Assembly: GCA_021785195.1 (NCBI GenBank)
Contig: JAJYGC010000002.1
Location: 62,001-126,000, forward strand
Origin: Nitrospirota bacterium
GTDB lineage: Bacteria > Nitrospirota > Leptospirillia > Leptospirillales > Leptospirillaceae
DNA: 64,000 nucleotides
Direction of reading: 5' to 3'
The position numbers and the translations under genes are program-made. This document shows positions 1 through 64,000 of this stretch, piece after piece. Each line of letters starts with the position of its first letter. The stretch's first letter is position 1. The notes under the pieces were generated by a model, which saw only the letters and a program-made list of their open reading frames with translations, had not been told where the DNA came from and ran no database searches.

Positions 1-197
1 TGAAAGCGAATGAACGAACCCGGCTCATTCCAGTGGTCATGCTGACCTCCTCCCATGAGGAAAGGGATCTGGTGGAGTCTTACCGGCTTGGAGTCAACAG
101 TTACATTGTCAAACCCGTCGAGTTCGATGACTTTGTCGAAACGGTTTCGGGGGTGGGCCTTTACTGGATGTTGGCAAACAGGGTGCCGGAGTCCTGA
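1..197 (+). CDS. Response regulator receiver protein, C-terminal part (5' truncated by window edge)
   Basis: The frame is open from base 3 and stops with TGA at 195-197; the start lies outside the window. The visible 64 residues are the second half of a CheY-like receiver: a VVMLTSS strand with the conserved Thr/Ser, then [13 protein letters not shown] with the conserved Lys-Pro, then a last helix ending in YWMLANRVP. This ending is typical of small single-domain Rcp1-type regulators that work with phytochrome-like or PAS histidine kinases. The next gene, 81 bases downstream on the same strand, also begins with a receiver, so the two probably act in one signalling chain. The phosphoacceptor Asp is not visible. 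Confidence 0.8.
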
Positions 198-278
198 TCT
201 TGACCGGATCAGACGGTGCCCTCCTCATTCGGGCAAAGGGTCTGTTTCACAACGCAGTGATGGTTTTTGGGGGGGGCC

Positions 279-2903
279 ATGAGTGATCCAATCATCCCAA
301 AAAAAAGGCTGAAGATCCTGCTTCTGGAGGATGTTCCGACGGATGCGGAGCTGGAGCTCCGTGAGCTTGCACGCGCTGGGATCCTTTTTGAGAGCCGGGT
401 CGTTTCTGACCGTGAGGCGTTCCAGGAAGGTCTCAGTGATTTCCATCCCGACATTATTCTTTCTGATTATTCCTTCCCGTCCGGATTCAATGGACTGGTG
501 GCACTCTCCATCGCCCGTGAGGTTACTCCGGATACCCCGTTCATTTTTGTTTCGGGAACGATCGGGGAGGAGCGGGCCATCGAATCCCTGAAAATGGGTG
601 CGACGGACTATATTCTGAAAAATCGTCCGGATCGCCTTCCCCAGGCGGTCCTCCGGGCCATTGAAGAGGTGGAAGAGAAGATTGCTCTCCGGACAGCGGA
701 AGAAGCGCTGCGCAAAAGTGAAGAGCGATTTTCTCTCTTTATGAAACACCTCCCCGGGGTTTCTTATATCAGGGATCCGGATGGAACCTATCTCTATATC
801 AATTCATATTGGGCCGAATCTTTTGGGCTCGAAATTAGTGATGTCATTGGTGCGAAGGGGACGGATATCTGGCCTTTAGATATTGCGGAGGCGATGAGAA
901 AGAATGATCTTAAGGTTTTAGACACACGGAAGTCGCTACAGACTGTTGAAATCACAAGAATGCACGGACAGACCCGTTATTGGTTGTCGACCAAATTTCC
1001 CATTCTGGGCAAGAATGACACCATCGATATGGTTGCCGGAATGTCGGTGGATATTACGGAACGACAGCAACAAGAGTTCCGGATCAAGCGCCTTAACCGG
1101 ATCCACGAGGTGTTGAGCGGGATCAATTCAGCTATTGTCCGGATCCGGGATCGGGACGCCCTGTTTCAGGAAGTCTGTCGGATTGCTGTAAACCAAGGCG
1201 GTTTTCCTTCGGCATGGATTGCACTTTTAGACAAAGATTCAGAACGGGGTATTCCGGCAGTCTGGAAGACGCGGAACAAGGAAGAGAGTCAACCAGATCC
1301 GGTTTTTCATCGATTGGCCGAGGATGTGACCTTGGGCGGAAAAAGTCTGCGTGATCGCCAGGTGGTCATTGTAAACGACATATTCAATGAGATGGCTGGG
1401 GGGGGCAGGGAGTCCCTCCTCGAACGGGGAGACCGGTCGATTGCCTTTTTCCCGATCCGGATTCGTGATGGAGAGACGGGAGCATTGGCCTTTCATATGG
1501 ATGAAGTGGGTGCCTTCAATGGTTCAGAGGTCAAGTTGTTGATGGAATTGTCCGATGACCTGTCCTTTGCGCTGGAGTCGATTGAAAAGGAAGAGCGTCT
1601 AAATTACCTTGCTTATTTTGATGTACTGACTGGTCTTCCCAACAGGACGCTTTTTCTCGACCGACTCAATCAGTTTCTGGAAGCCTCAAAAGAGTCTTTC
1701 CAGAGCATGGCGATCCTGACCATTGCCTTGGAACGATTTCAGGCGCTTACCGATACAATGGGCCGCAGAACCGGGGATCTTCTTTTGAAGGAGTTTTCGT
1801 CGCGGTTGATCGGGATTGCTGAAATGCCAAGTAGTGTCGCGCATATCAAGGACGACTCCTTTGCCATGATTTTAAACGGGATAGAGTCGGAAGCCGAAGT
1901 ATTTCACTTCTTGGAAGACCGGCTGTACAAGGCTTTGGAAGAACCATTTTTGATCTTCGATCAGGAAATCCGGATTCTGGTTCGGGTTGGGGTGGCGCTC
2001 TTTCCCGGGGATGGTCATGATGCGGAGACCCTGATGAAAAATGCGGGCACCGCCCTTCTGAGGGCGCAAGGAACTGGTGAGTCCATTCTTTTTTATACGC
2101 AGGAGATGAACGCCCGGGTGGCAGAGAAACTCAAATTGGAGACAAAAATCCACAAGGCGATCAAAAATCGGGAGTTCATCCTTTATTATCAGCCGAAAGT
2201 TGATCTACGGACCGGGTTGTTAAAGGGATTGGAAGCGTTGATTCGGTGGCAGGACCCTGACAATGGATTGGTGCCTCCCTTCCAGTTCATCCCGATTCTT
2301 GAGGAGACGGGACTGATTCTTGATGTCGGTGGATGGGTGATCGATCAGGCCATTTCGCATGGTCTCCGGTGGATCCATCAAGGACTTCTTGTTCCGCGGG
2401 TGGCGGTCAATGTTTCAGCCGTTCAGCTTCGGCAGAGAAATTTTTCCGAGACGGTGGAGAAAGTTTTGGATGACTCAGGTTCCAACTCATTTCCCCTGGA
2501 AATCGAAATCACGGAAAGCCTGATCATGGAGGATATTACTGGAACCATTCCAAAACTTCAGCGGTTGAAAGAAAAAGGGGTTTCCATATCCATTGATGAT
2601 TTTGGAACGGGATATTCTTCACTGAACTATCTTGCCAAACTTCCTGCCAATGAACTGAAAATCGATCAATCCTTCATTGTCAATGTGGAGGAAAGCCGGG
2701 ACAGCCGATCCATTGTGTCGGCCATCATTTCACTGGCCCATTCCCTCGGTTTGAGTGTTGTCGCGGAAGGCGTTGAAACAGATGGGCAGATCAAACTGCT
2801 GCGTAATCTTGGGTGCGATGCCGTTCAGGGATACCTGATCAGTCGACCGGTTCCTTCAGGTGAGGTGGATCGTTTCTTGATTCCTGGTGCATCGTTTCTC
2901 TAG
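279..2903 (+). CDS. Receiver-PAS-GAF-GGDEF(degenerate)-EAL protein, probable c-di-GMP phosphodiesterase
   Basis: 874 residues. The ATG at 279 is preferred over an in-frame TTG at 267 because a G-rich Shine-Dalgarno run lies just before it. The order is receiver (about 10-125, acceptor Asp63 in ILSDYS), PAS (about 145-260), GAF (about 275-430), GGDEF-like (about 440-600) and EAL (about 615-870). The GGDEF signature is replaced by KDDSF near residues 524-528, so cyclase activity is not expected. The EAL domain keeps EAL at 652-654, DDFGTGYSSL, LKIDQSF and VVAEGVE, so it should cleave c-di-GMP, perhaps with the dead GGDEF as a GTP sensor. The receiver suggests control by phosphorylation. Confidence 0.9.
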   Translation: MSDPIIPKKRLKILLLEDVPTDAELELRELARAGILFESRVVSDREAFQEGLSDFHPDIILSDYSFPSGFNGLVALSIAREVTPDTPFIFVSGTIGEERAIESLKMGATDYILKNRPDRLPQAVLRAIEEVEEKIALRTAEEALRKSEERFSLFMKHLPGVSYIRDPDGTYLYINSYWAESFGLEISDVIGAKGTDIWPLDIAEAMRKNDLKVLDTRKSLQTVEITRMHGQTRYWLSTKFPILGKNDTIDMVAGMSVDITERQQQEFRIKRLNRIHEVLSGINSAIVRIRDRDALFQEVCRIAVNQGGFPSAWIALLDKDSERGIPAVWKTRNKEESQPDPVFHRLAEDVTLGGKSLRDRQVVIVNDIFNEMAGGGRESLLERGDRSIAFFPIRIRDGETGALAFHMDEVGAFNGSEVKLLMELSDDLSFALESIEKEERLNYLAYFDVLTGLPNRTLFLDRLNQFLEASKESFQSMAILTIALERFQALTDTMGRRTGDLLLKEFSSRLIGIAEMPSSVAHIKDDSFAMILNGIESEAEVFHFLEDRLYKALEEPFLIFDQEIRILVRVGVALFPGDGHDAETLMKNAGTALLRAQGTGESILFYTQEMNARVAEKLKLETKIHKAIKNREFILYYQPKVDLRTGLLKGLEALIRWQDPDNGLVPPFQFIPILEETGLILDVGGWVIDQAISHGLRWIHQGLLVPRVAVNVSAVQLRQRNFSETVEKVLDDSGSNSFPLEIEITESLIMEDITGTIPKLQRLKEKGVSISIDDFGTGYSSLNYLAKLPANELKIDQSFIVNVEESRDSRSIVSAIISLAHSLGLSVVAEGVETDGQIKLLRNLGCDAVQGYLISRPVPSGEVDRFLIPGASFL

Positions 2904-2922
2904 TTTCCTTTGGGTAAGGTGA

Positions 2923-3540
2923 TCAGGCAAGGAATTTCCGTAATAATGAAACCGGATCCTCGGCTAGGGTCAGTGCTCCGGAAACTGCCAGAGAAGCGGC
3001 ACCTGCCTGAATCAATCTGGGAACATGTTCTGGCCGGATCCCTCCGATGGCAACGAGTGGAAGGGTTGTCAGCGACTTGGTTTCCGTTAATCCCTGCACT
3101 CCTCTTGGGGGAATTCCCGTATCCTTGGTGGATGTGGGGAAGATGGGACCGACTCCCAGATAGGTCGGTCCCATCAGAAGAGCTCTCCTGACCTCGTAGG
3201 GATTATGCGTCGAGATCCCCAGATGCAGGGTGGAAGAGGGGAAAACTGTTTTGAAGACTCGGACGGAAGGAAGATCGTCCTGTCCGAGATGGACGCCGTC
3301 CGCTCCGGAAAGAAGGGCCTGGTCAATTCGGTCATTGATCGTAAGGAGGGTTCCGGTCTTTCGGGTCAGTATCCGAAGACGGTCTGCCATTTCAAGTCTT
3401 TCTTGGTCACCAAGGGATTTTTCCCGGTATTGAAACCAGGGGAGTCCGGCTTGGCAAAGGAGTTCCACATGGCGAAAAAAAGCCTCGACTGATGAAAAAT
3501 CCTGTGTTCCGGAAAGGTATACGAGCCTGGGTAGGGTCAT
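2923..3540 (-). CDS. thiE: Thiamine-phosphate synthase ThiE
   Basis: 205 residues, normal for ThiE, a cytosolic TIM-barrel enzyme joining HMP-pyrophosphate and the thiazole phosphate to give thiamine phosphate. Visible motifs are FQYREKS, the DR of INDRIDQAL, DGVHLGQDDLP, GISTHNPYEV, YLGVGPIFPTSTK and AIGGI, which line the pyrophosphate and thiazole sites. It is the last gene of the long leftward series, 50 bases after accC, and ends 19 bases from the end of the convergent EAL gene. No other thiamine gene and no TPP riboswitch is seen here, so its control is probably that of the upstream genes. Confidence 0.93.
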   Translation of the reverse strand: MTLPRLVYLSGTQDFSSVEAFFRHVELLCQAGLPWFQYREKSLGDQERLEMADRLRILTRKTGTLLTINDRIDQALLSGADGVHLGQDDLPSVRVFKTVFPSSTLHLGISTHNPYEVRRALLMGPTYLGVGPIFPTSTKDTGIPPRGVQGLTETKSLTTLPLVAIGGIRPEHVPRLIQAGAASLAVSGALTLAEDPVSLLRKFLA

Positions 3541-3590
3541 GGGTTCAGTCGTCCAGACGTTCTTTGTAAAACGGAGAAAGCCTCACGCGA

Positions 3591-4964
3591 TCACTCTTCG
3601 AAAGGTTCCGTCTCTTTGGGACGGCGGGCCAGAAAGGGTTCTACGAACCCGGTTGAATATTGTCCTTTCCGGAACTCTGAGTCGTTCATGAGGGCTAGGT
3701 GGAAAGGGAGCGTGGTTTTAACCCCCCTGATCACAAATTCAGAAAGCCCACGGGACATCCTATCCAAGGCTTCTTCCCGGGTGCGACCCGTCGCAATCAG
3801 TTTTGCGAGCAGACTGTCGTAATTGGGGGGAACAGTGGCTCCGGAGAAAAAAGCCGTGTCCACACGGATTCCCGGACCTCCCGGAATCATGAACTGCTGT
3901 ATCGTTCCGGGTGATGGGGCAAAGGTCCAGGGATCCTCTGCGTTGATCCGGCATTCGATGGCATGTCCGAATGGCTTGCCGGGAGGTTCAATGGGAAGCC
4001 CTGCGGCGATCCTGATCTGGGCTTTGACCAAGTCGTACTGAAAGATCGACTCTGTAATGGGATGTTCTACCTGAATCCTGGTATTCATTTCGATGAAGAA
4101 GAAATTTTTTCGTTCATCGACAAGAAATTCGACGGTGCCTGCATTTGTATATCCTGCAGCTTTTGCAGCCCTCAGTGCAGCATCCGACATTTCTTGCCGA
4201 AGTTTTGGGGTCAGGAAAGGAGAGGGCGCTTCTTCGACCAGCTTCTGGTGCCGTCTCTGGATGGAGCAATCGCGTTCTCCCAAGGAATAGATATTTCCTT
4301 TTCCATCAGCCAGGATCTGAATTTCGACGTGCCTTGGGTTGATGAAATACTTTTCAATGTAAACATCTTTTGACCCAAAGGCCTGATAGGCTTCCGTCTG
4401 GGCAGCCTGAAAGGCGTTCTCAAAGTCAGTTTCCTGGTGAACAATTCGCATTCCCCGACCACCTCCCCCCGCGGAAGCCTTGATAATCAACGGAAGGCCA
4501 ATTTCACGGAAAAGTGTGATGGCATCCTCTTCTGAGGAAATGGCGCCTTCACTGCCGGGAACGACAGGAACCCCCGTTTCTCGCATCAAAGACTTGGCCC
4601 GTGCCTTGTCCCCCATCAGGGTGATACTTTCTGGAGAAGGACCGATGAAGATGACTCCGGCAGACTGGCAGATCTCGGCAAAATGGGCATTCTCCGAAAG
4701 GAAACCGTATCCGGGATGGATTGCTTCTGCCTGGGTGATTTCAGCGGCGCTGATGATATTGGGAATATTCCTGTAGCTTACGTTTGTTTCCGGAGGGCCG
4801 ACACAAACCGATTCATCGGACAGGCGGACGTGGAGGGCATCTCGATCCGCGGTCGAATAGATTGCCACTGTCCGTATGCCCATTTCCCGGCAGGCTCGGA
4901 TTATGCGGACAGCGATTTCTCCCCGGTTTGCGACAAGGATTTTTCGGAATGGAGGCGGGTTCAT
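3591..4964 (-). CDS. accC: Biotin carboxylase subunit of acetyl-CoA carboxylase
   Basis: 457 residues from the ATG at 4964; an adjacent in-frame GTG at 4967 is possible. AccC carboxylates biotin on AccB using ATP and bicarbonate, the first step of malonyl-CoA and fatty acid synthesis. The sequence shows the N-terminal ILVANRGEIAVRIIRA, the ATP-grasp glycine loop KASAGGGGRGMRIV, the ERDCSIQRRHQK segment, and the catalytic-region FIEMNTRIQVEHP and ECRINAEDP. It lies 8 bases after accB, the usual accBC pair, and shares the leftward operon with efp and aroQ. The ending is acidic and slightly extended beyond the C-terminal domain. Confidence 0.96.
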   Translation of the reverse strand: MNPPPFRKILVANRGEIAVRIIRACREMGIRTVAIYSTADRDALHVRLSDESVCVGPPETNVSYRNIPNIISAAEITQAEAIHPGYGFLSENAHFAEICQSAGVIFIGPSPESITLMGDKARAKSLMRETGVPVVPGSEGAISSEEDAITLFREIGLPLIIKASAGGGGRGMRIVHQETDFENAFQAAQTEAYQAFGSKDVYIEKYFINPRHVEIQILADGKGNIYSLGERDCSIQRRHQKLVEEAPSPFLTPKLRQEMSDAALRAAKAAGYTNAGTVEFLVDERKNFFFIEMNTRIQVEHPITESIFQYDLVKAQIRIAAGLPIEPPGKPFGHAIECRINAEDPWTFAPSPGTIQQFMIPGGPGIRVDTAFFSGATVPPNYDSLLAKLIATGRTREEALDRMSRGLSEFVIRGVKTTLPFHLALMNDSEFRKGQYSTGFVEPFLARRPKETEPFEE

Positions 4965-4972
4965 CACGATCT

Positions 4973-5443
4973 TTAGGATTCCACTGTGGGTTCGATCTCG
5001 ATCAGCGGCATTCCGAATTCAACCGATTGCCCGTTTTCCAGAAAAATCGCTCGTACGACCCCATCAAATTCTGATTCAATTTCATTCATCAGTTTCATGG
5101 CCTCGATAATGCACAGAATCTGTCCCTTCTGGACGGGAGATCCAATTTCAACATAGGGAGCCGATTCCGGAGATGCGGAGCGGTAGAATGTGCCCACGAT
5201 CGGTGCAGTAATTGTTCTATGAGTGGTGACGGTGGCTTCGGGTGACAGAGTCCGCTCTGAAGGGAGTCCACTTTGGAAGTCTCCCGCGCGATGTTGCTGG
5301 TAAGGAGCGGTGCGCAGTCCTTCGGAAATGAGCAGGGGAGATTTTTGGATCTTTATCCGGGTCCCTTCTTGCTCGAGTTCGAAGACCGTTACATTGGTAC
5401 CCTGAAGCAGCGCCAAAAGCTCCTGGATTTCCGAATTGGTCAC
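4973..5443 (-). CDS. accB: Biotin carboxyl carrier protein of acetyl-CoA carboxylase
   Basis: 156 residues, the usual size. The C-terminal biotinyl domain carries the EAMKLMNEI motif with Lys117 as the biotin attachment site, preceded by [13 protein letters not shown]. The N-terminal part is a dimerising segment followed by a flexible linker rich in Ser, Thr and Pro (about 40-75). It shuttles biotin between AccC and the carboxyltransferase; accA and accD are not in the window. The gene sits between efp and accC on the same strand. The biotin it needs can be made by the bioBWF operon 12 kb away. Confidence 0.95.
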
Positions 5444-5504
5444 GAAGAAAACCTCACGTCGATGGGAAGGATTCCAGATTGGGGAACACTGGTGAAAGGA
5501 GCTC

Positions 5505-6080
5505 TCATGAGACGGCCTTTACACGCTCTATGTAATCTCCAGTTCGTGTATCAACCTTGATGATGTCACCTTCCTGAAGGTGGAATGGGACCTTGACAAT
5601 TGCTCCGGTTTCCAGCTTAGCCGGTTTTGAACCTCCAGAAGCAGTGTCACCTTTTCGGGCGGGATCCGTTTCGGCGATTTTCAGTTCAACGAATAGGGGA
5701 AGTTCAACTGTGATGGCCTTTCCGCGATAATAAAGGATGTTTGCGACCATCTGTTCCTTGAGATAAAGGAGACGGTCTCCAAGCTCTGCCTTCGAGAGGG
5801 CCAGCTGTTCGTAATTCTCCATATCCATAAAGATGGAATCATTCCCTTCGGCATAAAGAAACTGCATCGTTTTCTCTTCAATGTCAGGCTCGTCGAATTT
5901 TTCCCCCGACCGGAATGTCCTGTCAATGACGCTTCCACTTTTGAGACTTTTCAGCCGTGTGCGTACAAAGGATCCACCTTTTCCGGGTTTGACGTGCTGA
6001 AACTCGACAATGACATAAGGTTCACCCTCAACCTCAAGGCGCGCACCATTTCTGAATTCATTAGTTACGATGACTCCCAT
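5505..6080 (-). CDS. efp: Translation elongation factor P
   Basis: 191 residues, three OB/KOW-like domains as in bacterial EF-P, which rescues ribosomes stalled at polyproline. The tip of domain I reads [10 protein letters not shown], placing Lys34 at the position that is lysylated (EpmA type) or otherwise modified in related proteins; no modifying enzyme gene is in this window. The conserved C-terminal region, [17 protein letters not shown], is intact. It is transcribed with aroQ upstream (33 bases) and accB downstream, an arrangement common in many bacteria. Confidence 0.96.
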
Positions 6081-6113
6081 TCTGACTCCCTGTGATTGAT
6101 GCTGGTCAAAAAA

Positions 6114-6602
6114 TTAACGGCTTGGAATTCCTGGCAAGTCCCGTTTAACGGAGTCGCCCGCAGAGCGAATCTTCAGCACAAGCCCCCTGAGCCCCATCTG
6201 ATATCCAAACGGACCAAATCCAATTAGAACCCCGGCGGCAATATCGCTGATAAGGCTTGTATGGCGGAAGGATTCACGGCGGTAGACATTGGAAATATGA
6301 ACTTCTACAAAAGGTCGCGCTGCAGAGAGGAATGCATCACGCAGGGCAATGCTTGTGTGAGTATAAGCCCCAAGGTTGACTAGGAATCCGTCCACATCAT
6401 CATCCACTGCCTGATGGATTCGATCGACAAGCAAACCTTCCTGGCTACTCTGAAAAAAATCAATATTGATCGCCAGCTCCTGTCCAAGAATGCTGAGATC
6501 ATTTTCAATGTCTTTAAGGGTACCCGTGCCGTAGACTGAAGGCTCCCTTGTTCCCAGCCGATTTAGGTTGGGCCCGTTTAAAACCAGCACTCGGATGCTC
6601 AC
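6114..6602 (-). CDS. aroQ: 3-dehydroquinate dehydratase, type II
   Basis: 162 residues from a GTG at 6602, which overlaps the stop of the preceding gene by four bases. The longer open frame upstream lies over that gene and is not used. The enzyme removes water from 3-dehydroquinate in the shikimate pathway and forms dodecamers. It has the type II start VLVLNGPNLNRLGTREPSVYG with the flexible-loop Arg and catalytic Tyr, NLGAYTHTSIALRDA, and the catalytic His in EVHISNVYRRESFRH. The position next to efp and acc genes is typical. Confidence 0.95.
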   Translation of the reverse strand: MSIRVLVLNGPNLNRLGTREPSVYGTGTLKDIENDLSILGQELAINIDFFQSSQEGLLVDRIHQAVDDDVDGFLVNLGAYTHTSIALRDAFLSAARPFVEVHISNVYRRESFRHTSLISDIAAGVLIGFGPFGYQMGLRGLVLKIRSAGDSVKRDLPGIPSR

Positions 6603-7966
6603 CGTGTACTGCCACGCTGAGAGGAAACACCGAGTTCCTGTTGGATAATCAGTCGACATCTTCCAATGTTCGCATTGGGACGAAGCCAAAGGAAAAGGCC
6701 GCCTTGAGGGGACCTGTTGATAAAATAGAGGATGCTTCTCTCAAGCCAGATGAATCCATCGATTGGTGCACCCTGACCCAGAGAAAGTGCCAGTTCATCA
6801 AGTTGTCTCAGGAGTTCTATCCCTTCTGCGGCCAGGATTTCACTATTCTCATCCCTGGAATGATCCGAAAGAAGAAGCCCGTTTTCCGAGGCAAAGATGA
6901 TTCCGATGAGATCTCTGTAAAGCCGGTCCTTGAGACGTTCAACCAATGCGTCCGACGGGGAGCGATCCTGATCTTTTTCATGCTCTGGTTGGATGTCCGA
7001 TTGACTCTTGACAATGTGAGATGGTTCTTCAGACTTTGTTTCGGGGATGGACACCGGGGTTTCAGGCGCCTGAAGAAATTGTTCTTCAGATGTTGCTTCG
7101 GGTTCTTCCAGAATGGATTGCCCCTCAGCCGCCCAGGCCTGATTTAGGGAATCCTCGTCAAGGGGGGTATGTGACTTTGCCAGATTCAGTTTTTTTGAAA
7201 TTCGAGAGTTTTCCGGGGATTGATTCAGAATGGCTGCATAAATCTTTTCTGCCTGGGGATAACGCTTCTGGGACATGAAGAGGTCTCCCATCGTTTCCGT
7301 CTGGGGAATCAGATGCAACAATTCATTTTCGTTGTCATCCTCTTCATTGTCCAGTGAGGATGAGGTCTCACCTGAAGGTTCGATCATTTCATCAGAAGTT
7401 TCCTGTGGTGAGGTTCCTGTTGACTCCATTTGGACTTTGGGAGTTTCTACTTCTTCAGTCTCTGATTCAACCTGAACTGAAGGCGTTAACGTGTTTTCCA
7501 ATACCGCTTCCGGCGCTGTGGGCCCAGCCGGTGTAGATTCAGTCTTTTTTTCCTCTGGAACAATTGACGGTCTGGAGAGCTCCTCCTGAAGAGTGAGCAG
7601 GTCATTGTCGTTTGGTGAAAGACCAAGTGCCAAAGAAAGGGCTTCTTTCGCCTTATCCTTTTCCCCCCGAGCAAAAAATAGCAGGGCAAGATTTTTCTGT
7701 GCAATCAGGTTGTCGGGAATGGTTCGGGTTACAAACTCAAAGTTTTTGACTGCATCGTCCAGAAAACCTTGTTTTTTTTGCACCTGACCCAAGGTAATCC
7801 TTGCCGCCAGGTAATAAGGATAGTACTCGACACCCTGAACCAAAAGGGGAAGTGCCTTTTCAGTCTCCCCATGTTCAAGATAAGCTTCTGCAAGCTGCAG
7901 GAACGAACGGCTTTTAGGATTGGCCTCTAGGCGCTCCTCAAGAGCCACAACTTCTTCTGGTGTCAT
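6599..7966 (-). CDS. TPR-repeat protein with acidic linker and C-terminal Roadblock-like domain
   Basis: 455 residues from the ATG at 7966; the open frame extends 20 codons further but that stretch lacks family character. Residues about 1-140 form tetratricopeptide helices (SFLQLAEAYLEHGETEKALPL, then LARITLGQ-like and NLALLFFARGEKDKAKEAL). Residues about 150-220 are a low-complexity linker rich in Glu, Ser, Thr and Pro. Another TPR-like pair (AEKIYAAILNQSPENSRI) follows, then a second acidic linker. The last 110 residues resemble a Roadblock/LC7 fold (DLIGIIFASENGLLLSDHS), a module found in regulators of small GTPases. No signal peptide or membrane segment is seen. Function unknown; it overlaps aroQ by four bases. 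Confidence 0.75.
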   Translation of the reverse strand: MTPEEVVALEERLEANPKSRSFLQLAEAYLEHGETEKALPLLVQGVEYYPYYLAARITLGQVQKKQGFLDDAVKNFEFVTRTIPDNLIAQKNLALLFFARGEKDKAKEALSLALGLSPNDNDLLTLQEELSRPSIVPEEKKTESTPAGPTAPEAVLENTLTPSVQVESETEEVETPKVQMESTGTSPQETSDEMIEPSGETSSSLDNEEDDNENELLHLIPQTETMGDLFMSQKRYPQAEKIYAAILNQSPENSRISKKLNLAKSHTPLDEDSLNQAWAAEGQSILEEPEATSEEQFLQAPETPVSIPETKSEEPSHIVKSQSDIQPEHEKDQDRSPSDALVERLKDRLYRDLIGIIFASENGLLLSDHSRDENSEILAAEGIELLRQLDELALSLGQGAPIDGFIWLERSILYFINRSPQGGLFLWLRPNANIGRCRLIIQQELGVSSQRGSTR

Positions 7967-8152
7967 TGGGTTCTCTGGGGATAAATCCCGGAGGCGGTTG
8001 CATGAAACGTCTTGATTCCCAAGCAACCCGCCCGTGCCAAGATTGGATGAATAAACGTGCGTATCCTAACAATTGGTTCAGGGATTTGCAAGGAGCAAGG
8101 GATATTGATGAATAATACCCGACTCTGAAAAGAATGCGTTTCCGCAGAGTCT

Positions 8153-9379
8153 CTATTCATGTTTTGGGACCTGGTTGGGTGCGGTGGGTTTCCATCGATT
8201 CCATATCTCGTCAAGAGCCCTTCCCGCCAGAACTTGTTTAGAGTCATGTCCAAGAGCAAGGACCTCTCCGGAAGGAGTGACAAGGGTCAGGTCATTATTG
8301 TCTGAGGAAAAACCGATTCCAGATCTCGATACATCATTTGCAAGGAGAATATCCACTCCCTTGTGTGTAGCCTTGCCGATGAGAAGTGGTATCTCCATCT
8401 CGGTTTCTGCCGCAAATCCCACCAGAAACTGCCCTTTTTTTTTCTTTTGGGAAAGTCCGGACAGGATGTCTGGATTCTCACAAAGCAAGATTTCCCAGTC
8501 TTTTCCGTCTTTCTTTCGTTTCGAAATTGTCGGGGAGGAGATCCGGTAGTCTCCAACTGCCGCTGCCATGATGCAAAGATCATGGGAAGGAAATTCGCGA
8601 TGCATGTTTTCCTCCATCTCCCTGGCAGTTTCGATCTGGAAAACGCGTGCCCCCACTGGGGGAGGGATATTGGTGGGGCCTGTGACCAATGTGACTGCAG
8701 CACCACGTGATAATGCCTCCCTTGCAAGGGCATATCCCATTTTTCCTGAAGACCGATTGCCGAGAAATCTGACAGGATCGATCGGCTCGTATGTGGGGCC
8801 TGCCGAAACCAGGACCCGAATGCCCGACCACGCATCCGACACATTCAGGGAGGGCTGAATTGCCTCAAGGATCCGTTCAGGGGAAGGAAGTCGCCCAACT
8901 CCTTCTTTTCCGGAGGCCAGCGGACCTTTTTCTGGGGGGATTTCCTGGACCCTCCTGGCCCTCAATGTTTTCAAATGTTCCTGGATGGCGGGATGAAAGT
9001 ACATCTTTTCTTCCATTGCGGGGGCAATGACAATGGGGCACGTGGCTGCGAGGCATATTGTCGAAAGCAGGTCGTCTGCCAGCCCAAGGGCAAGTTTTGC
9101 AATGAAGTCTGCGGATGCCGGTGCGATCAGAATGATCTGGCTCTTGTCCGCAAGTTCAATATGACGGACTCCCCCCCCCATCGCATCAAATAGATCAGAA
9201 TAGACTGGATGACCTGTAAAGACTTCTCCGTTTAATCGTGGGAAAAAACGGAGGGCAGATCTTGTTGCGACCATCTGGATATCATGGCCTTCCTGACGGA
9301 GAAGGCGAGCTATATCGAGCGAACGATAGGCCGCTATGCTCCCCGTGATTCCGAGAAGCACCCTCTTGGAAGAGGCCAT
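8153..9379 (-). CDS. coaBC: Bifunctional phosphopantothenoylcysteine decarboxylase / synthetase CoaBC
   Basis: 408 residues, normal for the fused protein. The N-terminal flavoprotein domain (CoaC, about 1-180) shows GITGSIAAYRS, the PASADFIAKLALG substrate segment and IAPAMEEKMY, where many homologues have Asn or Asp after PAM. The C-terminal domain (CoaB, about 190-400) shows VLVSAGPTYEPIDPVRFLGNRSSGKMGYALA and MAAAVGDY, the CTP and phosphopantothenate sites. Together they convert 4'-phosphopantothenate to 4'-phosphopantetheine for coenzyme A. It follows rpoZ by two bases, the common gmk-rpoZ-coaBC order. Confidence 0.95.
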   Translation of the reverse strand: MASSKRVLLGITGSIAAYRSLDIARLLRQEGHDIQMVATRSALRFFPRLNGEVFTGHPVYSDLFDAMGGGVRHIELADKSQIILIAPASADFIAKLALGLADDLLSTICLAATCPIVIAPAMEEKMYFHPAIQEHLKTLRARRVQEIPPEKGPLASGKEGVGRLPSPERILEAIQPSLNVSDAWSGIRVLVSAGPTYEPIDPVRFLGNRSSGKMGYALAREALSRGAAVTLVTGPTNIPPPVGARVFQIETAREMEENMHREFPSHDLCIMAAAVGDYRISSPTISKRKKDGKDWEILLCENPDILSGLSQKKKKGQFLVGFAAETEMEIPLLIGKATHKGVDILLANDVSRSGIGFSSDNNDLTLVTPSGEVLALGHDSKQVLAGRALDEIWNRWKPTAPNQVPKHE

Positions 9380-9381
9380 GA

Positions 9382-9774
9382 TCAGTCCTCGCTGTCTTCT
9401 GTTTCTACTCCAGGCTCTTCAGAAATTTCCTCTGGTGCATGATAGGTCATTACGTCTGCATGGATCGCTTCGGAGGATTCAAGTGCATATCCCCTGGAAT
9501 AGGAATAACGCTCTTCCGCCCGAGCCCTTTCCCGAAGCTTTTCCCGTCGTTTGGTTTCAATCCGGATTGCCTCTTCACCCATGAGGATATGGATTTTTTT
9601 TTCCAGGATTTCCTGAAGCGCTGTGGTGGTTTCTTTTTGATAGCGCACTTCAACTTTTGGCGTGGACCCTTCCATCAGTTGCCGGGCCCTCTTTGCCGCC
9701 GCTATGACGAGTCTGTACCGGCTGTCAATGATATCTCTGGTCACTTCAATGGGTCTTGTGATGAGGTCGTTCAT
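9382..9774 (-). CDS. rpoZ: RNA polymerase omega subunit with long C-terminal extension
   Basis: 130 residues. The first 65 match omega: a start helix with DSRYRLVIAAAKRARQL, then TPKV and TTALQEILEKKI. Omega binds the beta-prime C-terminus and helps assemble RNA polymerase. Typical omega subunits are about 70-100 residues; here another 60 or so follow, a charged helix (KRREKLRERARAEERY) and then a strongly acidic tail ending EEPGVETEDSED. The start overlaps the gmk stop by four bases (ATGA) and coaBC follows two bases after the stop, so the position supports the identity. Confidence 0.9.
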   Translation of the reverse strand: MNDLITRPIEVTRDIIDSRYRLVIAAAKRARQLMEGSTPKVEVRYQKETTTALQEILEKKIHILMGEEAIRIETKRREKLRERARAEERYSYSRGYALESSEAIHADVMTYHAPEEISEEPGVETEDSED

Positions 9775-10502
9775 GGAGACTCCTTTAATGTGGCAAGTGT
9801 TGAATCCGCATCCTCATTTTCGAAATTTGGGATGAAATGATCACTGACGAATGTGGATAGTCGCTGTCTCCGGTGATGCTCGGAAACGATAATGGCTTGC
9901 AAGTCGTCTACAGCCTGCTGGAAGTCGACATTGAATATGAGGTAATCATACTCGTTATAGGCAAAAATTTCCTGTTTGACGCGTGCTAGCCTTTTTCTGA
10001 CTGTCTCTTCGGAATCCTGTGCCCTAAGTTGGAGACGTTTCCGAAGAATGCCGTGGGATGGAGGGAGAATGTAGATTGATATATTCTCAATCCCGCTTTC
10101 CCGGATTTTTCTTGCCCCCTGGATATCAATGTCTACAAGTACGTCCTGTTCCCTGTCGAAAGCATCCTGAATCGTTTTTCGGGATGTCCCGTAAAGATTC
10201 CCGTAGACCAATGCTGATTCAATGAAAAGCTTTTTGGATCCCATTACTTCGAACGTCTCTTGAGAGACAAAGTTGTAGTCAACCCCGTCCTGTTCCCCTG
10301 GTCTTGGGAGGCGTGTCGTATAGGAAACTGAATAATGAATCCGGCTTGTTCTTCGGGCAATTTCCCGACACAAAGACGTTTTTCCTGCCCCTGAAGGAGC
10401 AGAGACCACAAACAGGAGTGGATTATAGAGTTTTTTTCCGTAGACGGAAAAAGAATCGCCAAGCTGTGGTTGTTTCAGACTGGGCTTTTCTTGTTCAGAC
10501 AT
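9771..10502 (-). CDS. gmk: Guanylate kinase
   Basis: 243 residues, about 35 longer than typical, with a polar N-terminal extension of 28 residues and a loose C-terminal tail. It phosphorylates GMP to GDP. The P-loop is SAPSGAGKTSL (35-45); the GMP-binding segment has SYTTRLPRPGEQDGVDYNFV, and YGNLYGTSR plus DIDIQGARKI complete the active site. The lid reads RKRLQLRAQDSEETVRKRL. It is 66 bases downstream of remA and overlaps rpoZ by four bases in the classic yicC-remA-gmk-rpoZ-coaBC order. Confidence 0.95.
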   Translation of the reverse strand: MSEQEKPSLKQPQLGDSFSVYGKKLYNPLLFVVSAPSGAGKTSLCREIARRTSRIHYSVSYTTRLPRPGEQDGVDYNFVSQETFEVMGSKKLFIESALVYGNLYGTSRKTIQDAFDREQDVLVDIDIQGARKIRESGIENISIYILPPSHGILRKRLQLRAQDSEETVRKRLARVKQEIFAYNEYDYLIFNVDFQQAVDDLQAIIVSEHHRRQRLSTFVSDHFIPNFENEDADSTLATLKESP

Positions 10503-10568
10503 GACAGTATCCTCCTCCAGATTTTCGGAGCAGAGGAGAATACTCCGGACATTTCCGTATTGTTCGAA

Positions 10569-10853
10569 TCAATCCGGTTCCCCATCCACAGACAGTGTCT
10601 CATCCCAGTTGTTCAAACGTGTCGCCAATGTTTCAGGTTGAAGGGCAGAAAGAATGACATGACCACTGTCCATGATGATGACGGATCGCGTTCTTCTCCC
10701 TTCGGATGCATCGATCAGGAGGCTCTTTTCCTGGGCAGCTTCTTTCATCCTGCGAACCGGGGCTGAATTGACCCCAACGATGCTGATGATGTGCTCGAGC
10801 GAAACCAGATTTCCCAATCCTATATTGACGAAAGCATGCAGCCTATTCGACAT
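10569..10853 (-). CDS. remA: RemA-like DUF370 regulatory protein
   Basis: 94 residues. The motifs [58 protein letters not shown] are those of the RemA/DUF370 family. In Bacillus, RemA is a ring-forming DNA-binding activator of biofilm matrix genes; its role outside Firmicutes is less clear. Here the gene lies between yicC (overlap of 11 bases) and gmk, the conserved neighbourhood of the family. Given the several c-di-GMP proteins in the window, a link to surface growth is possible but is inference. Confidence 0.9.
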
Positions 10854-11724
10854 TCTGTATTTGTTCCTTGAGTTTCGTCAATGTATTGCGGATTGACATG
10901 GCCGGTTGGAAGATCCCTGGCTGGGTTTCTTTGGTGATGAATGTGTTGATTTCGCGCTGCATCTCCTGCAGGAGGAAGTCCAGAGATTTACCAATCGGTC
11001 CGGCCTCTGCAAGATCAAGTCGGAATCTGGTGAGGTGAATCTTGAACCGCTGCCATTCTTCCTCGTTATCTTTCTTGGAGAGGTAAAAAAGGGCCTCTTC
11101 CTCAAGTCGTCGCTCCGTATCCTGTGACTGGAACTCCTGGGTCAGTTCCTTGAGTCTGGAAAGGAAATGGGCGCGTGTCTTTTCCGTGGCATTTGGTCTG
11201 TCGCGTTCAATCTGAACGACAACTTCCTGAACCTCGCGGGCCAGCAGGTCGATCACCTCACCCAGGGCAGCTCCTTCAATCTTCCGACTCTTGACCAGCA
11301 GGTCGAGGGCAACGGAAACGGCAAGTAGCCCGTTATTTTGATCCACCGGCTGGTACGAAGGGGTTTTTTCGTGGGAAAGATGCAGAAGGACCTGTTCAAT
11401 AGAGATAGGCTCCGCAATTCCAAGGGATTCCTTTAGCAGGAGAAGGTCCTGATAGGATTCGATTCCTTTCTGGAGGAAACCTCCATTCACTCCAGGATTT
11501 GAATCAACCCGACTGACAGTGATCTCCACCCGCCCGCGCTGGATTTGCTGGGTGACAACTCTGCGAATGCCCAGCTCCAGGTGGTCCCATTCCCGAGGCA
11601 GGGTGATCTGGAGCTCAAGATTCCTATGGTTGAGTGATTTGGCCGTTATGCGATAACCTTCAATGGGGGCAAGGGTGATATGTTCCCCAAATCCTGTCAT
11701 GCTGTTGAGTGTTTTGGAGCTCAT
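10843..11724 (-). CDS. yicC: YicC-family endoribonuclease
   Basis: 293 residues, full length. The N-terminal SMTGFGEH, the segment [31 protein letters not shown] and the C-terminal [21 protein letters not shown] are the family signatures (YicC N and DUF1732). E. coli YicC is an endoribonuclease that takes part in small-RNA turnover. It appears to be the first gene of the leftward series running to thiE; the 192 bases upstream, shared with the rightward debranching-enzyme gene, should hold divergent promoters, though none is clear-cut. Confidence 0.92.
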
Positions 11725-11916
11725 CTGTTTCCCGTGGTTTTTACTGGGGTCCGTACAGTCTGGGTCCCATGAAGTGAAGGGTCGCTTCGGATTCTCAATC
11801 TGACTGATTGGATGATGCCAATGTCCGCTTTTGCCGGGATTCTACCCGGTTTTCCGGTAAAATTCAAAGTGGAAGGGCATCCTCAAATCAATGGAGGTTT
11901 TTCCTGAGGAGATTTT

Positions 11917-14079
11917 TTGGAACAGTTCCCCTATGAGGTCCATTCACTCCAAGTTTTAAACATATCTGACGTTATCCACAAGAATGAAGATCATTTTGGC
12001 GTATGGCCTCCGTCTGGAGACATTGATGTCGATTTATCTTCTCATCATGGCTTGTTCTGGAGAGGAATGCGATTCCTTTCCAAATGGTCTTGCAGGGTTC
12101 TGGAAATTCAACCGGTTCCCTTATGGGCCCAGGGCAGGAGAGACCCCTTCTATGACAGGATTCATCGGATTCTGCCAGTCCTCACTTTCCATGAACCGGG
12201 GGACCCTTCGGGCCACCGGCATGTTGTCCGACTCTCCCTGACCCAAATCAGGGTGCTGGAAAAAGACGGGCTTGTTGAGAGTTGCTCTCTTGAAAATGGG
12301 AGTCCTTACCCTGTCCGTGTTCCTTTCTCTTGGGAAATTGGCTGCGATTTTCTGGATCTTTTTGAAGTGCGGGGGGTCCGGCGAGTTCATTCCACTCCCA
12401 GGCATGTCGAATGGGAAAGCAAGGACAGGACAGCATCCTATCGTTATTATGGGAATGATTTGGTGGAAAGGGAGACGAGGGTCTCGATCCAGGGTCCCCC
12501 TCCTGAAAAGATCGATCCCTCGAAATGGTCCTGGGTGCTCGCGCTCAAGCCAGGGGAGAGTCTCTCGTTTAATTTTCAGGTCAAATTCCATGAAAGTAAG
12601 AAAAGAGCGCATTCTTTGCCGAAAGGCCCTTCCTCCATCCAGTTTTCGGGGGTGGACAAAATCATCCGGAACAGGGAGTCCGGGTTCCGAAAATTTGAAA
12701 TGCGTTGGCCGGAACTGAAAACCTCGGACCCATTCATCGATCGATGCTTCAGTCAGGCGATCAAGGATTTGGCAATTCTTTGTACCCCCGCCCGGGAAGG
12801 GTTAATCCCCTACGCCGGTCTTCCATGGTTTTCTACCGTTTTTGGAAGGGATTCGATTATCACTGGACTTTCGACACTGTGGGCTTATCCGGAGCTTTCC
12901 AGAACCATCCTTTTATTTTTGGGGAGGATGCAGGCGCGTCGAGAGGATCCTTTCCGGGCCGCCGAACCGGGAAAGATTCTCCATGAGATGCGGACAGGAG
13001 AAATGGCTCAAACCAATGAGGTTCCGTTTGGGAGATATTATGGGTCCGTGGACAGCACACCACTGTACCTTATCCTGGCGGCCCAATACGTGGACCGGAC
13101 AGGAGATTTCCTTTTTCTGGAATCACTATGGCCGGTTATCGAACGGGCCTTTTCCTGGATTCAGCGATATGGAGTGGATCCCCGGACCGGGTTTCTTGTT
13201 TATCGTGGTGATACGAATGGCGGATTGGTCCAGCAAGGATGGAAAGATTCTGAAGACTCGGTGTTCCATGCGAACGGGGAACTGGCCCCCCATCCGATCG
13301 CTCTTTCGGAAGTTCAAAGCTATCTCTACTGGGCCTACAACTCGTTCGCACTTCTTTCAAGGCGCATCGGGAAAGCATCTTTTTCCAATTCTTGCGGCAA
13401 GTTGGCCCTCCAGCTCAAAAAGAGATTTCTGAGCGCATTTTGGGTGCCTGAAATGAAAACCTTTGCTCTAGCGCTGGATGGGGAATTAAAGCCTTGTCGT
13501 GTCAGGAGTTCCAATGCGGGACATCTACTCCTTTCCGGACTGCTTCCTTCCAGAATGGCGGGTTCATTAGGAAAGAGCCTTCTTGATGAAGACCTTTATT
13601 CCGGATGGGGGATCCGGACCCTTGGAAACAGGGAGGCCCGATTCGACCCGGTATCCTATCACAATGGGTCCGTTTGGCCCCATGACAATGCCTTGATTTT
13701 ATGGGGGATGTCACGACATGGACTAAGCCATGCCGTAGAAAGATTGTCCACGGGATTCCTGGATGGGCTGAGGTATTTTCGGGACCAGCGGCCACCTGAA
13801 CTTTATTGTGGATTTGACCGAAGAGTTGGGGAGGGCCCATTTGCCTATCCCACCTCATGTTCCCCACAGGCTTGGGCGGTTGCTTCGCTGTTCATGTTGG
13901 TTCAAGCGCTTGGGGGGTTTCGCTTTGACAGGGGAACATTTGTTCAAGGAGTACCAGCCTTGCCTGAAACCCTTTCAGAAGTTCAAATAAAAAACATTCC
14001 CAATTTTGCCAAGGGGAGTGGCTTTGAGAGTTTTTCAATCCAGCGCCTGGGCAATAAATTGAGGTCCTCCTTGTTTTGA
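11917..14079 (+). CDS. Amylo-alpha-1,6-glucosidase / glycogen debranching enzyme family protein
   Basis: 720 residues from a TTG at 11917, preceded by a GAGGAG ribosome site. The N-terminal 230 residues match the debranching-enzyme N-terminal beta domain (HHGLFWRGMRFLSKW, and repeated VSIQGPPPE-type strands). The rest is an alpha/alpha toroid with PWFSTVFGRDSIITGL, the acid-rich catalytic region found in bacterial GDE-type amylo-1,6-glucosidases, plus YNSFALLSRR and YHNGSVWPHDNALI. It probably cuts alpha-1,6 branches or related glucosides in storage glycogen. No signal peptide, so cytosolic. No other glycogen gene is adjacent. Confidence 0.85.
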   Translation: MEQFPYEVHSLQVLNISDVIHKNEDHFGVWPPSGDIDVDLSSHHGLFWRGMRFLSKWSCRVLEIQPVPLWAQGRRDPFYDRIHRILPVLTFHEPGDPSGHRHVVRLSLTQIRVLEKDGLVESCSLENGSPYPVRVPFSWEIGCDFLDLFEVRGVRRVHSTPRHVEWESKDRTASYRYYGNDLVERETRVSIQGPPPEKIDPSKWSWVLALKPGESLSFNFQVKFHESKKRAHSLPKGPSSIQFSGVDKIIRNRESGFRKFEMRWPELKTSDPFIDRCFSQAIKDLAILCTPAREGLIPYAGLPWFSTVFGRDSIITGLSTLWAYPELSRTILLFLGRMQARREDPFRAAEPGKILHEMRTGEMAQTNEVPFGRYYGSVDSTPLYLILAAQYVDRTGDFLFLESLWPVIERAFSWIQRYGVDPRTGFLVYRGDTNGGLVQQGWKDSEDSVFHANGELAPHPIALSEVQSYLYWAYNSFALLSRRIGKASFSNSCGKLALQLKKRFLSAFWVPEMKTFALALDGELKPCRVRSSNAGHLLLSGLLPSRMAGSLGKSLLDEDLYSGWGIRTLGNREARFDPVSYHNGSVWPHDNALILWGMSRHGLSHAVERLSTGFLDGLRYFRDQRPPELYCGFDRRVGEGPFAYPTSCSPQAWAVASLFMLVQALGGFRFDRGTFVQGVPALPETLSEVQIKNIPNFAKGSGFESFSIQRLGNKLRSSLF

Positions 14080-14215
14080 TTGTGGAGGAACGCTTGTGTT
14101 TTCTCTTGTCATTGCACATTATTCGATATAGAATCGCACCAGATTTAGTGTGAAAGGTGTCATCGGATTACTTGCCGTTTACTACCTTTTATTTAAATGC
14201 AAGACAGGGGATGTT

Positions 14216-15649
14216 TTGAAACAGGTTCGACCAGTTCTTGATTTCCTGCGGAACCCGATTGTGTGGGCTTTGGGAAAGCGAATCTTTTCCCTGCTCTTGG
14301 TGTTTTCTTTTTTTTCGCTTTCTGGACCAGGGACTTTTTGGAAAATCAGTCGTTCCTGGGCAAAGACAAATAACTCCTCCGAGACTCTGAATCCCACGCC
14401 AAAAACGGAAATTGCGTCAACGTCCATAACAGGCCCGACCTCCAATCCAAACCCCACCTTTTTCCAGAGTCCATCCTCCAAGATGATCGGGACATGGGGA
14501 ATGTCCTTGTTTCGTCCGGATCTGTTGACAAAAGATGGTCTTCCAGTCGTCCACATGACGCCAATCGGTCCAATCCTGGATCGAATGTTCGACCCCCAGT
14601 TTCAGGATATCCAGAACAATCGCTATGTGACGACCCTTGATGGCGGATATAAGATTGTCTGGACCGTTCGTCCTTCCCTTCAGAAGGAAGTGTCCAGATT
14701 TGTTCAGCGGAACAGGGTGCCATACGGGATGTTTGTGGCGGTAGATCCCCCGACGGGGGATCTGCTGGCTTTCTACGGAAGCCACTCAGGGGAGACCGAC
14801 AACGGACTGGTCCAGCGGGCAACCTATCCTGCCGCGAGCCTTTTTAAGGTGATTACCACAGACGATGCCCTGATTCACAGAAAGATCAGTCCCGAAACAA
14901 ACATTTACTTCCATGGATGCCTATATTGCATTGGGCCATCCTATTGGAAGGAAAATCCAAGGCGGGACCGATTGCATCTCTCGGTCACCGAAGCTCTGGG
15001 CAAATCGGTCAACATGATTTTTGCCAAGATTGCCCTGAGGTGGCTTACCGCTTCCAATCTGCAGGCCACCGCCAACCGTTTTGCCTTTAACGAAAAAATT
15101 CCTTCGGATGTCCCGATCGACCCCAGCAATGCGGTCATTCCCGCTGACAGGGATGGTTTTGCCCGCACGGCAGCAGGGTTCGGGCAGGTCATGATCAGCC
15201 CGATTCATGCTGCACTCATTGCGGGGGCCCTTTCAAACGGCGGGGTCATGATGACGCCCCACCTGATTCACTCCATTCTGGATCCATCCGGGAATGTCCT
15301 TTACCGGGAGTTGCCAACTCCGCTCATGACCATCACGGATCCGAAAATTGCCTGGACACTTTTGGCCATGATGCATTCGACCACAGTCCATGGGACGGGC
15401 CGAAGGGCCTTCCTGCACTGGCATTATGATCCGGTTCTCCGTCACATAGAGGTTGCCGGAAAGACTGGAACCCTTTCAGGCATGCATCCGGTGGGTCATT
15501 ATGAATGGTTCATGGGAATGGCTCCCATTGGCAAACCCCGGATTGCTGTAGCAGCCCTGTCAATCGATATGGGTCTATGGAGAATCAAAGGGCCGGATAT
15601 TGCGAGTCGGGGGATGATTGCCTATTTTCATCAGCGACCATCGTTCTAA
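14216..15649 (+). CDS. Penicillin-binding-protein-type transpeptidase, single catalytic domain
   Basis: 477 residues from a TTG at 14216 with AGGGG five bases before it; a GTG at 14150 is an alternative without a good ribosome site. One membrane segment (about 22-40, RIFSLLLVFSFFSLSG) is followed by a Ser/Thr/Pro-rich linker and one transpeptidase domain. The three active-site motifs are visible: SLFK with the nucleophile Ser208, SVN at 264-266, and KTG at 416-418. It should cross-link or trim peptidoglycan in the periplasm. It resembles PBP2/FtsI-type catalytic domains but lacks the usual long N-terminal dimerisation domain. Confidence 0.85.
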   Translation: MKQVRPVLDFLRNPIVWALGKRIFSLLLVFSFFSLSGPGTFWKISRSWAKTNNSSETLNPTPKTEIASTSITGPTSNPNPTFFQSPSSKMIGTWGMSLFRPDLLTKDGLPVVHMTPIGPILDRMFDPQFQDIQNNRYVTTLDGGYKIVWTVRPSLQKEVSRFVQRNRVPYGMFVAVDPPTGDLLAFYGSHSGETDNGLVQRATYPAASLFKVITTDDALIHRKISPETNIYFHGCLYCIGPSYWKENPRRDRLHLSVTEALGKSVNMIFAKIALRWLTASNLQATANRFAFNEKIPSDVPIDPSNAVIPADRDGFARTAAGFGQVMISPIHAALIAGALSNGGVMMTPHLIHSILDPSGNVLYRELPTPLMTITDPKIAWTLLAMMHSTTVHGTGRRAFLHWHYDPVLRHIEVAGKTGTLSGMHPVGHYEWFMGMAPIGKPRIAVAALSIDMGLWRIKGPDIASRGMIAYFHQRPSF

Positions 15650-15781
15650 GTCATTTTCTTTTATCTCTGTCTTATTTTTGGTATCCTCTATCCCATGCCG
15701 TTGTTTCTAATTTTTCCCTGATCTATTTGGGGGTTGTATTGTTCTGAAGGTTGTTAATCCTATGAAAGGGAAGGGTGGCCG

Positions 15782-16195
15782 ATGGTTTCTGTGAAGAAAG
15801 TGATGACAAAGAATCCCTTGTTGGTCGAGATGACGACGACAGTTCGCGAAGTGTCCGAGATTATGAAAACAAAGAGGGTTGGAAGTCTTCTGGTGAATCA
15901 GGGTGACAAGACGGTTGGGATCATCACTGAGACAGATATCGTTCGCCGTGTGATCGCCGAGGATCGGGTGCCCTACATCACCCCGGTTTCTCAGGTCATG
16001 AGTGCTCCCGTCCTTTCCATTCAGGAAGATGCCTCAATTTATGATGCACAGGACATGATGGACAAACATCACATCCGACATCTCCTGGTTTTAAGCGGGG
16101 ATGAAGAGGTGGTTGGGCTTATTTCAATTCGGGACCTGATTCATCCCGCCTATGTTGGAAAGGAAGATTCGTGGGCAGGAGGAATTACGGAGTAG
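15782..16195 (+). CDS. Two-CBS-domain protein
   Basis: 137 residues, made only of a CBS pair: VMTKNPLLVEMTTTVREVSEIM, VGIITETDIVRRVIAE, then VMSAPVLSIQEDASIYDAQDMMDKHHIRHLLV and VVGLISIRDLIHP. Such stand-alone pairs usually bind adenine nucleotides and act on partner enzymes or channels; no partner can be named here. The AAGGGAAGG ribosome site precedes the ATG. The gene appears to be transcribed alone and ends just before a strong terminator. Confidence 0.9.
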   Translation: MVSVKKVMTKNPLLVEMTTTVREVSEIMKTKRVGSLLVNQGDKTVGIITETDIVRRVIAEDRVPYITPVSQVMSAPVLSIQEDASIYDAQDMMDKHHIRHLLVLSGDEEVVGLISIRDLIHPAYVGKEDSWAGGITE

Positions 16196-16220
16196 CGGTC
16201 ACGGATTGTTTGCGATCTTA

Positions 16221-16291
16221 AGCCGATCGTAATATCGGGCTTTTTATGTTCCCGGCTCCAGACAGGGTTTTTCTGTCTGGAGCTTTTTTAT
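16221..16291 (+). terminator. Rho-independent terminator (tandem hairpins) after the CBS gene
   Basis: The main hairpin pairs 16255-16265 (GCTCCAGACAG) with 16273-16283 as a perfect 11-bp stem with a 7-base loop, followed by a run of T. A weaker hairpin with one bulge (16221-16240) and its own T run comes just before. The orientation of the T runs fits rightward transcription from the CBS gene; bioF converges from the other side. Confidence 0.9.
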
Positions 16292-16315
16292 TTTCTGAAA
16301 AGGCTTCTCCCCTCT

Positions 16316-17464
16316 TCACGGGACATTTTTTGAAGAACGGATCTCTTGGCCGAATACCGAGATGACCCGCTGGATCCATGACTCCTCCCATCCCATCGTG
16401 ACAGAGAGCCGGATGCGTTCAGCGCCTGGAGGAACGGTGGGCGGTCTGATCAAGGGAGCCCACAGACCAGATTCCAGCAGGGTTTCCTGAAATTTTAGGA
16501 GACGCCCTTCCGGTGCCAGGATGGGGAGGATGGGCGAGTCTCCCAGGGGAAGGCCGATTGCGGAGCGGATGGACCTGACCCTGGCCTGAAGAAGCTGGAC
16601 AATCCCTGAGCTCTCTTCCAAGATCCGGATTGCCTCTATGTTTGAAGCCAGGACAGAGGGGGGAAGGGAGGTGGAGTAAATGAATGCCCGACCTTTTGAA
16701 ATCAGTAATTCCCTGTAGTCTGGATGACAGACGGCAAATCCACCAAGACCCCCAAGGGCTTTGGAAAAGGTGCCTGTCAAAATGAGGCGGTCAGGGTCCC
16801 ATTCGATTCCCCATGATTCCAGACCTCCTCGTCCGGATTGGCCAATCGTTCCAGTTGCATGAGCCTCATCGATCAGGAGAAGGCCATCTTTTTGGTTGAT
16901 CAGACTGATCAAATCTGGCAGTGGGGGCTGGTCACCTTCCATACTGAAAAGAGACTCGGTGACCACCATGAATCGGGGAGGGCCGTTGTTCTCGGCAGAC
17001 CTGCGCTCAAGGTCCCTTTCGATCCAGGCGATATCGTTGTGCGGAAAGATGATTGTTTCTGTCCTCGACAGGCGAAGTCCATCAATCAGTGAGGCATGAT
17101 TGAGTTCATCCGAATAGAAAAGATCGACCAGATTGCCAAATGCACAAAGAGTGGAGACATTGGCTTGATATCCGGTAGAGAAAACCAATGCCGATGGCCC
17201 CCGCTTAAAAGCGGCAATTGCTGTCTCGAGCTCCCTGTTCAAGGGATGGTTGCCAGCCAGGAGTCTCGACCCTCCGGAACCGGTTCCGGAGCGAGAGAGT
17301 TCCTCCCTTGCGGCGGCAATCAGTCGGGGATTGTGGGTCAGTGAAAGATAATCGTTTGAGGCGAGGGAGATATCCCCCCGAGAAGGGAGTTGCTTTCGTT
17401 GGCCAATCTTGTCCAATTCGGACAGAAGTTGATCATTGGCCTCAAGATAGCGTTGTTCACCCAT
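16316..17464 (-). CDS. bioF: 8-amino-7-oxononanoate synthase
   Basis: 382 residues, usual length. This PLP enzyme condenses pimeloyl-CoA with alanine, the first committed step in making the biotin rings. Motifs: SNDYLSLTHNPRL, GSGGSRLLAGNHPLNRELE, LNHASLIDGLRLS, LLLIDEAHATGTIG and GTFSKALGGLGG, where Lys235 binds PLP. It is third in bioB-bioW-bioF and overlaps bioW by eight bases. BioF is closely related to KBL, but the linkage to bioW and bioB settles the call. Confidence 0.95.
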   Translation of the reverse strand: MGEQRYLEANDQLLSELDKIGQRKQLPSRGDISLASNDYLSLTHNPRLIAAAREELSRSGTGSGGSRLLAGNHPLNRELETAIAAFKRGPSALVFSTGYQANVSTLCAFGNLVDLFYSDELNHASLIDGLRLSRTETIIFPHNDIAWIERDLERRSAENNGPPRFMVVTESLFSMEGDQPPLPDLISLINQKDGLLLIDEAHATGTIGQSGRGGLESWGIEWDPDRLILTGTFSKALGGLGGFAVCHPDYRELLISKGRAFIYSTSLPPSVLASNIEAIRILEESSGIVQLLQARVRSIRSAIGLPLGDSPILPILAPEGRLLKFQETLLESGLWAPLIRPPTVPPGAERIRLSVTMGWEESWIQRVISVFGQEIRSSKNVP

Positions 17465-18317
17465 TTTGGGTCAAAAACCTTTCCAATATGTCCTTTGGGT
17501 CTTCAGGCGGGGAGAGAGGGTTTCTCGATGTGAAGAGGACCGGGGACTCCGTCAAGTATCCGATCATTTCAGACATGTCTGATTCAATGAAGGTGTTGAG
17601 GACTCCGATAATCCGTCCACCCGCACAAAGTCCCGCCGGTTTTATAAGAGGGAGTCGGATATATCCCACACCCCGCACGCTCAGGTATCCGGTCGTGTAT
17701 TCGGGATTGTCAGAAAGACACAACTCAAATGCCGCTTTCCCATGGGAAAGAATTTTGCTGGAGATCTGGAGCGCTTCAATGAAGCGCCGTCCCGAACCTA
17801 GACCGTGGATGACGGATTCCTGGAGCAATTCATTCTTTAACGAAGGCTTGATTCCAAAATGGGTCACCCTGATTCCGGACCCGTTCGGGCTCAGACATTC
17901 AGCATCGGGCAGGAGGAGAGAGGCTCCTGTCAACGGATCATTTTTATCCGAGAGCAGTTTTTCGGCTTGCCGATACCCCAATGTACCGGGGATGCCAAAA
18001 ACTTCTCCAAGCCTTTCAAAGGCTTTTTTTAAAAAAAACCATGTTTCCTCAAGGCTTTTTGTCTTAAGGCAGAAGACAGGAAGAAGGGATATGGTCTTGA
18101 TGTCCTGAGTGTGGACAGGATCAATCCTGATGTTGATGGAGTGAGGTGGAGCAGTCATCTGGTTCAAGGAAGGCTCCAATCCCTGGTCCAGAAGTTCCAG
18201 TAGCCTCGTCTTCAGCGACACTTTGTCAACAATGTCCTCGCCACCTGAAAGGTGCTTTTGTCCATTGAATGCCCGCATCCGGAGGCTGTACAGGACGGGT
18301 TGGTCTTCCTTTTTCAT
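17457..18317 (-). CDS. bioW: 6-carboxyhexanoate-CoA ligase (pimeloyl-CoA synthetase) BioW
   Basis: 286 residues. It resembles Bacillus BioW: YSLRMRAFNGQKHLSGGE near the start, ISLLPV, the segment ALQISSKILSHGKAAFELCLSDNPEYTTGYLSVRGVGYIRL, and a late GGRIIGVL plus PVLF. BioW activates free pimelate with ATP and CoA to give pimeloyl-CoA for BioF. The match is by remembered family pattern; the position between bioB and bioF is strong support. The presence of bioW points to pimelate as precursor rather than the BioC/BioH pathway. Confidence 0.9.
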   Translation of the reverse strand: MKKEDQPVLYSLRMRAFNGQKHLSGGEDIVDKVSLKTRLLELLDQGLEPSLNQMTAPPHSINIRIDPVHTQDIKTISLLPVFCLKTKSLEETWFFLKKAFERLGEVFGIPGTLGYRQAEKLLSDKNDPLTGASLLLPDAECLSPNGSGIRVTHFGIKPSLKNELLQESVIHGLGSGRRFIEALQISSKILSHGKAAFELCLSDNPEYTTGYLSVRGVGYIRLPLIKPAGLCAGGRIIGVLNTFIESDMSEMIGYLTESPVLFTSRNPLSPPEDPKDILERFLTQNG

Positions 18318-18326
18318 AATGGCGGT

Positions 18327-19382
18327 CTAAGGACGGTCTTGTTGTTGATCAGGGACGTGGGGATCCGTAAGCTTGAATCCCATCTCACCGATCATCTTGA
18401 TGTCATCTTCCGGTGGTCGGCCCATGCGGGTCAGGTAGTTCCCGATCATGACCCCGTTTGCACCGTGCCGGAAGATTTCTGGGTGGCGCGACCCAAGGGC
18501 ATTGACTCTTCCACCGCAAATCCGAATTTCCTTCTTGGGGAGCATGTAACGGGAGACCGCAATGGACCTGAGGGCGTCTGCCGCACCGATTCCTGCCCCT
18601 TCGTCATGAAGCGGTGTTCCCGGAATGGGAACAAGAAAGTTGATGGGCACGGAATCAACATCAAGATCACGAAGGGTTTCAAGGAGCTGGACCCTGTCGG
18701 AGTCAGATTCCCCAAGGCCGAAGATGCCTCCGGAGCAAACCGAGATCCCTTGTTCCTTGGCTTTGCGGATCGTGTTGATCCGCTCCTCATAGCGATGGGT
18801 GGTGACTATTTTGGGGAAAAAGTCCTTGGATGTTTCAAGATTGTGGTGGAGTCTGTTCAGACCTGCCCCATGGAGGGTTTCAAGAACTTCCCTGGAAAGA
18901 ATTCCCAAGGTGGCACAGGACCAGATTCCCACGTCACGCCTGACGGTCTCGATGGATTGGGCAATGCCCTTGACATCCTGCGGGTCCGAAAGTCCGCGAC
19001 CGCTCGTGGCGACGCAAAACCGTCTCGCTCCGTTTTCCTTGGCCAACTGTGCAGTCTTTCGAACCATTTCGGAAGAAACAAGGGGAAATTCAGGGGAAAT
19101 CGTTTGGTGATGTGAGGACTGGGAGCAAAAGTGACAGTCCTCTGAGCACCCCCCCGATTTGGCATTCATCACAGTGCAGGGATCAATCTGGAGCCCCCGA
19201 AACTGCTCCCTGATCCTGTCAGCCCCATCCCGGATCAGGGGTGAGTACTGTTCCGGAAGGGAAAAAAGCCATTCAGCGGAGGCCGCGTCGATCCCGTTTC
19301 CCGTTCTGGCCTCCTCTGTCAGTTCTTCAAGATGTCGCAATGTTTCCGGATTCTGTTGAAAGGAGGGGAGTGCAATTTCCAT
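18327..19382 (-). CDS. bioB: Biotin synthase
   Basis: 351 residues, a radical SAM enzyme that inserts sulfur into dethiobiotin. The 4Fe-4S cysteines are Cys79, Cys83 and Cys86 in GGCSEDCHFCSQ. Further motifs are RFCVATSGRG, GLNRLHHNLETSKDFFPKIVTTH, CSGGIFGLGES and the late RICGGRVNALG. The last includes an Arg near the 2Fe-2S cluster in known structures. It is the first gene of bioB-bioW-bioF. Genes bioA and bioD, needed for the two middle steps, are not in the window. No confident BirA operator is seen upstream. Confidence 0.96.
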   Translation of the reverse strand: MEIALPSFQQNPETLRHLEELTEEARTGNGIDAASAEWLFSLPEQYSPLIRDGADRIREQFRGLQIDPCTVMNAKSGGCSEDCHFCSQSSHHQTISPEFPLVSSEMVRKTAQLAKENGARRFCVATSGRGLSDPQDVKGIAQSIETVRRDVGIWSCATLGILSREVLETLHGAGLNRLHHNLETSKDFFPKIVTTHRYEERINTIRKAKEQGISVCSGGIFGLGESDSDRVQLLETLRDLDVDSVPINFLVPIPGTPLHDEGAGIGAADALRSIAVSRYMLPKKEIRICGGRVNALGSRHPEIFRHGANGVMIGNYLTRMGRPPEDDIKMIGEMGFKLTDPHVPDQQQDRP

Positions 19383-19676
19383 AGGTGTTTTCTCTTTCTT
19401 GGGTTCTGGGTCCGGTCACACCGAATTTTGATTGGCCCTTTCAGGGGAAAAGTGCAAGATCGCTTCATTCTACCCCGGTCGTTACGTCTTGAACAGAACA
19501 ATCTCTTTATATTTCATGTATGCAAAATAATTCTAAACATGTATCATGCGCCCAAGAGAGTTTATTGCAGGGCGATCCGTCGGGTTTTGGGGTGGAAGAA
19601 GTGCCCTTTTCTGTCGTTTTTACCACGATGCGCTTGATGTGAAATGATGTCGATCCTGAAGCAAGGGGAAACTTTG

Positions 19677-20906
19677 ATGGCCCAAAGCAATGGTGGTTAT
19701 CGAAGGTTTTTTGGACGTCTCCCCCTCCCGTCTCTGGAATTAAAGATTCTTTTGGGAATGTTCATCCCCACAATCCTGTTTCTCTTGCTCCTTTTTGCCT
19801 TTTCCTATTCCGCAACCGAGCTTTTTCGCAGTCAGTTCCGCATGGAAAATCTGGAACACGAGCAGTTTTTGGTGAATCGGGCCATTTCTGATCTGAAAGA
19901 TGCAGAATCAGGACAAAGAGGTTTCCTGATCACGGGAATTCCCTCCTATCTGGATCCCTACCGGATTGCTCGGAAAAATCTGCTGATCGACCTGCAAGAG
20001 CTGTCTCTCCACACCGGTCTGGTTCCTGGGTTTTCCGAGGATTTGCCCCAGTTGAATGGTCTTGTGAACGTGGAGCTCGGAGAGCTTCAGGAACCGATCG
20101 CACTGCGGAAAAGTGGCAGCATTGACGCGGCAAAGAAGAAGGTCATGAGCAGTATAAGCGAGCATACGATGGAGTCGATCCGTCAGTTGAGCCTGAGAAT
20201 GGTGGACCAGTCCCAGGCAGCCATCAGGATGGATCAAAAGACGGTTGTGGAACGGGAGCACCGTTTGGTCTGGGTTGGTCTCCTGACCGCAATCCTGATC
20301 ATTGTGATGCTGTCCATGTTATACAAGATGATCCACCGGGACATTGAAGACCGGAGGTTCTTGATGGACCGGCTTGAGTACGGATCCACACATGATAGCC
20401 TTACCCATCTTTACAACAGGGCATTCTTTACAGAAAATCTTCAGACGGCCCTATATTCAGCTGTCAGGGAACGTCACGGTTTGGCAATCCTCCTGATTGA
20501 TCTGGACGGCTTCAAACAGGTCAATGACCGTTTGGGTCACCAAGTAGGCGATGCCGTTCTCGTTGAAGTGGCCAGGCGATTGGAGCGGATCTCTCGGGAG
20601 AATGATACCCTGGCTCGCCTCGGTGGAGACGAGTTCGTCCTGCTGTTTCATTCCCCGGAAGGGGATCAGGACCTTTCCGCACTGGCATTGATGGCGGAAC
20701 GTCTTGTTTCTATTTTCTCCATGCCAATTTTCCTTGACCTGGGAGAGATTCCCCTGGGAGCGAGTATCGGAATTGCGGTCTTCCCATCGGGTGGTTCGAC
20801 CCCGGATGCGCTCTTGAGATCGGCAGACCAGGCGCTTTACCTTGCCAAGAAATCTGGTCGAAACAGATATTGCTTTCATACTGATTTGACATTGAACCCC
20901 TCCTGA
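19677..20906 (+). CDS. CHASE3-GGDEF diguanylate cyclase, membrane bound
   Basis: 409 residues from the ATG at 19677, chosen because an AAGGGGAAA ribosome site lies before it; an ATG at 19644 is in frame. Two membrane segments (about 25-45 and 200-218) enclose a periplasmic CHASE3 sensor with DLKDAESGQRGFLITG and PYRIARKNL. The cytosolic GGDEF domain is intact (GGDEF at 316-320) and has an inhibitory-site RxxD five residues before it (REND). It should make c-di-GMP in response to an unknown signal, with product inhibition. Transcribed alone, opposite to the bio operon. Confidence 0.92.
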   Translation: MAQSNGGYRRFFGRLPLPSLELKILLGMFIPTILFLLLLFAFSYSATELFRSQFRMENLEHEQFLVNRAISDLKDAESGQRGFLITGIPSYLDPYRIARKNLLIDLQELSLHTGLVPGFSEDLPQLNGLVNVELGELQEPIALRKSGSIDAAKKKVMSSISEHTMESIRQLSLRMVDQSQAAIRMDQKTVVEREHRLVWVGLLTAILIIVMLSMLYKMIHRDIEDRRFLMDRLEYGSTHDSLTHLYNRAFFTENLQTALYSAVRERHGLAILLIDLDGFKQVNDRLGHQVGDAVLVEVARRLERISRENDTLARLGGDEFVLLFHSPEGDQDLSALALMAERLVSIFSMPIFLDLGEIPLGASIGIAVFPSGGSTPDALLRSADQALYLAKKSGRNRYCFHTDLTLNPS

Positions 20907-21130
20907 AATCTCTTCCGGAATGGTGCCATGCGAACTGATCACATTGTTTTTCCCTTTTTCTTCCTTCATTCACGAATCTTTCCCTCTGCCCCCGAATCAT
21001 TCTGAAAACATTTCGAAAGGATGCGTTCTGCTCTCGAACAGGGACGTCGCCTTCTGATATCATGAATCCCCGTTTGCTGTGAATGTAATACGCTGCTGAA
21101 CAATAGCCATGATGAAGGTGGTCAGGAAAG

Positions 21131-22024
21131 ATGACGTTCCAGGATACGATTCGGACACTCCAGAACTTTTGGGCAAATGAAGGTTGCACCATTGTCCAGC
21201 CTTACGACATGGAGATGGGAGCGGGGACATTCCATCCTGCGACGTTCTTTGGGGCGTTGGAGCCAGGGGAAACCAGGGTGGCCTATGTTCAGCCCTGCAG
21301 AAGGCCAACGGATGGACGATATGGAGAAAATCCCAACCGACTCCAGCGGTATTACCAGTTTCAGGTCCTTGTCAAGCCCTCACCGGAAGAATCACAGGCG
21401 GTTTACTTGAGGAGTCTTGAAGCGTTGGGCATACGTCTTCAAGACCATGACATCCGTTTTGTGCACGATGATTGGGAGTCTCCCACCCTGGGGGCCTGGG
21501 GGCTGGGCTGGGAGGTCTGGCTTGACGGGATGGAGGTCACCCAATTCACCTATTTTCAGGAGGTGGCCGGCATTCCTCTCAGCCCTATCCCGGTGGAGGT
21601 GACATATGGTCTGGAGCGTCTGGCCATGTATCTTCAGGGAGTTTCCAATGTGTTCGACCTGGTTTACGCTCCCGGAATTACCTACGGGAAAATCCATCGG
21701 GAAAACGAGCGTCAGCAGTCCGCTTACAATTTTGAGGAGGCCCCGGTGCAGAGCCTCCGCCAGGAATTCGACTTTCGCGAAACCCAGGCGGATTCGCTCT
21801 TGTCGAAAGGGCTGTATCTTCCGGGATACGAAATGGTGTTGGGAATGTCTCATGCGTTCAACCTTCTGGATGCGCGCGGTGCCGTCAGCGTTGCGGAAAG
21901 GCAGCATTTCATCGGTAGGGTCCGTGCCCAGGCCAGGAAGGCGGCCAGAAGCTTCCGTGACCGCTTGAAAGTGGATTCTGAAACGGACTGTCCTGTTTTG
22001 GATGCTGGGGAGGGCGCGCCGTGA
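21131..22024 (+). CDS. glyQ: Glycyl-tRNA synthetase alpha subunit
   Basis: 297 residues, the class II catalytic subunit of the alpha2-beta2 type glycyl-tRNA synthetase. Visible are [52 protein letters not shown]-like [20 protein letters not shown] and [13 protein letters not shown]. The ribosome site TCAGGAAAG precedes the ATG. It opens the overlapped operon glyQ-glyS-ribD; its TGA overlaps the GTG of glyS by four bases. No T-box leader was recognised in the 224 bases upstream. Confidence 0.96.
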
Positions 22025-24246
22025 ACCGATCAGACCATGCCCTTTTTCCTGGGTTCAACGACGATCCTGACCAGGCGGCCCTTCTGGAAATAGGGTGCGA
22101 AGAGCTTCCGTCGGCCCCCCTTCCGGCCCTTCGATCGGCAATCGCTTCAAGGGCAAACGCGCTGAGGTCCGAATTCCGGCTGGGGAAGGGGAAGGTCCAT
22201 GTTTTGGGGACTCCCCAGAGAATTGTTCTGGTGCTGGAAAGTCTTCCGAGTGTTCAGGAGCCGTTTCAGGAAATCGTTTTGGGGCCGCCGGCAAGACTGG
22301 CGGGATCGTTGCCCGATGCCCCTTCGCCCCAGGCCATGGGGTTTGCAAGGTCCCAAGGGGTTTCCATCTCGGAAGTCAGGGTTGTGGAAAGCCCCAAAGG
22401 GTCTTACCTTGCGATTGATAAAACCGCTCCGCAAAGGAAAACCGAAGAGGTTCTCCCGGAGCTTTTGGGCCGCACCCTTGAGGGACTTCCCCTTCCAAAG
22501 ACGATGCGTTGGGGGACGGGCTCTGGCCCCTTCCTTCGCCCGATCCTCTGGGTTTTGGCCTATTGGGGAAACCGCCTCCTTTCCCTTTCGTTGGGGGGGG
22601 TATTGTCAGGATCCACGACCAGAAATCCCCGGTCGGCAGGCTTCGTTTTGCATCCGGTCCGGAGTGTTTCCCATTATGCGGACTTGATTCAGTCATGGGG
22701 CATCCTGCTGGAACCGGAAGACCGGGGAAAAGCGATTGAACGGGAACTCGACCTGACCCTCAAGCTCGAACAGGACGTTGGGCGGCTTGATTCCGCGGTC
22801 CATCGGGTGGGTGACCCTGTTCTATCCACGGAAGTTCTTGACCTTGTCGAATGTTTTCGGGTAGTGGTCGGACATTTCCCGGAATCGTATCTGACCCTCC
22901 CGCCCGCACTGATTCAGACTGTTCTTCGCGTCCACCAGCGATTTTATGTGCTGGCTGGGGAAAATGGAATGCTTTCGAATTGTTTCCTGGCTGTCAGTGG
23001 AAATTCTGCCGCTAATCTTGAAATCGTCCGGACGGGATATGAAAAAGTGATTCGGGCGCGTCTTGAGGATGCCCAGTATTATCTCGATCGTGATCGAAAG
23101 AGACCTCTTCTGGATTTCGTCGAAGATCTGGGTGGGATGACCTTTTTCCCGGGTGTCGGAACCCTTTCGGACAAGGTCGGCATGATTCGGGTCATGGTCC
23201 AGTGGGTCCTCAATCGAATCCCCGAATCGGAGGTCAAAGGGACTGGATTTGACAGGGCCACGCTTTCCGACTCACTGGATCGCATTGCACGACTGGCGAA
23301 AGCGGACCTTGCGACAGGTCTTGTCCGGGAGTTTCCCGAGCTGGAAGGACGGATCGGGTCACACTACTGGAAGCTGGAACACGAGGGGATCAAGGAGCGG
23401 GAAGGACGGCTCCCGTCACGCCTCCTTCATCTTGAGGCTGAAGCCATTGCTGAACATTACCACCCAAGGCATGTGCAGGATCGTCTTCCAGTGACCCTGC
23501 CCGGGTTGGTTCTTTCGCTGGTGGACAAGCTTCTTCATCAAGTCGGGGGGTTCGCGGCGGGTTTTGTTCCTTCGGGCAGTGAGGATCCTTATGCCCTTCG
23601 ACGATCCGCCTGGGGGATGCTTGCCATCCTTCGAAAAACAGCGTGGCCCATTACGCTGGAACAACTGGTGTCCGAGGTCGGGAACCTTTCCCTTCCTCGG
23701 GATGTCTCAGGGGACCTTCGGAAATTTTGGGGGGAGCGGCTGCAGGGGTTCTGGGAGAAAGAGTATCCTGTTCTTCTGGTTCGGGCGGGGGCAACCTCCC
23801 TTTCCGAGACGTTGGAGATTTCCGGAAGCCGACTCCGCTTTCTTTCGGAAATTTCCGGAAGGGCAGGGTACGCGGGCCTTCTGTCCCTTTATACCCGATT
23901 GGTCAATATCCTTCCGGATGCCGGTGAGATGGATAATGCTTCACTGGATTCCTCAAGACTGGAAGCTCCGTCTGAAAAGGCGATCCATGCGCTCATGGTG
24001 GAAGAAGGGATGCTGGATGCGGACTTGTGGATGAAGAAGGCGGTCAATGGGGATTGGGAAAGGATCCTGGATTCCGTGCTTGGGTTTGTGGACCCAGTCC
24101 AGAAGATGTTTGAGGAGGTCATGGTGAATGATCCGGATCCGGTTCTCCGGAACAACCGAAAAATCCTCCTGTCCCGCCTTCGGAACGCCATCGGTGTCCT
24201 CGGGCAGCTGGAACTGCTTCCCGTTCCATCCCGGGAAGGAAGATGA
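22021..24246 (+). CDS. glyS: Glycyl-tRNA synthetase beta subunit
   Basis: 741 residues, somewhat over the usual 690, starting with GTG at 22021. It shows [17 protein letters not shown] at the start, [21 protein letters not shown] (usual: MRWG...F.RPI.W), [44 protein letters not shown]-like [30 protein letters not shown] and an HD-like region. The subunit binds tRNA-Gly with its C-terminal anticodon domain. It overlaps glyQ and ribD by four bases on each side, so the three are probably translationally coupled. Confidence 0.95.
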
Positions 24247-25382
24247 AACCCCCTGAGGAACGGTTCATGTCCATTGCCCTTTCCCTTGCGATGAAAGCCA
24301 GGGACACCGTTGCCCCGAATCCAAGGGTGGGTGCTGTCGTTGTCCGGGATGGACAGATCGTCGGGAAGGGGTTCCATGAACGCCCAGGTCTTCCCCACGC
24401 AGAAGTGCTGGCCTTGCGGGAGGCCGGAAAAATGGCGAGGGGGGCGGACCTTTATGTCAACCTTGAACCCTGCTGCCACCTGAACAAGCGGACCCCGCCC
24501 TGTACCCGGGAAATCCTGGCATCCGGCGTGCGCAAAGTGGTCATCGCGCTGTCGGATCCCAATCCGGACGTCAGTGGAAAGGGGATCCATGAACTGCGGG
24601 CGGGGGGAATTCCTGTCACGCTGGGAACCCTGTCCCGGAAAGCCTTTGAGGTCAACAGGGGGTTTTTGTCACTGATGCGCAACGGAAGGCCATTTGTGAC
24701 GGTCAAGGGTGCGATGAGCCTTGATGGGAAGATCGCGACCGCGTCAGGGGATTCCCAGTGGATTTCAGGTGCCCCCTCCCTGAAGTATGCCCATGAGCTC
24801 CGGCAGACCCATGATGGGATCATTGTAGGCATCGGGACCGTATTGAAGGACAATCCCCTCCTGACGACCAGAATTCCCGGGAAAAAGGCCCATCATCCAG
24901 TCCGGATCCTTCTTGACTCCTGGGCCAGGACCCCCATTGGCTCAAGGATTTTTGAAACGCTGGAGGAATCACCCGTATGGATTGCCGTCCGGGAGGACGC
25001 GCCCGTGGAGAGAGTCCGCTCCCTTGAAAGGGCCGGGGCCCGGATTATCGGGATTGACAACGATCCCGATGGGGCGGGAATCTGTCTTCCTTCCCTTTTG
25101 GGCAGGCTCTCCCGGGAGAATGTTCTGACCGTGCTGGTCGAAGGAGGGTCTCAGGTTACCGGAACCTTCCTGCGGAAACGGTTGGCTGACCGGATCCGCC
25201 TTGTGCTGGCTCCTTTGATCATAGGAGGCCATGACGCGGTGGGATGGGTCGGAGGCGATTCTCCGACGACCCTTAAGGAGGCCTGGAGATTCCCTGTGCC
25301 TTTTAAAACCCGTCGCTTGGGGGAGGACCTGCTGGTATCGGTGGATTTCTGGAGTGAGCGGAGTTTTTCCGGAATGACCTGA
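24243..25382 (+). CDS. ribD: Bifunctional diaminohydroxyphosphoribosylaminopyrimidine deaminase / reductase RibD
   Basis: 379 residues, the usual fused size. The deaminase domain (1-145) has PNPRVGAVVV, the zinc ligands in HAEVLAL and EPCCHLNKRTPPC, and SDPNPDVSGKGI. The reductase domain (about 148-379) has FVTVKGAMSLDGKIATASGDSQWIS, GIGTVLKDNPLLTTR, VLVEGGSQVTGTFL and the closing RRLGEDLLVS. It performs steps two and three of riboflavin synthesis. It overlaps glyS by four bases and is followed after 97 bases by ribE. No FMN riboswitch is seen. Confidence 0.95.
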   Translation: MKPPEERFMSIALSLAMKARDTVAPNPRVGAVVVRDGQIVGKGFHERPGLPHAEVLALREAGKMARGADLYVNLEPCCHLNKRTPPCTREILASGVRKVVIALSDPNPDVSGKGIHELRAGGIPVTLGTLSRKAFEVNRGFLSLMRNGRPFVTVKGAMSLDGKIATASGDSQWISGAPSLKYAHELRQTHDGIIVGIGTVLKDNPLLTTRIPGKKAHHPVRILLDSWARTPIGSRIFETLEESPVWIAVREDAPVERVRSLERAGARIIGIDNDPDGAGICLPSLLGRLSRENVLTVLVEGGSQVTGTFLRKRLADRIRLVLAPLIIGGHDAVGWVGGDSPTTLKEAWRFPVPFKTRRLGEDLLVSVDFWSERSFSGMT

Positions 25383-25479
25383 AGGTATTTCCAATACGAG
25401 GGTCCCAGGAAAAAGCCGGATGTTGTCCAGGCGGTTATTCGATCGGAACGGACAATCATGATCAATAAGGAGACCATGG

Positions 25480-26109
25480 GTGTTTACGGGGATTGTCCTG
25501 GAAACAGGTCGTGTGCGCGAGGCTTCTTTGTCGGGTAAGGGCATGCGGCTTGTGGTGGATGAAGTGTCTTTTGCCAAGGATCTAGTGCGGGGGGAGTCCG
25601 TTGCGGTCAACGGCGCCTGCATGACTGTAACCGACAGTGGTCCGGACTGGTTTTCAATGGATGTTTCCTCGGAAAGCCTTTCGGTCACCCGTATGGGGAG
25701 TTTCTCTCCCGGAGAGCGCCTGAATCTCGAAAGGGCCATCACCCTGTCCGAGCGACTGGGTGGACATCTTGTCCTGGGTCATGTGGATGGGCTGGGCAGG
25801 ATCGATGGCAGCTGGAAAGAAGCCGCAACAACCTTCTTCAGGGTTCTGATCCCCTATGGGCACAGGGCCTATGTGATTCCGAAGGGATCGATCACGGTCG
25901 ACGGGATCAGCCTTACGGTAAACCGGATCCATGATGTGGCAAATCCGATGGAATGCCTGATGGAGCTTGCCATCATTCCGCATACGATGGCGGTGACAAA
26001 CCTTGGCGATCGTCTTGTTGGGGACTTGGTCCATCTGGAATATGACGTGATCGGAAAATATATTCTCCGGGCCCGGGAAACCGGAATGCCAGGAGCGTTT
26101 TCCGTCTGA
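25480..26109 (+). CDS. ribE: Riboflavin synthase alpha chain
   Basis: 209 residues from a GTG at 25480 with AAGGAG upstream. It is the two-barrel enzyme that dismutates two 6,7-dimethyl-8-ribityllumazine molecules to riboflavin. The internal duplication is visible: MFTGIV with VRGESVAVNGACMTV in the first half and GGHLVLGHVDGLGRI with KGSITVDGISLTVN in the second. The gene lies between ribD and yacG; ribBA and ribH are not in the window. Confidence 0.95.
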   Translation: MFTGIVLETGRVREASLSGKGMRLVVDEVSFAKDLVRGESVAVNGACMTVTDSGPDWFSMDVSSESLSVTRMGSFSPGERLNLERAITLSERLGGHLVLGHVDGLGRIDGSWKEAATTFFRVLIPYGHRAYVIPKGSITVDGISLTVNRIHDVANPMECLMELAIIPHTMAVTNLGDRLVGDLVHLEYDVIGKYILRARETGMPGAFSV

Positions 26110-26117
26110 GGGTGACG

Positions 26118-26321
26118 ATGGAAAGGGATTGGGAGAAAGAAGTTCGCCGGTGTTCCACGTGCGGAAAGATTCTTGAAGGGGAGGACTATGCCCGGACGAG
26201 TTTCTGTTCCCGACGGTGCCGGGAGGTCGATCTCATGAAGTGGCTGAATGAAGAATACCGGATTCGGGAGGATGCTTCCGACGGGATTCCGGAAGGAGGA
26301 TGGGATGAGGAACCAGATTGA
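26118..26321 (+). CDS. yacG: YacG-like zinc-binding protein (DNA gyrase inhibitor family)
   Basis: 67 residues from the ATG at 26118, which has GAGGG before it. The four zinc cysteines are Cys12, Cys15, Cys30 and Cys34 (CSTCGK, then FCSRRCREVDLMKWLNEEYRI), the exact pattern of the YacG/DUF329 family. E. coli YacG binds GyrB and inhibits gyrase in vitro. It lies eight bases after ribE and 12 bases before cobI, so it is embedded in the metabolic operon; no functional link to riboflavin or cobalamin is known. Confidence 0.85.
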   Translation: MERDWEKEVRRCSTCGKILEGEDYARTSFCSRRCREVDLMKWLNEEYRIREDASDGIPEGGWDEEPD

Positions 26322-26333
26322 AGGGGAGGACAT

Positions 26334-27074
26334 GTGAGCGGGGCATCAACGGGAACTCTGTTTGGGATAGGGGTTGGACCGGGAAATCCGGATCTGCTGA
26401 CATTGCGTGCTGCCCGGATCCTATCGTCCGTTCCGACTCTGGCGATTCCCAAATCCGTTTCTGACGGGGGCTCCCTTGCCCTGTCCGTTGTGGAAGGGGT
26501 TCTCAGGGAACGGTCCGTTCCGGTGGATCGGGTAGAGCTTGTTTTTCCGATGACAAAGGATCAGTCCATCCTGGCGGAAGCCCGGTCAAACAATGCGAGG
26601 GTTCTGGAGAAAGCCCTGTCGCTGGGAGATGTGGCGTTCATCAGTCTGGGAGACATATTCTTTTACTCCACCTTTGGCAATCTGCTGGAAGGATTGCGGG
26701 CCTTGATCCCGGGACTGAAGGTTGAGGTGATTCCCGGGATTACCTCGGTCTCCGCCGCAACCGCCCTGATCGGGACCCCTCTCGTCCAGGGCGCCGAAGG
26801 GCTGGCTGTGGTCCCGGCAACTTATGGGCCCGACTCCATTGAGACGATCCTGGATCTTCATGAAACGGTCGTCCTGATGAAAATCCACCGGGTTTTTCCG
26901 ATTCTCCTTGAGATGCTGACCCGCCGGGGCCTTCTGGAAAAGACCGTATACCTATCGGAAATTGGGACCAGTCGCCAGGAGATCGTCCGGGATATCCGGG
27001 AACTTGAAGGACGCACCCTTCCCTACATGTCCCTACTGATTGTGAGAAAAAACGGTCTTGGGGGATTGGTTTGA
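26334..27074 (+). CDS. cobI: Precorrin-2 / cobalt-factor II C20-methyltransferase
   Basis: 246 residues from a GTG at 26334 with GGGGAGGAC before it. It belongs to the tetrapyrrole methylase family: GIGVGPGNPDLLTLRAARIL at the start, the SAM loop around ISLGDIFFYSTFGNLLEGL, and VIPGITSVSAATALIGTPLVQG, typical of the C20 enzymes CobI/CbiL. It adds the second methyl group to the corrin precursor. The next gene is a membrane protein overlapping by four bases, then cobM, so part of the corrin ring pathway is encoded here. Confidence 0.92.
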   Translation: MSGASTGTLFGIGVGPGNPDLLTLRAARILSSVPTLAIPKSVSDGGSLALSVVEGVLRERSVPVDRVELVFPMTKDQSILAEARSNNARVLEKALSLGDVAFISLGDIFFYSTFGNLLEGLRALIPGLKVEVIPGITSVSAATALIGTPLVQGAEGLAVVPATYGPDSIETILDLHETVVLMKIHRVFPILLEMLTRRGLLEKTVYLSEIGTSRQEIVRDIRELEGRTLPYMSLLIVRKNGLGGLV

Positions 27075-27619
27075 GGCCATTTGACCGCTCCATCAGCCGG
27101 GAAGACAGAAAGCTGGCAATGAGCTATGCTCAAGGAGCCTTTCTTCGATTCTCTGCCATGTGGTCCCTGGCAGGTTTCACGGGGGCTTTCGGGACTGTCT
27201 TCCTGGCCTTCTCACGGGGGAACCTGGACCTTTCTCCCCTTTTCAGGGAGATAACGGTCGGGATTGGTGCGGCACTTTTGGGTTTGGGACATTCCCGATA
27301 CCAATATTATCTGTTGACCCAATGGCCGTCCCATTATGCTGCACTGGCCCGTCAATCCCAATCGGGATGGACCCCCATGTCGGTAAAGGGTGGTTTCTCT
27401 CCCCGGGCTGTTTCCCATCCTGGGCGGGGGAAGGTTGTTCTGGCTTATATCGGCGCAATCCTGTTGCTGTTTGCCCTGATCCTTGTTCTTCATCGCGGGT
27501 TGCCGGTGATGGGAACAATTTTTTTTGCGGAGGGGGGGTTCTTTTTTGCGCGGGTCCTCTTTTGGAAACGAGCGTTTGATCTTTGGAAGGCGGATGGATC
27601 TTATGACAGCGGAAACTGA
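27071..27619 (+). CDS. Unrecognised four-segment membrane protein within the cobalamin gene set
   Basis: 182 residues from a TTG at 27071 that overlaps the cobI stop by four bases. I do not recognise the family. Four likely membrane segments are seen: about 28-49 (LAGFTGAFGTVFLAF), 60-82 (ITVGIGAALLGLG), 125-145 (VVLAYIGAILLLFALILVL) and 150-172 (GTIFFAEGGFFFARVLF). The loop between the second and third is polar and about 40 residues long. There is no His-rich metal motif. It overlaps the next gene, cobM, by 17-26 bases. Its place between two corrin methyltransferases suggests a cobalamin-linked or merely co-transcribed role. Confidence 0.75.
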   Translation: MRPFDRSISREDRKLAMSYAQGAFLRFSAMWSLAGFTGAFGTVFLAFSRGNLDLSPLFREITVGIGAALLGLGHSRYQYYLLTQWPSHYAALARQSQSGWTPMSVKGGFSPRAVSHPGRGKVVLAYIGAILLLFALILVLHRGLPVMGTIFFAEGGFFFARVLFWKRAFDLWKADGSYDSGN

Positions 27620-28427
27620 AATCAGGGCGTTTGTGATCCGTCCTGGAACGGTCTATTTTGTGGGGGCCGGTCCGGGAGCTCCGGACCTCTTGACTGTTCG
27701 TGCCTCGAGAATCCTGGAGCGGGCCGGGAGGGTGGTCTATGCCGGGTCCCTTGTCCCTCTGGGAGCGATGTCTTCCATGGCTCCCTCGGCCAGATGGATC
27801 GATTCGGCCGGGATGACCCGGGAAGAGATTGTGGAGTCTCTCGCAGAGGGGATCCACAGGGGAGAGGTTGTTGTCCGCCTGGCTTCCGGGGATCCGGCCA
27901 TTTATGGGGCCATGGCAGAAATGACGACAGACCTGGACCGGCGGAGCATCCCCTGGGAGGTGGTTCCCGGAGTCAGTTCTGTTTTTGCCTGTGCCGCCGC
28001 CCTGGGTCGGGACCTCACCCTTCCGGAGATCAGCCAGACGATCATCCTGACCCGAACGGGGGGAAGGACACCGATGCCCCCGGGAGAGGAACTGGAGTCC
28101 CTGGCCCGCCATGGAGCCACATTGGTCATTTTCCTCTCCATCGACCGGATTGACGAACTTGTGGAGCGATTGACCTCAGTCCTTCCGGAAACCACTCCCG
28201 CTGCGGTTGTGGCTCGCGCTTCCTGGCCGGACGAGATTCTTGTCAGGGGTGACCTGTCGACCATTTCGGTGATGGTCAAGGCGGCCAGGATCCATCGTCA
28301 GGCGCTCATGATTGTCGGACGCGTCCTGGATCCGAAGCTCAGGGAGATGGCGAGGAGCAGGCTTTATGCCGCAGACTTCGGCCATGGGTTCCGGGATCCT
28401 TCCATTCCTCCGGAGGGTGGGATCTGA
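27594..28427 (+). CDS. cobM: Precorrin-4 / cobalt-precorrin-4 C11-methyltransferase
   Basis: 277 residues from the ATG at 27594; an ATG at 27603 is equally possible, and both start inside the end of the preceding gene. Family signs: TVYFVGAGPGAPDLLTVRASRIL, VYAGSLVP, VVRLASGDPAIYGAMAEM, EVVPGVSSVFACAAALGRDLTLPEISQTIILTR and the GATLVIFLS segment, all typical of CobM/CbiF. It adds the C11 methyl group using SAM. It ends the glyQ-to-cobM series and is followed by a probable terminator. Confidence 0.92.
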   Translation: MDLMTAETEIRAFVIRPGTVYFVGAGPGAPDLLTVRASRILERAGRVVYAGSLVPLGAMSSMAPSARWIDSAGMTREEIVESLAEGIHRGEVVVRLASGDPAIYGAMAEMTTDLDRRSIPWEVVPGVSSVFACAAALGRDLTLPEISQTIILTRTGGRTPMPPGEELESLARHGATLVIFLSIDRIDELVERLTSVLPETTPAAVVARASWPDEILVRGDLSTISVMVKAARIHRQALMIVGRVLDPKLREMARSRLYAADFGHGFRDPSIPPEGGI

Positions 28428-28435
28428 TACGGCCA

Positions 28436-28467
28436 CGATCAGGCGATCCGGGACTGATTGCTTTTTT
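28436..28467 (+). terminator. Probable Rho-independent terminator after cobM
   Basis: A 7-bp stem (CGATCAG at 28436-28442 with CTGATTG at 28454-28460, one G-U pair) with an 11-base loop, followed by C and six T. It lies nine bases after the cobM stop and before the convergent phosphoesterase gene. The stem is short, so this is a moderate call. Confidence 0.55.
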
Positions 28468-28497
28468 CACCCCGCCTTTCCCTTCGATCCCTCTCTC

Positions 28498-29805
28498 CTA
28501 GAAATGCCATAGCTCAGGGAATTTGTTTTTTGTTTGTGCGGGGTCCTGCAAATACAACGCTTCTCCGGCTTTCTGGAATGCCACCACATTCTGTGGAACG
28601 GAACCGACGAATCCTGGAGAGCCAGGGGGTGCCTGAATGTCGGCTCGGGGGGTTGTCCGGGTCAGTGCCTCGATCAAGTCCCCCGCTTTTCTCGAATCCA
28701 CCTCCGAAGAATATCCCCCCTTGTCCCCGAATTTTTGACCCAGCAGTTTGAGGATGGAGGTATGGTCCAGCGCGCCGCTATAAATCGTCCCCGGTTCTAC
28801 AAACGGTGAAATGATCAGTGCGGGTACGCGCACCCCGCTGCTTGTGAAAGCGGGATAGTTGGCCCCATTGGGAGGGTATGTGATCCACCCCTGGGGGGAA
28901 ACATGGTCGTAGATGCCTCCGTGTTCGTCGTAAGTCACGATCAGCAGTGTACTGGCCCATCGCTTTGGGTTGGAGATCATGGACAGGTAGGTTCTTTTCA
29001 AGAATTCCTGTCCACCGTCAATGGAGGTCGGAGGATGGTCATCGTCGGCTTTTCCCAGGTGAGGGGCATCGGTGTAAACAGGCTCGACAAAGATGACTTG
29101 GGGAAAGGTGTCCGGCGACTCGTCCTGAACATCCACAACCAAACGGGAAAAAGGGACAAATCGGTCCGATGAAAGGATTTCAGGAATCCAGCGTGGCATG
29201 AGGGAAAAAAAAGGCATCCCTTCATGGTAAACGCGCCAGCGGACCTGGCGCTCATTCAGCCAGTCGTACACCAGCTTTTGATCCGGCAACACAGTTTGGT
29301 TGGAGTCGGTCATGGAAATGCCGCTCATTGCCATCAGGCGATTGGGTTGGGTGCTTGATGGAAGGGGGGCAAACCAGTTATCACAAACGGTAAAGGATTG
29401 GGCAAGAAAGTGAGTGATCGGAACCTCTTCCTGTGCATAATACCCCATCACTGCCGGAAGGGGGGCCACTGCTGGATCCATGCTGATGGCCTGAACGACC
29501 GCATAGTTTCCGACAAAGCCATTCATGGGAAAAACCCCGTCCACGGGGGGGCCAAGCTGAAAGGAAATGTCATACCGCTCGTGCGGTGGATCGGCAGGAA
29601 ACTGCTTTTCCTTGAGGTGGTAGAGAGTATAGGTCTCTCCGTTGAAGGGATTTGAATGTTCGGAGAGCCAAGCCTGGCTTGCCTGGATTCCGTTCAGGGG
29701 ACAATTGTATGGGGGCAGGCTCAGATATCCCAGCATGTGGTCGAAGGATCGGTTCTCCATCATGAGGATCACGATTGTCTCGATCTGTTCCAGGGGTTCT
29801 GTCAT
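28498..29805 (-). CDS. Phospholipase C / acid phosphatase-like phosphoesterase family protein
   Basis: 435 residues from the ATG at 29805, chosen because GGGAGGAG lies eight bases before it; the open frame runs 30 codons further. Motifs of the phosphoesterase family (PF04185; PLC and AcpA): VILMMENRSFDHMLGYL with the metal-binding Glu-Asn, and LLIVTYDEHGGIYDHVSP with the Asp-Glu-His ligands, then RVPALIISPFVEPG and DHTSILKLL. Members cleave phosphodiesters or phosphomonoesters and are usually exported. No signal peptide is visible at this start or in the upstream extension. Transcribed alone. Confidence 0.87.
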   Translation of the reverse strand: MTEPLEQIETIVILMMENRSFDHMLGYLSLPPYNCPLNGIQASQAWLSEHSNPFNGETYTLYHLKEKQFPADPPHERYDISFQLGPPVDGVFPMNGFVGNYAVVQAISMDPAVAPLPAVMGYYAQEEVPITHFLAQSFTVCDNWFAPLPSSTQPNRLMAMSGISMTDSNQTVLPDQKLVYDWLNERQVRWRVYHEGMPFFSLMPRWIPEILSSDRFVPFSRLVVDVQDESPDTFPQVIFVEPVYTDAPHLGKADDDHPPTSIDGGQEFLKRTYLSMISNPKRWASTLLIVTYDEHGGIYDHVSPQGWITYPPNGANYPAFTSSGVRVPALIISPFVEPGTIYSGALDHTSILKLLGQKFGDKGGYSSEVDSRKAGDLIEALTRTTPRADIQAPPGSPGFVGSVPQNVVAFQKAGEALYLQDPAQTKNKFPELWHF

Positions 29806-30043
29806 TCCCCGCTCCTCCCATTGGCATTCAAAAGCGTCCTGATTGATTCCATCGGTTTTTTGCATGAAACCTTCCAAATGAATTATACCCCCCATTGCCC
29901 GGGACAGGTCGTTCCAGTGGATTGGGTCTTGAAAGGGATGACATGTTCGGGTTGCCTGTCGAACAGGGGTGGAGAGGGATTCATGGTGGAGAAGGGCAGA
30001 GAACCGATTGGAGAGGGCTTGTCGAGAGAGGGGACTGAAGAAG

Positions 30044-30095
30044 GATGGAAGGACTGTCCCGATTCCGGATGATTGGAGCGAACAGTCCTTCCATC
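30044..30095. repeat. Perfect 14-bp inverted repeat with 24-base loop
   Basis: GATGGAAGGACTGT at 30044-30057 is repeated in inverted form at 30082-30095. It lies 20 bases downstream of the leftward helical-protein gene, before the phosphoesterase gene. It could act as a transcript-end hairpin on the minus strand, but no clean T run follows (CTTCTTC only), so a pure Rho-independent terminator is doubtful. Confidence 0.8.
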
Positions 30096-30115
30096 GCTAT
30101 ATTGTTAAGGTCTTC

Positions 30116-30661
30116 TCAATTATTCTCTACGTGAAGGGTCCGTTCGGCGGATTTCAGGTCTTTCTGAAATTGTCCTGCCGCTTCTCCCAGGGATCGGGCA
30201 TAGACTTCAACCGCCGTCTTGAGGGCCTTTTCCCTTTTTGCATAGGCTCCGGAAATGGTCTTTGCATATCCCGCAACTGACTTTTTGATGAGCTGAGTTG
30301 CGTTCTGCTCCACTCCTCCCTCGCTCGCCGTCAGGCTGTCCCGGATCTGGTTGATCTTGATGGTGACCTTGGTGCTTGCGGCAGTGGCCTCCTGGACATA
30401 TTCCTGGTCTGCCTTATGCTTGGCATCAAGATAAAGTTTGCGCGCCTTGGCGGCAGCCATGTGGTATTTGGACAACGCCCTGGAAACCACCGAATCATAC
30501 CGGTTCGATTTCTCGATCAGTGTTTCTGAAGGGTCTCCTGCACCCCAGGCCGCCCGGGGAAGGATCGGATTTTGAAAAGATGGAAATATGGGTCCCGTTG
30601 CGAGCGATCCCGATGACATGATTGCCAGAATGAAAAGCCATTTTGCAAAACGAGAAGCCAT
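30116..30661 (-). CDS. Secreted helix-rich protein of unknown function
   Basis: 181 residues from the ATG at 30661, which has a strong AAGGAGG ribosome site; the open frame extends 64 codons upstream but that part looks non-coding. The N-terminus is a signal peptide (Arg, Lys, then LFILAIMSSGSLATG) with probable cleavage near AAWGA at about 43-45. The mature part is almost all helix with regular Ala, Lys, Gln and Glu spacing, probably a long coiled coil, with no cysteines. I do not recognise the family. A periplasmic or surface chaperone-like or structural role is possible but not supported. Confidence 0.75.
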   Translation of the reverse strand: MASRFAKWLFILAIMSSGSLATGPIFPSFQNPILPRAAWGAGDPSETLIEKSNRYDSVVSRALSKYHMAAAKARKLYLDAKHKADQEYVQEATAASTKVTIKINQIRDSLTASEGGVEQNATQLIKKSVAGYAKTISGAYAKREKALKTAVEVYARSLGEAAGQFQKDLKSAERTLHVENN

Positions 30662-30907
30662 TTTTTCCTCCTTTGACACCATTGGTCCCACTGTCACACC
30701 CCTTGAAGATTCTTCAAAGGGCCCCAGCTTCCGGGGATCCTGCGGATCCGGCCCATTTGCCGGACAGTGTGCTTGGCCAGACCCGCCCGAACCCTTCGGT
30801 ATCTTATGCCGCTTACGTTTTCCTGATGGGTTGATTGTATCATAACCCCTCAATTTCGGTTAAACCTTCCAGAATATGCCCGAAAGGATTGCCCCCCTGA
30901 CTTGGAA

Positions 30908-31573
30908 TCAGGAATAGGCAAACTCTTCCGGCAACACCGGTTCAAGATTGAGCGTCCTGAAAAGCTCTTCTGTTCTCTGATGGACGGTCTCCCACATTTC
31001 CTGGCGGGAAAGTCCCAGAATTTCCCAGTGGTCTTCAAAGTCCACAGGGAGACAGTGTTCAGCCCAGCGATAGAGTTGGGCAAGGTTCCCCGAAAGTCTT
31101 CGCGCGAGTTCCGGTCGTTCGCTGGGGGGGGTCTTTTCGACAATCTCTGCGAGTTCCCGCAGACCAAACGAAGTCTGGCGCTTTTCGTCCCGAATGGGGA
31201 TTTCAAGCGATGCTCTGGTGCCTTCATCAGCATGAGCAGACACTTTTTCCACCAGGGCGATCCCGATTCCTTCGATTCCGATTTGGAGACAGGAAAGAAA
31301 ATCGAACCACTCCAACTTGGAAAATGCATCGAGAAGCGCTTTTCGATGATGGGGTTGAATGGGAGAATGAAAAGGCATTCCCAGCTGATTCAGCCATTTT
31401 TCCTGGATCCGGAAGTGGATGCGTTCTTCTTCGACCTGATGGGCCAGTTCCATTTTGGCTTCGAGGGAAGGGGCTTTCGAAATGCGATCTGCACAGAGTT
31501 CAAGAGCGAGAAGATCGATGTCTGTGTATACCGTGAGCAATGTACCGATGGCGTTCCTGTAAAGAGGGTCCAT
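30908..31573 (-). CDS. Ferritin-like protein with altered second diiron motif
   Basis: 221 residues from the ATG at 31573, preceded by AAGGAGT. The pattern is that of a four-helix ferritin-like protein: a Glu in helix 1 (ALELC), the first ExxH as EERIH ending at His53, a further Glu near 101 in helix 3 (IEGIGIALVEK), and RDEKRQTSFG in helix 4. In most diiron relatives the last motif reads ExxH; here Gln133 stands where His is expected. Either metal binding is altered or the protein is a non-classical member. It lies 24 bases after the B12-radical SAM gene, on the same strand. Confidence 0.75.
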   Translation of the reverse strand: MDPLYRNAIGTLLTVYTDIDLLALELCADRISKAPSLEAKMELAHQVEEERIHFRIQEKWLNQLGMPFHSPIQPHHRKALLDAFSKLEWFDFLSCLQIGIEGIGIALVEKVSAHADEGTRASLEIPIRDEKRQTSFGLRELAEIVEKTPPSERPELARRLSGNLAQLYRWAEHCLPVDFEDHWEILGLSRQEMWETVHQRTEELFRTLNLEPVLPEEFAYS

Positions 31574-31597
31574 GGAATACTCCTTGTGCAAGCAGGG

Positions 31598-33031
31598 TTA
31601 ACGATCCCGGTAAATGCGATCCTTGAATGGCGCATACCGGAGGAGGTGCCAAAGCGGCCGTCTGTAGCCCGCCAGGCGGATGATGCGCTGGGTCAGGGGT
31701 TTCAGGGGGGTGACAAGACCTGGAAGGATCCAGTTCCCCCGGGGTTCGGCGAAGGAGAGCAACATGTGCATCAGAATGGGTTCAAGGGCCGGTTCGAGAT
31801 AGAAAACGGGATTGAGGTATTGTGATCGATGGGTGATGAGTCCCATCCCCTCAGCCATTTTGGCAAGTGGTGTGTCCGGGTAGATCCGAAGACCCGTCAT
31901 TGCGACGACAGCCGTAGGATGGCTTTCTTCGATTACCCTGCAAGTTTCCTGAACGGACTCCGGAGTCTCGCCAGGCCCTCCGAAGATCAGGGTGTGACAA
32001 AGGGCGAGTCCCAGCGAACGGCACCAATCCCCGACTGATTTCAGGTGGGATACGGAGAAACTTTTTCCCAACCCGGCCAAGACACCATTCTCCCCTGAGT
32101 CTGTTCCGAGTTCGATTCCATCGCACCCTGCCTGTTTCATTTTTTTGAGAAGGGGCAAAGTCATTCCTGCCGGGGTGGCATAACAGGACCAGTGGACGCG
32201 CAGGTTTTTTCGGATCAGTGCTTCGCATACTTCATCTGCATGGTCTGGCGGGGTGTTGAATATACTGTCGACAATGAAAAACGAATGGACTCCGAATGTG
32301 GAGACCATCATTTCCATTTCGTCGGCCACCTCGCCGGGAGGACGAAGACGAAAGGAAGAGCCTTCAAGAAGGGGATAGGTGCAGTATTTGCACCGGAAGG
32401 CGCACCCCCTTTTGGTTTGTATGCTGGCCATCCCTCCGATGCGCACATATCGTTTCAATCCCAAAAGGTCATGGGCCGGTGGATTCTTCCCTGCCAAGGC
32501 ATAGGGGGGATTCATCGATGGGGCGGGAGGGACTACGACCGGTGAGGTTCCCAGAGAGGGCCGATACACGATTCCGGGTATGCAGGCAACGGACTTATTG
32601 AATTCCAATGCGTCGAGAAGCATCGGGAAACTCTCTTCTCCCTCTCCTGAAATTCCAAAATCAGCACCCAGTTCATCAAGGAGCAGATCAGGCATCAGGG
32701 AAAAGGCTGAACCCCCGACGATAAGGGGAGGTTTCTCAGGGGAGAGGATGGCTCTGAGGTCCTGAACAAGCGTCTGATAAGAAGGAAGGTAGTTTTTGGT
32801 GAGGGGATAGGCCGCGTTATCCAGATTCCGGAGGGAAAGGGCGACCACATCAGGAGGATGATGCCGAATCTCCCGAAGAAGGACATCCCTCGGTCGGGAC
32901 TGCCCCAGCAGATCAATCACCCGTACATTGTGCCCGGCACGCCTGGCGCTTTCGGCCACATAGGCCGCGCCCAACGGGAAAACAGGATCCGGAAAGACTT
33001 CCCGGTTTGCGGAGATCAAGAGGAGATGCAC
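31598..33031 (-). CDS. B12-binding-domain radical SAM enzyme of unknown substrate
   Basis: 477 residues from a GTG at 33031 with AAGGAG seven bases before it. The N-terminal domain resembles a cobalamin-binding Rossmann fold (FPLGAAYVAESARRAGHNVRVIDLL, PLIVGGSAFSLMPD), without a visible DxHxxG His. The radical SAM core has Cys motif KRGCAFRCKYCTYP (CxxxCxxC), then FFIVDSIFNTPPDHADEVC, and GIELGTDSGENGVLAGLGKSFS, as in BchE-like enzymes. The C-terminal 80 residues are basic and hydrophobic. Substrate unknown. It is followed at once by the ferritin-like gene, so the pair may act on one compound. The chromosome also encodes corrin synthesis genes. Confidence 0.87.
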   Translation of the reverse strand: MHLLLISANREVFPDPVFPLGAAYVAESARRAGHNVRVIDLLGQSRPRDVLLREIRHHPPDVVALSLRNLDNAAYPLTKNYLPSYQTLVQDLRAILSPEKPPLIVGGSAFSLMPDLLLDELGADFGISGEGEESFPMLLDALEFNKSVACIPGIVYRPSLGTSPVVVPPAPSMNPPYALAGKNPPAHDLLGLKRYVRIGGMASIQTKRGCAFRCKYCTYPLLEGSSFRLRPPGEVADEMEMMVSTFGVHSFFIVDSIFNTPPDHADEVCEALIRKNLRVHWSCYATPAGMTLPLLKKMKQAGCDGIELGTDSGENGVLAGLGKSFSVSHLKSVGDWCRSLGLALCHTLIFGGPGETPESVQETCRVIEESHPTAVVAMTGLRIYPDTPLAKMAEGMGLITHRSQYLNPVFYLEPALEPILMHMLLSFAEPRGNWILPGLVTPLKPLTQRIIRLAGYRRPLWHLLRYAPFKDRIYRDR

Positions 33032-33258
33032 CTTGTGTCTCCTTCCGCTAGATGAATGTGTTTCCAAAACTGGACTTGCCCAAGCCTAGGCCGTTTGGTG
33101 CAATATTGCAAGTTCTGGAACAATTTGTGCCATTAGCGGGTCATTTCTCTTTTCGGTTGTCCCTTGTCACCAACTCTCTGGTCATCGAAAAGATGTCACG
33201 GACCGTTCTCCCGCCAATCGCTGATCCGCATTATTCTTGGTCCTGCGATGGGGAGTGC

Positions 33259-33597
33259 CTAAAAAATCAGGAACCAGGAAAAAATCAGGCTCATCAGCGA
33301 GACAAGAAAGGATGAAACCAATGCACTGATGAAAGAGTCCACGGTGAATCCGGGCACAAACCAGGTGACGGACCAGAACAACAAGGCATTGAGGACAAAG
33401 GTAAACAGGCCAAGCGTGAGAATGTTGATCGGAAGGGTCAGCAGAAATAGGATTGGACGAATGAGGGCGTTGATCAACCCCAGCACGATGGCCACCAGAA
33501 TTGCGGTTCCGAATCCCTTGATGTGGACACCTTTGATGATGTGGGCCACTGCATAAACAATCAGGGCATTCAGGAACATTCTCAGGATGAGGCTCAC
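33259..33597 (-). CDS. Small PF04020-like (phage holin IV-type) membrane protein
   Basis: 112 residues from a GTG at 33597 with AAGGA before it; the longer open frame lacks support. Four membrane segments fill the protein: residues 4-18 (MFLNALIVYAVAHII), 28-50 (FGTAILVAIVLGLINALIRPIL), 52-80 (LLTLPINILTLGLFTFVLNALLFW) and 90-112. The conserved NALIRPILFLLTLPINILTLGLF stretch marks the family, which is widespread in bacterial chromosomes and not itself a sign of phage. Function unknown. No phage genes are nearby. Confidence 0.88.
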   Translation of the reverse strand: MSLILRMFLNALIVYAVAHIIKGVHIKGFGTAILVAIVLGLINALIRPILFLLTLPINILTLGLFTFVLNALLFWSVTWFVPGFTVDSFISALVSSFLVSLMSLIFSWFLIF

Positions 33598-33793
33598 GCG
33601 TGTCCTTTCTGGAAAGGGTTCTCCCCGGAATTGTTCGGGCCTGTTGAAAAAGCCAGAGGTCGGCCTAATCCGATTATACCCGGATTGCTGTTCCAAGTTT
33701 CAAGAAGCCTTTTCCCCGGGATACGGAAAATACAGGGTGTTTCGGGGGGGGCAAAGATGATTTTCCTGGTTCCCCCCCGACCGGATTCTTTTG

Positions 33794-35209
33794 TTATCGC
33801 TCCGGTTCGTCCGGGGGTGGCCCTTCGGGGGCTTCCCGGTCCGGCTCGGGTGTCATGAGGGAGCGAGGTGTGGTGTCAATCGGGGAGGGGCTTGGGATTT
33901 CGCTGTCGGCAGTGGACTGCAGGTCCCTGAACTTTCTGGCCGAAACCAGGACCCTGGTTTCAAGCGTTCCTGTGGCCTGATTGTAAAAGGAAACAGCTTT
34001 TCCGAGACTTTTTCCGATGTTTTCCCAGTGTTGGGTAAAGGTTGAGATCCTCTTGTGCAGATCCCGTCCGAGGTTGCTGATCTCCCGGGCGTTCTGGGCG
34101 ATGGCTTCCTGTTGCCACCCGTAGGCCACTGCCCTAAGGAGCGCAATCAGGGTGGTCGGAGTGGCGGGGATGACCCGCTCCGTGACTCCAAATTCGATCA
34201 GTGAGGGGTCTTCCTGGAGGGCGGCGCTGTAGAACATCTCTCCGGGCAGGAAGAGAATGACAAACTCCGGGGAGGGATGGAACTGTTCCCAGTAGGATTT
34301 TCGACCGAGTTCAGCAATATGGGATCGGACATGGCGCGCATGATCTGTCAGCCGGAGTTTCCGAAGGGCTTCGTCTTCGGTTTCCGAGGCTTCCAGATAG
34401 GCTGAGAGGGGGGCCTTGGCATCCACGACGATCCGTTTGTTCCCCGGAAGCCGGATCACAAGATCCGGCCGGATCCTGGCTTCATCGTCATTTTTGCTCA
34501 CCTGTTCATAGAAGTCGCAGTGATCCTGCATGCCGGCCATTTCAACGACCCGCCGAAGCTGGATTTCTCCCCACCGTCCCCGCACTGAAGACTGTCGCAG
34601 GGCCTTCATCAGTCCGGCGGTTTCATTGTGAAGACGGGGAAGATGATTTTCAACCAGGCTGCGGACCTGTTCCGAAAGCGATGCATAGGCCGACTTCCGC
34701 TCCACTTCGATTTCCTGGAGGCGGCTGTCAACCCGGGTCAGTGATTCCTTGAGGGGTTTGACCAGCTCGTCAAATTTTTGTTGGCGGAGATCCAGATCCC
34801 CTTTTGCCAGGGTCTGAAAGGCCCCGAGGTTCTGCTGGGCCAGTTCCAGGAAGGTTCTGTTGTTCTGTTGGAGCGCGTCGGCGGAAAGGGACTGGAAGGC
34901 AATCGAAAGCTGTTTTCTGGTTTCATCCAGGAGAACAAGCTTTTCCTGGGTCATGCGACGCTCTTCCTCGATGCGCGCTTCCAGGGCCGCGCGGAGGGCG
35001 ATGGACTCTTCAAGCCGCGCGGCCAGTCGTGACTTGTCCGTCTCAAGGTCGTTGCGACGCTGTTCGAGCTGAGCCGAAATGTTTTTCTGGACGGCCAGTT
35101 CTTCCCTCAGGGAGGATATCTGATTGCGTCCCCGAAGCATCATCCAGAACCCTGCCAGAAAAACCCCTGCAAGCAGTCCGGACATGCCCCAGACAAGAGC
35201 GTGCGTCAT
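33794..35209 (-). CDS. rmuC: DNA recombination protein RmuC homologue
   Basis: 471 residues. One N-terminal membrane segment (VWGMSGLLAGVFLAGFWMM) is followed by a long coiled coil (about 30-190) and the RmuC nuclease-like domain: RGRWGEIQLRRVVEMAGM, CDFYEQV, RPDLVIRLPGNKRIVVDAKAPLSAYLEA, with FVILFLPGEMFYSAAL after it. In E. coli RmuC limits inversions at short repeats. The C-terminal tail is rich in Pro, Ser and Glu. Located between ilvD and the small membrane protein gene; no operon link is evident. Confidence 0.93.
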   Translation of the reverse strand: MTHALVWGMSGLLAGVFLAGFWMMLRGRNQISSLREELAVQKNISAQLEQRRNDLETDKSRLAARLEESIALRAALEARIEEERRMTQEKLVLLDETRKQLSIAFQSLSADALQQNNRTFLELAQQNLGAFQTLAKGDLDLRQQKFDELVKPLKESLTRVDSRLQEIEVERKSAYASLSEQVRSLVENHLPRLHNETAGLMKALRQSSVRGRWGEIQLRRVVEMAGMQDHCDFYEQVSKNDDEARIRPDLVIRLPGNKRIVVDAKAPLSAYLEASETEDEALRKLRLTDHARHVRSHIAELGRKSYWEQFHPSPEFVILFLPGEMFYSAALQEDPSLIEFGVTERVIPATPTTLIALLRAVAYGWQQEAIAQNAREISNLGRDLHKRISTFTQHWENIGKSLGKAVSFYNQATGTLETRVLVSARKFRDLQSTADSEIPSPSPIDTTPRSLMTPEPDREAPEGPPPDEPER

Positions 35210-35340
35210 GGCTGGGGGCTCTCTGGTGAGGGGGAATTTCCGGTCATGGGTCCTCTTTGGAATGGGGGCAGGTTCACCCGAAACCCCGGCGGGGCCCCCC
35301 CTCCCTTTTGGAAAATGGTCGGGTCAATGTGGAAAAATCG

Positions 35341-37014
35341 TCAGTCGGTGATTGCCCCCAGGCTGGCGCTCTTGACCAGGGTCCGGTACTTTGCCATCAC
35401 ACCATGTGGGTAGGCCGTTGCGGGAGCTTTCCATTTCTTTCGGCGTTCGGCCATTTCGCCCTCTGAAACATGGAGGTCAATCCGGTTCTGGTTGGCGTCG
35501 ATCGTGATCGTGTCCCCTTCGTGGATGAGTGCGATCGGGCCTCCGACAGAGGCTTCCGGAGAGACATGCCCCACTACGAGGCCATAGGTTCCCCCAGAGA
35601 ACCGGCCGTCAGTGATGAGGCCGACGCTGTCTCCGAGTCCTTCTCCGATCAGTGCCGATGTCGGTGAGAGCATTTCCCGCATTCCGGGTCCGCCTTTGGG
35701 GCCTTCGTAACGGATGACGACAACATCTCCCGGGTGAATGGACCTTCCCAGGATGGCTTTCATGCACTCTTCTTCAGAATTGAACACCTTGGCCGGACCC
35801 GTGATGGAGCGATCCCGGATGCCCGAGATTTTTGCCACCGAGCCTTCCGGGGCCAGATTGCCTTTCAGGATGGCTAGATGCCCCTCCGGGTAGACCGGGT
35901 TGTCGAAGGGGCGGACAACATCCTGTCCCGCCGGGGGTGAGCCGGAAACGTCTTTCAGGGCTTCGGCGATGGTTTTTCCGGTAATGGTCAATGCATCCGG
36001 GTGAAGAAGTCCCCTGTCGAGCAACATGCGCATCACCAAGGGAATCCCTCCTGCCTGGTGGAGCTGGGTTGCGACATAAGCTCCAGAGGGCTTGAGGTTG
36101 CAGAGGACGGGGATTTTCTTTCGGATCATTTCGAAGTCATCGATGGAAAGGGGGACGTCCACCGAATGGGCAATGGCCAGGAGGTGCAGGACGGCATTGG
36201 TTGATCCGCCGATGGCCATCAGGACTGCAATGGCGTTTTCAAACGCTTTCCGGGTGAGGATCTGTCTCGGCCTCAACCCATTTTTGATCGCGTTCACCAA
36301 GACTTCCGCAGACCGGGCGGTGCTATCGGACTTTTCCAAATCTTCCGCTGCCATGGTGGATGAATAGGGGAGGCTCATTCCCATGGCTTCGATGATGGAA
36401 GACATGGTGTTTGCGGTATACATCCCCCCGCAGGAGCCCGCACCGGGACAGGCATGGCGTTCGATCTCCATCAGGGTCTCTATGTCCATGCGTCCTGCCG
36501 TATAGGCCCCGACCGCCTCGAACGAACTGACGATCGTGAGGTCCTTTCCCTCAAGGTGTCCCGGCTTGATCGTTCCGCCATATACAAAAATTGAGGGAAT
36601 GTTCAGGCGACCCATGGCGATCAGGGCCCCGGGCATGTTCTTGTCACATCCACCGATCGCGATGACTCCGTCCATGCTCTGGGCGTTGGCGACCGTTTCG
36701 ATGGAATCGGCAATCACCTCCCTTGAAACCAGGGAGAACTTCATCCCTTCCGTTCCCATTGAGATTCCGTCCGAAACGGTAATCGTCCCAAACATCTGTG
36801 GCATGGCCCCCGCGAGGGAGAGTGTCGCCTCGGCCCGTTTGGCCAGTATGTCGAGCCCCATGTTGCAGGGAGTGATCGTACTGAATCCATTGGCAACGCC
36901 AACGATGGGTTTTTCAAAGTCCCCATCCCGGAAGCCTACGGCTCTGAGCATGGCGCGGTTGGGAGATCGCTCGACGCCTTCGGTAATGGCCCGGCTCCGA
37001 TAGGATTTGGACAT
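35341..37014 (-). CDS. ilvD: Dihydroxy-acid dehydratase
   Basis: 557 residues, usual length. It dehydrates 2,3-dihydroxy acids in isoleucine and valine synthesis. Fe-S ligand cysteines are in [11 protein letters not shown] and [18 protein letters not shown]; further motifs are [79 protein letters not shown] and GHVSPEA. The ribosome site AAGGAGG precedes the ATG. It appears to be transcribed alone, opposite to cobQ. Confidence 0.97.
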
Positions 37015-37269
37015 GACTTCCTCCTTGTTTCAAACGTCCTGATGCTGGTGTCCCTTCGTGGCACAAGTCCTGTGGGTTGAACAGGAATCCGAATGGGGTC
37101 GAACCCCTAATTTAGCAGAGAGCATGCGTCCGGGGAAAGTCTGAAAACGATTCATTGCGAAAGGCGGGAGGAAAGGCATAGAGACAATGAATGGGGAATC
37201 CCGTAAAATGTGCCCGCTTGAGGTCGTGATGTGTCGAATTTTTCGTGAACCTCTATCCAGGTTGATGCT

Positions 37270-38784
37270 GTGGCTTCCGTTGTCAATCCAAAACAAAAGC
37301 GGTTCATGGTTCTGGGGACCGGATCCGGTGTCGGAAAATCCCTCATTGTGGCAGGCCTGTGCCGCCATGCCCGGAACATGGGACTTTCTGTCGGGCCGTT
37401 CAAGGCCCAGAACATGTCCAATAATGCGGCCGTGGTCCCGAACGGGGGAGAGATCGGGCGTGCCCAGTTCCTGCAGGCACAGGCAGCCGGCCTTCCACCG
37501 GATGTCCGGATGAACCCGATCTTGTTGAAACCCCTTGGGGAGGGTCTTTCCCAGGTGATCTTTCTGGGGACCCCCCTGGGCGTTTATGACATTCAGGGGT
37601 ACCGCGAACTGAAAAAAAAGCTGGAGCCCCAAATCAGGGAGATTTTCTGGGAGTATGCCCGGGACCTTGATGTCGTTTTTCTCGAGGGAGCCGGGTCTCC
37701 GGCCGAGATCAACCTGCTCGGGGAAGACCTTGTGAATACAAGAATGGCACGTTGGGCCGATGCCCGTGCGATTCTGGTGGGGGATATCGAACAGGGTGGC
37801 GTGTTTGCTTCCCTTTGGGGAACATGGAGCCTTCTTCCCCCCGAGGAAAGGGCCGTGATCCACTGGATGGGGATCAATAAATTCCGGGGAGATCCCACCC
37901 TTCTGGAGTCTGGCCTGGAAGAAATGAAATCCCGGACAGGGGTTCCGGTCTTGGGAGTCCTGAACCATCTGGGAGCGCTTCCGCTGCCGGATGAAGATTC
38001 TTTTCGTGCCCAGGCCGGTTCGACTGAGGAGGGCGCTCAGGCGAGGGTCCTTGTCATTGAATGGCCTCATTTGTCGAACCGGTCTGATTTTGATCCATTC
38101 AGACTGGAGCCCGGCGTTCATCTCGAGTTTGCCGGTATGGATCGTCTTCCCAAGGGTCGTTATGAGACGGTTTTTCTTCCGGGAACGCGTCAGACGGTCG
38201 GAGATCTGGAGCGCTTCCGGCGTTCTCCCCTGTTTGCCTGGTTCCTGCGCCACGTCGAAGAAGGAGGACGTGTTGTGGGGATTTGCGGGGGGTACCAGAT
38301 GATGGCCGCAGACCTCATGGATCCGGATCGGGTGGAGTCGGGGCAATCATGGACAAGGGGACTGGGCTTGCTTCCTTTTTCCGTCCGCTTTGTCCAGGAA
38401 AAGATTTCCCGGAATGTTCGTGCGAGGATCAATGATCATCGGGTTTTTGGGGGATCGTCGTTGGAGGGTTGGGAGCTTTCCGGGTATGAGATTCGCCATG
38501 GACGGAACCTTTGCCACAGGGAAGGAGGGGAAATTTTTGACCTGAGGGATCCCAAAAATGGAGAAAGTCTGGGCAAGGAAGGACTCCGATCGGAAAACGG
38601 ACAGGTATGGGGAGCTCCGGTCCACGGTCTTTTCGAGGATGATCGGTTCCGAAGAGTGGTGACCTTCAGATCCGGGAGCCAAAGCCCCTTTGATCCCGTC
38701 CGGTATTCGGCCGCGCTGGAAGAGTCTTTGGACCTGCTTGCGGCCCAGGTTCATGGGGCTTTCCCCCTTCTGCACCAGCCATGA
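37270..38784 (+). CDS. cobQ: Cobyric acid synthase
   Basis: 504 residues from a GTG at 37270. It amidates four side chains of adenosylcobyrinic acid diamide using glutamine and ATP. The N-terminal dethiobiotin-synthetase-like domain shows VLGTGSGVGKSLIVAGLCR, GPFKAQNMSNNAAVV and EGAGSPAEINL; the C-terminal class I amidotransferase domain has VVGICGGYQMM with the catalytic Cys, and PVHGLFED. It overlaps the next gene by four bases, opening the second cobalamin cluster. A B12 riboswitch was sought upstream but not convincingly found. Confidence 0.95.
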   Translation: MASVVNPKQKRFMVLGTGSGVGKSLIVAGLCRHARNMGLSVGPFKAQNMSNNAAVVPNGGEIGRAQFLQAQAAGLPPDVRMNPILLKPLGEGLSQVIFLGTPLGVYDIQGYRELKKKLEPQIREIFWEYARDLDVVFLEGAGSPAEINLLGEDLVNTRMARWADARAILVGDIEQGGVFASLWGTWSLLPPEERAVIHWMGINKFRGDPTLLESGLEEMKSRTGVPVLGVLNHLGALPLPDEDSFRAQAGSTEEGAQARVLVIEWPHLSNRSDFDPFRLEPGVHLEFAGMDRLPKGRYETVFLPGTRQTVGDLERFRRSPLFAWFLRHVEEGGRVVGICGGYQMMAADLMDPDRVESGQSWTRGLGLLPFSVRFVQEKISRNVRARINDHRVFGGSSLEGWELSGYEIRHGRNLCHREGGEIFDLRDPKNGESLGKEGLRSENGQVWGAPVHGLFEDDRFRRVVTFRSGSQSPFDPVRYSAALEESLDLLAAQVHGAFPLLHQP

Positions 38785-39791
38785 ACGTTTCGGAGATCCG
38801 GCCGTTTCCGATCCTGGTGTTTCTTTCCCTTCTGCTGGATACCTTCTGGGGCGGGTTGTTCTACCGTTTCCATCCGGTCGTGGCCATGGGGTTTGTGGGA
38901 AGATTTCTGGAGGAAAGATTCCTCGCTTTGACACGCTCTCCCGTCGTCCTGAGAATCCTGGGAGTTTTTTTGGCGTTGACCGTTCCGGGATCCTTCCTGA
39001 TCGGCAGTGCTGTGGTCCTGTTTGATTTGGCCGTGGACGGGCATTGGCTCCTGGCCGATTCCCTGACGGTCTTTTGGGGATACCAGCTGCTTGCGGGCAG
39101 GAGTCTTGAAACCCATGTGGATGCCGTGCTCCGGCGTCTTGCCGAAGGGGACCTGTCCGGCGCCCGGACGTCCCTTTCCATGATCGTGGGGAGAGACACC
39201 GGAAACCTTGATCAAACGGGAATCCTGCGTGGTGCGATCGAGTCCCTTTCCGAGAATGCAACCGACGCCCTTTGCGCACCCCTCTTCTTTCTTGTTCTGG
39301 GTGGAGTTCCCCTGATGATGGGGTACAAGGCGGTCAGCACCCTGGATTCCCAGGTGGGGTACAAGTCGCCGCCCTACCAAGACCTGGGCTGGGCCAGTGC
39401 GCGCCTTGACGACCTTCTCGCATTCCTTCCCGCCCGCTTGACGCTGATCGCTTTGGTCCTTCTGTTCGGTGGGACTGCCGCCAGGGAGCGAGGGGTTACC
39501 CGTCGGCAGGTCTTTTCGGAGGCCTGGAAATACCGGCTGGCCCACCCGAGTCCGAACAGTGCCCATTCGATGAGTGCAGTCGCGGCGCTGGTCGGCGTGA
39601 GAATCGGAGGGGGGGCGTCCTATGGAGGAGTCTGGTCTCCCAAGCCATGGATCGGAGACGGAAGGGAAGACTTGACGGAGAAGGATCTTCAAAAGTCTCT
39701 GGGGATTTTTCGCCACTTTCGCTGGATTCTTCTGGGGGGAGTCGGGCTGGGGGTCCTGTTTCTTGAAGGGTTGTCATTCTGGAAAGGGTAA
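38781..39791 (+). CDS. cbiB: Adenosylcobinamide-phosphate synthase CbiB/CobD
   Basis: 336 residues, with membrane segments at about 8-25, 55-80, 150-170, 205-225 and near 310-330. Visible family motifs are LLDTFWGG, HPVVAMG, GRDTGNLDQTGILRGAIESLSENATDALCAPLFFLVLGGVPLMMGYKAVSTLDSQVGYKS and HPSPNSAHSMSAVAALVGVRIGG. The enzyme attaches aminopropanol phosphate to adenosylcobyric acid at the membrane. It overlaps cobQ by four bases; the aminotransferase gene starts four bases after its stop. Confidence 0.94.
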   Translation: MNVSEIRPFPILVFLSLLLDTFWGGLFYRFHPVVAMGFVGRFLEERFLALTRSPVVLRILGVFLALTVPGSFLIGSAVVLFDLAVDGHWLLADSLTVFWGYQLLAGRSLETHVDAVLRRLAEGDLSGARTSLSMIVGRDTGNLDQTGILRGAIESLSENATDALCAPLFFLVLGGVPLMMGYKAVSTLDSQVGYKSPPYQDLGWASARLDDLLAFLPARLTLIALVLLFGGTAARERGVTRRQVFSEAWKYRLAHPSPNSAHSMSAVAALVGVRIGGGASYGGVWSPKPWIGDGREDLTEKDLQKSLGIFRHFRWILLGGVGLGVLFLEGLSFWKG

Positions 39792-39795
39792 GAAA

Positions 39796-40932
39796 GTGGG
39801 TGTCGGGCCGAATTCAGATGATCCTGCGTTCTTGAAGGAAGAGTGGGATCATGGGGGAGCACCTGTCTCCGGTAGATGGAAGGATAGCCGGGTCCTGGAT
39901 GCCAGTACAACCATCAATCCGTTTGGACCTCCATTCTCCCTGACACAGGCTTTATCGGTTGCCAGTCGGGGGTTTGAACGATACCCCGATCCCTGGGGAA
40001 TTTCCAGCCTCGAGCTTCTGTCGGATTCTCTTGGGGTTCCTTCAGAAAATCTGGTCGTGGGTCCTGGTTCTACGGCCCTGATCTACCGTTGGATGGAAAT
40101 GGTCCGGCCAAGTCGCTTGGTCCTGTTCGAGCCGATTTTTTCGGAATATCGAAGGGCGGCCAGGGTGTATGGGGTTCCATGTGTGGCGGTGCCGGCTTCC
40201 ATCGCCATTCGGTTTGAGGGGGGAAATCCTCCGGAAGGGAGTCGGGAATGGGGGGTGGACCTTTCCGCCATGTTTCCCTTTCGTCAGGGCGACCAAGTGG
40301 TTTTGGTCAACCCGGTCAACCCGACCGGACAGGAGTTCTCACGGACTGCGCTGCTCAATTTCTGGAACGGGGTGTCCTCGAACGGGGGGGGACTCCTGAT
40401 TGATGAATCCTTCCAGGATTTCCTTCCGGAACAGAGTTCCCTGCTGTCCGAGATCGGATCCTCCAACCCCGGGCTGTTCATCCTGAGAAGCCTGACCAAG
40501 GCCACAGGTCTTCCAGGCATCCGGACAGGCTGGCTGGCGGGTTCCAGGGAGGTCATGGGTTCCATCCGTCAACGGGTGGGACCCTGGCCGATCGGTTCCC
40601 TGGAAGAATCCATCATTTCCCACTGGACCCGTGCCTCTGATGAAACACCAGCGATGTTCAGGAGGGTGAGGGAGGCGCGTCGGGAGCTGTCTGACCGCTT
40701 AGTCCGACTGGGATGGAAGGTGGCAAGCGGAGAAAGTCCGTTCCTGTTTGTTTTTACAGGATGGGGGGCCCTGGCCCGCGAACGACGGGAAAGGCTCTTT
40801 CAGGAATCCGGACTTTACCTGAGGGTGGCGGAGGGATTTGGTCCCCATACGGGAGCCGATTTCATCCGGTTGGGATTTGGTGCATTTCGTGATCCCGACA
40901 GGATTGTGACAGACCTCACAGAATCATCATGA
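39796..40932 (+). CDS. cobC: CobC/CobD-type PLP aminotransferase, probable threonine-phosphate decarboxylase
   Basis: 378 residues from a GTG at 39796 with GGAAAGGG before it. A fold-type I PLP protein: DASTTINPFGPP, YPDPWG, VGPGSTALIYRWME, VLVNPVNPTGQEFSR, LLIDESFQDF, and the PLP-binding Lys in SLTKATGLPGIRTGW, then FIRLGFGAF near the end. Proteins with this pattern next to cbiB decarboxylate L-threonine phosphate to make the aminopropanol linker of cobalamin. Histidinol-phosphate aminotransferases are close relatives; context decides the call. Confidence 0.88.
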   Translation: MGVGPNSDDPAFLKEEWDHGGAPVSGRWKDSRVLDASTTINPFGPPFSLTQALSVASRGFERYPDPWGISSLELLSDSLGVPSENLVVGPGSTALIYRWMEMVRPSRLVLFEPIFSEYRRAARVYGVPCVAVPASIAIRFEGGNPPEGSREWGVDLSAMFPFRQGDQVVLVNPVNPTGQEFSRTALLNFWNGVSSNGGGLLIDESFQDFLPEQSSLLSEIGSSNPGLFILRSLTKATGLPGIRTGWLAGSREVMGSIRQRVGPWPIGSLEESIISHWTRASDETPAMFRRVREARRELSDRLVRLGWKVASGESPFLFVFTGWGALARERRERLFQESGLYLRVAEGFGPHTGADFIRLGFGAFRDPDRIVTDLTESS

Positions 40933-40970
40933 ACCCCTCATATGACTCGTTTTGTGTGTTTTTGTGAGCA

Positions 40971-41020
40971 TTGCGTATTATTGGACAAGAGTGATAGAAT
41001 AACATTCAATGTATTGTCCA
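40971..41020 (+). promoter_or_regulatory. Promoter and inverted-repeat operator candidate for the BldC-like gene
   Basis: A -35-like TTGCGT (40971-40976) and -10-like TAGAAT (40995-41000) are 18 bases apart. An inverted repeat, TGGACAA at 40982-40988 and TTGTCCA at 41014-41020, encloses the -10 element. This placement suits a repressor or autoregulator. Both elements are seen directly; their use is inference. Confidence 0.5.
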
Positions 41021-41063
41021 TACAGCTTTAGTGGAGGAAGAAATTCCAGGGAGGATTCAGTTG

Positions 41064-41249
41064 ATGAAAGGACATACCTTTAACCGTCTCTTGACCGTTA
41101 AAGAGGTCGCCCAGATTCTGGGAGTGTCTCCTGTGACGATTCGGGCGTGGGATAAGAGCGGGAAGATCAAAACGATCAGGACGCCTGGAAATCAGCGTCG
41201 GATCCCCGAGGAAGAATTAAAGAGAATCCTGGAAAACTCGAACAAGTAA
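41064..41249 (+). CDS. Small MerR-type helix-turn-helix protein, BldC-like
   Basis: 61 residues from the ATG at 41064, nine bases after GGGAGG. The whole protein is one winged-helix [30 protein letters not shown], then [19 protein letters not shown]. This fits the excisionase/MerR superfamily and most resembles the small actinobacterial regulator BldC, which has no effector domain. It has its own promoter and terminator. No phage or integrase gene is near, so a chromosomal regulator is more likely than an excisionase. Targets unknown. Confidence 0.85.
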
Positions 41250-41266
41250 TTTTAGGGCTTTTGTTG

Positions 41267-41315
41267 GCCTGGTATCGGTGGGAAGGGTTTCCATGTTGAT
41301 GCCGGGCTTTTTTTT
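41267..41315 (+). terminator. Probable Rho-independent terminator after the BldC-like gene
   Basis: GCCTGGTATC (41267-41276 or one base offset) pairs with GATGCCGGGC (41298-41307) as about ten base pairs, two of them G-U, and is followed by eight T. It lies some 18 bases after the stop and before fumC. Confidence 0.7.
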
Positions 41316-41439
41316 GTCCTTCTTTCTGGAAAGATGCGTGATAGTTCTGTATCTTAGGGAGGGGTTTTCTTAACTTGACCAGATTTTGCTCCGGCAGTTG
41401 TGGATTGCCGGGGATTCCAGCAAGGGGGAAATAGCGGTT

Positions 41440-42858
41440 ATGCGTTCCAACCATTCCGGAAATGCCGGCTCCACACGTACCGAAAGTGACAGCATGGGCC
41501 CGATCGAGGTTCCCTCCAGTCGGCTCTGGGGCGCGCAGACCCAACGGTCGCTCCATCATTTTTCCATCGGCCAGGACCTGATGCCGATCGAAGTCGTCCG
41601 GTCCATGGCGCTTCTTAAAAAAGCGGCGGCCATCGTCAACAAGGATCTGGGGAAGTTGACACCGGAGCGGACCAGCCTGATCGTCCAGGCGTGCGACGAA
41701 ATTCTCGCCGGCAAGCTGGATGGAGAATTTCCCCTTTTCGTCTGGCAGACGGGAAGTGGGACCCAAACCAACATGAATGTCAATGAGGTGATTGCGAACC
41801 GGGCGATCCAGATTGCGGGCGGAACCGTCGGCTCAAAAAATCCTGTCCATCCAAACGACCATGTCAATCTATCCCAATCCTCCAATGATACTTTTCCGAC
41901 TGCGATGCACATTGCGGCGGTCGTTGCGCTTGAAGACCGCGTCCTTCCGGCCGTCTCCGGTCTGAGGGGGAAAATCGAGGCCAAAAGTCTGGAGATCGGT
42001 AAGCTTGTCAAGATCGGACGAACCCACCTGATGGATGCGGTGCCGTTGACGATTGCCCAGGAATTCTCAGGATATGTGGCCCAACTTGCCCAATGCGAAG
42101 CAAATCTTCGGGGTGTCATTCCTCCCCTATTGAGATTGGCGATCGGGGGAACAGCCGTGGGAACCGGACTCAATACCCATCCCGAATTCGCAGAACGCAC
42201 TGCCCGGGAAATTTCCCGATTGACAGGTCGTCCCTTCATTTCGGCTCCCAACAAGTTCATGGCTTTGGCGGGCCATGAAGAACTGGTTCAGGCCAGTGCA
42301 TCCTTGCGGACGCTGGCTGTTTCCCTCATGAAAATTGCCAATGATTTCCGTTGGATGGGTTCCGGTCCCCGTTGTGGTCTCGGCGAGCTTTACCTGCCGG
42401 AAAACGAGCCAGGAAGTTCGATCATGCCTGGAAAGGTCAATCCGACCCAATGCGAGGCCCTGACGATGATTGCCGTCCAGGTGATGGGAAATGATGCCGC
42501 GGTGGGGTTTGCCGGCTCCCAGGGAAACTTTGAGCTTAATGTGTACAAGCCCCTGATCATTTTCAATGTGTTGCATTCGATGGAAATCCTTTCGGACGGA
42601 ATGAACAACTTCGGTCGCTTCCTTGTCGATGGGGTGAGGCCGAATGTCGAGAGGATCCGGGGCAACCTCGAAAACTCCCTGATGCTCGTGACGGCACTGT
42701 CTCCCCACATTGGGTATGACCGTGCGGCAAAGGTTGCCCACCAGGCGTTTGTTGATCAAACCACATTGAAAGAGGCTGCGGTGGTCCTGGGGTTTGTGAC
42801 CCCGGAACAGTTTGATGAATGGGTTCGGCCGGACCAGATGATTGGTCCCTCATCCTGA
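41440..42858 (+). CDS. fumC: Fumarate hydratase class II
   Basis: 472 residues from the ATG at 41440 with a G-rich ribosome site; the open frame extends 18 codons upstream. This iron-free enzyme interconverts fumarate and malate. Motifs: [91 protein letters not shown] and the signature [13 protein letters not shown] at 325-337. The usual subunit length is 460-470. Downstream is the tRNA-Pro gene. Confidence 0.97.
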
Positions 42859-43047
42859 GCAAACCCTGCGCAGATCTTGATTTTACGGCCCAAGATGGAT
42901 ATATTCCAAAGTTACCCGGGTAGATGGATCCTCCTCAATGTCAATCCAGAGGTTGCTTGTCATCCCCTCTTTTCTGGTGAGGATGGGATTTTTGAAGTCC
43001 TCGGGGTGACGAGAGCAGGGGGGATCAGGTTTAGGTTTTTTCAGGTT

Positions 43048-43124
43048 CGGGGCGTAGCGCAGCTTGGTAGCGCACACCGTTCGGGACGGTGGGGTCGAAG
43101 GTTCAAATCCTTTCGCCCCGACCA
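43048..43124 (+). tRNA. tRNA-Pro (anticodon CGG)
   Basis: 77 bases ending in encoded CCA. The acceptor arms CGGGGCG and CGCCCCG pair fully; the D arm has GCGC-AGCTTGGTA-GCGC; the anticodon arm is CACCG-TTCGGGA-CGGTG with CGG at positions 34-36; the T arm GAAGG-TTCAAAT-CCTTT contains the TTCAA box with one wobble. G37 follows the anticodon, as expected for proline tRNAs. A T-rich stretch follows and may end transcription. Confidence 0.97.
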
Positions 43125-43164
43125 ACTTTTTCCCGTTTTTCTGTTTTTTGGCTTTTCGTTTTTC

Positions 43165-43206
43165 ACCCAATTGAACAGTCACGCTCTACCCAATTAAACA
43201 GTCACG
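43165..43206. repeat. Tandem 19-bp direct repeat with 23-bp period upstream of acyP
   Basis: Copies at 43165-43183 and 43188-43206 share ACCCAATT-AACAGTCACG, differing at one base (G or A after AATT). The final GTCACG appears a third time at 43241-43246. The repeats lie between the tRNA and acyP, about two helical turns apart, the geometry of tandem regulator sites. No known operator was recognised. Confidence 0.85.
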
Positions 43207-43252
43207 ATTCGACCGATTTTCAATCAATATTCAGTTAGAGGTCACGCTTGTC

Positions 43253-43558
43253 ATGACATTCAGCCCAGCTGAACACGTCAAGGAAGCAATCCGGGTCTCT
43301 GGAACAGTACAGGGTGTCGGGTTCAGGGCTTTTGTCCAAAAAAAGGCATTGCAGCACTCCCTTTTCGGTTATGTGGAAAACCATCCCGACGGAACTGTCT
43401 ATCTTGAGGTCTCGGGCCCTTCCGAAGCGCTCGAATCGTTTGTCCGTGCTCTTTGGACTGGTCCTTCTCCCGTCGCCAAGGTCGAAAATGTCGAGCGATC
43501 GAGGTTTGTGGGAAAAGTTTCTGCCCATGATTCCTCCTTTGAAATCCGGCGTGCCTGA
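43253..43558 (+). CDS. acyP: Acylphosphatase
   Basis: 101 residues. The N-terminal signature VSGTVQGVGFRAFVQKKA contains the phosphate-binding loop and catalytic Arg, and GYVENHPDGTVYLEVSG contains the catalytic Asn. The enzyme hydrolyses acyl phosphates such as 1,3-bisphosphoglycerate. The ribosome site is weak (GAGG, 11 bases before the ATG). It is 37 bases upstream of the sigma-APT frame and may be transcribed with it. Confidence 0.93.
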   Translation: MTFSPAEHVKEAIRVSGTVQGVGFRAFVQKKALQHSLFGYVENHPDGTVYLEVSGPSEALESFVRALWTGPSPVAKVENVERSRFVGKVSAHDSSFEIRRA

Positions 43559-43595
43559 ATGAAGTAATTCATTTGTCATTGGATTGGGGTTGTCG

Positions 43596-45089
43596 ATGAA
43601 CAATGATTCCCCTGACAGCGAGTTTCCCTGGCAGTTGTCGCCCTCATCACCCGAAGATGAAGATCTGCAGTCCTTTGCCGACAAGCAAGGAGACGAGCGG
43701 TCGTCCGCGAATGGGGATGACCAGCTTTCCGCCCTCGGTGCCTACCTGAAAAAACTTCAGAAATCCCATCTCCTCACCGCGGAAGAGGAACAGTCCATTG
43801 CCCGCAGGATCCAGAAGGGTGATGAATCAGCCCGTCAGATGATGATCCAGTCCAATCTCAGGTTGGTTGTTTCGATTGCCAAACGGTACATCGGAAGGGG
43901 ACTGCTCCTTGAGGACCTGATCGAGGAGGGGAATCTGGGCCTGATGAAAGCGGTTTCCAAATTCGATCCCGAAAAGGGATTCCGCTTCAGCACCTATTCC
44001 TCGTGGTGGATCCGGCAATCCATCGAACGGGCAATCATCAATCAGGGGCACACGATTCGCCTTCCTGTTCACATGATGGAGAAGGTAAACTCCTATCTGA
44101 ACACGATGGAACGGATGATCTCCGATGGGGAGTTCCCTGTCCAGGAGGAAATTGCCCGGAAGAACAAATTGAAGTTGAAGGATATCCATGAAATACAAGC
44201 ACTTCTGAAAAATACGGTGTCCCTTGACACCCCGATCGGCGATCGGGAAGACAGCACGTTGAAGGACATTATCGTGGATAGTACGAATATTTCGCCCATC
44301 GTGTTGATTGAGGCCCGTGAAGAACGCCATTTGCTGATGGAAAGCCTTTCGATCCTGAAAGAGAAAGAACGCCGGGTTCTGGACATGCGGTTCGGGTTGG
44401 AAGGGGAAGGGAGCGAAGACGGGATGACCCTTGAGGCCATTGGCCAGAAATTGGGGGTCACCCGGGAACGGGTTCGCCAGATCGAGGGTTCGGCCCTGGC
44501 AAAGATGCGGGCATACATGGAAGATCCGAGCGAGTTTCGGAAAAAGCACAAATGGAGGGAGACGCATAGCATGGACTTTAATCGATGGGTACGCCAGATT
44601 TCAGATTTTCCGAAAAAAGGGATTCTCTTTTACGACCTGATGCCTCTTTTCGGGGAGCCCTCCGCATTTCACGCCTTGATTGATGCCATGGTTGAGTCGT
44701 ACCGGGAGATGGGGATCAGCAAGGTCGTGGGAATCGAAGCCCGGGGGTTCATTCTTGGCGCCCCAATCGCCGATCGCCTAAAAGCGGGATTTGTTCCGAT
44801 CCGGAAGAAGGGAAAGCTTCCGGGAGAGGTGCATGAGGTCAGTTACAGCCTTGAATATGGGACAGATACAATGGCGATACACCGTGGGGCCATCCTTCCG
44901 GGGGAACGGGTCCTTCTGGTGGATGATCTCCTCGCAACGGGTGGAACCGCCCGAGCCGCGGTTGACCTGATCCGGAAAGATGGGGGGCAGCTAGCGGGCA
45001 CCCAGTTTGTGGCGGAACTGATCGGACTCGGCGGTCGGGAAAGGCTGGGCCAGGAATCGGTTCGCTCCATCCTGACTTACGAGGTTTGA
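43596..45089 (+). CDS. In-frame fusion: RpoS-like sigma-70 factor joined to adenine phosphoribosyltransferase
   Basis: 497 residues from the ATG at 43596 (GGGG before it). Residues 1-45 are polar. About 46-315 are a group 2 sigma factor: region 1.2 (LGAYLKKLQKSHLLTAEEE), 2 (NLRLVVSIAKRY, DLIEEGNLGLMKAVSKFDPEKGFRFSTYSSWWIRQSIERAI), 3, and 4.2 (LEAIGQKLGVTRERVRQIEGSALAKM). After an 18-residue linker, residues 326-497 are a complete Apt: FPKKGILFYDL, KVVGIEARGFILGAPIA, VLLVDDLLATGGTARAAV. There is no stop between them. AGGGAG at 44556-44561, nine bases before the Apt Met codon (44571), could start Apt separately. Sigma selects promoters; Apt makes AMP from adenine and PRPP. Confidence 0.85.
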   Translation: MNNDSPDSEFPWQLSPSSPEDEDLQSFADKQGDERSSANGDDQLSALGAYLKKLQKSHLLTAEEEQSIARRIQKGDESARQMMIQSNLRLVVSIAKRYIGRGLLLEDLIEEGNLGLMKAVSKFDPEKGFRFSTYSSWWIRQSIERAIINQGHTIRLPVHMMEKVNSYLNTMERMISDGEFPVQEEIARKNKLKLKDIHEIQALLKNTVSLDTPIGDREDSTLKDIIVDSTNISPIVLIEAREERHLLMESLSILKEKERRVLDMRFGLEGEGSEDGMTLEAIGQKLGVTRERVRQIEGSALAKMRAYMEDPSEFRKKHKWRETHSMDFNRWVRQISDFPKKGILFYDLMPLFGEPSAFHALIDAMVESYREMGISKVVGIEARGFILGAPIADRLKAGFVPIRKKGKLPGEVHEVSYSLEYGTDTMAIHRGAILPGERVLLVDDLLATGGTARAAVDLIRKDGGQLAGTQFVAELIGLGGRERLGQESVRSILTYEV

Positions 45090-45091
45090 CC

Positions 45092-45394
45092 ATGTCCCCT
45101 GAGTCGAATGACCCGCTCTTTACTGTTTTGATCCAGTATCTGCGTCCTCTCGAAGAGGTCAACAAGGTCATGGAGGAGCACCGGGCGTACCTGGATGTGA
45201 TCCTTCAGCAAGGATCCCTATTGGCGGCGGGTCCCATGGTTCCCCGTACGGGCGGGATCCTCTGGATGAAGGCGAAAAGCAAATCCGAGATCGAACGAAT
45301 CGTTCAGGAAGACCCTTATGCCAGGACGGGTGTCGCTGCGTTCCAGATCCTCGAGTTTGAACCCAAAAAGCTGGTATCCGGTCTTCACTCCTGA
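45092..45394 (+). CDS. YciI-like (YCII-related domain) protein
   Basis: 100 residues from the ATG at 45092, seven bases after a GAGG; an overlapping TTG at 45086 is less likely. The pattern LFTVLIQYLRPLEEVNKVMEEHRAYLDVILQQGSLLAAGPMVPRTGGILWM with the conserved His (HRAYL) and the later EDPYARTGVAAFQILEFE fits the YciI family, small dimeric alpha/beta proteins of unclear chemistry. Its start nearly touches the stop of the sigma-APT frame, so it is probably co-transcribed. Confidence 0.87.
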   Translation: MSPESNDPLFTVLIQYLRPLEEVNKVMEEHRAYLDVILQQGSLLAAGPMVPRTGGILWMKAKSKSEIERIVQEDPYARTGVAAFQILEFEPKKLVSGLHS

Positions 45395-45407
45395 TTTGGC
45401 GGGGGGG

Positions 45408-47543
45408 CTACCCAACCGTTCCCCAAGGGGAAGAAGCTTCTGAAGCGGGGAGATCCATGAAGAACTCGAAACGGTTTCCCCCCATCCGCTTGGCTTCATA
45501 CATGGCCAGGTCGGCCTGGTGAATGAGATCCTTGGGGTCATTCACCGGGTCGTTGGGGTAAAGGGACACTCCGATGCTGGCTCGGAGGAAGACCTTGTTG
45601 ACTCCTTCCCCGAAAGGGGCGCTGATTGAGAGAAGAATCCGATCCAGAATTTTCTCCAGGACGAGTCGGTTTCCGATGCCGGGCAACAAACAGACAAACT
45701 CGTCCCCTCCAAGTCTTCCAACAACGTCCCCCCTTCGAAGGACAGACTCCAACCGGTCGGAAATGACCTCAAGAATTTTGTCTCCCACCTCATGCCCAAA
45801 CTGGTCGTTGACCGGCTTGAACCCGTCCAGGTCGATGAAGCAGACGGCGATCCCGGTGTTGATTCGGTCGGTTCTCGCAATCTCTTTCTCCAGGAGCAGG
45901 TTGAGGAGAAATCTATTGGGGAGACCGGTCAGGGTGTCATAGAACGCCCATTGCTGAAGCCTGAGTTCCTTGGCCTTTCGGTCGGTGATGTCGGTCAGGA
46001 CGGCAATGTAATGGGTGATGGATCCATCGTCCTGTCGTACCGGAGTGATCCTTAATTCGGTGGTATAGTCCGTTCCATCCATTTTTTTGTCAGTCACCTC
46101 TCCAGAAAACTCGGAACCATTTTGGACGCATTGCCGAAGGCGATGGTAAAACTCGGTCTGACTCAAGTCGGCCTGCGCCAGAGAGGTTCGCCCCACAGAG
46201 TCGAACTGCAAAAAACCTGTCAACTCCTCAAAGGCCGCATTGGACCATTCGATCCGGCCATTTCGATCCGCAATGAGCATGGGGGTCAGCGAAGCTCTCA
46301 TGGCAGAGAGTTGCATGCGACTTCGTTCCATTTCGTCATGCCGGAGGAGGGAAATTCCGATTCGTTCTGCAAAAAGGTGGAGTTGATTCAGTTTTCGGGG
46401 AGAGCAATTCTCCGTTCCGAACAGGAGAAGAAAATCTTGTCGGAGCCTGGGATATGGATTGAGTCCAATGATCCGGCCGATCAACTCCGGTCTGGACAGA
46501 AGGGAGTCAAAGGGAAGGAGCACTGAGGGGGGCAGCGTTTCGGACGGGCCCCTGAAGCTTTGGAAGAGTTCCAGTAGTTGGCTCTGGAAGGAGATCTCTT
46601 CCTTGAGCAGGGATTTGAACCGTTCTGTCAACGTAGGGGTGATTCCAGACAGGGAGATGAGGGCCGGACTCTTCCCGGAGGGCTCCAATCGGAGAAAACA
46701 GCATAAGGAAAGAGGGAGTTTTTTGAGAAGATGTTCGGAGACCTCATTCAGGATGGTCGACAGGTTCACCTGATTCAGAAGTTGTCGATCTGTTTTTTGT
46801 TCGAGAAGGGATAGCTCTTTTATGAATTCTTCTTCTGGCTCCCCTGGCAAGTTGGTTTCCGATTGGTTCGACCGATCCCTGAAGGATATGATCATGGAGG
46901 TTTTTGGAAGGGATGGGGTTTCCTGTATGGAAACCATGTTCAGGTTGACCGGGAGGAGTTCACCATTTTTTTTCCTGAGGAACACTTTCTGGTCCTGAAG
47001 GGGTGCCCCTGATTGCAACGGTTCTAGTTCAAGGTGGGCTCCAGCGCCATCATGGACCAGTGACCCGAACAGGAGTCCCGAGAGTGAGGCCTTTTTATAG
47101 CCAAGAAGCTTTTCTGACATCGGAGTCGCATACAGGATTCGACCCTCCGGATCGAGTTCCAGAAGACCTTCGTTCAATCCTTCCTGTGTTCGCTCATAAA
47201 GGTGTCCCTTATGTGAAAGATCCTGGATTTTCTCCACCATGCCGGGTAATCCGCTGATCTTCCCCTCGGCCCTCCTCGTTCCATCGGGTTCGATCTTGCC
47301 CTGGACTGACAGGGTCATCGGGGGGGATCCCGCCATGATGAGAAGGGGGACGGAAAAGCCTTTGTCAGGGTTGGAGCGAAGGTTCCTTTGAATGGTTTTC
47401 CAGTGTTCGGTTCCAAGGAAATTCTTCACGGAGATGGGGGTGTTGCTTACGATCGCGGCCGGTTGACCTCCGGGGAGGATTTGACCGGAATCCGGATCGA
47501 AAATGAAACGGCATCCTTCTTCGAAAAAACCATCCAGGGGCAT
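45408..47543 (-). CDS. PAS-GAF-PAS-GGDEF diguanylate cyclase
   Basis: 711 residues, with a strong GGAGGAGG ribosome site before the ATG. Residues about 1-110 are of unclear fold; 117-235 form a PAS domain (NEGLLELDPEGRILYATPMSEKLLGY), about 255-410 a GAF-like domain, 420-540 a second PAS (LIADRNGRIEWSNAAFEELTG) with PAC. The GGDEF domain (545-705) is intact, GGDEF at 612-616, with an inhibitory RRGD five residues before it. No membrane segments, so a cytosolic sensor making c-di-GMP; ligand unknown. It converges with the YciI gene. Confidence 0.92.
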   Translation of the reverse strand: MPLDGFFEEGCRFIFDPDSGQILPGGQPAAIVSNTPISVKNFLGTEHWKTIQRNLRSNPDKGFSVPLLIMAGSPPMTLSVQGKIEPDGTRRAEGKISGLPGMVEKIQDLSHKGHLYERTQEGLNEGLLELDPEGRILYATPMSEKLLGYKKASLSGLLFGSLVHDGAGAHLELEPLQSGAPLQDQKVFLRKKNGELLPVNLNMVSIQETPSLPKTSMIISFRDRSNQSETNLPGEPEEEFIKELSLLEQKTDRQLLNQVNLSTILNEVSEHLLKKLPLSLCCFLRLEPSGKSPALISLSGITPTLTERFKSLLKEEISFQSQLLELFQSFRGPSETLPPSVLLPFDSLLSRPELIGRIIGLNPYPRLRQDFLLLFGTENCSPRKLNQLHLFAERIGISLLRHDEMERSRMQLSAMRASLTPMLIADRNGRIEWSNAAFEELTGFLQFDSVGRTSLAQADLSQTEFYHRLRQCVQNGSEFSGEVTDKKMDGTDYTTELRITPVRQDDGSITHYIAVLTDITDRKAKELRLQQWAFYDTLTGLPNRFLLNLLLEKEIARTDRINTGIAVCFIDLDGFKPVNDQFGHEVGDKILEVISDRLESVLRRGDVVGRLGGDEFVCLLPGIGNRLVLEKILDRILLSISAPFGEGVNKVFLRASIGVSLYPNDPVNDPKDLIHQADLAMYEAKRMGGNRFEFFMDLPASEASSPWGTVG

Positions 47544-47783
47544 TCAGGACCTCCTCCAACACAATCATATGGTGAGGGGAGAGTACCGGCTGGCACTTCA
47601 CCAGCCGTTCTGCATGTGGGCTCGCCAGATTCAGGCAACGAAGTGTCTATGTCCGTCAGGGAAGTTCCCTGGAAAGCCAGGAAAATGTGTCCCAGCACAG
47701 CCATGGGGGTTCACTGTAGCACACATATTCCGGGAGGAAGGGGGACGGTGGTCACGGATTGGTTTGGTATTGGCCCCATCGGG

Positions 47784-47803
47784 GGGGGACCGAAGGGTCC
47801 CCC
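47784..47803. terminator. Strong GC hairpin just after gltB
   Basis: GGGGGACC at 47784-47791 pairs with GGTCCCCC at 47796-47803 around a four-base loop, 14 bases past the gltB stop on the minus strand. On the minus strand no T run follows; on the plus strand TTTT follows but no rightward gene precedes it. It may stabilise the gltB transcript end or act as an imperfect terminator. Confidence 0.5.
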
Positions 47804-47816
47804 TTTTAGGATGGAG

Positions 47817-50800
47817 TTACTCTGTGGAGACGGTCTGTTCGACTTGTTGGGCTTCGGGAATGATTCGGACAAAACGGCTGAACGGATCGGATTCCAGCAG
47901 CGAAAGGATCCATGCGGCTTCTTCCTCCTGGCCCGATGCGGAGATCTCGCCGTGGTATTCCCGAAGGAGTCGTTCAATATGTTGGGTGTCCTCAGGTTTG
48001 AGCTTCGTGATGACGACCCGGGAGCCTTTGGCGATGCGTCGCTTGATGGCCGGAAGATCAAAATTCCATTCGGGCTGCAACAGAAGGTAAACCGTCCCGC
48101 CGGTCATTCCGGCACAGATCCATGGTCCCGGATCCCCCAGAACGATGGCGCGCCCATTTGTCATATATTCAAAGGCAAAGCCCTTCATGTTGGCCCGGAT
48201 TCCAAGATGGCCGACCCGGTCGTCCACTGGATGGGCTATCCGGCCCCCGATCACGATCTCCGCCCCGGAAAGCCTGATTCCGGCGCGGGAATCCGTATCT
48301 CCCTGGATCAGGAATGTCCCTCCCTGCGCCCCATAAGCCAAGGATTTTCCAACCGATCCATCCACGAAGCGACCGGCCTCATTCCGGGATTTCAGAACCA
48401 CAATCCGGCCGTTGATGGCCCCTTTCCCAACCCCATCCTGTGCGCCACCGGTGATTCGGATCGTCATGTTTTCCTTCAGGAAGGAGCCCATGCCGTTTCC
48501 TGCAACAGATCCATGGTTGATGGATACGGTGACGGGGGGATGGCCGGGATATTCACGATAAAGAACACCGGACAGATGGGTCCCGATATTGCGATCCATC
48601 GAGGAGGCGCCTTCGATCTTGACCGTGACGGAGGAAGGGCGCTTACGCAGTTCCCTGACCACTTCCTCGGTAATCTTTTCTGTCAGGGGAATGGCCGTAT
48701 CGAAACCGATCCCGCAAAAACCTTCAGGTTCTATATTATAGGTCGATGGGTTCAGCATCGGGGTGAGGTCGATCCGGTCAAAATGTCGTGGCTGGATCAA
48801 GTATCCGGTCTGTCCCACGATCGATTGGGCCTTCCCAACCCCCAGCTCCCCAACCAGGCGACGCAGGTCTTCTCCCATTCCCGTAAAGAAATGCACCAGC
48901 TGGCGAACGGAGAACTCGTAGTCCCGGGGGACGAAGCGCTTCAGCCCGTGGGCTTGGGCCTGCTCCTCCGTTTCGATCTGGGTGGCAATCCCGACATGGC
49001 AGGTGTCCATCTGGCATTCCCTGCAGATGGTGCAGCCGATTGCGACCATTGGAAGGGTTCCAAATCCGATCCGGTTTGCCCCCAGACACATGAGCTTCAG
49101 GGCGTCCACTGAAGATTTGACGCCCCCATCCGCCCAGATTTCGACATGGTCCCGAAGTCCGGCATACAGAAGAGCCCGATGCACTTCGGTCACGCCCAGT
49201 TCCACGGGGAGTCCAACGTATTTGAGGGCGTGGACCCTGGCGGCACCCGTTCCTCCATCAAATCCGCTGACAGTGATGATATCGGCCCCTGCCTTCGCAA
49301 TACCGATCCCGATCGTTCCAACTCCAGGAATGACGGGAACCTTGACTGCCACCCGAGCCCGTGGGTTAGCCGTTTTCAGTTCATAGATGAGCTGGGCCAA
49401 GTCTTCGATCGAATAAAGGTCGTGGTTGTTGGAAGGGGAAATCAGGTCGACTCCCGGGGTCGCTCGACGGGCCTTGGCCACTTTCTGGGAGACTTTTTTT
49501 CCAGGAAGGTGGCCGCCTTCCCCCGGTTTTGCCCCCTGTCCGATCTTGATCTCCAGAATGTTGGATGAGTTGAGGAGCGCAATGTTGACACCAAACCTGC
49601 CGGAAGCGATCTGTTGCCCCCGTGTTTTGGGATATTTACCGAGCAGGTCCAGTATTTCGCCGCCTTCTCCGTTCAGGCAGATGATGTTCATCTGATTGGC
49701 AGCTTCAGCGTACGCCCGGTAGGCCACTTCTCCCTGGGAACCAAAGGACATGGAGCTGATGATGAACGGATAGTTGTGCTCGCCCACTCCAAGATCCACC
49801 TGGTCGGCTGGAATTTTGTCCCCTTTGGAGACAAGGTCGAGAAGATGCCGCAATGAAATGGGGTTTTCGGTTTCGATCTGGGTCAGTTTGTCCTGATATT
49901 TTGAATAGGGTTCCTTCTGGTTGGCGACATCTCCGGCAAGTTTCCAGACCTTTGGATAAAGGTGGTATGTCTTGGTCAGCTTGTCCCCCTTCTGACCCCA
50001 GAAGTAAGGCGAGCGAAGACGGGCATCCTGTTCGAGACGCTCAAGGGAAAGACCCACTTTCTCGCCCCCGAGGAAGTTCGGGGTCGCGAAGAGATCCTGA
50101 AGCTCAAGGCCAAGTCCAATGGACGAAAAGAGCCGGCCATACCCCCTCATTTCATGAATGCCCATGGTCGAGATCACTTTCTCGATCCCCTTTTTCAAGG
50201 CCAGGAGAACGTTCTCGATCCGTTTTTCCCGATCTCCCTCGGCCATTGGCTCTCCCTTGAGCGTGGACAGGGATGTTTCGATGAGGAGATGGGGGTTGAT
50301 GGCATCGGCCCCGATCGCGAAATAGAAGATGATGTCGTGGAGATTCCTGATGGATCCCGCATGGGCGATGATGGAAAGGTTCCTTCGAAGGTTGGGGGTT
50401 CCATCCGGGACACGAGCCTTTCGGAGTGCGCGATCCACTGTGGCAACGGTCAACGAAGGCTCGATCCAGTAATGGCCCTCCATGGTCGCGGCTGTATCGT
50501 CAACAATCAGGATTTCCGCGCCTTCCTCCGCATGCCGGATTGCTTCCTCTTCGATCCGTTTCAGGGCTTCCCTGAGCACTTCCCCTTCCTTGAAAGTGGA
50601 AGAGATTGTCCTGATATGGTTGATCGGGAAGAACAGGGGGAGGTCTTCCAGAAGTTGTACCCCGTTCCGGGTGGCCAAGGATCGGTAGAGATCCCGATCA
50701 AGGGGAGGCGTGCCGATATGTCCCCCGACCAGGATTGGCATGGACAGATCCAGTCCCCTTGGGGTTTTGACAGTTTGACCGAAATAGGAGCGGGGTCCAA

Positions 50801-52397
50801 GGACGATCCGGGGAGAGAAATGCTCCATCTCCCGTTCACGGTCTATCGCGGGATTGGTCACGACCGCTACCGATTCCTTGAAGAAATCCGGGATGTTCTG
50901 CCGTTCCTTGGAAAGAATGGCCAAAGGTCCGTCAAAACCCAGAGATCCAATGGGTTCTGCGTTGGTTTGGGCAAAAAAGTGAAGCATTTCGTGGTCGTCA
51001 GTTGAGAACCCAAAGGGATTCCAGAGCGATGAAACGGGCCTTGGCGTGGAGTAAGCCGTTTCCGAAAGCCCTAGGATCTGGTGGACGGATACCTGGTCGG
51101 CCCCTTTCGGAACGATGTAAGAGGGGATTTCCGGATGGAAGCGCTCCATAAACCGTTCATAAAGGCATTCCTGAATTTCCGGATACTCCAGGGTTCTGAC
51201 CGAGCCTTCATTGAGAAGGAAGGCGATCTTTTCCCCAGGGGAAAAGGGCTTGGGCTGGGAGGTCATCTGACTTGACCGGATCACTCCCCGTTCGGAGGAG
51301 ACGATAAACTGGTCCCGCGTTTCAAAAAGCCACATTGGCCGGAGACCCAATGCATCGACCGAAAAGACGACCTCGTTTCCGTAGCGGGCGATAATGGCGG
51401 CTGGTCCCTGGGCAAGGGGTCCAAGGAATCGGCGGTAAAGGAAGTACATCTGGCGCCGGGACTCTTCAAGGCTTGATATGATGTGGGTGATGGGCGGAAA
51501 GACGATCTCCATGGCTTCCATGAGGGAGAAACCGAATTGCACCATCAGACCCTCGATTGTCCTGTCAAGATCCTGGGAATCGCTTCCCCCCTTGACGGGA
51601 GGGATTCCCAGCATGGCGGATTCCCGACGGAGTTTGTCGATGGTGTTGATTTCCCCGTTATGTCCCAGAACGGAAAACGGCTGGACGCGTTCGGTGACAG
51701 ACAGTGTGTTGGTCGAGTAACGGCTGTGGGCGAGAACGACCCCCGATTTCAGGAGAGGATCCTTGAAGTCGAGGAATGTGTCCGCCAGGACGTAACTGGT
51801 TCCCTTCACCTTGTAGACCACGATGTCTGGAGAAAGGGATCCGATGTGGAGTTCCTTCTCCTTTTCCATGTCCACCTTGGCCCAGAATGCGGCAGTCCGG
51901 GCATCCTTTCCGGGCTTGGCGAGCAAGCCGACCTGCCAGAAAAGCGGTTCGGGTGTATTGGAGGCAGAGTGGGCAGGAATAACCTGTCCCTTCCTCAGAC
52001 AAAGGATCTCAAACCCATTCTTCTCAAATTTTCGGGTCATGGTTTCACGGATCATGCCTTCGGGCCCATGTGGCGTATAGACATGGGCGACCACAAAACG
52101 CGGATCCCGGGCAAGCTCAGGGTCTTTTTCTTCCTTGGCAAGCCAGCGATGCCAAAGGGTACGGGGAATGTCCATCTGGATCCCGCACCCGTCTCCCTCA
52201 TTTCTGATCTGGCCTGCGCGGTGCTCCATCATCTGGAGTCCGGAAAGGGCCTGTTGAACGGTGGCGTGGGTTGCAATTCCATTTCGGGAAAGAACGGCGA
52301 TGACCGCACAGGCATCATGTTCCTGGTCGGCAAAGGGACCGGTCAGTCCCTCATTCCATGCGGGTGACCCGGAAGGGCCTATCTGGGAGTTTTTCAT
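47817..52397 (-). CDS. gltB: Glutamate synthase, large subunit
   Basis: 1526 residues from the ATG at 52397 with AAGG five bases before it; a GTG at 52403 is in frame. Order: Ntn glutaminase domain (Cys30 after a 29-residue propeptide, HDACAVIAV), central domain, FMN-binding synthase domain (SNNHDLYSIEDLAQLIYELK, SGFDGGTGAARVHALKYVG, ELGVTEVHRAL), the 3Fe-4S cysteines in GCTICRECQMDTCHVGIATQ, and the GXGXG helix domain at the C-terminus. It makes two glutamates from glutamine and 2-oxoglutarate. The small subunit gltD is not adjacent, so the electron donor is unknown. It has its own promoter. Confidence 0.96.
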   Translation of the reverse strand: MKNSQIGPSGSPAWNEGLTGPFADQEHDACAVIAVLSRNGIATHATVQQALSGLQMMEHRAGQIRNEGDGCGIQMDIPRTLWHRWLAKEEKDPELARDPRFVVAHVYTPHGPEGMIRETMTRKFEKNGFEILCLRKGQVIPAHSASNTPEPLFWQVGLLAKPGKDARTAAFWAKVDMEKEKELHIGSLSPDIVVYKVKGTSYVLADTFLDFKDPLLKSGVVLAHSRYSTNTLSVTERVQPFSVLGHNGEINTIDKLRRESAMLGIPPVKGGSDSQDLDRTIEGLMVQFGFSLMEAMEIVFPPITHIISSLEESRRQMYFLYRRFLGPLAQGPAAIIARYGNEVVFSVDALGLRPMWLFETRDQFIVSSERGVIRSSQMTSQPKPFSPGEKIAFLLNEGSVRTLEYPEIQECLYERFMERFHPEIPSYIVPKGADQVSVHQILGLSETAYSTPRPVSSLWNPFGFSTDDHEMLHFFAQTNAEPIGSLGFDGPLAILSKERQNIPDFFKESVAVVTNPAIDREREMEHFSPRIVLGPRSYFGQTVKTPRGLDLSMPILVGGHIGTPPLDRDLYRSLATRNGVQLLEDLPLFFPINHIRTISSTFKEGEVLREALKRIEEEAIRHAEEGAEILIVDDTAATMEGHYWIEPSLTVATVDRALRKARVPDGTPNLRRNLSIIAHAGSIRNLHDIIFYFAIGADAINPHLLIETSLSTLKGEPMAEGDREKRIENVLLALKKGIEKVISTMGIHEMRGYGRLFSSIGLGLELQDLFATPNFLGGEKVGLSLERLEQDARLRSPYFWGQKGDKLTKTYHLYPKVWKLAGDVANQKEPYSKYQDKLTQIETENPISLRHLLDLVSKGDKIPADQVDLGVGEHNYPFIISSMSFGSQGEVAYRAYAEAANQMNIICLNGEGGEILDLLGKYPKTRGQQIASGRFGVNIALLNSSNILEIKIGQGAKPGEGGHLPGKKVSQKVAKARRATPGVDLISPSNNHDLYSIEDLAQLIYELKTANPRARVAVKVPVIPGVGTIGIGIAKAGADIITVSGFDGGTGAARVHALKYVGLPVELGVTEVHRALLYAGLRDHVEIWADGGVKSSVDALKLMCLGANRIGFGTLPMVAIGCTICRECQMDTCHVGIATQIETEEQAQAHGLKRFVPRDYEFSVRQLVHFFTGMGEDLRRLVGELGVGKAQSIVGQTGYLIQPRHFDRIDLTPMLNPSTYNIEPEGFCGIGFDTAIPLTEKITEEVVRELRKRPSSVTVKIEGASSMDRNIGTHLSGVLYREYPGHPPVTVSINHGSVAGNGMGSFLKENMTIRITGGAQDGVGKGAINGRIVVLKSRNEAGRFVDGSVGKSLAYGAQGGTFLIQGDTDSRAGIRLSGAEIVIGGRIAHPVDDRVGHLGIRANMKGFAFEYMTNGRAIVLGDPGPWICAGMTGGTVYLLLQPEWNFDLPAIKRRIAKGSRVVITKLKPEDTQHIERLLREYHGEISASGQEEEAAWILSLLESDPFSRFVRIIPEAQQVEQTVSTE

Positions 52398-52506
52398 TTT
52401 CACCTTGGAAAATCTGTCGTTACTTTAGATGGCTGGAGTAGGCCGGATGGACCGACCCGACCCGTGTCCGGAGAGCTTTTGGGCCCGTCAATCCGCACGA
52501 AGGTCC

Positions 52507-52531
52507 GATGGATGAGATTCCCTCATCCATC
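52507..52531 (-). promoter_or_regulatory. Perfect 10-bp hairpin in the gltB leader
   Basis: GATGGATGAG at 52507-52516 is inverted at 52522-52531 with a five-base loop. It would lie about 12-36 bases into the transcript from the promoter just upstream, some 110 bases before the gltB start. No T run follows, so it is not a simple attenuator; it may protect the RNA 5' end or, as DNA, be a repressor site. Confidence 0.6.
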
Positions 52532-52549
52532 TTCAGGTAGTAAAAATGA

Positions 52550-52579
52550 ATTATATCGGACATTTTGACGGGCTTTCAA
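52550..52579 (-). promoter_or_regulatory. Sigma-70-type promoter for gltB
   Basis: On the minus strand TTGAAA (52574-52579) and a perfect TATAAT (52550-52555) are separated by 18 bases. The predicted start is near 52543, giving a leader of about 146 bases before the gltB ATG. This is the best promoter match noticed in the window. Confidence 0.75.
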
Positions 52580-52848
52580 GGGAAAATAGGGAGATGGGTT
52601 TGAAAGGACATTGTCACTTCGGTACTCAGATCTCCTGAAGGAGGGGTGATAGTCTGTATTCTCATTGAATGGAGTGCAATTCCTTTCTCTCCATGAATCC
52701 CGGCTGACCTCAAGGTGCCGTTTTCCGAAACAGGTTCCTGGAGTCTGCACCATTGCCAAAAAGGGGGTATAGTTAAGGAGCGAGGTTTAAGGGAGCGGGT
52801 TTGGCAAGAGGTTGGCTTATGGAAGGTTTTCCCCGTCAGGAGGCTAAC

Positions 52849-53271
52849 ATGGAACATGTTTTTGAATATCGTGGACATGGCCGATTTTTCGTGGAAGGCG
52901 ACCGGGAGCTCAGTCCCAAGCTAGTGTCAAGCAATGAAGACAACACAAAACGCAGTTCCTATTTCCTGTTTGCCGTTGAAAGCGATGATGCGGAAGAAGA
53001 GATTTATGCTGCAGGGCTTACCGTTAGCCCGAATGCCTCTTCCGGTATGGAACAATGGTCGATATGCAACGTTTCCAAAAAAGATGCAGAAGCTGTCATT
53101 CAAGAGGACGACAAAATTTACCCCGCACCCGTCAACGAAATCGAACGATATGCTATTCTGTCGACATTTGTTACGGCCCAGCTTTCCTGCCAAGACACAG
53201 ACCCCTACAGTCCGTCGAGGGTAACGACTGGCACCCTGCCTTTGCCTTCGGGATCGCCTCTGTCCCAATGA
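52849..53271 (+). CDS. Hypothetical protein, no recognised family
   Basis: 140 residues from the ATG at 52849, with AGGAGG five bases before it, which is the best evidence that the frame is real. The sequence is acidic and polar (SDDAEEEIYAAGL, EQWSICNVSKKDAEAVIQEDDKIYPAPV), starts with MEHVFEYRGHGRFFVEGDRELS, and ends with a Ser/Pro/Thr-rich tail. No signal peptide, membrane segment or cysteine motif. Base composition is more A/T-rich than the neighbours. It stands at the left edge of the accessory patch next to a decayed insertion sequence, so it may be acquired DNA. Confidence 0.65.
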   Translation: MEHVFEYRGHGRFFVEGDRELSPKLVSSNEDNTKRSSYFLFAVESDDAEEEIYAAGLTVSPNASSGMEQWSICNVSKKDAEAVIQEDDKIYPAPVNEIERYAILSTFVTAQLSCQDTDPYSPSRVTTGTLPLPSGSPLSQ

Positions 53272-53323
53272 AACCTCCCCTTCATTGGGAATTTTGGCAG
53301 AATCCCTTTAATCACGGGACAAT

Positions 53324-53638
53324 TCAATTCACATTCAATTCATTCTTGACCGATTTTACCCCCTCGACCCCCATCGACACCTTAATCGCTTCGTCCACTT
53401 CAGACTGGCTATGCACATAACCCCGCAATCTCACCACACCCTTGGAAGTCTTTATGCTGATTTCGTTGACCTTCAGCATGGAATCATTGAGAATGGCCGA
53501 CTTGACCTTTGTTGTGATAACGGAATCGTCAAAGTATTCACCTGTCGCTTCGTGCTTGGACGTTGATGCACAACCGCCAGCAGACATCAGCACAATGGCC
53601 AGCAGCAGGGCATATCGAAACATTCCAGTTTTTTTCAT
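53324..53638 (-). CDS. BON-domain lipoprotein (OsmY-like)
   Basis: 104 residues. A signal peptide (MKKTGMFRYALLLAIVLMS) ends in the lipobox SAGGC, with Cys23 as the lipid-bearing residue. The mature part is one BON domain: DDSVITTKVKSAILNDSMLKVNEISIKTSKGVVRLRGYVHSQSEVDEAI followed by VEGVKSVKNEL. BON domains bind membranes and occur in osmotically induced periplasmic proteins. The protein is probably anchored in the outer membrane facing the periplasm. Single gene; no nearby partner. Confidence 0.92.
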   Translation of the reverse strand: MKKTGMFRYALLLAIVLMSAGGCASTSKHEATGEYFDDSVITTKVKSAILNDSMLKVNEISIKTSKGVVRLRGYVHSQSEVDEAIKVSMGVEGVKSVKNELNVN

Positions 53639-53865
53639 TCCATCCCCCCATCAGAAATTAGAGTGCCGTTTGCCAAAAACCATCTTTATTCCACAGAAAT
53701 CATGATCCAGTTCTTGAGGGACATGAGTCGCATCAGCCTCAAATCGGCACCTTGGATTTCCATCAGCGGTGTCTTTATGAGGTTTCTCTTTGGATCGGGG
53801 GGTCTGAACGTTTGGAGGTCGTTTATTCATGACTTTTGAAGGATTGGAAGGGTTCCTCTTTAAAT

Positions 53866-54498
53866 CTACCCCCAATTCTTTCGCTGTCTATAAGGTCTGA
53901 CTGGAAAATCCGAAGGAGAAAAGTCATGACCCTTTGAGAGATCAAACGCATGATAGGGTAAGGATAGAGCCGATTTCAGATTCCCCCAGAAAATCGTGTT
54001 GTCCCAGTGAAACGGGGGGATCCTTCGGTTTTCGTCCTTCCCGGTGCCAGGAAGCTTGTCCCCATTGCTCGGAGACCGCCGTGACAAAGGGACCCTTGGT
54101 TTCCGGACCCAGATCCCTTTTTCCTCCCGGGTGCTCTCCGCCGTGGTCGTCATCATCGACTTCTATACGGCCTTCGGGCGGAGAGAGATCTTCCGCAGGG
54201 CCATGGCTTCCCTGGGCTTGTGCTTGATCCGCCAGGCCGTGCGGTAACAGACTCCCAGCTGGCGTTTGGGCGACAGGGCAGAGAGAATGATCTTGGTCTG
54301 GGGGACCAGGTAAATGGCCAGAAACCAGGAGGGGAAGTAAGAGCTAGGTGCTATGGAAAAGCGTTTCGGCCGTCAGCGATTTCTGCTGGTTGCCGTCCCC
54401 GCACATGAAGGTTTTTCGCACTGCTCTTCCGTGGTGCACAGGCCCTGAAATTCCGGACGGGAAAGTCAGACCTGGAACTGGATGCGGTTCCTGGACAT
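53866..54498 (-). pseudogene. Decayed IS1595-family (ISXO2-like) transposase
   Basis: Reading leftward from an ATG at 54498, pieces of an IS1595-type transposase appear in changing frames: MSRNRIQFQ, then after a stop LSRPEFQGLCTTEEQC; a zinc-ribbon remnant with LTAETLFHST; then SWFLAIYLVPQTK, LSALSPKRQLGV, YRTAWRIKHKPREAM; after another frame change VEVD-like IEVDDDDHGGEHPGGKRD and KGPFVTAVS; finally NTIFWGNLKSALS and YHAFDLSKG from the C-terminus. At least two stops and two or more frameshifts are present. About 100 residues between the first acidic motif and the C-terminus are missing, so it cannot be active. Intact relatives are about 320 residues long. Terminal inverted repeats were not identified. 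Confidence 0.85.
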
Positions 54499-54820
54499 TT
54501 CGAGTCTCAGAGCAACGATGGCTCTTCTTTTAATGCGTCGGGATGCTGATCAGCGCCAATCAGGAGTTTTATTATCTTGAGGTGACAACAAAATCGTGTT
54601 CTGATCGGTTTGCCCTGTCAGGGGCGTATCGGTCCAGTGCAGAAGGCGCAGATTGGGCAATCCTGGAGGGGAACGACTGTTGTCTGATGTGATCTTTGCT
54701 CAAGGGAAGGATTGCAAGCGTATTCGAAAAAGCCTGACAATGAAATGAACCCGGCGGGTGGGTGCCCGTATTCCCATTATTGTTTTGGTGTTGCGATCAC
54801 AATGAATAGGCAGGACTTAG
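54499..54820. other. 322-base region between the decayed transposase and the YhaM-like gene
   Basis: No gene, tRNA or clear hairpin is supported here. It may include the lost right end of the insertion sequence. A weak ribosome site, GCAGGA, lies five bases before the ATG at 54821. No confident promoter was found. Confidence 0.5.
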
Positions 54821-55801
54821 ATGAAAACCGTTAAAGGAGTTGCATTCGTCAAATCAAAATCCGTCCAGGAAGGGAAAAATGGACCGGCATTGTTTATGGA
54901 TCTGGTTTTCAAGGGCACGCAGCCGAATCTTCCTTTGCAGGAGGTCCCAGCCCGATTGTGGGAGGGGGTGGATCGGGTTGCGACAACGATTCAGACCGGT
55001 GAACTGCTTTATGCGGAAGGACAGGAAATCGTGTTCAATGGAGAGACCCAGCTTCGACTGACAAGGATCTCTCCGCTCAAGGCGACGCCTGAGGAGATCC
55101 TTGCATTCATTCCCAAGAGCACCGTGCCCGTTACCGAAGGCATGGACAAACTGAAAGAATATCTCGAATCCCTCGAAGACCCCAGTTTGAAGGAGTTTGG
55201 GCTGATGATGCTTGCCGACCCGGAGATCATGGATCGGTTTCCTTCAGCCCCCGCGGCCAAAAAAAATCACCATGCTTTTGTGGGGGGGCTCCTTGAGCAC
55301 ACTCTTGAAATCCTGGAAATGGGCTCCCGTATTGCCCCCGTTCTGGGGTTGAATCGTGACCTTTTGCTGTTGGGACTCTTTCTGCATGATATCGGCAAAT
55401 GCTGGGAAATCTCATCAACGCCCGGGTTTAGCTATACCGACGAAGGAAGGCTGGTGGGCCACATGTACCTCGGATGCGAAAAGGTTGCGCAGGTCTCCCG
55501 CCGGGTTGCAGGGTTCCCTGAACGGTATCTGCGTGTCCTTCAACACTTCATCTTGTCCCACCACGGTGAATTTGCCTATGGTTCCCCGATCCTTCCCGCG
55601 ACACCGGAAGCGATGGCCGTTCATTTCCTGGATAACCTTTCGGGTCAGGTCAATGCAATCCGCCGTGTTCGCCCTCAAGATGGCGATCAATGGGGGTATG
55701 AAAAAAACAGGGGGGCGTATATCTGGAAAAAGGGATCGGACCCTTCATCATGGGATCAGACCCCCGTCGGAAGGGGAGAGCGGAAGGTGTTTGGAGCGTG
55801 A
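54821..55801 (+). CDS. YhaM-like 3'-5' exoribonuclease (OB-fold plus HD domain)
   Basis: 326 residues. The N-terminal 100 residues resemble an OB fold for nucleic acid; an HD phosphohydrolase domain follows: HHAFVGGLLEHTLEIL, FLHDIGKCWE, GHMYLGCEKV, ILSHHGEFAYGSPILPATPEAMAVHFLDNL. This whole layout, including the HHG...GSP..P.TPEA segment, is that of YhaM/CBF1 of Gram-positive bacteria, an exonuclease on RNA and DNA. The C-terminal YIWKK tail is also familiar. Its stop overlaps the GTG of the next gene by four bases. Confidence 0.88.
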   Translation: MKTVKGVAFVKSKSVQEGKNGPALFMDLVFKGTQPNLPLQEVPARLWEGVDRVATTIQTGELLYAEGQEIVFNGETQLRLTRISPLKATPEEILAFIPKSTVPVTEGMDKLKEYLESLEDPSLKEFGLMMLADPEIMDRFPSAPAAKKNHHAFVGGLLEHTLEILEMGSRIAPVLGLNRDLLLLGLFLHDIGKCWEISSTPGFSYTDEGRLVGHMYLGCEKVAQVSRRVAGFPERYLRVLQHFILSHHGEFAYGSPILPATPEAMAVHFLDNLSGQVNAIRRVRPQDGDQWGYEKNRGAYIWKKGSDPSSWDQTPVGRGERKVFGA

Positions 55802-58623
55802 ACGCATTTTTCCAGGAGGAAGGCGTTCTTCGTGATTTGAGAAGAATGCTGGGAGATGACGGTGTTTTTGACCGCCCAGAGGACAGGAAGTCTTTTTCCT
55901 ATGACGCGGGGATCTACCGGATTGATCCGGGAGTCATCGTTCTGCCATCCTCAGCGGAAGTGGCGGTCAATGTTCTCCGATATGCCCAGAAAAACGGGTT
56001 TCCCTTGACCCTTCGTTCCGGAGGAACCAATTTGGGGGGGGGTTCGATCGGACCGGGGATCATCATGGGAATGTCCCGGATCCGGGAGATGGATTTATCG
56101 GGAGCCCAGGACGGTTATGTTGAAGTGGGCCCCGGGGTCATCCTGAAGGAACTCAACGATCAGCTGGCATTGCGAGGCTGTTTCTTTGCCCCCGACCCTT
56201 CATCCGGGCTTGCCTGCCAGATCGGCGGCATGATCGGAACGAACGCTGCCGGGGCGCATGCGCTGAAATACGGAGCGGTCAAGGAAAACGTCCTGGCACT
56301 GGATTTTGCGACTCTTGAGGGGGAGTCCGTGCGGCTTGCCCCCCGTACCCTTGAGGAAGGAATGGAGGATTTTCTGCTCCGGAACACCCTCCCGCAAGGA
56401 TTTCGGGAAATCGCTCGTCTCCTGCCGGAATGGGTTCCGGTGCTTCGCACTCACCACAGGAATGTTTCGAAGAACTCATCCGGATACAATTTGTTTGACC
56501 TGGCTGAAAAGCTTTACCCTGAAATGCCCGGAAGAGTGCCTGTCTGGGATCCCCTCCGGTTGATCGTCGGGGCAGAGGGGACGCTGGGACTTGTCACCAG
56601 GGCCAGGTTGAAAGTTTATCCCCTCCCGGCCCGCAAATTGACAATCCTCGCTTTTTTCCTTGAACTCGAGGATCTTGGCCGGGCAGTTTTCCAATTGAAC
56701 CATCTGGCCCCGTCTGCCTTGGAAATGCTGGACCGCTACACGCTGGACCTTCTGGGCCGAAAGCGTTTCGGCATTCCTGAAGACGCGGATTCTATGCTTT
56801 TGATCGAGTTTGATCATGAACCCCAAGCAGAACTGCTCGGTGAGGCCATCGCTGTTCTGAAACTGTTTCAGTCTCCGGTTCCCCCCCGCGTTGCGACTGA
56901 TGAAACGGAGCAGAAAGCGCTCTGGAAAGCGCGCCATGCGCTTTTCCCGACACTTTACCGGTTTGACGGGATCCGCAGACCCCTGAATTTTGCGGATGAC
57001 GTTGCGGTTCCCGTTCATCGACTCACAGAACTGTTGGCCTACCTCCGCACATTTTTCCGTGAAATTGACGTTCCAGTCGCATTATATGGGCATATCGGAA
57101 ACGGGAACGCCCATATCAACCCCTTGCTGGATTTGCGTGAGCCCGGGTCGTTTGACACCCTGCTGACGATCAGCCGGACCATCCATCGGGTGGTCATTGA
57201 AAAATTTGGGGGGGTGCCCTGCGGGGAACATGGGGAAGGGCGTGTCCGGGCGGAGTTCCTCCCGGAGGTTTACGGCCATGAAGTCTATCGGATGTTTGTG
57301 GAAACGAAGAAAATCTTTGATCCCAGGGGAATTCTGAATCCGGGCGTCAAGATTTCCGGGGCCTCCTTTCTGGAACACATTGATGTGGAACGGGTTTCAA
57401 GGCCGTGCGCCACCTGCGGAAAGTGCAATACGGTTTGTCCCAGTTTCGATGTCCTTCGGCAGGAGTCGATGGGCGCGCGGGGGTGGTATCAGATCCTCAC
57501 CGACCCGGCTTTTCGTGACAATCCTCCGGCAGAGGTGCTTGATACTTGCCTCAATTGCAAATCCTGCCGGGCGGTCTGTCCCGCCGGAGTGGATGTCTCT
57601 TCCGTGATCCTGGAAGCTCGCTCGCGTTTCCGGGCGGATCCGGTCACCCGGGTGATTTCCCAAATCCTGATCCACCCTGAACGATTGGAACGGATTGCCG
57701 GTTGGCTCGGACAAAGCCAGTTCCTTTGGGACCGTCCCGTGTTCCGAAGGGTTCTGGAGCGATTGGCGCGGCCTTTGCTCCAGAAAGTATCAAAGACGGC
57801 CTCGATCCCCTCGGACCTTCTCCTTCCCAGGATTCGTTACCGCTCACTGAGGAAGACCTTCTTCCACCTGACCGAAGAAGGTGGAAGAATCGGAGATCTG
57901 GCCTATTTTCATGGGTGTGCCGCCAATACACTGGATGATGGGGTCGGTGAATCAATGCTCCGGCTGCTTTCCTTGGGGTCTGACCGTTTGGTTCTGCCCC
58001 GTCAGACCTGTTCAGGCACCCCCATTGAGACTTATGGCCATCGGGACCTTGTCCGTCAAGCCGCCCGGTTCAACCTTGAAAGTCTGAAACGGTTCCCGAA
58101 AATCGTCACGGGGTGCGCCTCGTGTACGCTGGCGCTCAAGGACCTCCCAACCCACTTTGATCCGGGAAGCCCTGAATGGGAAACGGCATCTGAGATATCA
58201 GGGAGGGTCCGCCATCTTTCCCAGTATCTCCTGGAGGAGAGTATGGGTGAAACATTGGGAAAGATTCGTGCAAATGTTCTTCAGGAGGCGTCACGGATTC
58301 CTGTCACCTATCATGCTTCCTGCCACCTGCGCGCGGCAGGTGTGACGGAAGAACCCCATCACCTTCTTCGGTCGATTTTTAAAGAAGGGTTCCGGGAGAT
58401 GGTTGATGAAGACAGGTGTGCCGGTGGTGCCGGGACATATTTGCTCAAGAATCCCGATTTCTCCAAGGAGATCTTTGGCCGAAAGGCCCGTGCCATCCGT
58501 GAGAGTGGCGCAGGAACGGTGACGACAGGATGTCCCGCCTGTCAAATGACGTTGGCTGACCGTCTCGGAGGGAGTCACAGGGTTGAGCATCTGGCCGTCT
58601 TATTGGCCCAATACCTGCCTTGA
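55798..58623 (+). CDS. Fused FAD-linked oxidase / Fe-S oxidoreductase (GlcD-GlcF or YdiJ type)
   Basis: 941 residues from a GTG at 55798 that overlaps the preceding stop. Order: FAD-binding domain (about 15-240; LTLRSGGTNLGGGSIGPGIIMGM, GMIGTNAAGAHALKYG), FAD-oxidase C domain (about 270-510; YGHIGNGNAHINPLL, GGVPCGEHGEGRVRAEF), two 4Fe-4S motifs near 535-600 (CATCGKCNTVCPSF and CLNCKSCRAVCPAGVDV), then two Cys-rich CCG regions (FHGCAANTLDDGVGESM; GCASCTLAL; YHASCHLRAAGV; CAGGAGTYLL). Such proteins oxidise D-2-hydroxy acids (D-lactate, glycolate, D-2-hydroxyglutarate) and pass electrons on to a respiratory acceptor. Substrate not determined here. Confidence 0.9.
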   Translation: MNAFFQEEGVLRDLRRMLGDDGVFDRPEDRKSFSYDAGIYRIDPGVIVLPSSAEVAVNVLRYAQKNGFPLTLRSGGTNLGGGSIGPGIIMGMSRIREMDLSGAQDGYVEVGPGVILKELNDQLALRGCFFAPDPSSGLACQIGGMIGTNAAGAHALKYGAVKENVLALDFATLEGESVRLAPRTLEEGMEDFLLRNTLPQGFREIARLLPEWVPVLRTHHRNVSKNSSGYNLFDLAEKLYPEMPGRVPVWDPLRLIVGAEGTLGLVTRARLKVYPLPARKLTILAFFLELEDLGRAVFQLNHLAPSALEMLDRYTLDLLGRKRFGIPEDADSMLLIEFDHEPQAELLGEAIAVLKLFQSPVPPRVATDETEQKALWKARHALFPTLYRFDGIRRPLNFADDVAVPVHRLTELLAYLRTFFREIDVPVALYGHIGNGNAHINPLLDLREPGSFDTLLTISRTIHRVVIEKFGGVPCGEHGEGRVRAEFLPEVYGHEVYRMFVETKKIFDPRGILNPGVKISGASFLEHIDVERVSRPCATCGKCNTVCPSFDVLRQESMGARGWYQILTDPAFRDNPPAEVLDTCLNCKSCRAVCPAGVDVSSVILEARSRFRADPVTRVISQILIHPERLERIAGWLGQSQFLWDRPVFRRVLERLARPLLQKVSKTASIPSDLLLPRIRYRSLRKTFFHLTEEGGRIGDLAYFHGCAANTLDDGVGESMLRLLSLGSDRLVLPRQTCSGTPIETYGHRDLVRQAARFNLESLKRFPKIVTGCASCTLALKDLPTHFDPGSPEWETASEISGRVRHLSQYLLEESMGETLGKIRANVLQEASRIPVTYHASCHLRAAGVTEEPHHLLRSIFKEGFREMVDEDRCAGGAGTYLLKNPDFSKEIFGRKARAIRESGAGTVTTGCPACQMTLADRLGGSHRVEHLAVLLAQYLP

Positions 58624-58946
58624 CCCGGCCAAGCCGAGGAAGTGTCGCCCAATCCTTAAAATTCAGGAATTTTTAGATGTGAAGATTGTTTATTTGTAGG
58701 ATTCCCGGAATTTTCATAAAGTTTTCCCCTTTTTTCCGGTTTTTCGTGTGTGTCGTGTCAAAAACCCTATTGATGATTGTCACAGAGTTTCCAATGATGA
58801 CCCATTAGACTCTATGCACAGAACGGAGAGTCTTCCCCTTACTATTATCCCGACATCCAGAGATCTCCGGAACGGCCCGGAAGGCATTTGCCAGATGACT
58901 GATGGGCCAGGAAATGGAGCTGCACCTTATCATGAGGATGTCTTCG
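58624..58946. other. 323-base intergenic region upstream of the IstB-like gene
   Basis: No gene is supported. The frame of the IstB-like gene stays open back to 58902, so its true start may lie up to 45 bases earlier. A/T-rich stretches near 58660-58750 may hold a promoter, but no convincing -35/-10 pair was found. Confidence 0.5.
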
Positions 58947-59681
58947 ATGCGTGATCCTATTCTGCTTCCAGAAGAAATTGAGGCCCTGCTCAGGGAAACG
59001 CCCAAGTTCCGGCGTGCCGCTTTCCGGGCCCGGGAAAGGGATGCCTCAACGTTCCTGCTTTCCGAGGACAAGGCGGGCGCTGAAAGGGAGCTTTCCTCCC
59101 ACTCGTTTCGTCGGGATCTCCATCTGTCCGGATTCCCCTGGGTCAAGACCCTTCTGGATTTCCAGAAGGATCTCTCTTTGTCGATTGACTCGAATGTTCT
59201 TGAAGAACTGTTCGATTTGTCTTTTCTGGACCGCGGGGAAAACATTGTGTTGTCCGGTCCTTCCGGAACGGGAAAGACACACTTGGCAATCGCGCTGGGA
59301 GAGAAGGCGGCAAGGCTTGGGCTGACAGCGTCTTTTCAAGCATTTGACAACCTGATTGCCGAACTGAGGAAGAATCAGGAAGAGGGAGGGTATTCTCCGG
59401 TTGTCCGTAAAGCCCTTGAGGCCCGGGTATTGGTCCTTGACGATCTTGGCAGCACCGGGTTGTCGGCTGAGGACGCTTCCAGTTTTCTGGATTTTCTGTT
59501 CCATCGTTCTTCGAAGGGTAGTCTCGTTCTGACCTCCCGCATTTCCCTGATTGGCTGGAACAAGGTTTTCAGATCCGGGAGCTTTTCAGAAAAGATTCTG
59601 GGATACCTTCTGGAGCATGTCTTTTGGGTTCGGCTCCAGCACCCGGAAGTCCCCAAGACGGCCCGTTCGCTGAAGCCCTGA
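58947..59681 (+). CDS. Orphan IstB/DnaC-like AAA+ ATPase
   Basis: 244 residues from the ATG at 58947, nine bases after a GAGG; earlier ATGs at 58914, 58932 and 58938 are possible. The N-terminal 100 residues have the IstB-type layout (RRAAFRARERDASTF, then LDFQKDLSLSIDSNVLEELFDLSFLDRGENIVLSGP). Walker A is GPSGTGKT (104-111), Walker B VLVLDDLG, and sensor-1 SLVLTSRIS. IS21 elements carry such a gene next to the transposase istA, but no istA, inverted repeats or other IS parts are seen here. It may be an IS21 remnant or a chromosomal helicase-loader relative. Confidence 0.85.
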   Translation: MRDPILLPEEIEALLRETPKFRRAAFRARERDASTFLLSEDKAGAERELSSHSFRRDLHLSGFPWVKTLLDFQKDLSLSIDSNVLEELFDLSFLDRGENIVLSGPSGTGKTHLAIALGEKAARLGLTASFQAFDNLIAELRKNQEEGGYSPVVRKALEARVLVLDDLGSTGLSAEDASSFLDFLFHRSSKGSLVLTSRISLIGWNKVFRSGSFSEKILGYLLEHVFWVRLQHPEVPKTARSLKP

Positions 59682-59850
59682 TCCGGACCCTCGGAACCCC
59701 TTTCCGGGTCCCTCAGGCGAATCCCTCATCGCATGGAGGCACGGATCTGCCCTCCAATGTCTTGATCCCTTTTGTTGCCATTTCCCACAAGCCACAAGTA
59801 CATGCTTCCGGTTTGTGTCAACAGCGCATCCGGGGGAGCGTTCCAGAATT

Positions 59851-60765
59851 TTAGGAATGGGCTCCATGCATTGCCACATGATGGAACATGGGGGATGCGT
59901 GGGGCAAAACCTCAAGATTGTTTTCCCGAAGGATCTCTCGGGATGTCTTTTTGAGGTCTCTGGCCAGTTCCGGCATTTGTACGGAAAGGGATTCCAGATG
60001 GGAGGACAGGATCTGAAGGGGCATCTTTCGCGAATATCCCGGTGCCTCACGTCCCATCCGGATCGCCCGTCTGGCATAGTCGGGGAGGGTGCTGAAAAGC
60101 GGCATCCGATAATTTCCCGCGACTTCCTGAATCAAAGGCAGGACGCGTTTCCCATGGCATGAGACAAAAGCATCCAGAACCCCTGTAAAAAAAGAGAAGT
60201 GCCGCGATTCGTCCTTGGCCAGATTGAGAAGGAGCGCCTTCAGAACAGGTTCCTTGACGGCCCTGGACAAACATTGGTAATAAATCTGAGTCGCCTTCTC
60301 CTGGAGGAACGTATAGGTGAAGACCTGTACGGGTTCTGAAAACCCAAGCTGAAATTCCTTGATATTTTCGCGAATGAGTTCTTCTTCCAGCGCTTCCTGA
60401 TCCCTGACAATTCCCGATCGCACCTGATAGATGGCAAGCGCCTGGGCATGTCGGTCTTCCTCGACACCCCACCGGACGAGAAAGTGAAAGAGTTCACGGT
60501 TTGAGAGGGAGCGATCGATTCCCACCTCTTCTCCGATGGGAAAGCGCTTTCTGTAGTCCTCGATATATCGCGGGGTATGGTCTTCAATAAAAGTGCAGAA
60601 GGCCACGGCTTCCTTCTGTCCAGCGGACAGGGATTCCGGATCGAGTCCTTCGGAGGGAATCGAAGTAAACCGGTTCCAGTTTGCCGAATCCGCGATCTGA
60701 TTGTACTGGGTCACAAGGGGACGCAAGAATTTGATCGGAAGGTCTAGAGTCTGTTGATTATCCAA
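59851..60765 (-). CDS. Acyl-ACP-desaturase-like diiron protein
   Basis: 304 residues from a TTG at 60765 with AGGAGG four bases before it. Both diiron motifs of the soluble plant-type desaturase family (PF03405) are intact: EEDRH ending at His106 (VRWGVEEDRHAQAL) and DESRH ending at His189 (LAKDESRHFSFF), with further acids in helices 1 and 3. Such enzymes put a double bond into acyl chains bound to acyl carrier protein, using oxygen and ferredoxin. The similarity outside the metal motifs is modest, so the exact substrate is open. It lies downstream of mgtA on the same strand but after a 322-base gap with its own promoter candidate. Confidence 0.8.
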   Translation of the reverse strand: MDNQQTLDLPIKFLRPLVTQYNQIADSANWNRFTSIPSEGLDPESLSAGQKEAVAFCTFIEDHTPRYIEDYRKRFPIGEEVGIDRSLSNRELFHFLVRWGVEEDRHAQALAIYQVRSGIVRDQEALEEELIRENIKEFQLGFSEPVQVFTYTFLQEKATQIYYQCLSRAVKEPVLKALLLNLAKDESRHFSFFTGVLDAFVSCHGKRVLPLIQEVAGNYRMPLFSTLPDYARRAIRMGREAPGYSRKMPLQILSSHLESLSVQMPELARDLKKTSREILRENNLEVLPHASPMFHHVAMHGAHS

Positions 60766-60843
60766 AGAGCCTCCTGCTGGATGTGCGCTCGGTCATCAAT
60801 AACAATAATGGGATAAGTGGTCCAAATGGTTCGTTCATAACGA

Positions 60844-60872
60844 CATTTAGGCCGAGCGATATTACTTTGCAA
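60844..60872 (-). promoter_or_regulatory. Promoter candidate for the desaturase-like gene
   Basis: On the minus strand TTGCAA (60867-60872) and TAAATG (60844-60849) are 17 bases apart, about 75-105 bases before the TTG start. The -10 match is partial. Confidence 0.4.
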
Positions 60873-61016
60873 AAATGGGTCCACTTTGTTCATGGGAATC
60901 AATGGAGGGCTGTTAATGGCCTAAGGGAAAGGGTCTTTCCAGTCCTTTCAGATTTTTATGAATGGGGGATTGGTGGGGGATTTCCAGGGATGATGCTTGA
61001 CTGCAACAACACGGTT

Positions 61017-61046
61017 GCACGGCGATTCATAAATGAAACGCCGTGC
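61017..61046. repeat. 30-base near-perfect palindrome downstream of mgtA
   Basis: GCACGGCG (61017-61024) pairs with CGCCGTGC (61039-61046); after one A-A mismatch, TTCAT pairs with ATGAA around a two-base centre. It is 41 bases after the mgtA stop on the minus strand. No T run follows, so it is either an imperfect terminator or a protein-binding palindrome ahead of the desaturase-like gene. Confidence 0.7.
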
Positions 61047-61087
61047 GGGGGTTTCGGATAAGCCGGGAATCCGGAAAAATGCTGATG

Positions 61088-63778
61088 CTAGTTGAACCCA
61101 TATTTCCGGATAAACCAGTTTTTGACTGTCTGGGTCAGGAAGCAATAAAGGACAAGCATGGCGAGAAGCCATGGGAAATAGCTCCAAGGCAACGGTCTTA
61201 AGCCGAGTTCGGCGCCAAATGCGGAAAAGGGGATCAGAATCCCGAGTGTCATGATGAGTCCGGTCATGATCAACAGGGGGGTGGAGGCCCGGCTCTGGAT
61301 GAAAGGGATTTTTCGTGTCCGAATGATATGTACAATCAGTGTTTGGGAAAGAAGCCCTTCGATAAACCAGCCCGACTGAAAGACTCCCGCCTGTTCCGGG
61401 GTGTTGGCCTTGAACAGGAACCACATGAGGGCGAACGTCGCATAATCGAACAGGGAGCTGACCGGTCCGATGAAGACCATGAACCGTCCAATGTCCCCGA
61501 TCTCCCATTTTCTGGGTTTTTCCAGATATTCTTCATCGACCTGGTCGAACGGGATCGCCGTCTGGGAAAGATCATAAAGAAGGTTTTGTGTCAGGAGCTG
61601 AACCGGCTGCATCGGAAGGAATGGAAGGAAGACGCTTGATCCCAGAATGCTGAAAACGTTTCCAAAGTTGGAACTTGAACCCATCTTGATATATTTGATG
61701 ATGTTTCCAAAGACCTTTCGTCCTTCGATGATTCCTTCCTCCAAAACCAGGAGGCTTTTTTCAAGCAAAATGATGTCCGCCGACTCCTTGGCGATGTCGA
61801 CGGCATTCTCGACGGAGATTCCGACATCCGCGGCCTTCAGGGCCGGAGCATCGTTGATGCCGTCGCCGATAAATCCGACAACCCGCCCCTTGCGCTGGAG
61901 GGAGTGGATGATGCGCTCTTTCTGGACGGGAGTGAGTTTGGCAAAAACAGAGGTTTCCCCGACTATGGTATCAAGATCCTCGTCAGACAGGATCTCCAGC
62001 TCCGGGCCCAGCATCAGGGATTTGACTTCAATCCCGACCTCCCTGCAGATTTTTTGGGTGACAAGTTCGTTGTCTCCTGTAAGAACCTTTACGGAAACCC
62101 CTTTGCGGGCAAGGAGGTTGATTGCCTCCCGGGCCGTTTCCTTGGGAGGGTCCAGAAATGCGATGAACCCCAGAAGGGTCAGGTGATTTTCGTCCTGGAC
62201 GGAATAGGTGGAAGATTCCCCCGTAAACTCTTTGTAGGCAACGGCAATGACCCTGAGACCATCATGGTTGAGCTCCTGGGCGAGGCGATAGCAGCGATCC
62301 CGGGGAAGTTCTCCGATCGGCAGAATGTTTCCATCGATTTCGGCTGAATCGCAAACCGTGAAAATTTCCTCCAGCGCTCCTTTGCAGATCAGGATGTGCT
62401 GTCCTTTTTCGCGTTCAACGATGACCGACATGCGTTTCCTTGAAAAATCAAATGGGATTTCATCGACCTTTCGGTAATTTCTCTCGACTTCCATTTCCCC
62501 CCAGATTTCGTGATGTTTGAGAATCGCGACATCCAGAAGGTTTTTAAGACCCGTCTGATGGAAGCTGTTGAGGTAAGCATATTGGAGGACATGGTTTTTG
62601 GTGCTTCCCAAGGGGTCAACGTACTTTTCAAGGACAACCTGGTCCTGGGTGAGTGTTCCCGTCTTGTCGGTGCAGAGAACGTCTATGGCCCCAAAATTCT
62701 GGATGGCATTGAGGCGTTTGACGATCACCTTTCTTCTGGACAGTGACAGGGCGCCCCGAGCGAGATTGACCGTTACGATCATGGGGAGCATTTCCGGGGT
62801 CAGTCCGACGGCCACCGCGACAGAAAACATGAAGGCTTCGAGCCAATGGCCTTTTGCGAGACCATTGATCAGAAAAACAGTGGGAGTCATCACCAACATG
62901 AATTTGAGCATCATCCATGTGAACCGGTGGATCCCCCGGTCGAAGCTTGTCAGGCTCCGATGGCTGGAAAGAGTCTTGGCGATGGATCCCAGAAAAGTAT
63001 TCCGTCCCGTTTTCAGCACGATGGCCTGGGCTGTTCCGCTAATGACACTGGTTCCCATCAGGCAGATGTTCGAAAGTTCCAGTAGGCCGGTTTTGAGGGC
63101 AGGGTTCTGGAATGAAAACTTTTCAACAGGCATGGATTCACCTGTCAGCGATGACTGGCTGACATAGAGATCTTTCGAGGAAAGGATCCGTACATCCGCC
63201 GGAACCATGTCTCCGGCGGAAAGATGGATAAGATCTCCCGGAACCAGCTCCCTGATCGGTATTTCAACGCGTTTGGAGGTGACTGGTTCTTCATTGGGAA
63301 AGCCTTGTTTTTGGACTTCGGTTTTGTGGCGCCGGACAACGGTTGCATTTGTGCTGACCATGGACTGGAGCTTCTGTGCGGCCCTGGTGGAACGGAATTC
63401 CTGAAAGAATGTCAGGAAAATGCTGATGGTGACCATCGCACCCATGACGATTGCGCCCCTTTGATCGTTTGTCAGGTCCGAAATGATCGCAAGGGCGGTC
63501 AAAAGGAGGATGAACGGATTCAAGAAGGCCTTGAGGAGCTGCCTGGGCCACTGGAGGCTTTCCTGACCAATCTCGTTGGCCCCGATCCGTTCCCGTCGGG
63601 ATTGGGCATCGTCCTCTGTCAGGCCCAGGGGGCTGCTGTCAAGATGGATGTATAGTTCATTCGGGTTAAAATTTGAGGCCCTGAAGAAAAAAGGGCTGTG
63701 CCGATAGGTTACTCCGGTGGGTCTGGAGTGTTCCGAATCCTTTTTCGTTTCCACGGTTTCCGGTGACAATGTGTTCAT
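61088..63778 (-). CDS. mgtA: Mg2+-translocating P-type ATPase (MgtA/MgtB type)
   Basis: 896 residues, the usual length for P-IIIB pumps. The phosphorylated Asp371 is in DVLCTDKTGTLT; further motifs are the TGES actuator loop (SLTGESMP), KVLTGDNELV, and GFIGDGINDAPALKAADVGISV. Transmembrane segments lie near 75-115, 290-350 (with VAVGLTPEMLPMIVTVNLARGALSLSRRKVIVKRLNAIQNFG) and 700-890. It imports Mg2+ across the inner membrane. No MgtC or leader-peptide gene is visible. It starts 33 bases after the stop of the truncated gene to its right, so the two may be one transcript. Confidence 0.95.
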   Translation of the reverse strand: MNTLSPETVETKKDSEHSRPTGVTYRHSPFFFRASNFNPNELYIHLDSSPLGLTEDDAQSRRERIGANEIGQESLQWPRQLLKAFLNPFILLLTALAIISDLTNDQRGAIVMGAMVTISIFLTFFQEFRSTRAAQKLQSMVSTNATVVRRHKTEVQKQGFPNEEPVTSKRVEIPIRELVPGDLIHLSAGDMVPADVRILSSKDLYVSQSSLTGESMPVEKFSFQNPALKTGLLELSNICLMGTSVISGTAQAIVLKTGRNTFLGSIAKTLSSHRSLTSFDRGIHRFTWMMLKFMLVMTPTVFLINGLAKGHWLEAFMFSVAVAVGLTPEMLPMIVTVNLARGALSLSRRKVIVKRLNAIQNFGAIDVLCTDKTGTLTQDQVVLEKYVDPLGSTKNHVLQYAYLNSFHQTGLKNLLDVAILKHHEIWGEMEVERNYRKVDEIPFDFSRKRMSVIVEREKGQHILICKGALEEIFTVCDSAEIDGNILPIGELPRDRCYRLAQELNHDGLRVIAVAYKEFTGESSTYSVQDENHLTLLGFIAFLDPPKETAREAINLLARKGVSVKVLTGDNELVTQKICREVGIEVKSLMLGPELEILSDEDLDTIVGETSVFAKLTPVQKERIIHSLQRKGRVVGFIGDGINDAPALKAADVGISVENAVDIAKESADIILLEKSLLVLEEGIIEGRKVFGNIIKYIKMGSSSNFGNVFSILGSSVFLPFLPMQPVQLLTQNLLYDLSQTAIPFDQVDEEYLEKPRKWEIGDIGRFMVFIGPVSSLFDYATFALMWFLFKANTPEQAGVFQSGWFIEGLLSQTLIVHIIRTRKIPFIQSRASTPLLIMTGLIMTLGILIPFSAFGAELGLRPLPWSYFPWLLAMLVLYCFLTQTVKNWFIRKYGFN

Positions 63779-63811
63779 GAGATATCCCGATCCTTGGCTC
63801 TTATCAACTGT

Positions 63812-64000
63812 CTACTCCCCGCGATAACCGAACGGGCCGTTGTAGTAGACGGTAATGGTTCCCATGGGGGTGTATGTCTGGGGATAGTTCGACTGGTAGA
63901 GGGGGAAGGCCATGCCAGCTCCCCAGGTGATATTGATGGGGCCTTTGTATGGCCATGTGATCTCGATGCCGGGATCGATCCAGATAAATGACCATGCCGG
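63812..64000 (-). CDS. C-terminal end of an unrecognised protein (5' truncated by window edge)
   Basis: The frame is open from the right edge of the window and stops with TAG at 63812-63814, giving 62 residues. They alternate aromatic and small residues in short strands (FIWIDPGIEITWPYKGPINITWGAG, TYTPMGTITVYYNGPFGYRGE), which suggests an extracellular or periplasmic beta-rich domain. No family was recognised and the start is outside the window. It lies just upstream of mgtA on the same strand. Confidence 0.6.
   Translation of the reverse strand, partial: PAWSFIWIDPGIEITWPYKGPINITWGAGMAFPLYQSNYPQTYTPMGTITVYYNGPFGYRGE

Follow-up and report, generated by a model that had tools for sequence, protein, structure and literature searches.

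In the 64,000-nucleotide stretch of Nitrospirota DNA analysed here (the window), which comes from a Leptospirillaceae MAG of 1.41 Mb and 64% completeness, the minus strand carries a B12-binding/radical SAM gene followed, 24 bases later, by a gene for a ferritin-like protein:

31598-33031, minus strand: B12-binding/radical SAM gene, 477 amino acids; GTG start at 33031, ribosome-binding site GGAAGGAG
31574-31597, minus strand: intergenic gap of 24 bases, including the ribosome-binding site of the ferritin-like gene
30908-31573, minus strand: ferritin-like gene, 221 amino acids; ATG start at 31573, ribosome-binding site AAGGAG

The gene order was established from the open reading frames and the raw sequence, and the raw sequence also served to choose both starts by their ribosome-binding sites. 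The starts chosen in this way reproduce exactly the coordinates of the original prediction, which had placed two genes on the same strand, 24 bases apart. A terminator-like site was looked for in the 24-base gap, but none was seen. Another gene on the minus strand (30116-30853) begins 54 bases downstream of the pair and encodes a protein of 245 residues that is rich in lysine, probably has a signal peptide and matches no Pfam family. As this gene is common only to the source genome and its sister genome (G001), we excluded it from the unit.

Both genes lie next to each other on the same strand in 14 of 21 Leptospirillaceae genomes, representing five genera, and none of the 21 carries just one gene of the pair. 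Two genomes counted among the paired ones (G009 and G010) have one of the genes truncated by a contig end. In five genomes, all of genus g2 (G008, G013, G014, G015 and G016), the site is empty of both genes, and DUF4010 and an NAD-binding gene directly adjoin; copies of the pair were searched for elsewhere in these five genomes, which are 69-88% complete, and none were found. Two genomes were left unscored, one with the equivalent site not recovered whole (G007) and one with contig breaks in the pair region (G020). Trees of two flanking genes unite the five empty-site genomes in one clade with full support, and the empty site is therefore attributable to a single event, either loss or gain, affecting both genes together.

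The surroundings of the pair vary by genus: RmuC and IlvD flank one side in the window and in G004, a CLC channel and DUF4010 are found in genus g2, and a cation-efflux gene in genus g3. That the two genes are kept across several neighbourhoods, and are absent jointly at the empty site, supports their being a conserved unit. Both are under purifying selection (dN/dS about 0.05-0.19), and evolutionary distances in one protein track those in the other (r 0.94), a correlation much of which shared descent alone would explain.

Searching 396 Nitrospirota genomes with a profile of the ferritin-like protein returned clear homologues in Leptospirillaceae and in three genomes of two other families (G051, G310 and G356), together with two further weak homologues. 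None of these five homologues outside Leptospirillaceae adjoins a relative of the radical enzyme. As far as we searched, within Nitrospirota, the pairing is a feature of Leptospirillaceae. The conserved pairing on which the original prediction hinged thus holds across the genera of this family, but not in other families of the phylum, where the ferritin-like homologues stand unpaired. A sequence scan of contigs matched only two Leptospirillum contigs, which says little on distant relatives, and an incomplete literature search found no paper describing such a pair.

The 477-residue protein matches the Pfam families B12-binding (1.3e-15) and Radical_SAM (2.6e-17), and the three cysteines of its CxxxCxxC motif (C210, C214 and C217) are invariant in our alignment. 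It therefore has both domains and the motif that characterise the B12-binding radical SAM superfamily, bearing out the cobalamin-type N-terminal domain and CxxxCxxC motif noticed earlier. Its best NCBIfam model is TIGR04072 (rSAM_ladder_B12, lipid biosynthesis B12-binding/radical SAM), with a borderline score of 360.2 bits against a cut-off of 360 (360 when the window protein is given a longer start). Among other Leptospirillaceae proteins, one lies above the cut-off (L044, 377.8 bits) and three below (L045, 354.5; L052, 340.2; L047, 334.9), so that three of the five proteins tested from this family fall short of it. The second-best model, BzaD (TIGR04385), reaches 213.2 bits against a cut-off of 450. 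BzaD is a B12 lower-ligand radical SAM enzyme, whereas the Leptospirillaceae gene is not in a lower-ligand operon. Our incomplete literature search found no paper naming TIGR04072. A structure model of the radical enzyme was set aside for its low quality (pLDDT 53.5).

Several of the enzyme's nearest relatives in the phylum (40-43% identity) sit in fatty-acid operons with FabD and FabG. These TIGR04072 copies from other Nitrospirota have the same architecture and match over the full length, including the C-terminal region; the Leptospirillaceae enzyme differs in scoring at or below the cut-off, in lying outside a fatty-acid operon, and in being partnered by a ferritin-like gene. Across the wider related group in Nitrospirota, acyl or polyketide genes are found within 5 kb of the radical enzyme at 14 of 23 loci, compared with none of four loci of distant paralogues. 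The neighbouring genes at the 14 loci are of several types, spread over several subgroups: FabD with ACP; ketosynthase with ACP and acyltransferase; type III PKS; FabF; and an LpxL-type acyltransferase. Within 5 kb of the pair itself, no homologue of FabD, ketosynthase, ACP, acyltransferase or PKS was found at the nine Leptospirillaceae loci, and the lipid assignment is consequently by family rather than by neighbourhood. The Leptospirillaceae enzymes form a clade whose closest sister is not well supported in the tree, and the genomes of this family also contain other B12/radical SAM paralogues.

An enzyme of this general kind has been proposed for unusual lipids before. Kuste2803 of the anammox bacterium Kuenenia, a B12/SAM radical enzyme encoded in a fatty-acid cluster, has been put forward in the literature as a candidate for ladderane synthesis (PMC2649909, PMC4790861), and Rattray and colleagues proposed that it acts in the cyclisation step of ladderane synthesis (PMC2649909); its similarity to the radical enzyme studied here is by published description only.

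Two further arrangements were seen among the Nitrospirota loci. In four genomes of one family (L135, L137, L138 and L140), a TIGR04072-group enzyme has a type III polyketide synthase-like gene close by. A different genome (G058; locus L131, 1124-11952) has a large cluster reminiscent of the aryl-polyene or ladderane type, made up of ketosynthases, ACP, an LpxL-type acyltransferase, a FabA-like protein and two radical SAM-like genes.

For the second protein, the ferritin-like layout proposed earlier agrees with the predicted structure, a helical ferritin-like bundle (pLDDT 78.8) modelled from three sequences and weakest at the metal helix (residues 128-133). The closest fold match to this model in the PDB is 3ez0, an uncharacterised ferritin-like protein, followed by aldehyde-deformylating oxygenase (ADO; TM about 0.63-0.75); a viral fold library gave no match. 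MiaE_2 (PF13794) is the only Pfam family whose gathering cut-off is passed, and this only marginally (25.6 against 25.2 bits, a margin of 0.4 bits obtained with a longer, 227-residue start). Compared with MiaE_2 proteins and 3ez0, the protein has an altered ligand, and we saw no link to tRNA. When the family profile was compared with PDB sequences, the top match was ADO, at a weak E value of 0.002 and with the ligand motifs in register. No ADO model matches the protein.

ADO binds fatty chains, and its metal ligands are E32, E60, H63, E115, E144 and H147 (PMC4286721). Transferring these positions predicts D20, E50, H53, E101, E130 and Q133 as the ligands of the ferritin-like protein, spaced as D20-X29-E50-X2-H53 and E101-X28-E130-X2-Q133. 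The six-ligand ADO pattern of two EX28-29EX2H motifs is therefore incomplete, its last histidine being replaced by Q133. Every paired copy aligned has glutamine at position 133, where ADO and each of the five unpaired relatives in the alignment have histidine. In ADO, H147 binds Fe2, the iron that takes the substrate head group, and the second metal site has therefore probably been altered in the paired copies, judging from the alignment. The change from histidine to glutamine coincides with the pairing, which is suggestive, although it represents a single evolutionary event. In fold, in length, in having its motifs in register and in its EX28-29EX2H-like spacing, the protein resembles cyanobacterial ADO. 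It differs from ADO in its low identity (14-19%), in the replacement of H147 by glutamine and of E32 by D20, and in its host family, which lacks acyl-ACP reductase: TIGR04058 found this enzyme in none of the 21 Leptospirillaceae genomes, but did find it in the control, Synechococcus elongatus. As the partner enzyme is absent, we rejected the ADO alkane pathway.

Two Nitrospirota genomes have a weak ferritin-like homologue that keeps the histidine (L083, 5434-8788; L084, 5893-9055). It sits in a conserved cluster with radical SAM-like and glycosyltransferase-like genes, as named by eye.

We tentatively favour the reading that the two genes form a functional unit whose products alter a fatty (acyl) chain in two successive steps, and give it a probability of roughly 0.4. 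The two genes would be co-transcribed, and their products would act on one compound as a two-step pathway. In the first step, the radical enzyme, drawing on SAM, a [4Fe-4S] cluster and a corrinoid, would methylate an unactivated carbon or form a C-C bond there. In the second, the ferritin-fold protein would act on that chain itself, or on what the first step has made of it, through a dimetal site in which one histidine has become glutamine, in a reaction that may be oxygen-dependent or otherwise metal-based. The acyl substrate is suggested by the relatives of both proteins; the order of the steps, the type of chemistry, the metal content and the sharing of a single compound are likewise our inferences.

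The original prediction had named a lipid or a tetrapyrrole as possible substrates, and the relatives of both proteins favour the former, while the tetrapyrrole found no support. Counting for a lipid are TIGR04072 as the best model, the 14 of 23 related loci with acyl or polyketide genes nearby, and the predicted ADO-like fold of the partner. Against an acyl chain count the nine loci without acyl genes, the borderline TIGR04072 scores, the missing ADO ligand and the lack of acyl-ACP reductase. It had also been proposed that the corrin genes of the window supply the cofactor. These genes belong to other operons, on the opposite strand, and four of the five genomes with an empty site also have a cobQ homologue; the corrin genes therefore serve other purposes too, and are not dedicated to the pair.

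A more ambitious version of the acyl-chain reading seems quite doubtful to us. It would have the pair make a membrane lipid or hydrocarbon not seen before, in the iron oxidisers of acid mines: the corrinoid radical enzyme would carry out alkylation or cyclisation of an acyl chain, and its ADO-like partner, whose dimetal site has a single histidine (D, E, H / E, E, Q), would then complete the product in a reaction new to this fold.

If acyl-chain modification is correct, the pair offers a compact, testable way into the lipid chemistry of extreme acidophiles. It would also offer a way to study the TIGR04072 group; the chemistry of these enzymes is unsettled despite the proposal of a B12/radical SAM enzyme of this description for ladderane lipids. 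The invariant difference in an iron ligand, confined to paired copies, poses a concrete structure-function question, and the clade that naturally lacks both genes provides a ready comparison.

The ferritin-like protein could instead be a helper, handling iron or scavenging oxygen and so protecting an oxygen-sensitive radical enzyme. The host is an aerobic iron oxidiser in iron-rich surroundings, a lifestyle in which such protection would make sense, and the Q133 substitution in every paired copy aligned also fits this role. However, the remaining five predicted ligands are retained, and strong purifying selection acts on the protein; moreover, among the B12/radical SAM paralogues in these genomes, this is the only one known here to have such a partner. 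On balance, we find a helper role unlikely.

Improbable to a similar degree is that the substrate is a terpenoid (such as a hopanoid) or another small molecule rather than an acyl chain. B12/radical SAM enzymes do also act on hopanoids (the HpnJ and HpnR models score 100 and 95 bits on the radical enzyme) and, in the case of BzaD (213 bits), on the lower ligand of corrinoids, and a predicted hopanoid cluster of Leptospirillum ferriphilum includes a B12-binding/radical SAM gene (PMC12654047). However, the HpnR, HpnJ and BzaD scores all fall well short of the cut-offs, and we recognised no terpenoid gene among the annotated neighbours of the pair.

By analogy with MiaB and MiaE, the pair might also modify tRNA, the radical SAM enzyme acting first and a MiaE-like hydroxylase second. 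The MiaE_2 match described above would fit, but its margin is slight and depends on the longer start. In addition, TIGR04072 gives the radical enzyme 360 bits and the MiaB/RimO model only 35 bits (cut-off 251), and the enzyme carries a B12-binding domain, which MiaB is not known to have. We regard a role in tRNA modification as very unlikely.

Finally, we consider it highly improbable that the pair produces the unusual haem found in cytochrome 579, an abundant cytochrome of iron respiration in Leptospirillum. In favour of this role, the haem is novel and fits none of the known types (PMC8126622), the pair occurs only in Leptospirillaceae among the genomes searched, and the radical enzyme is distantly related to BchE. 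Against it, the BchE score (89.8 bits) is far under its cut-off of 481, and each of the 21 genomes, all five with an empty site among them, has a candidate cytochrome (97-100% identity to the query). We recognised this candidate by its signal peptide and a CxxCH motif at mature residues 45-49, as published, with no published sequence used; the haem role is therefore disfavoured by the distribution, to the extent that motif position identifies the cytochrome. The candidate gene lies at G000:C20:15247-15798 and at loci L114, L116 and L120, and several genomes have a second copy.

Elsewhere in the window, a single open reading frame on the plus strand (43584-45089) encodes Sigma70 regions 2 and 4 and, after them, a phosphoribosyltransferase domain, an unusual combination provided that the frame is expressed as one protein.
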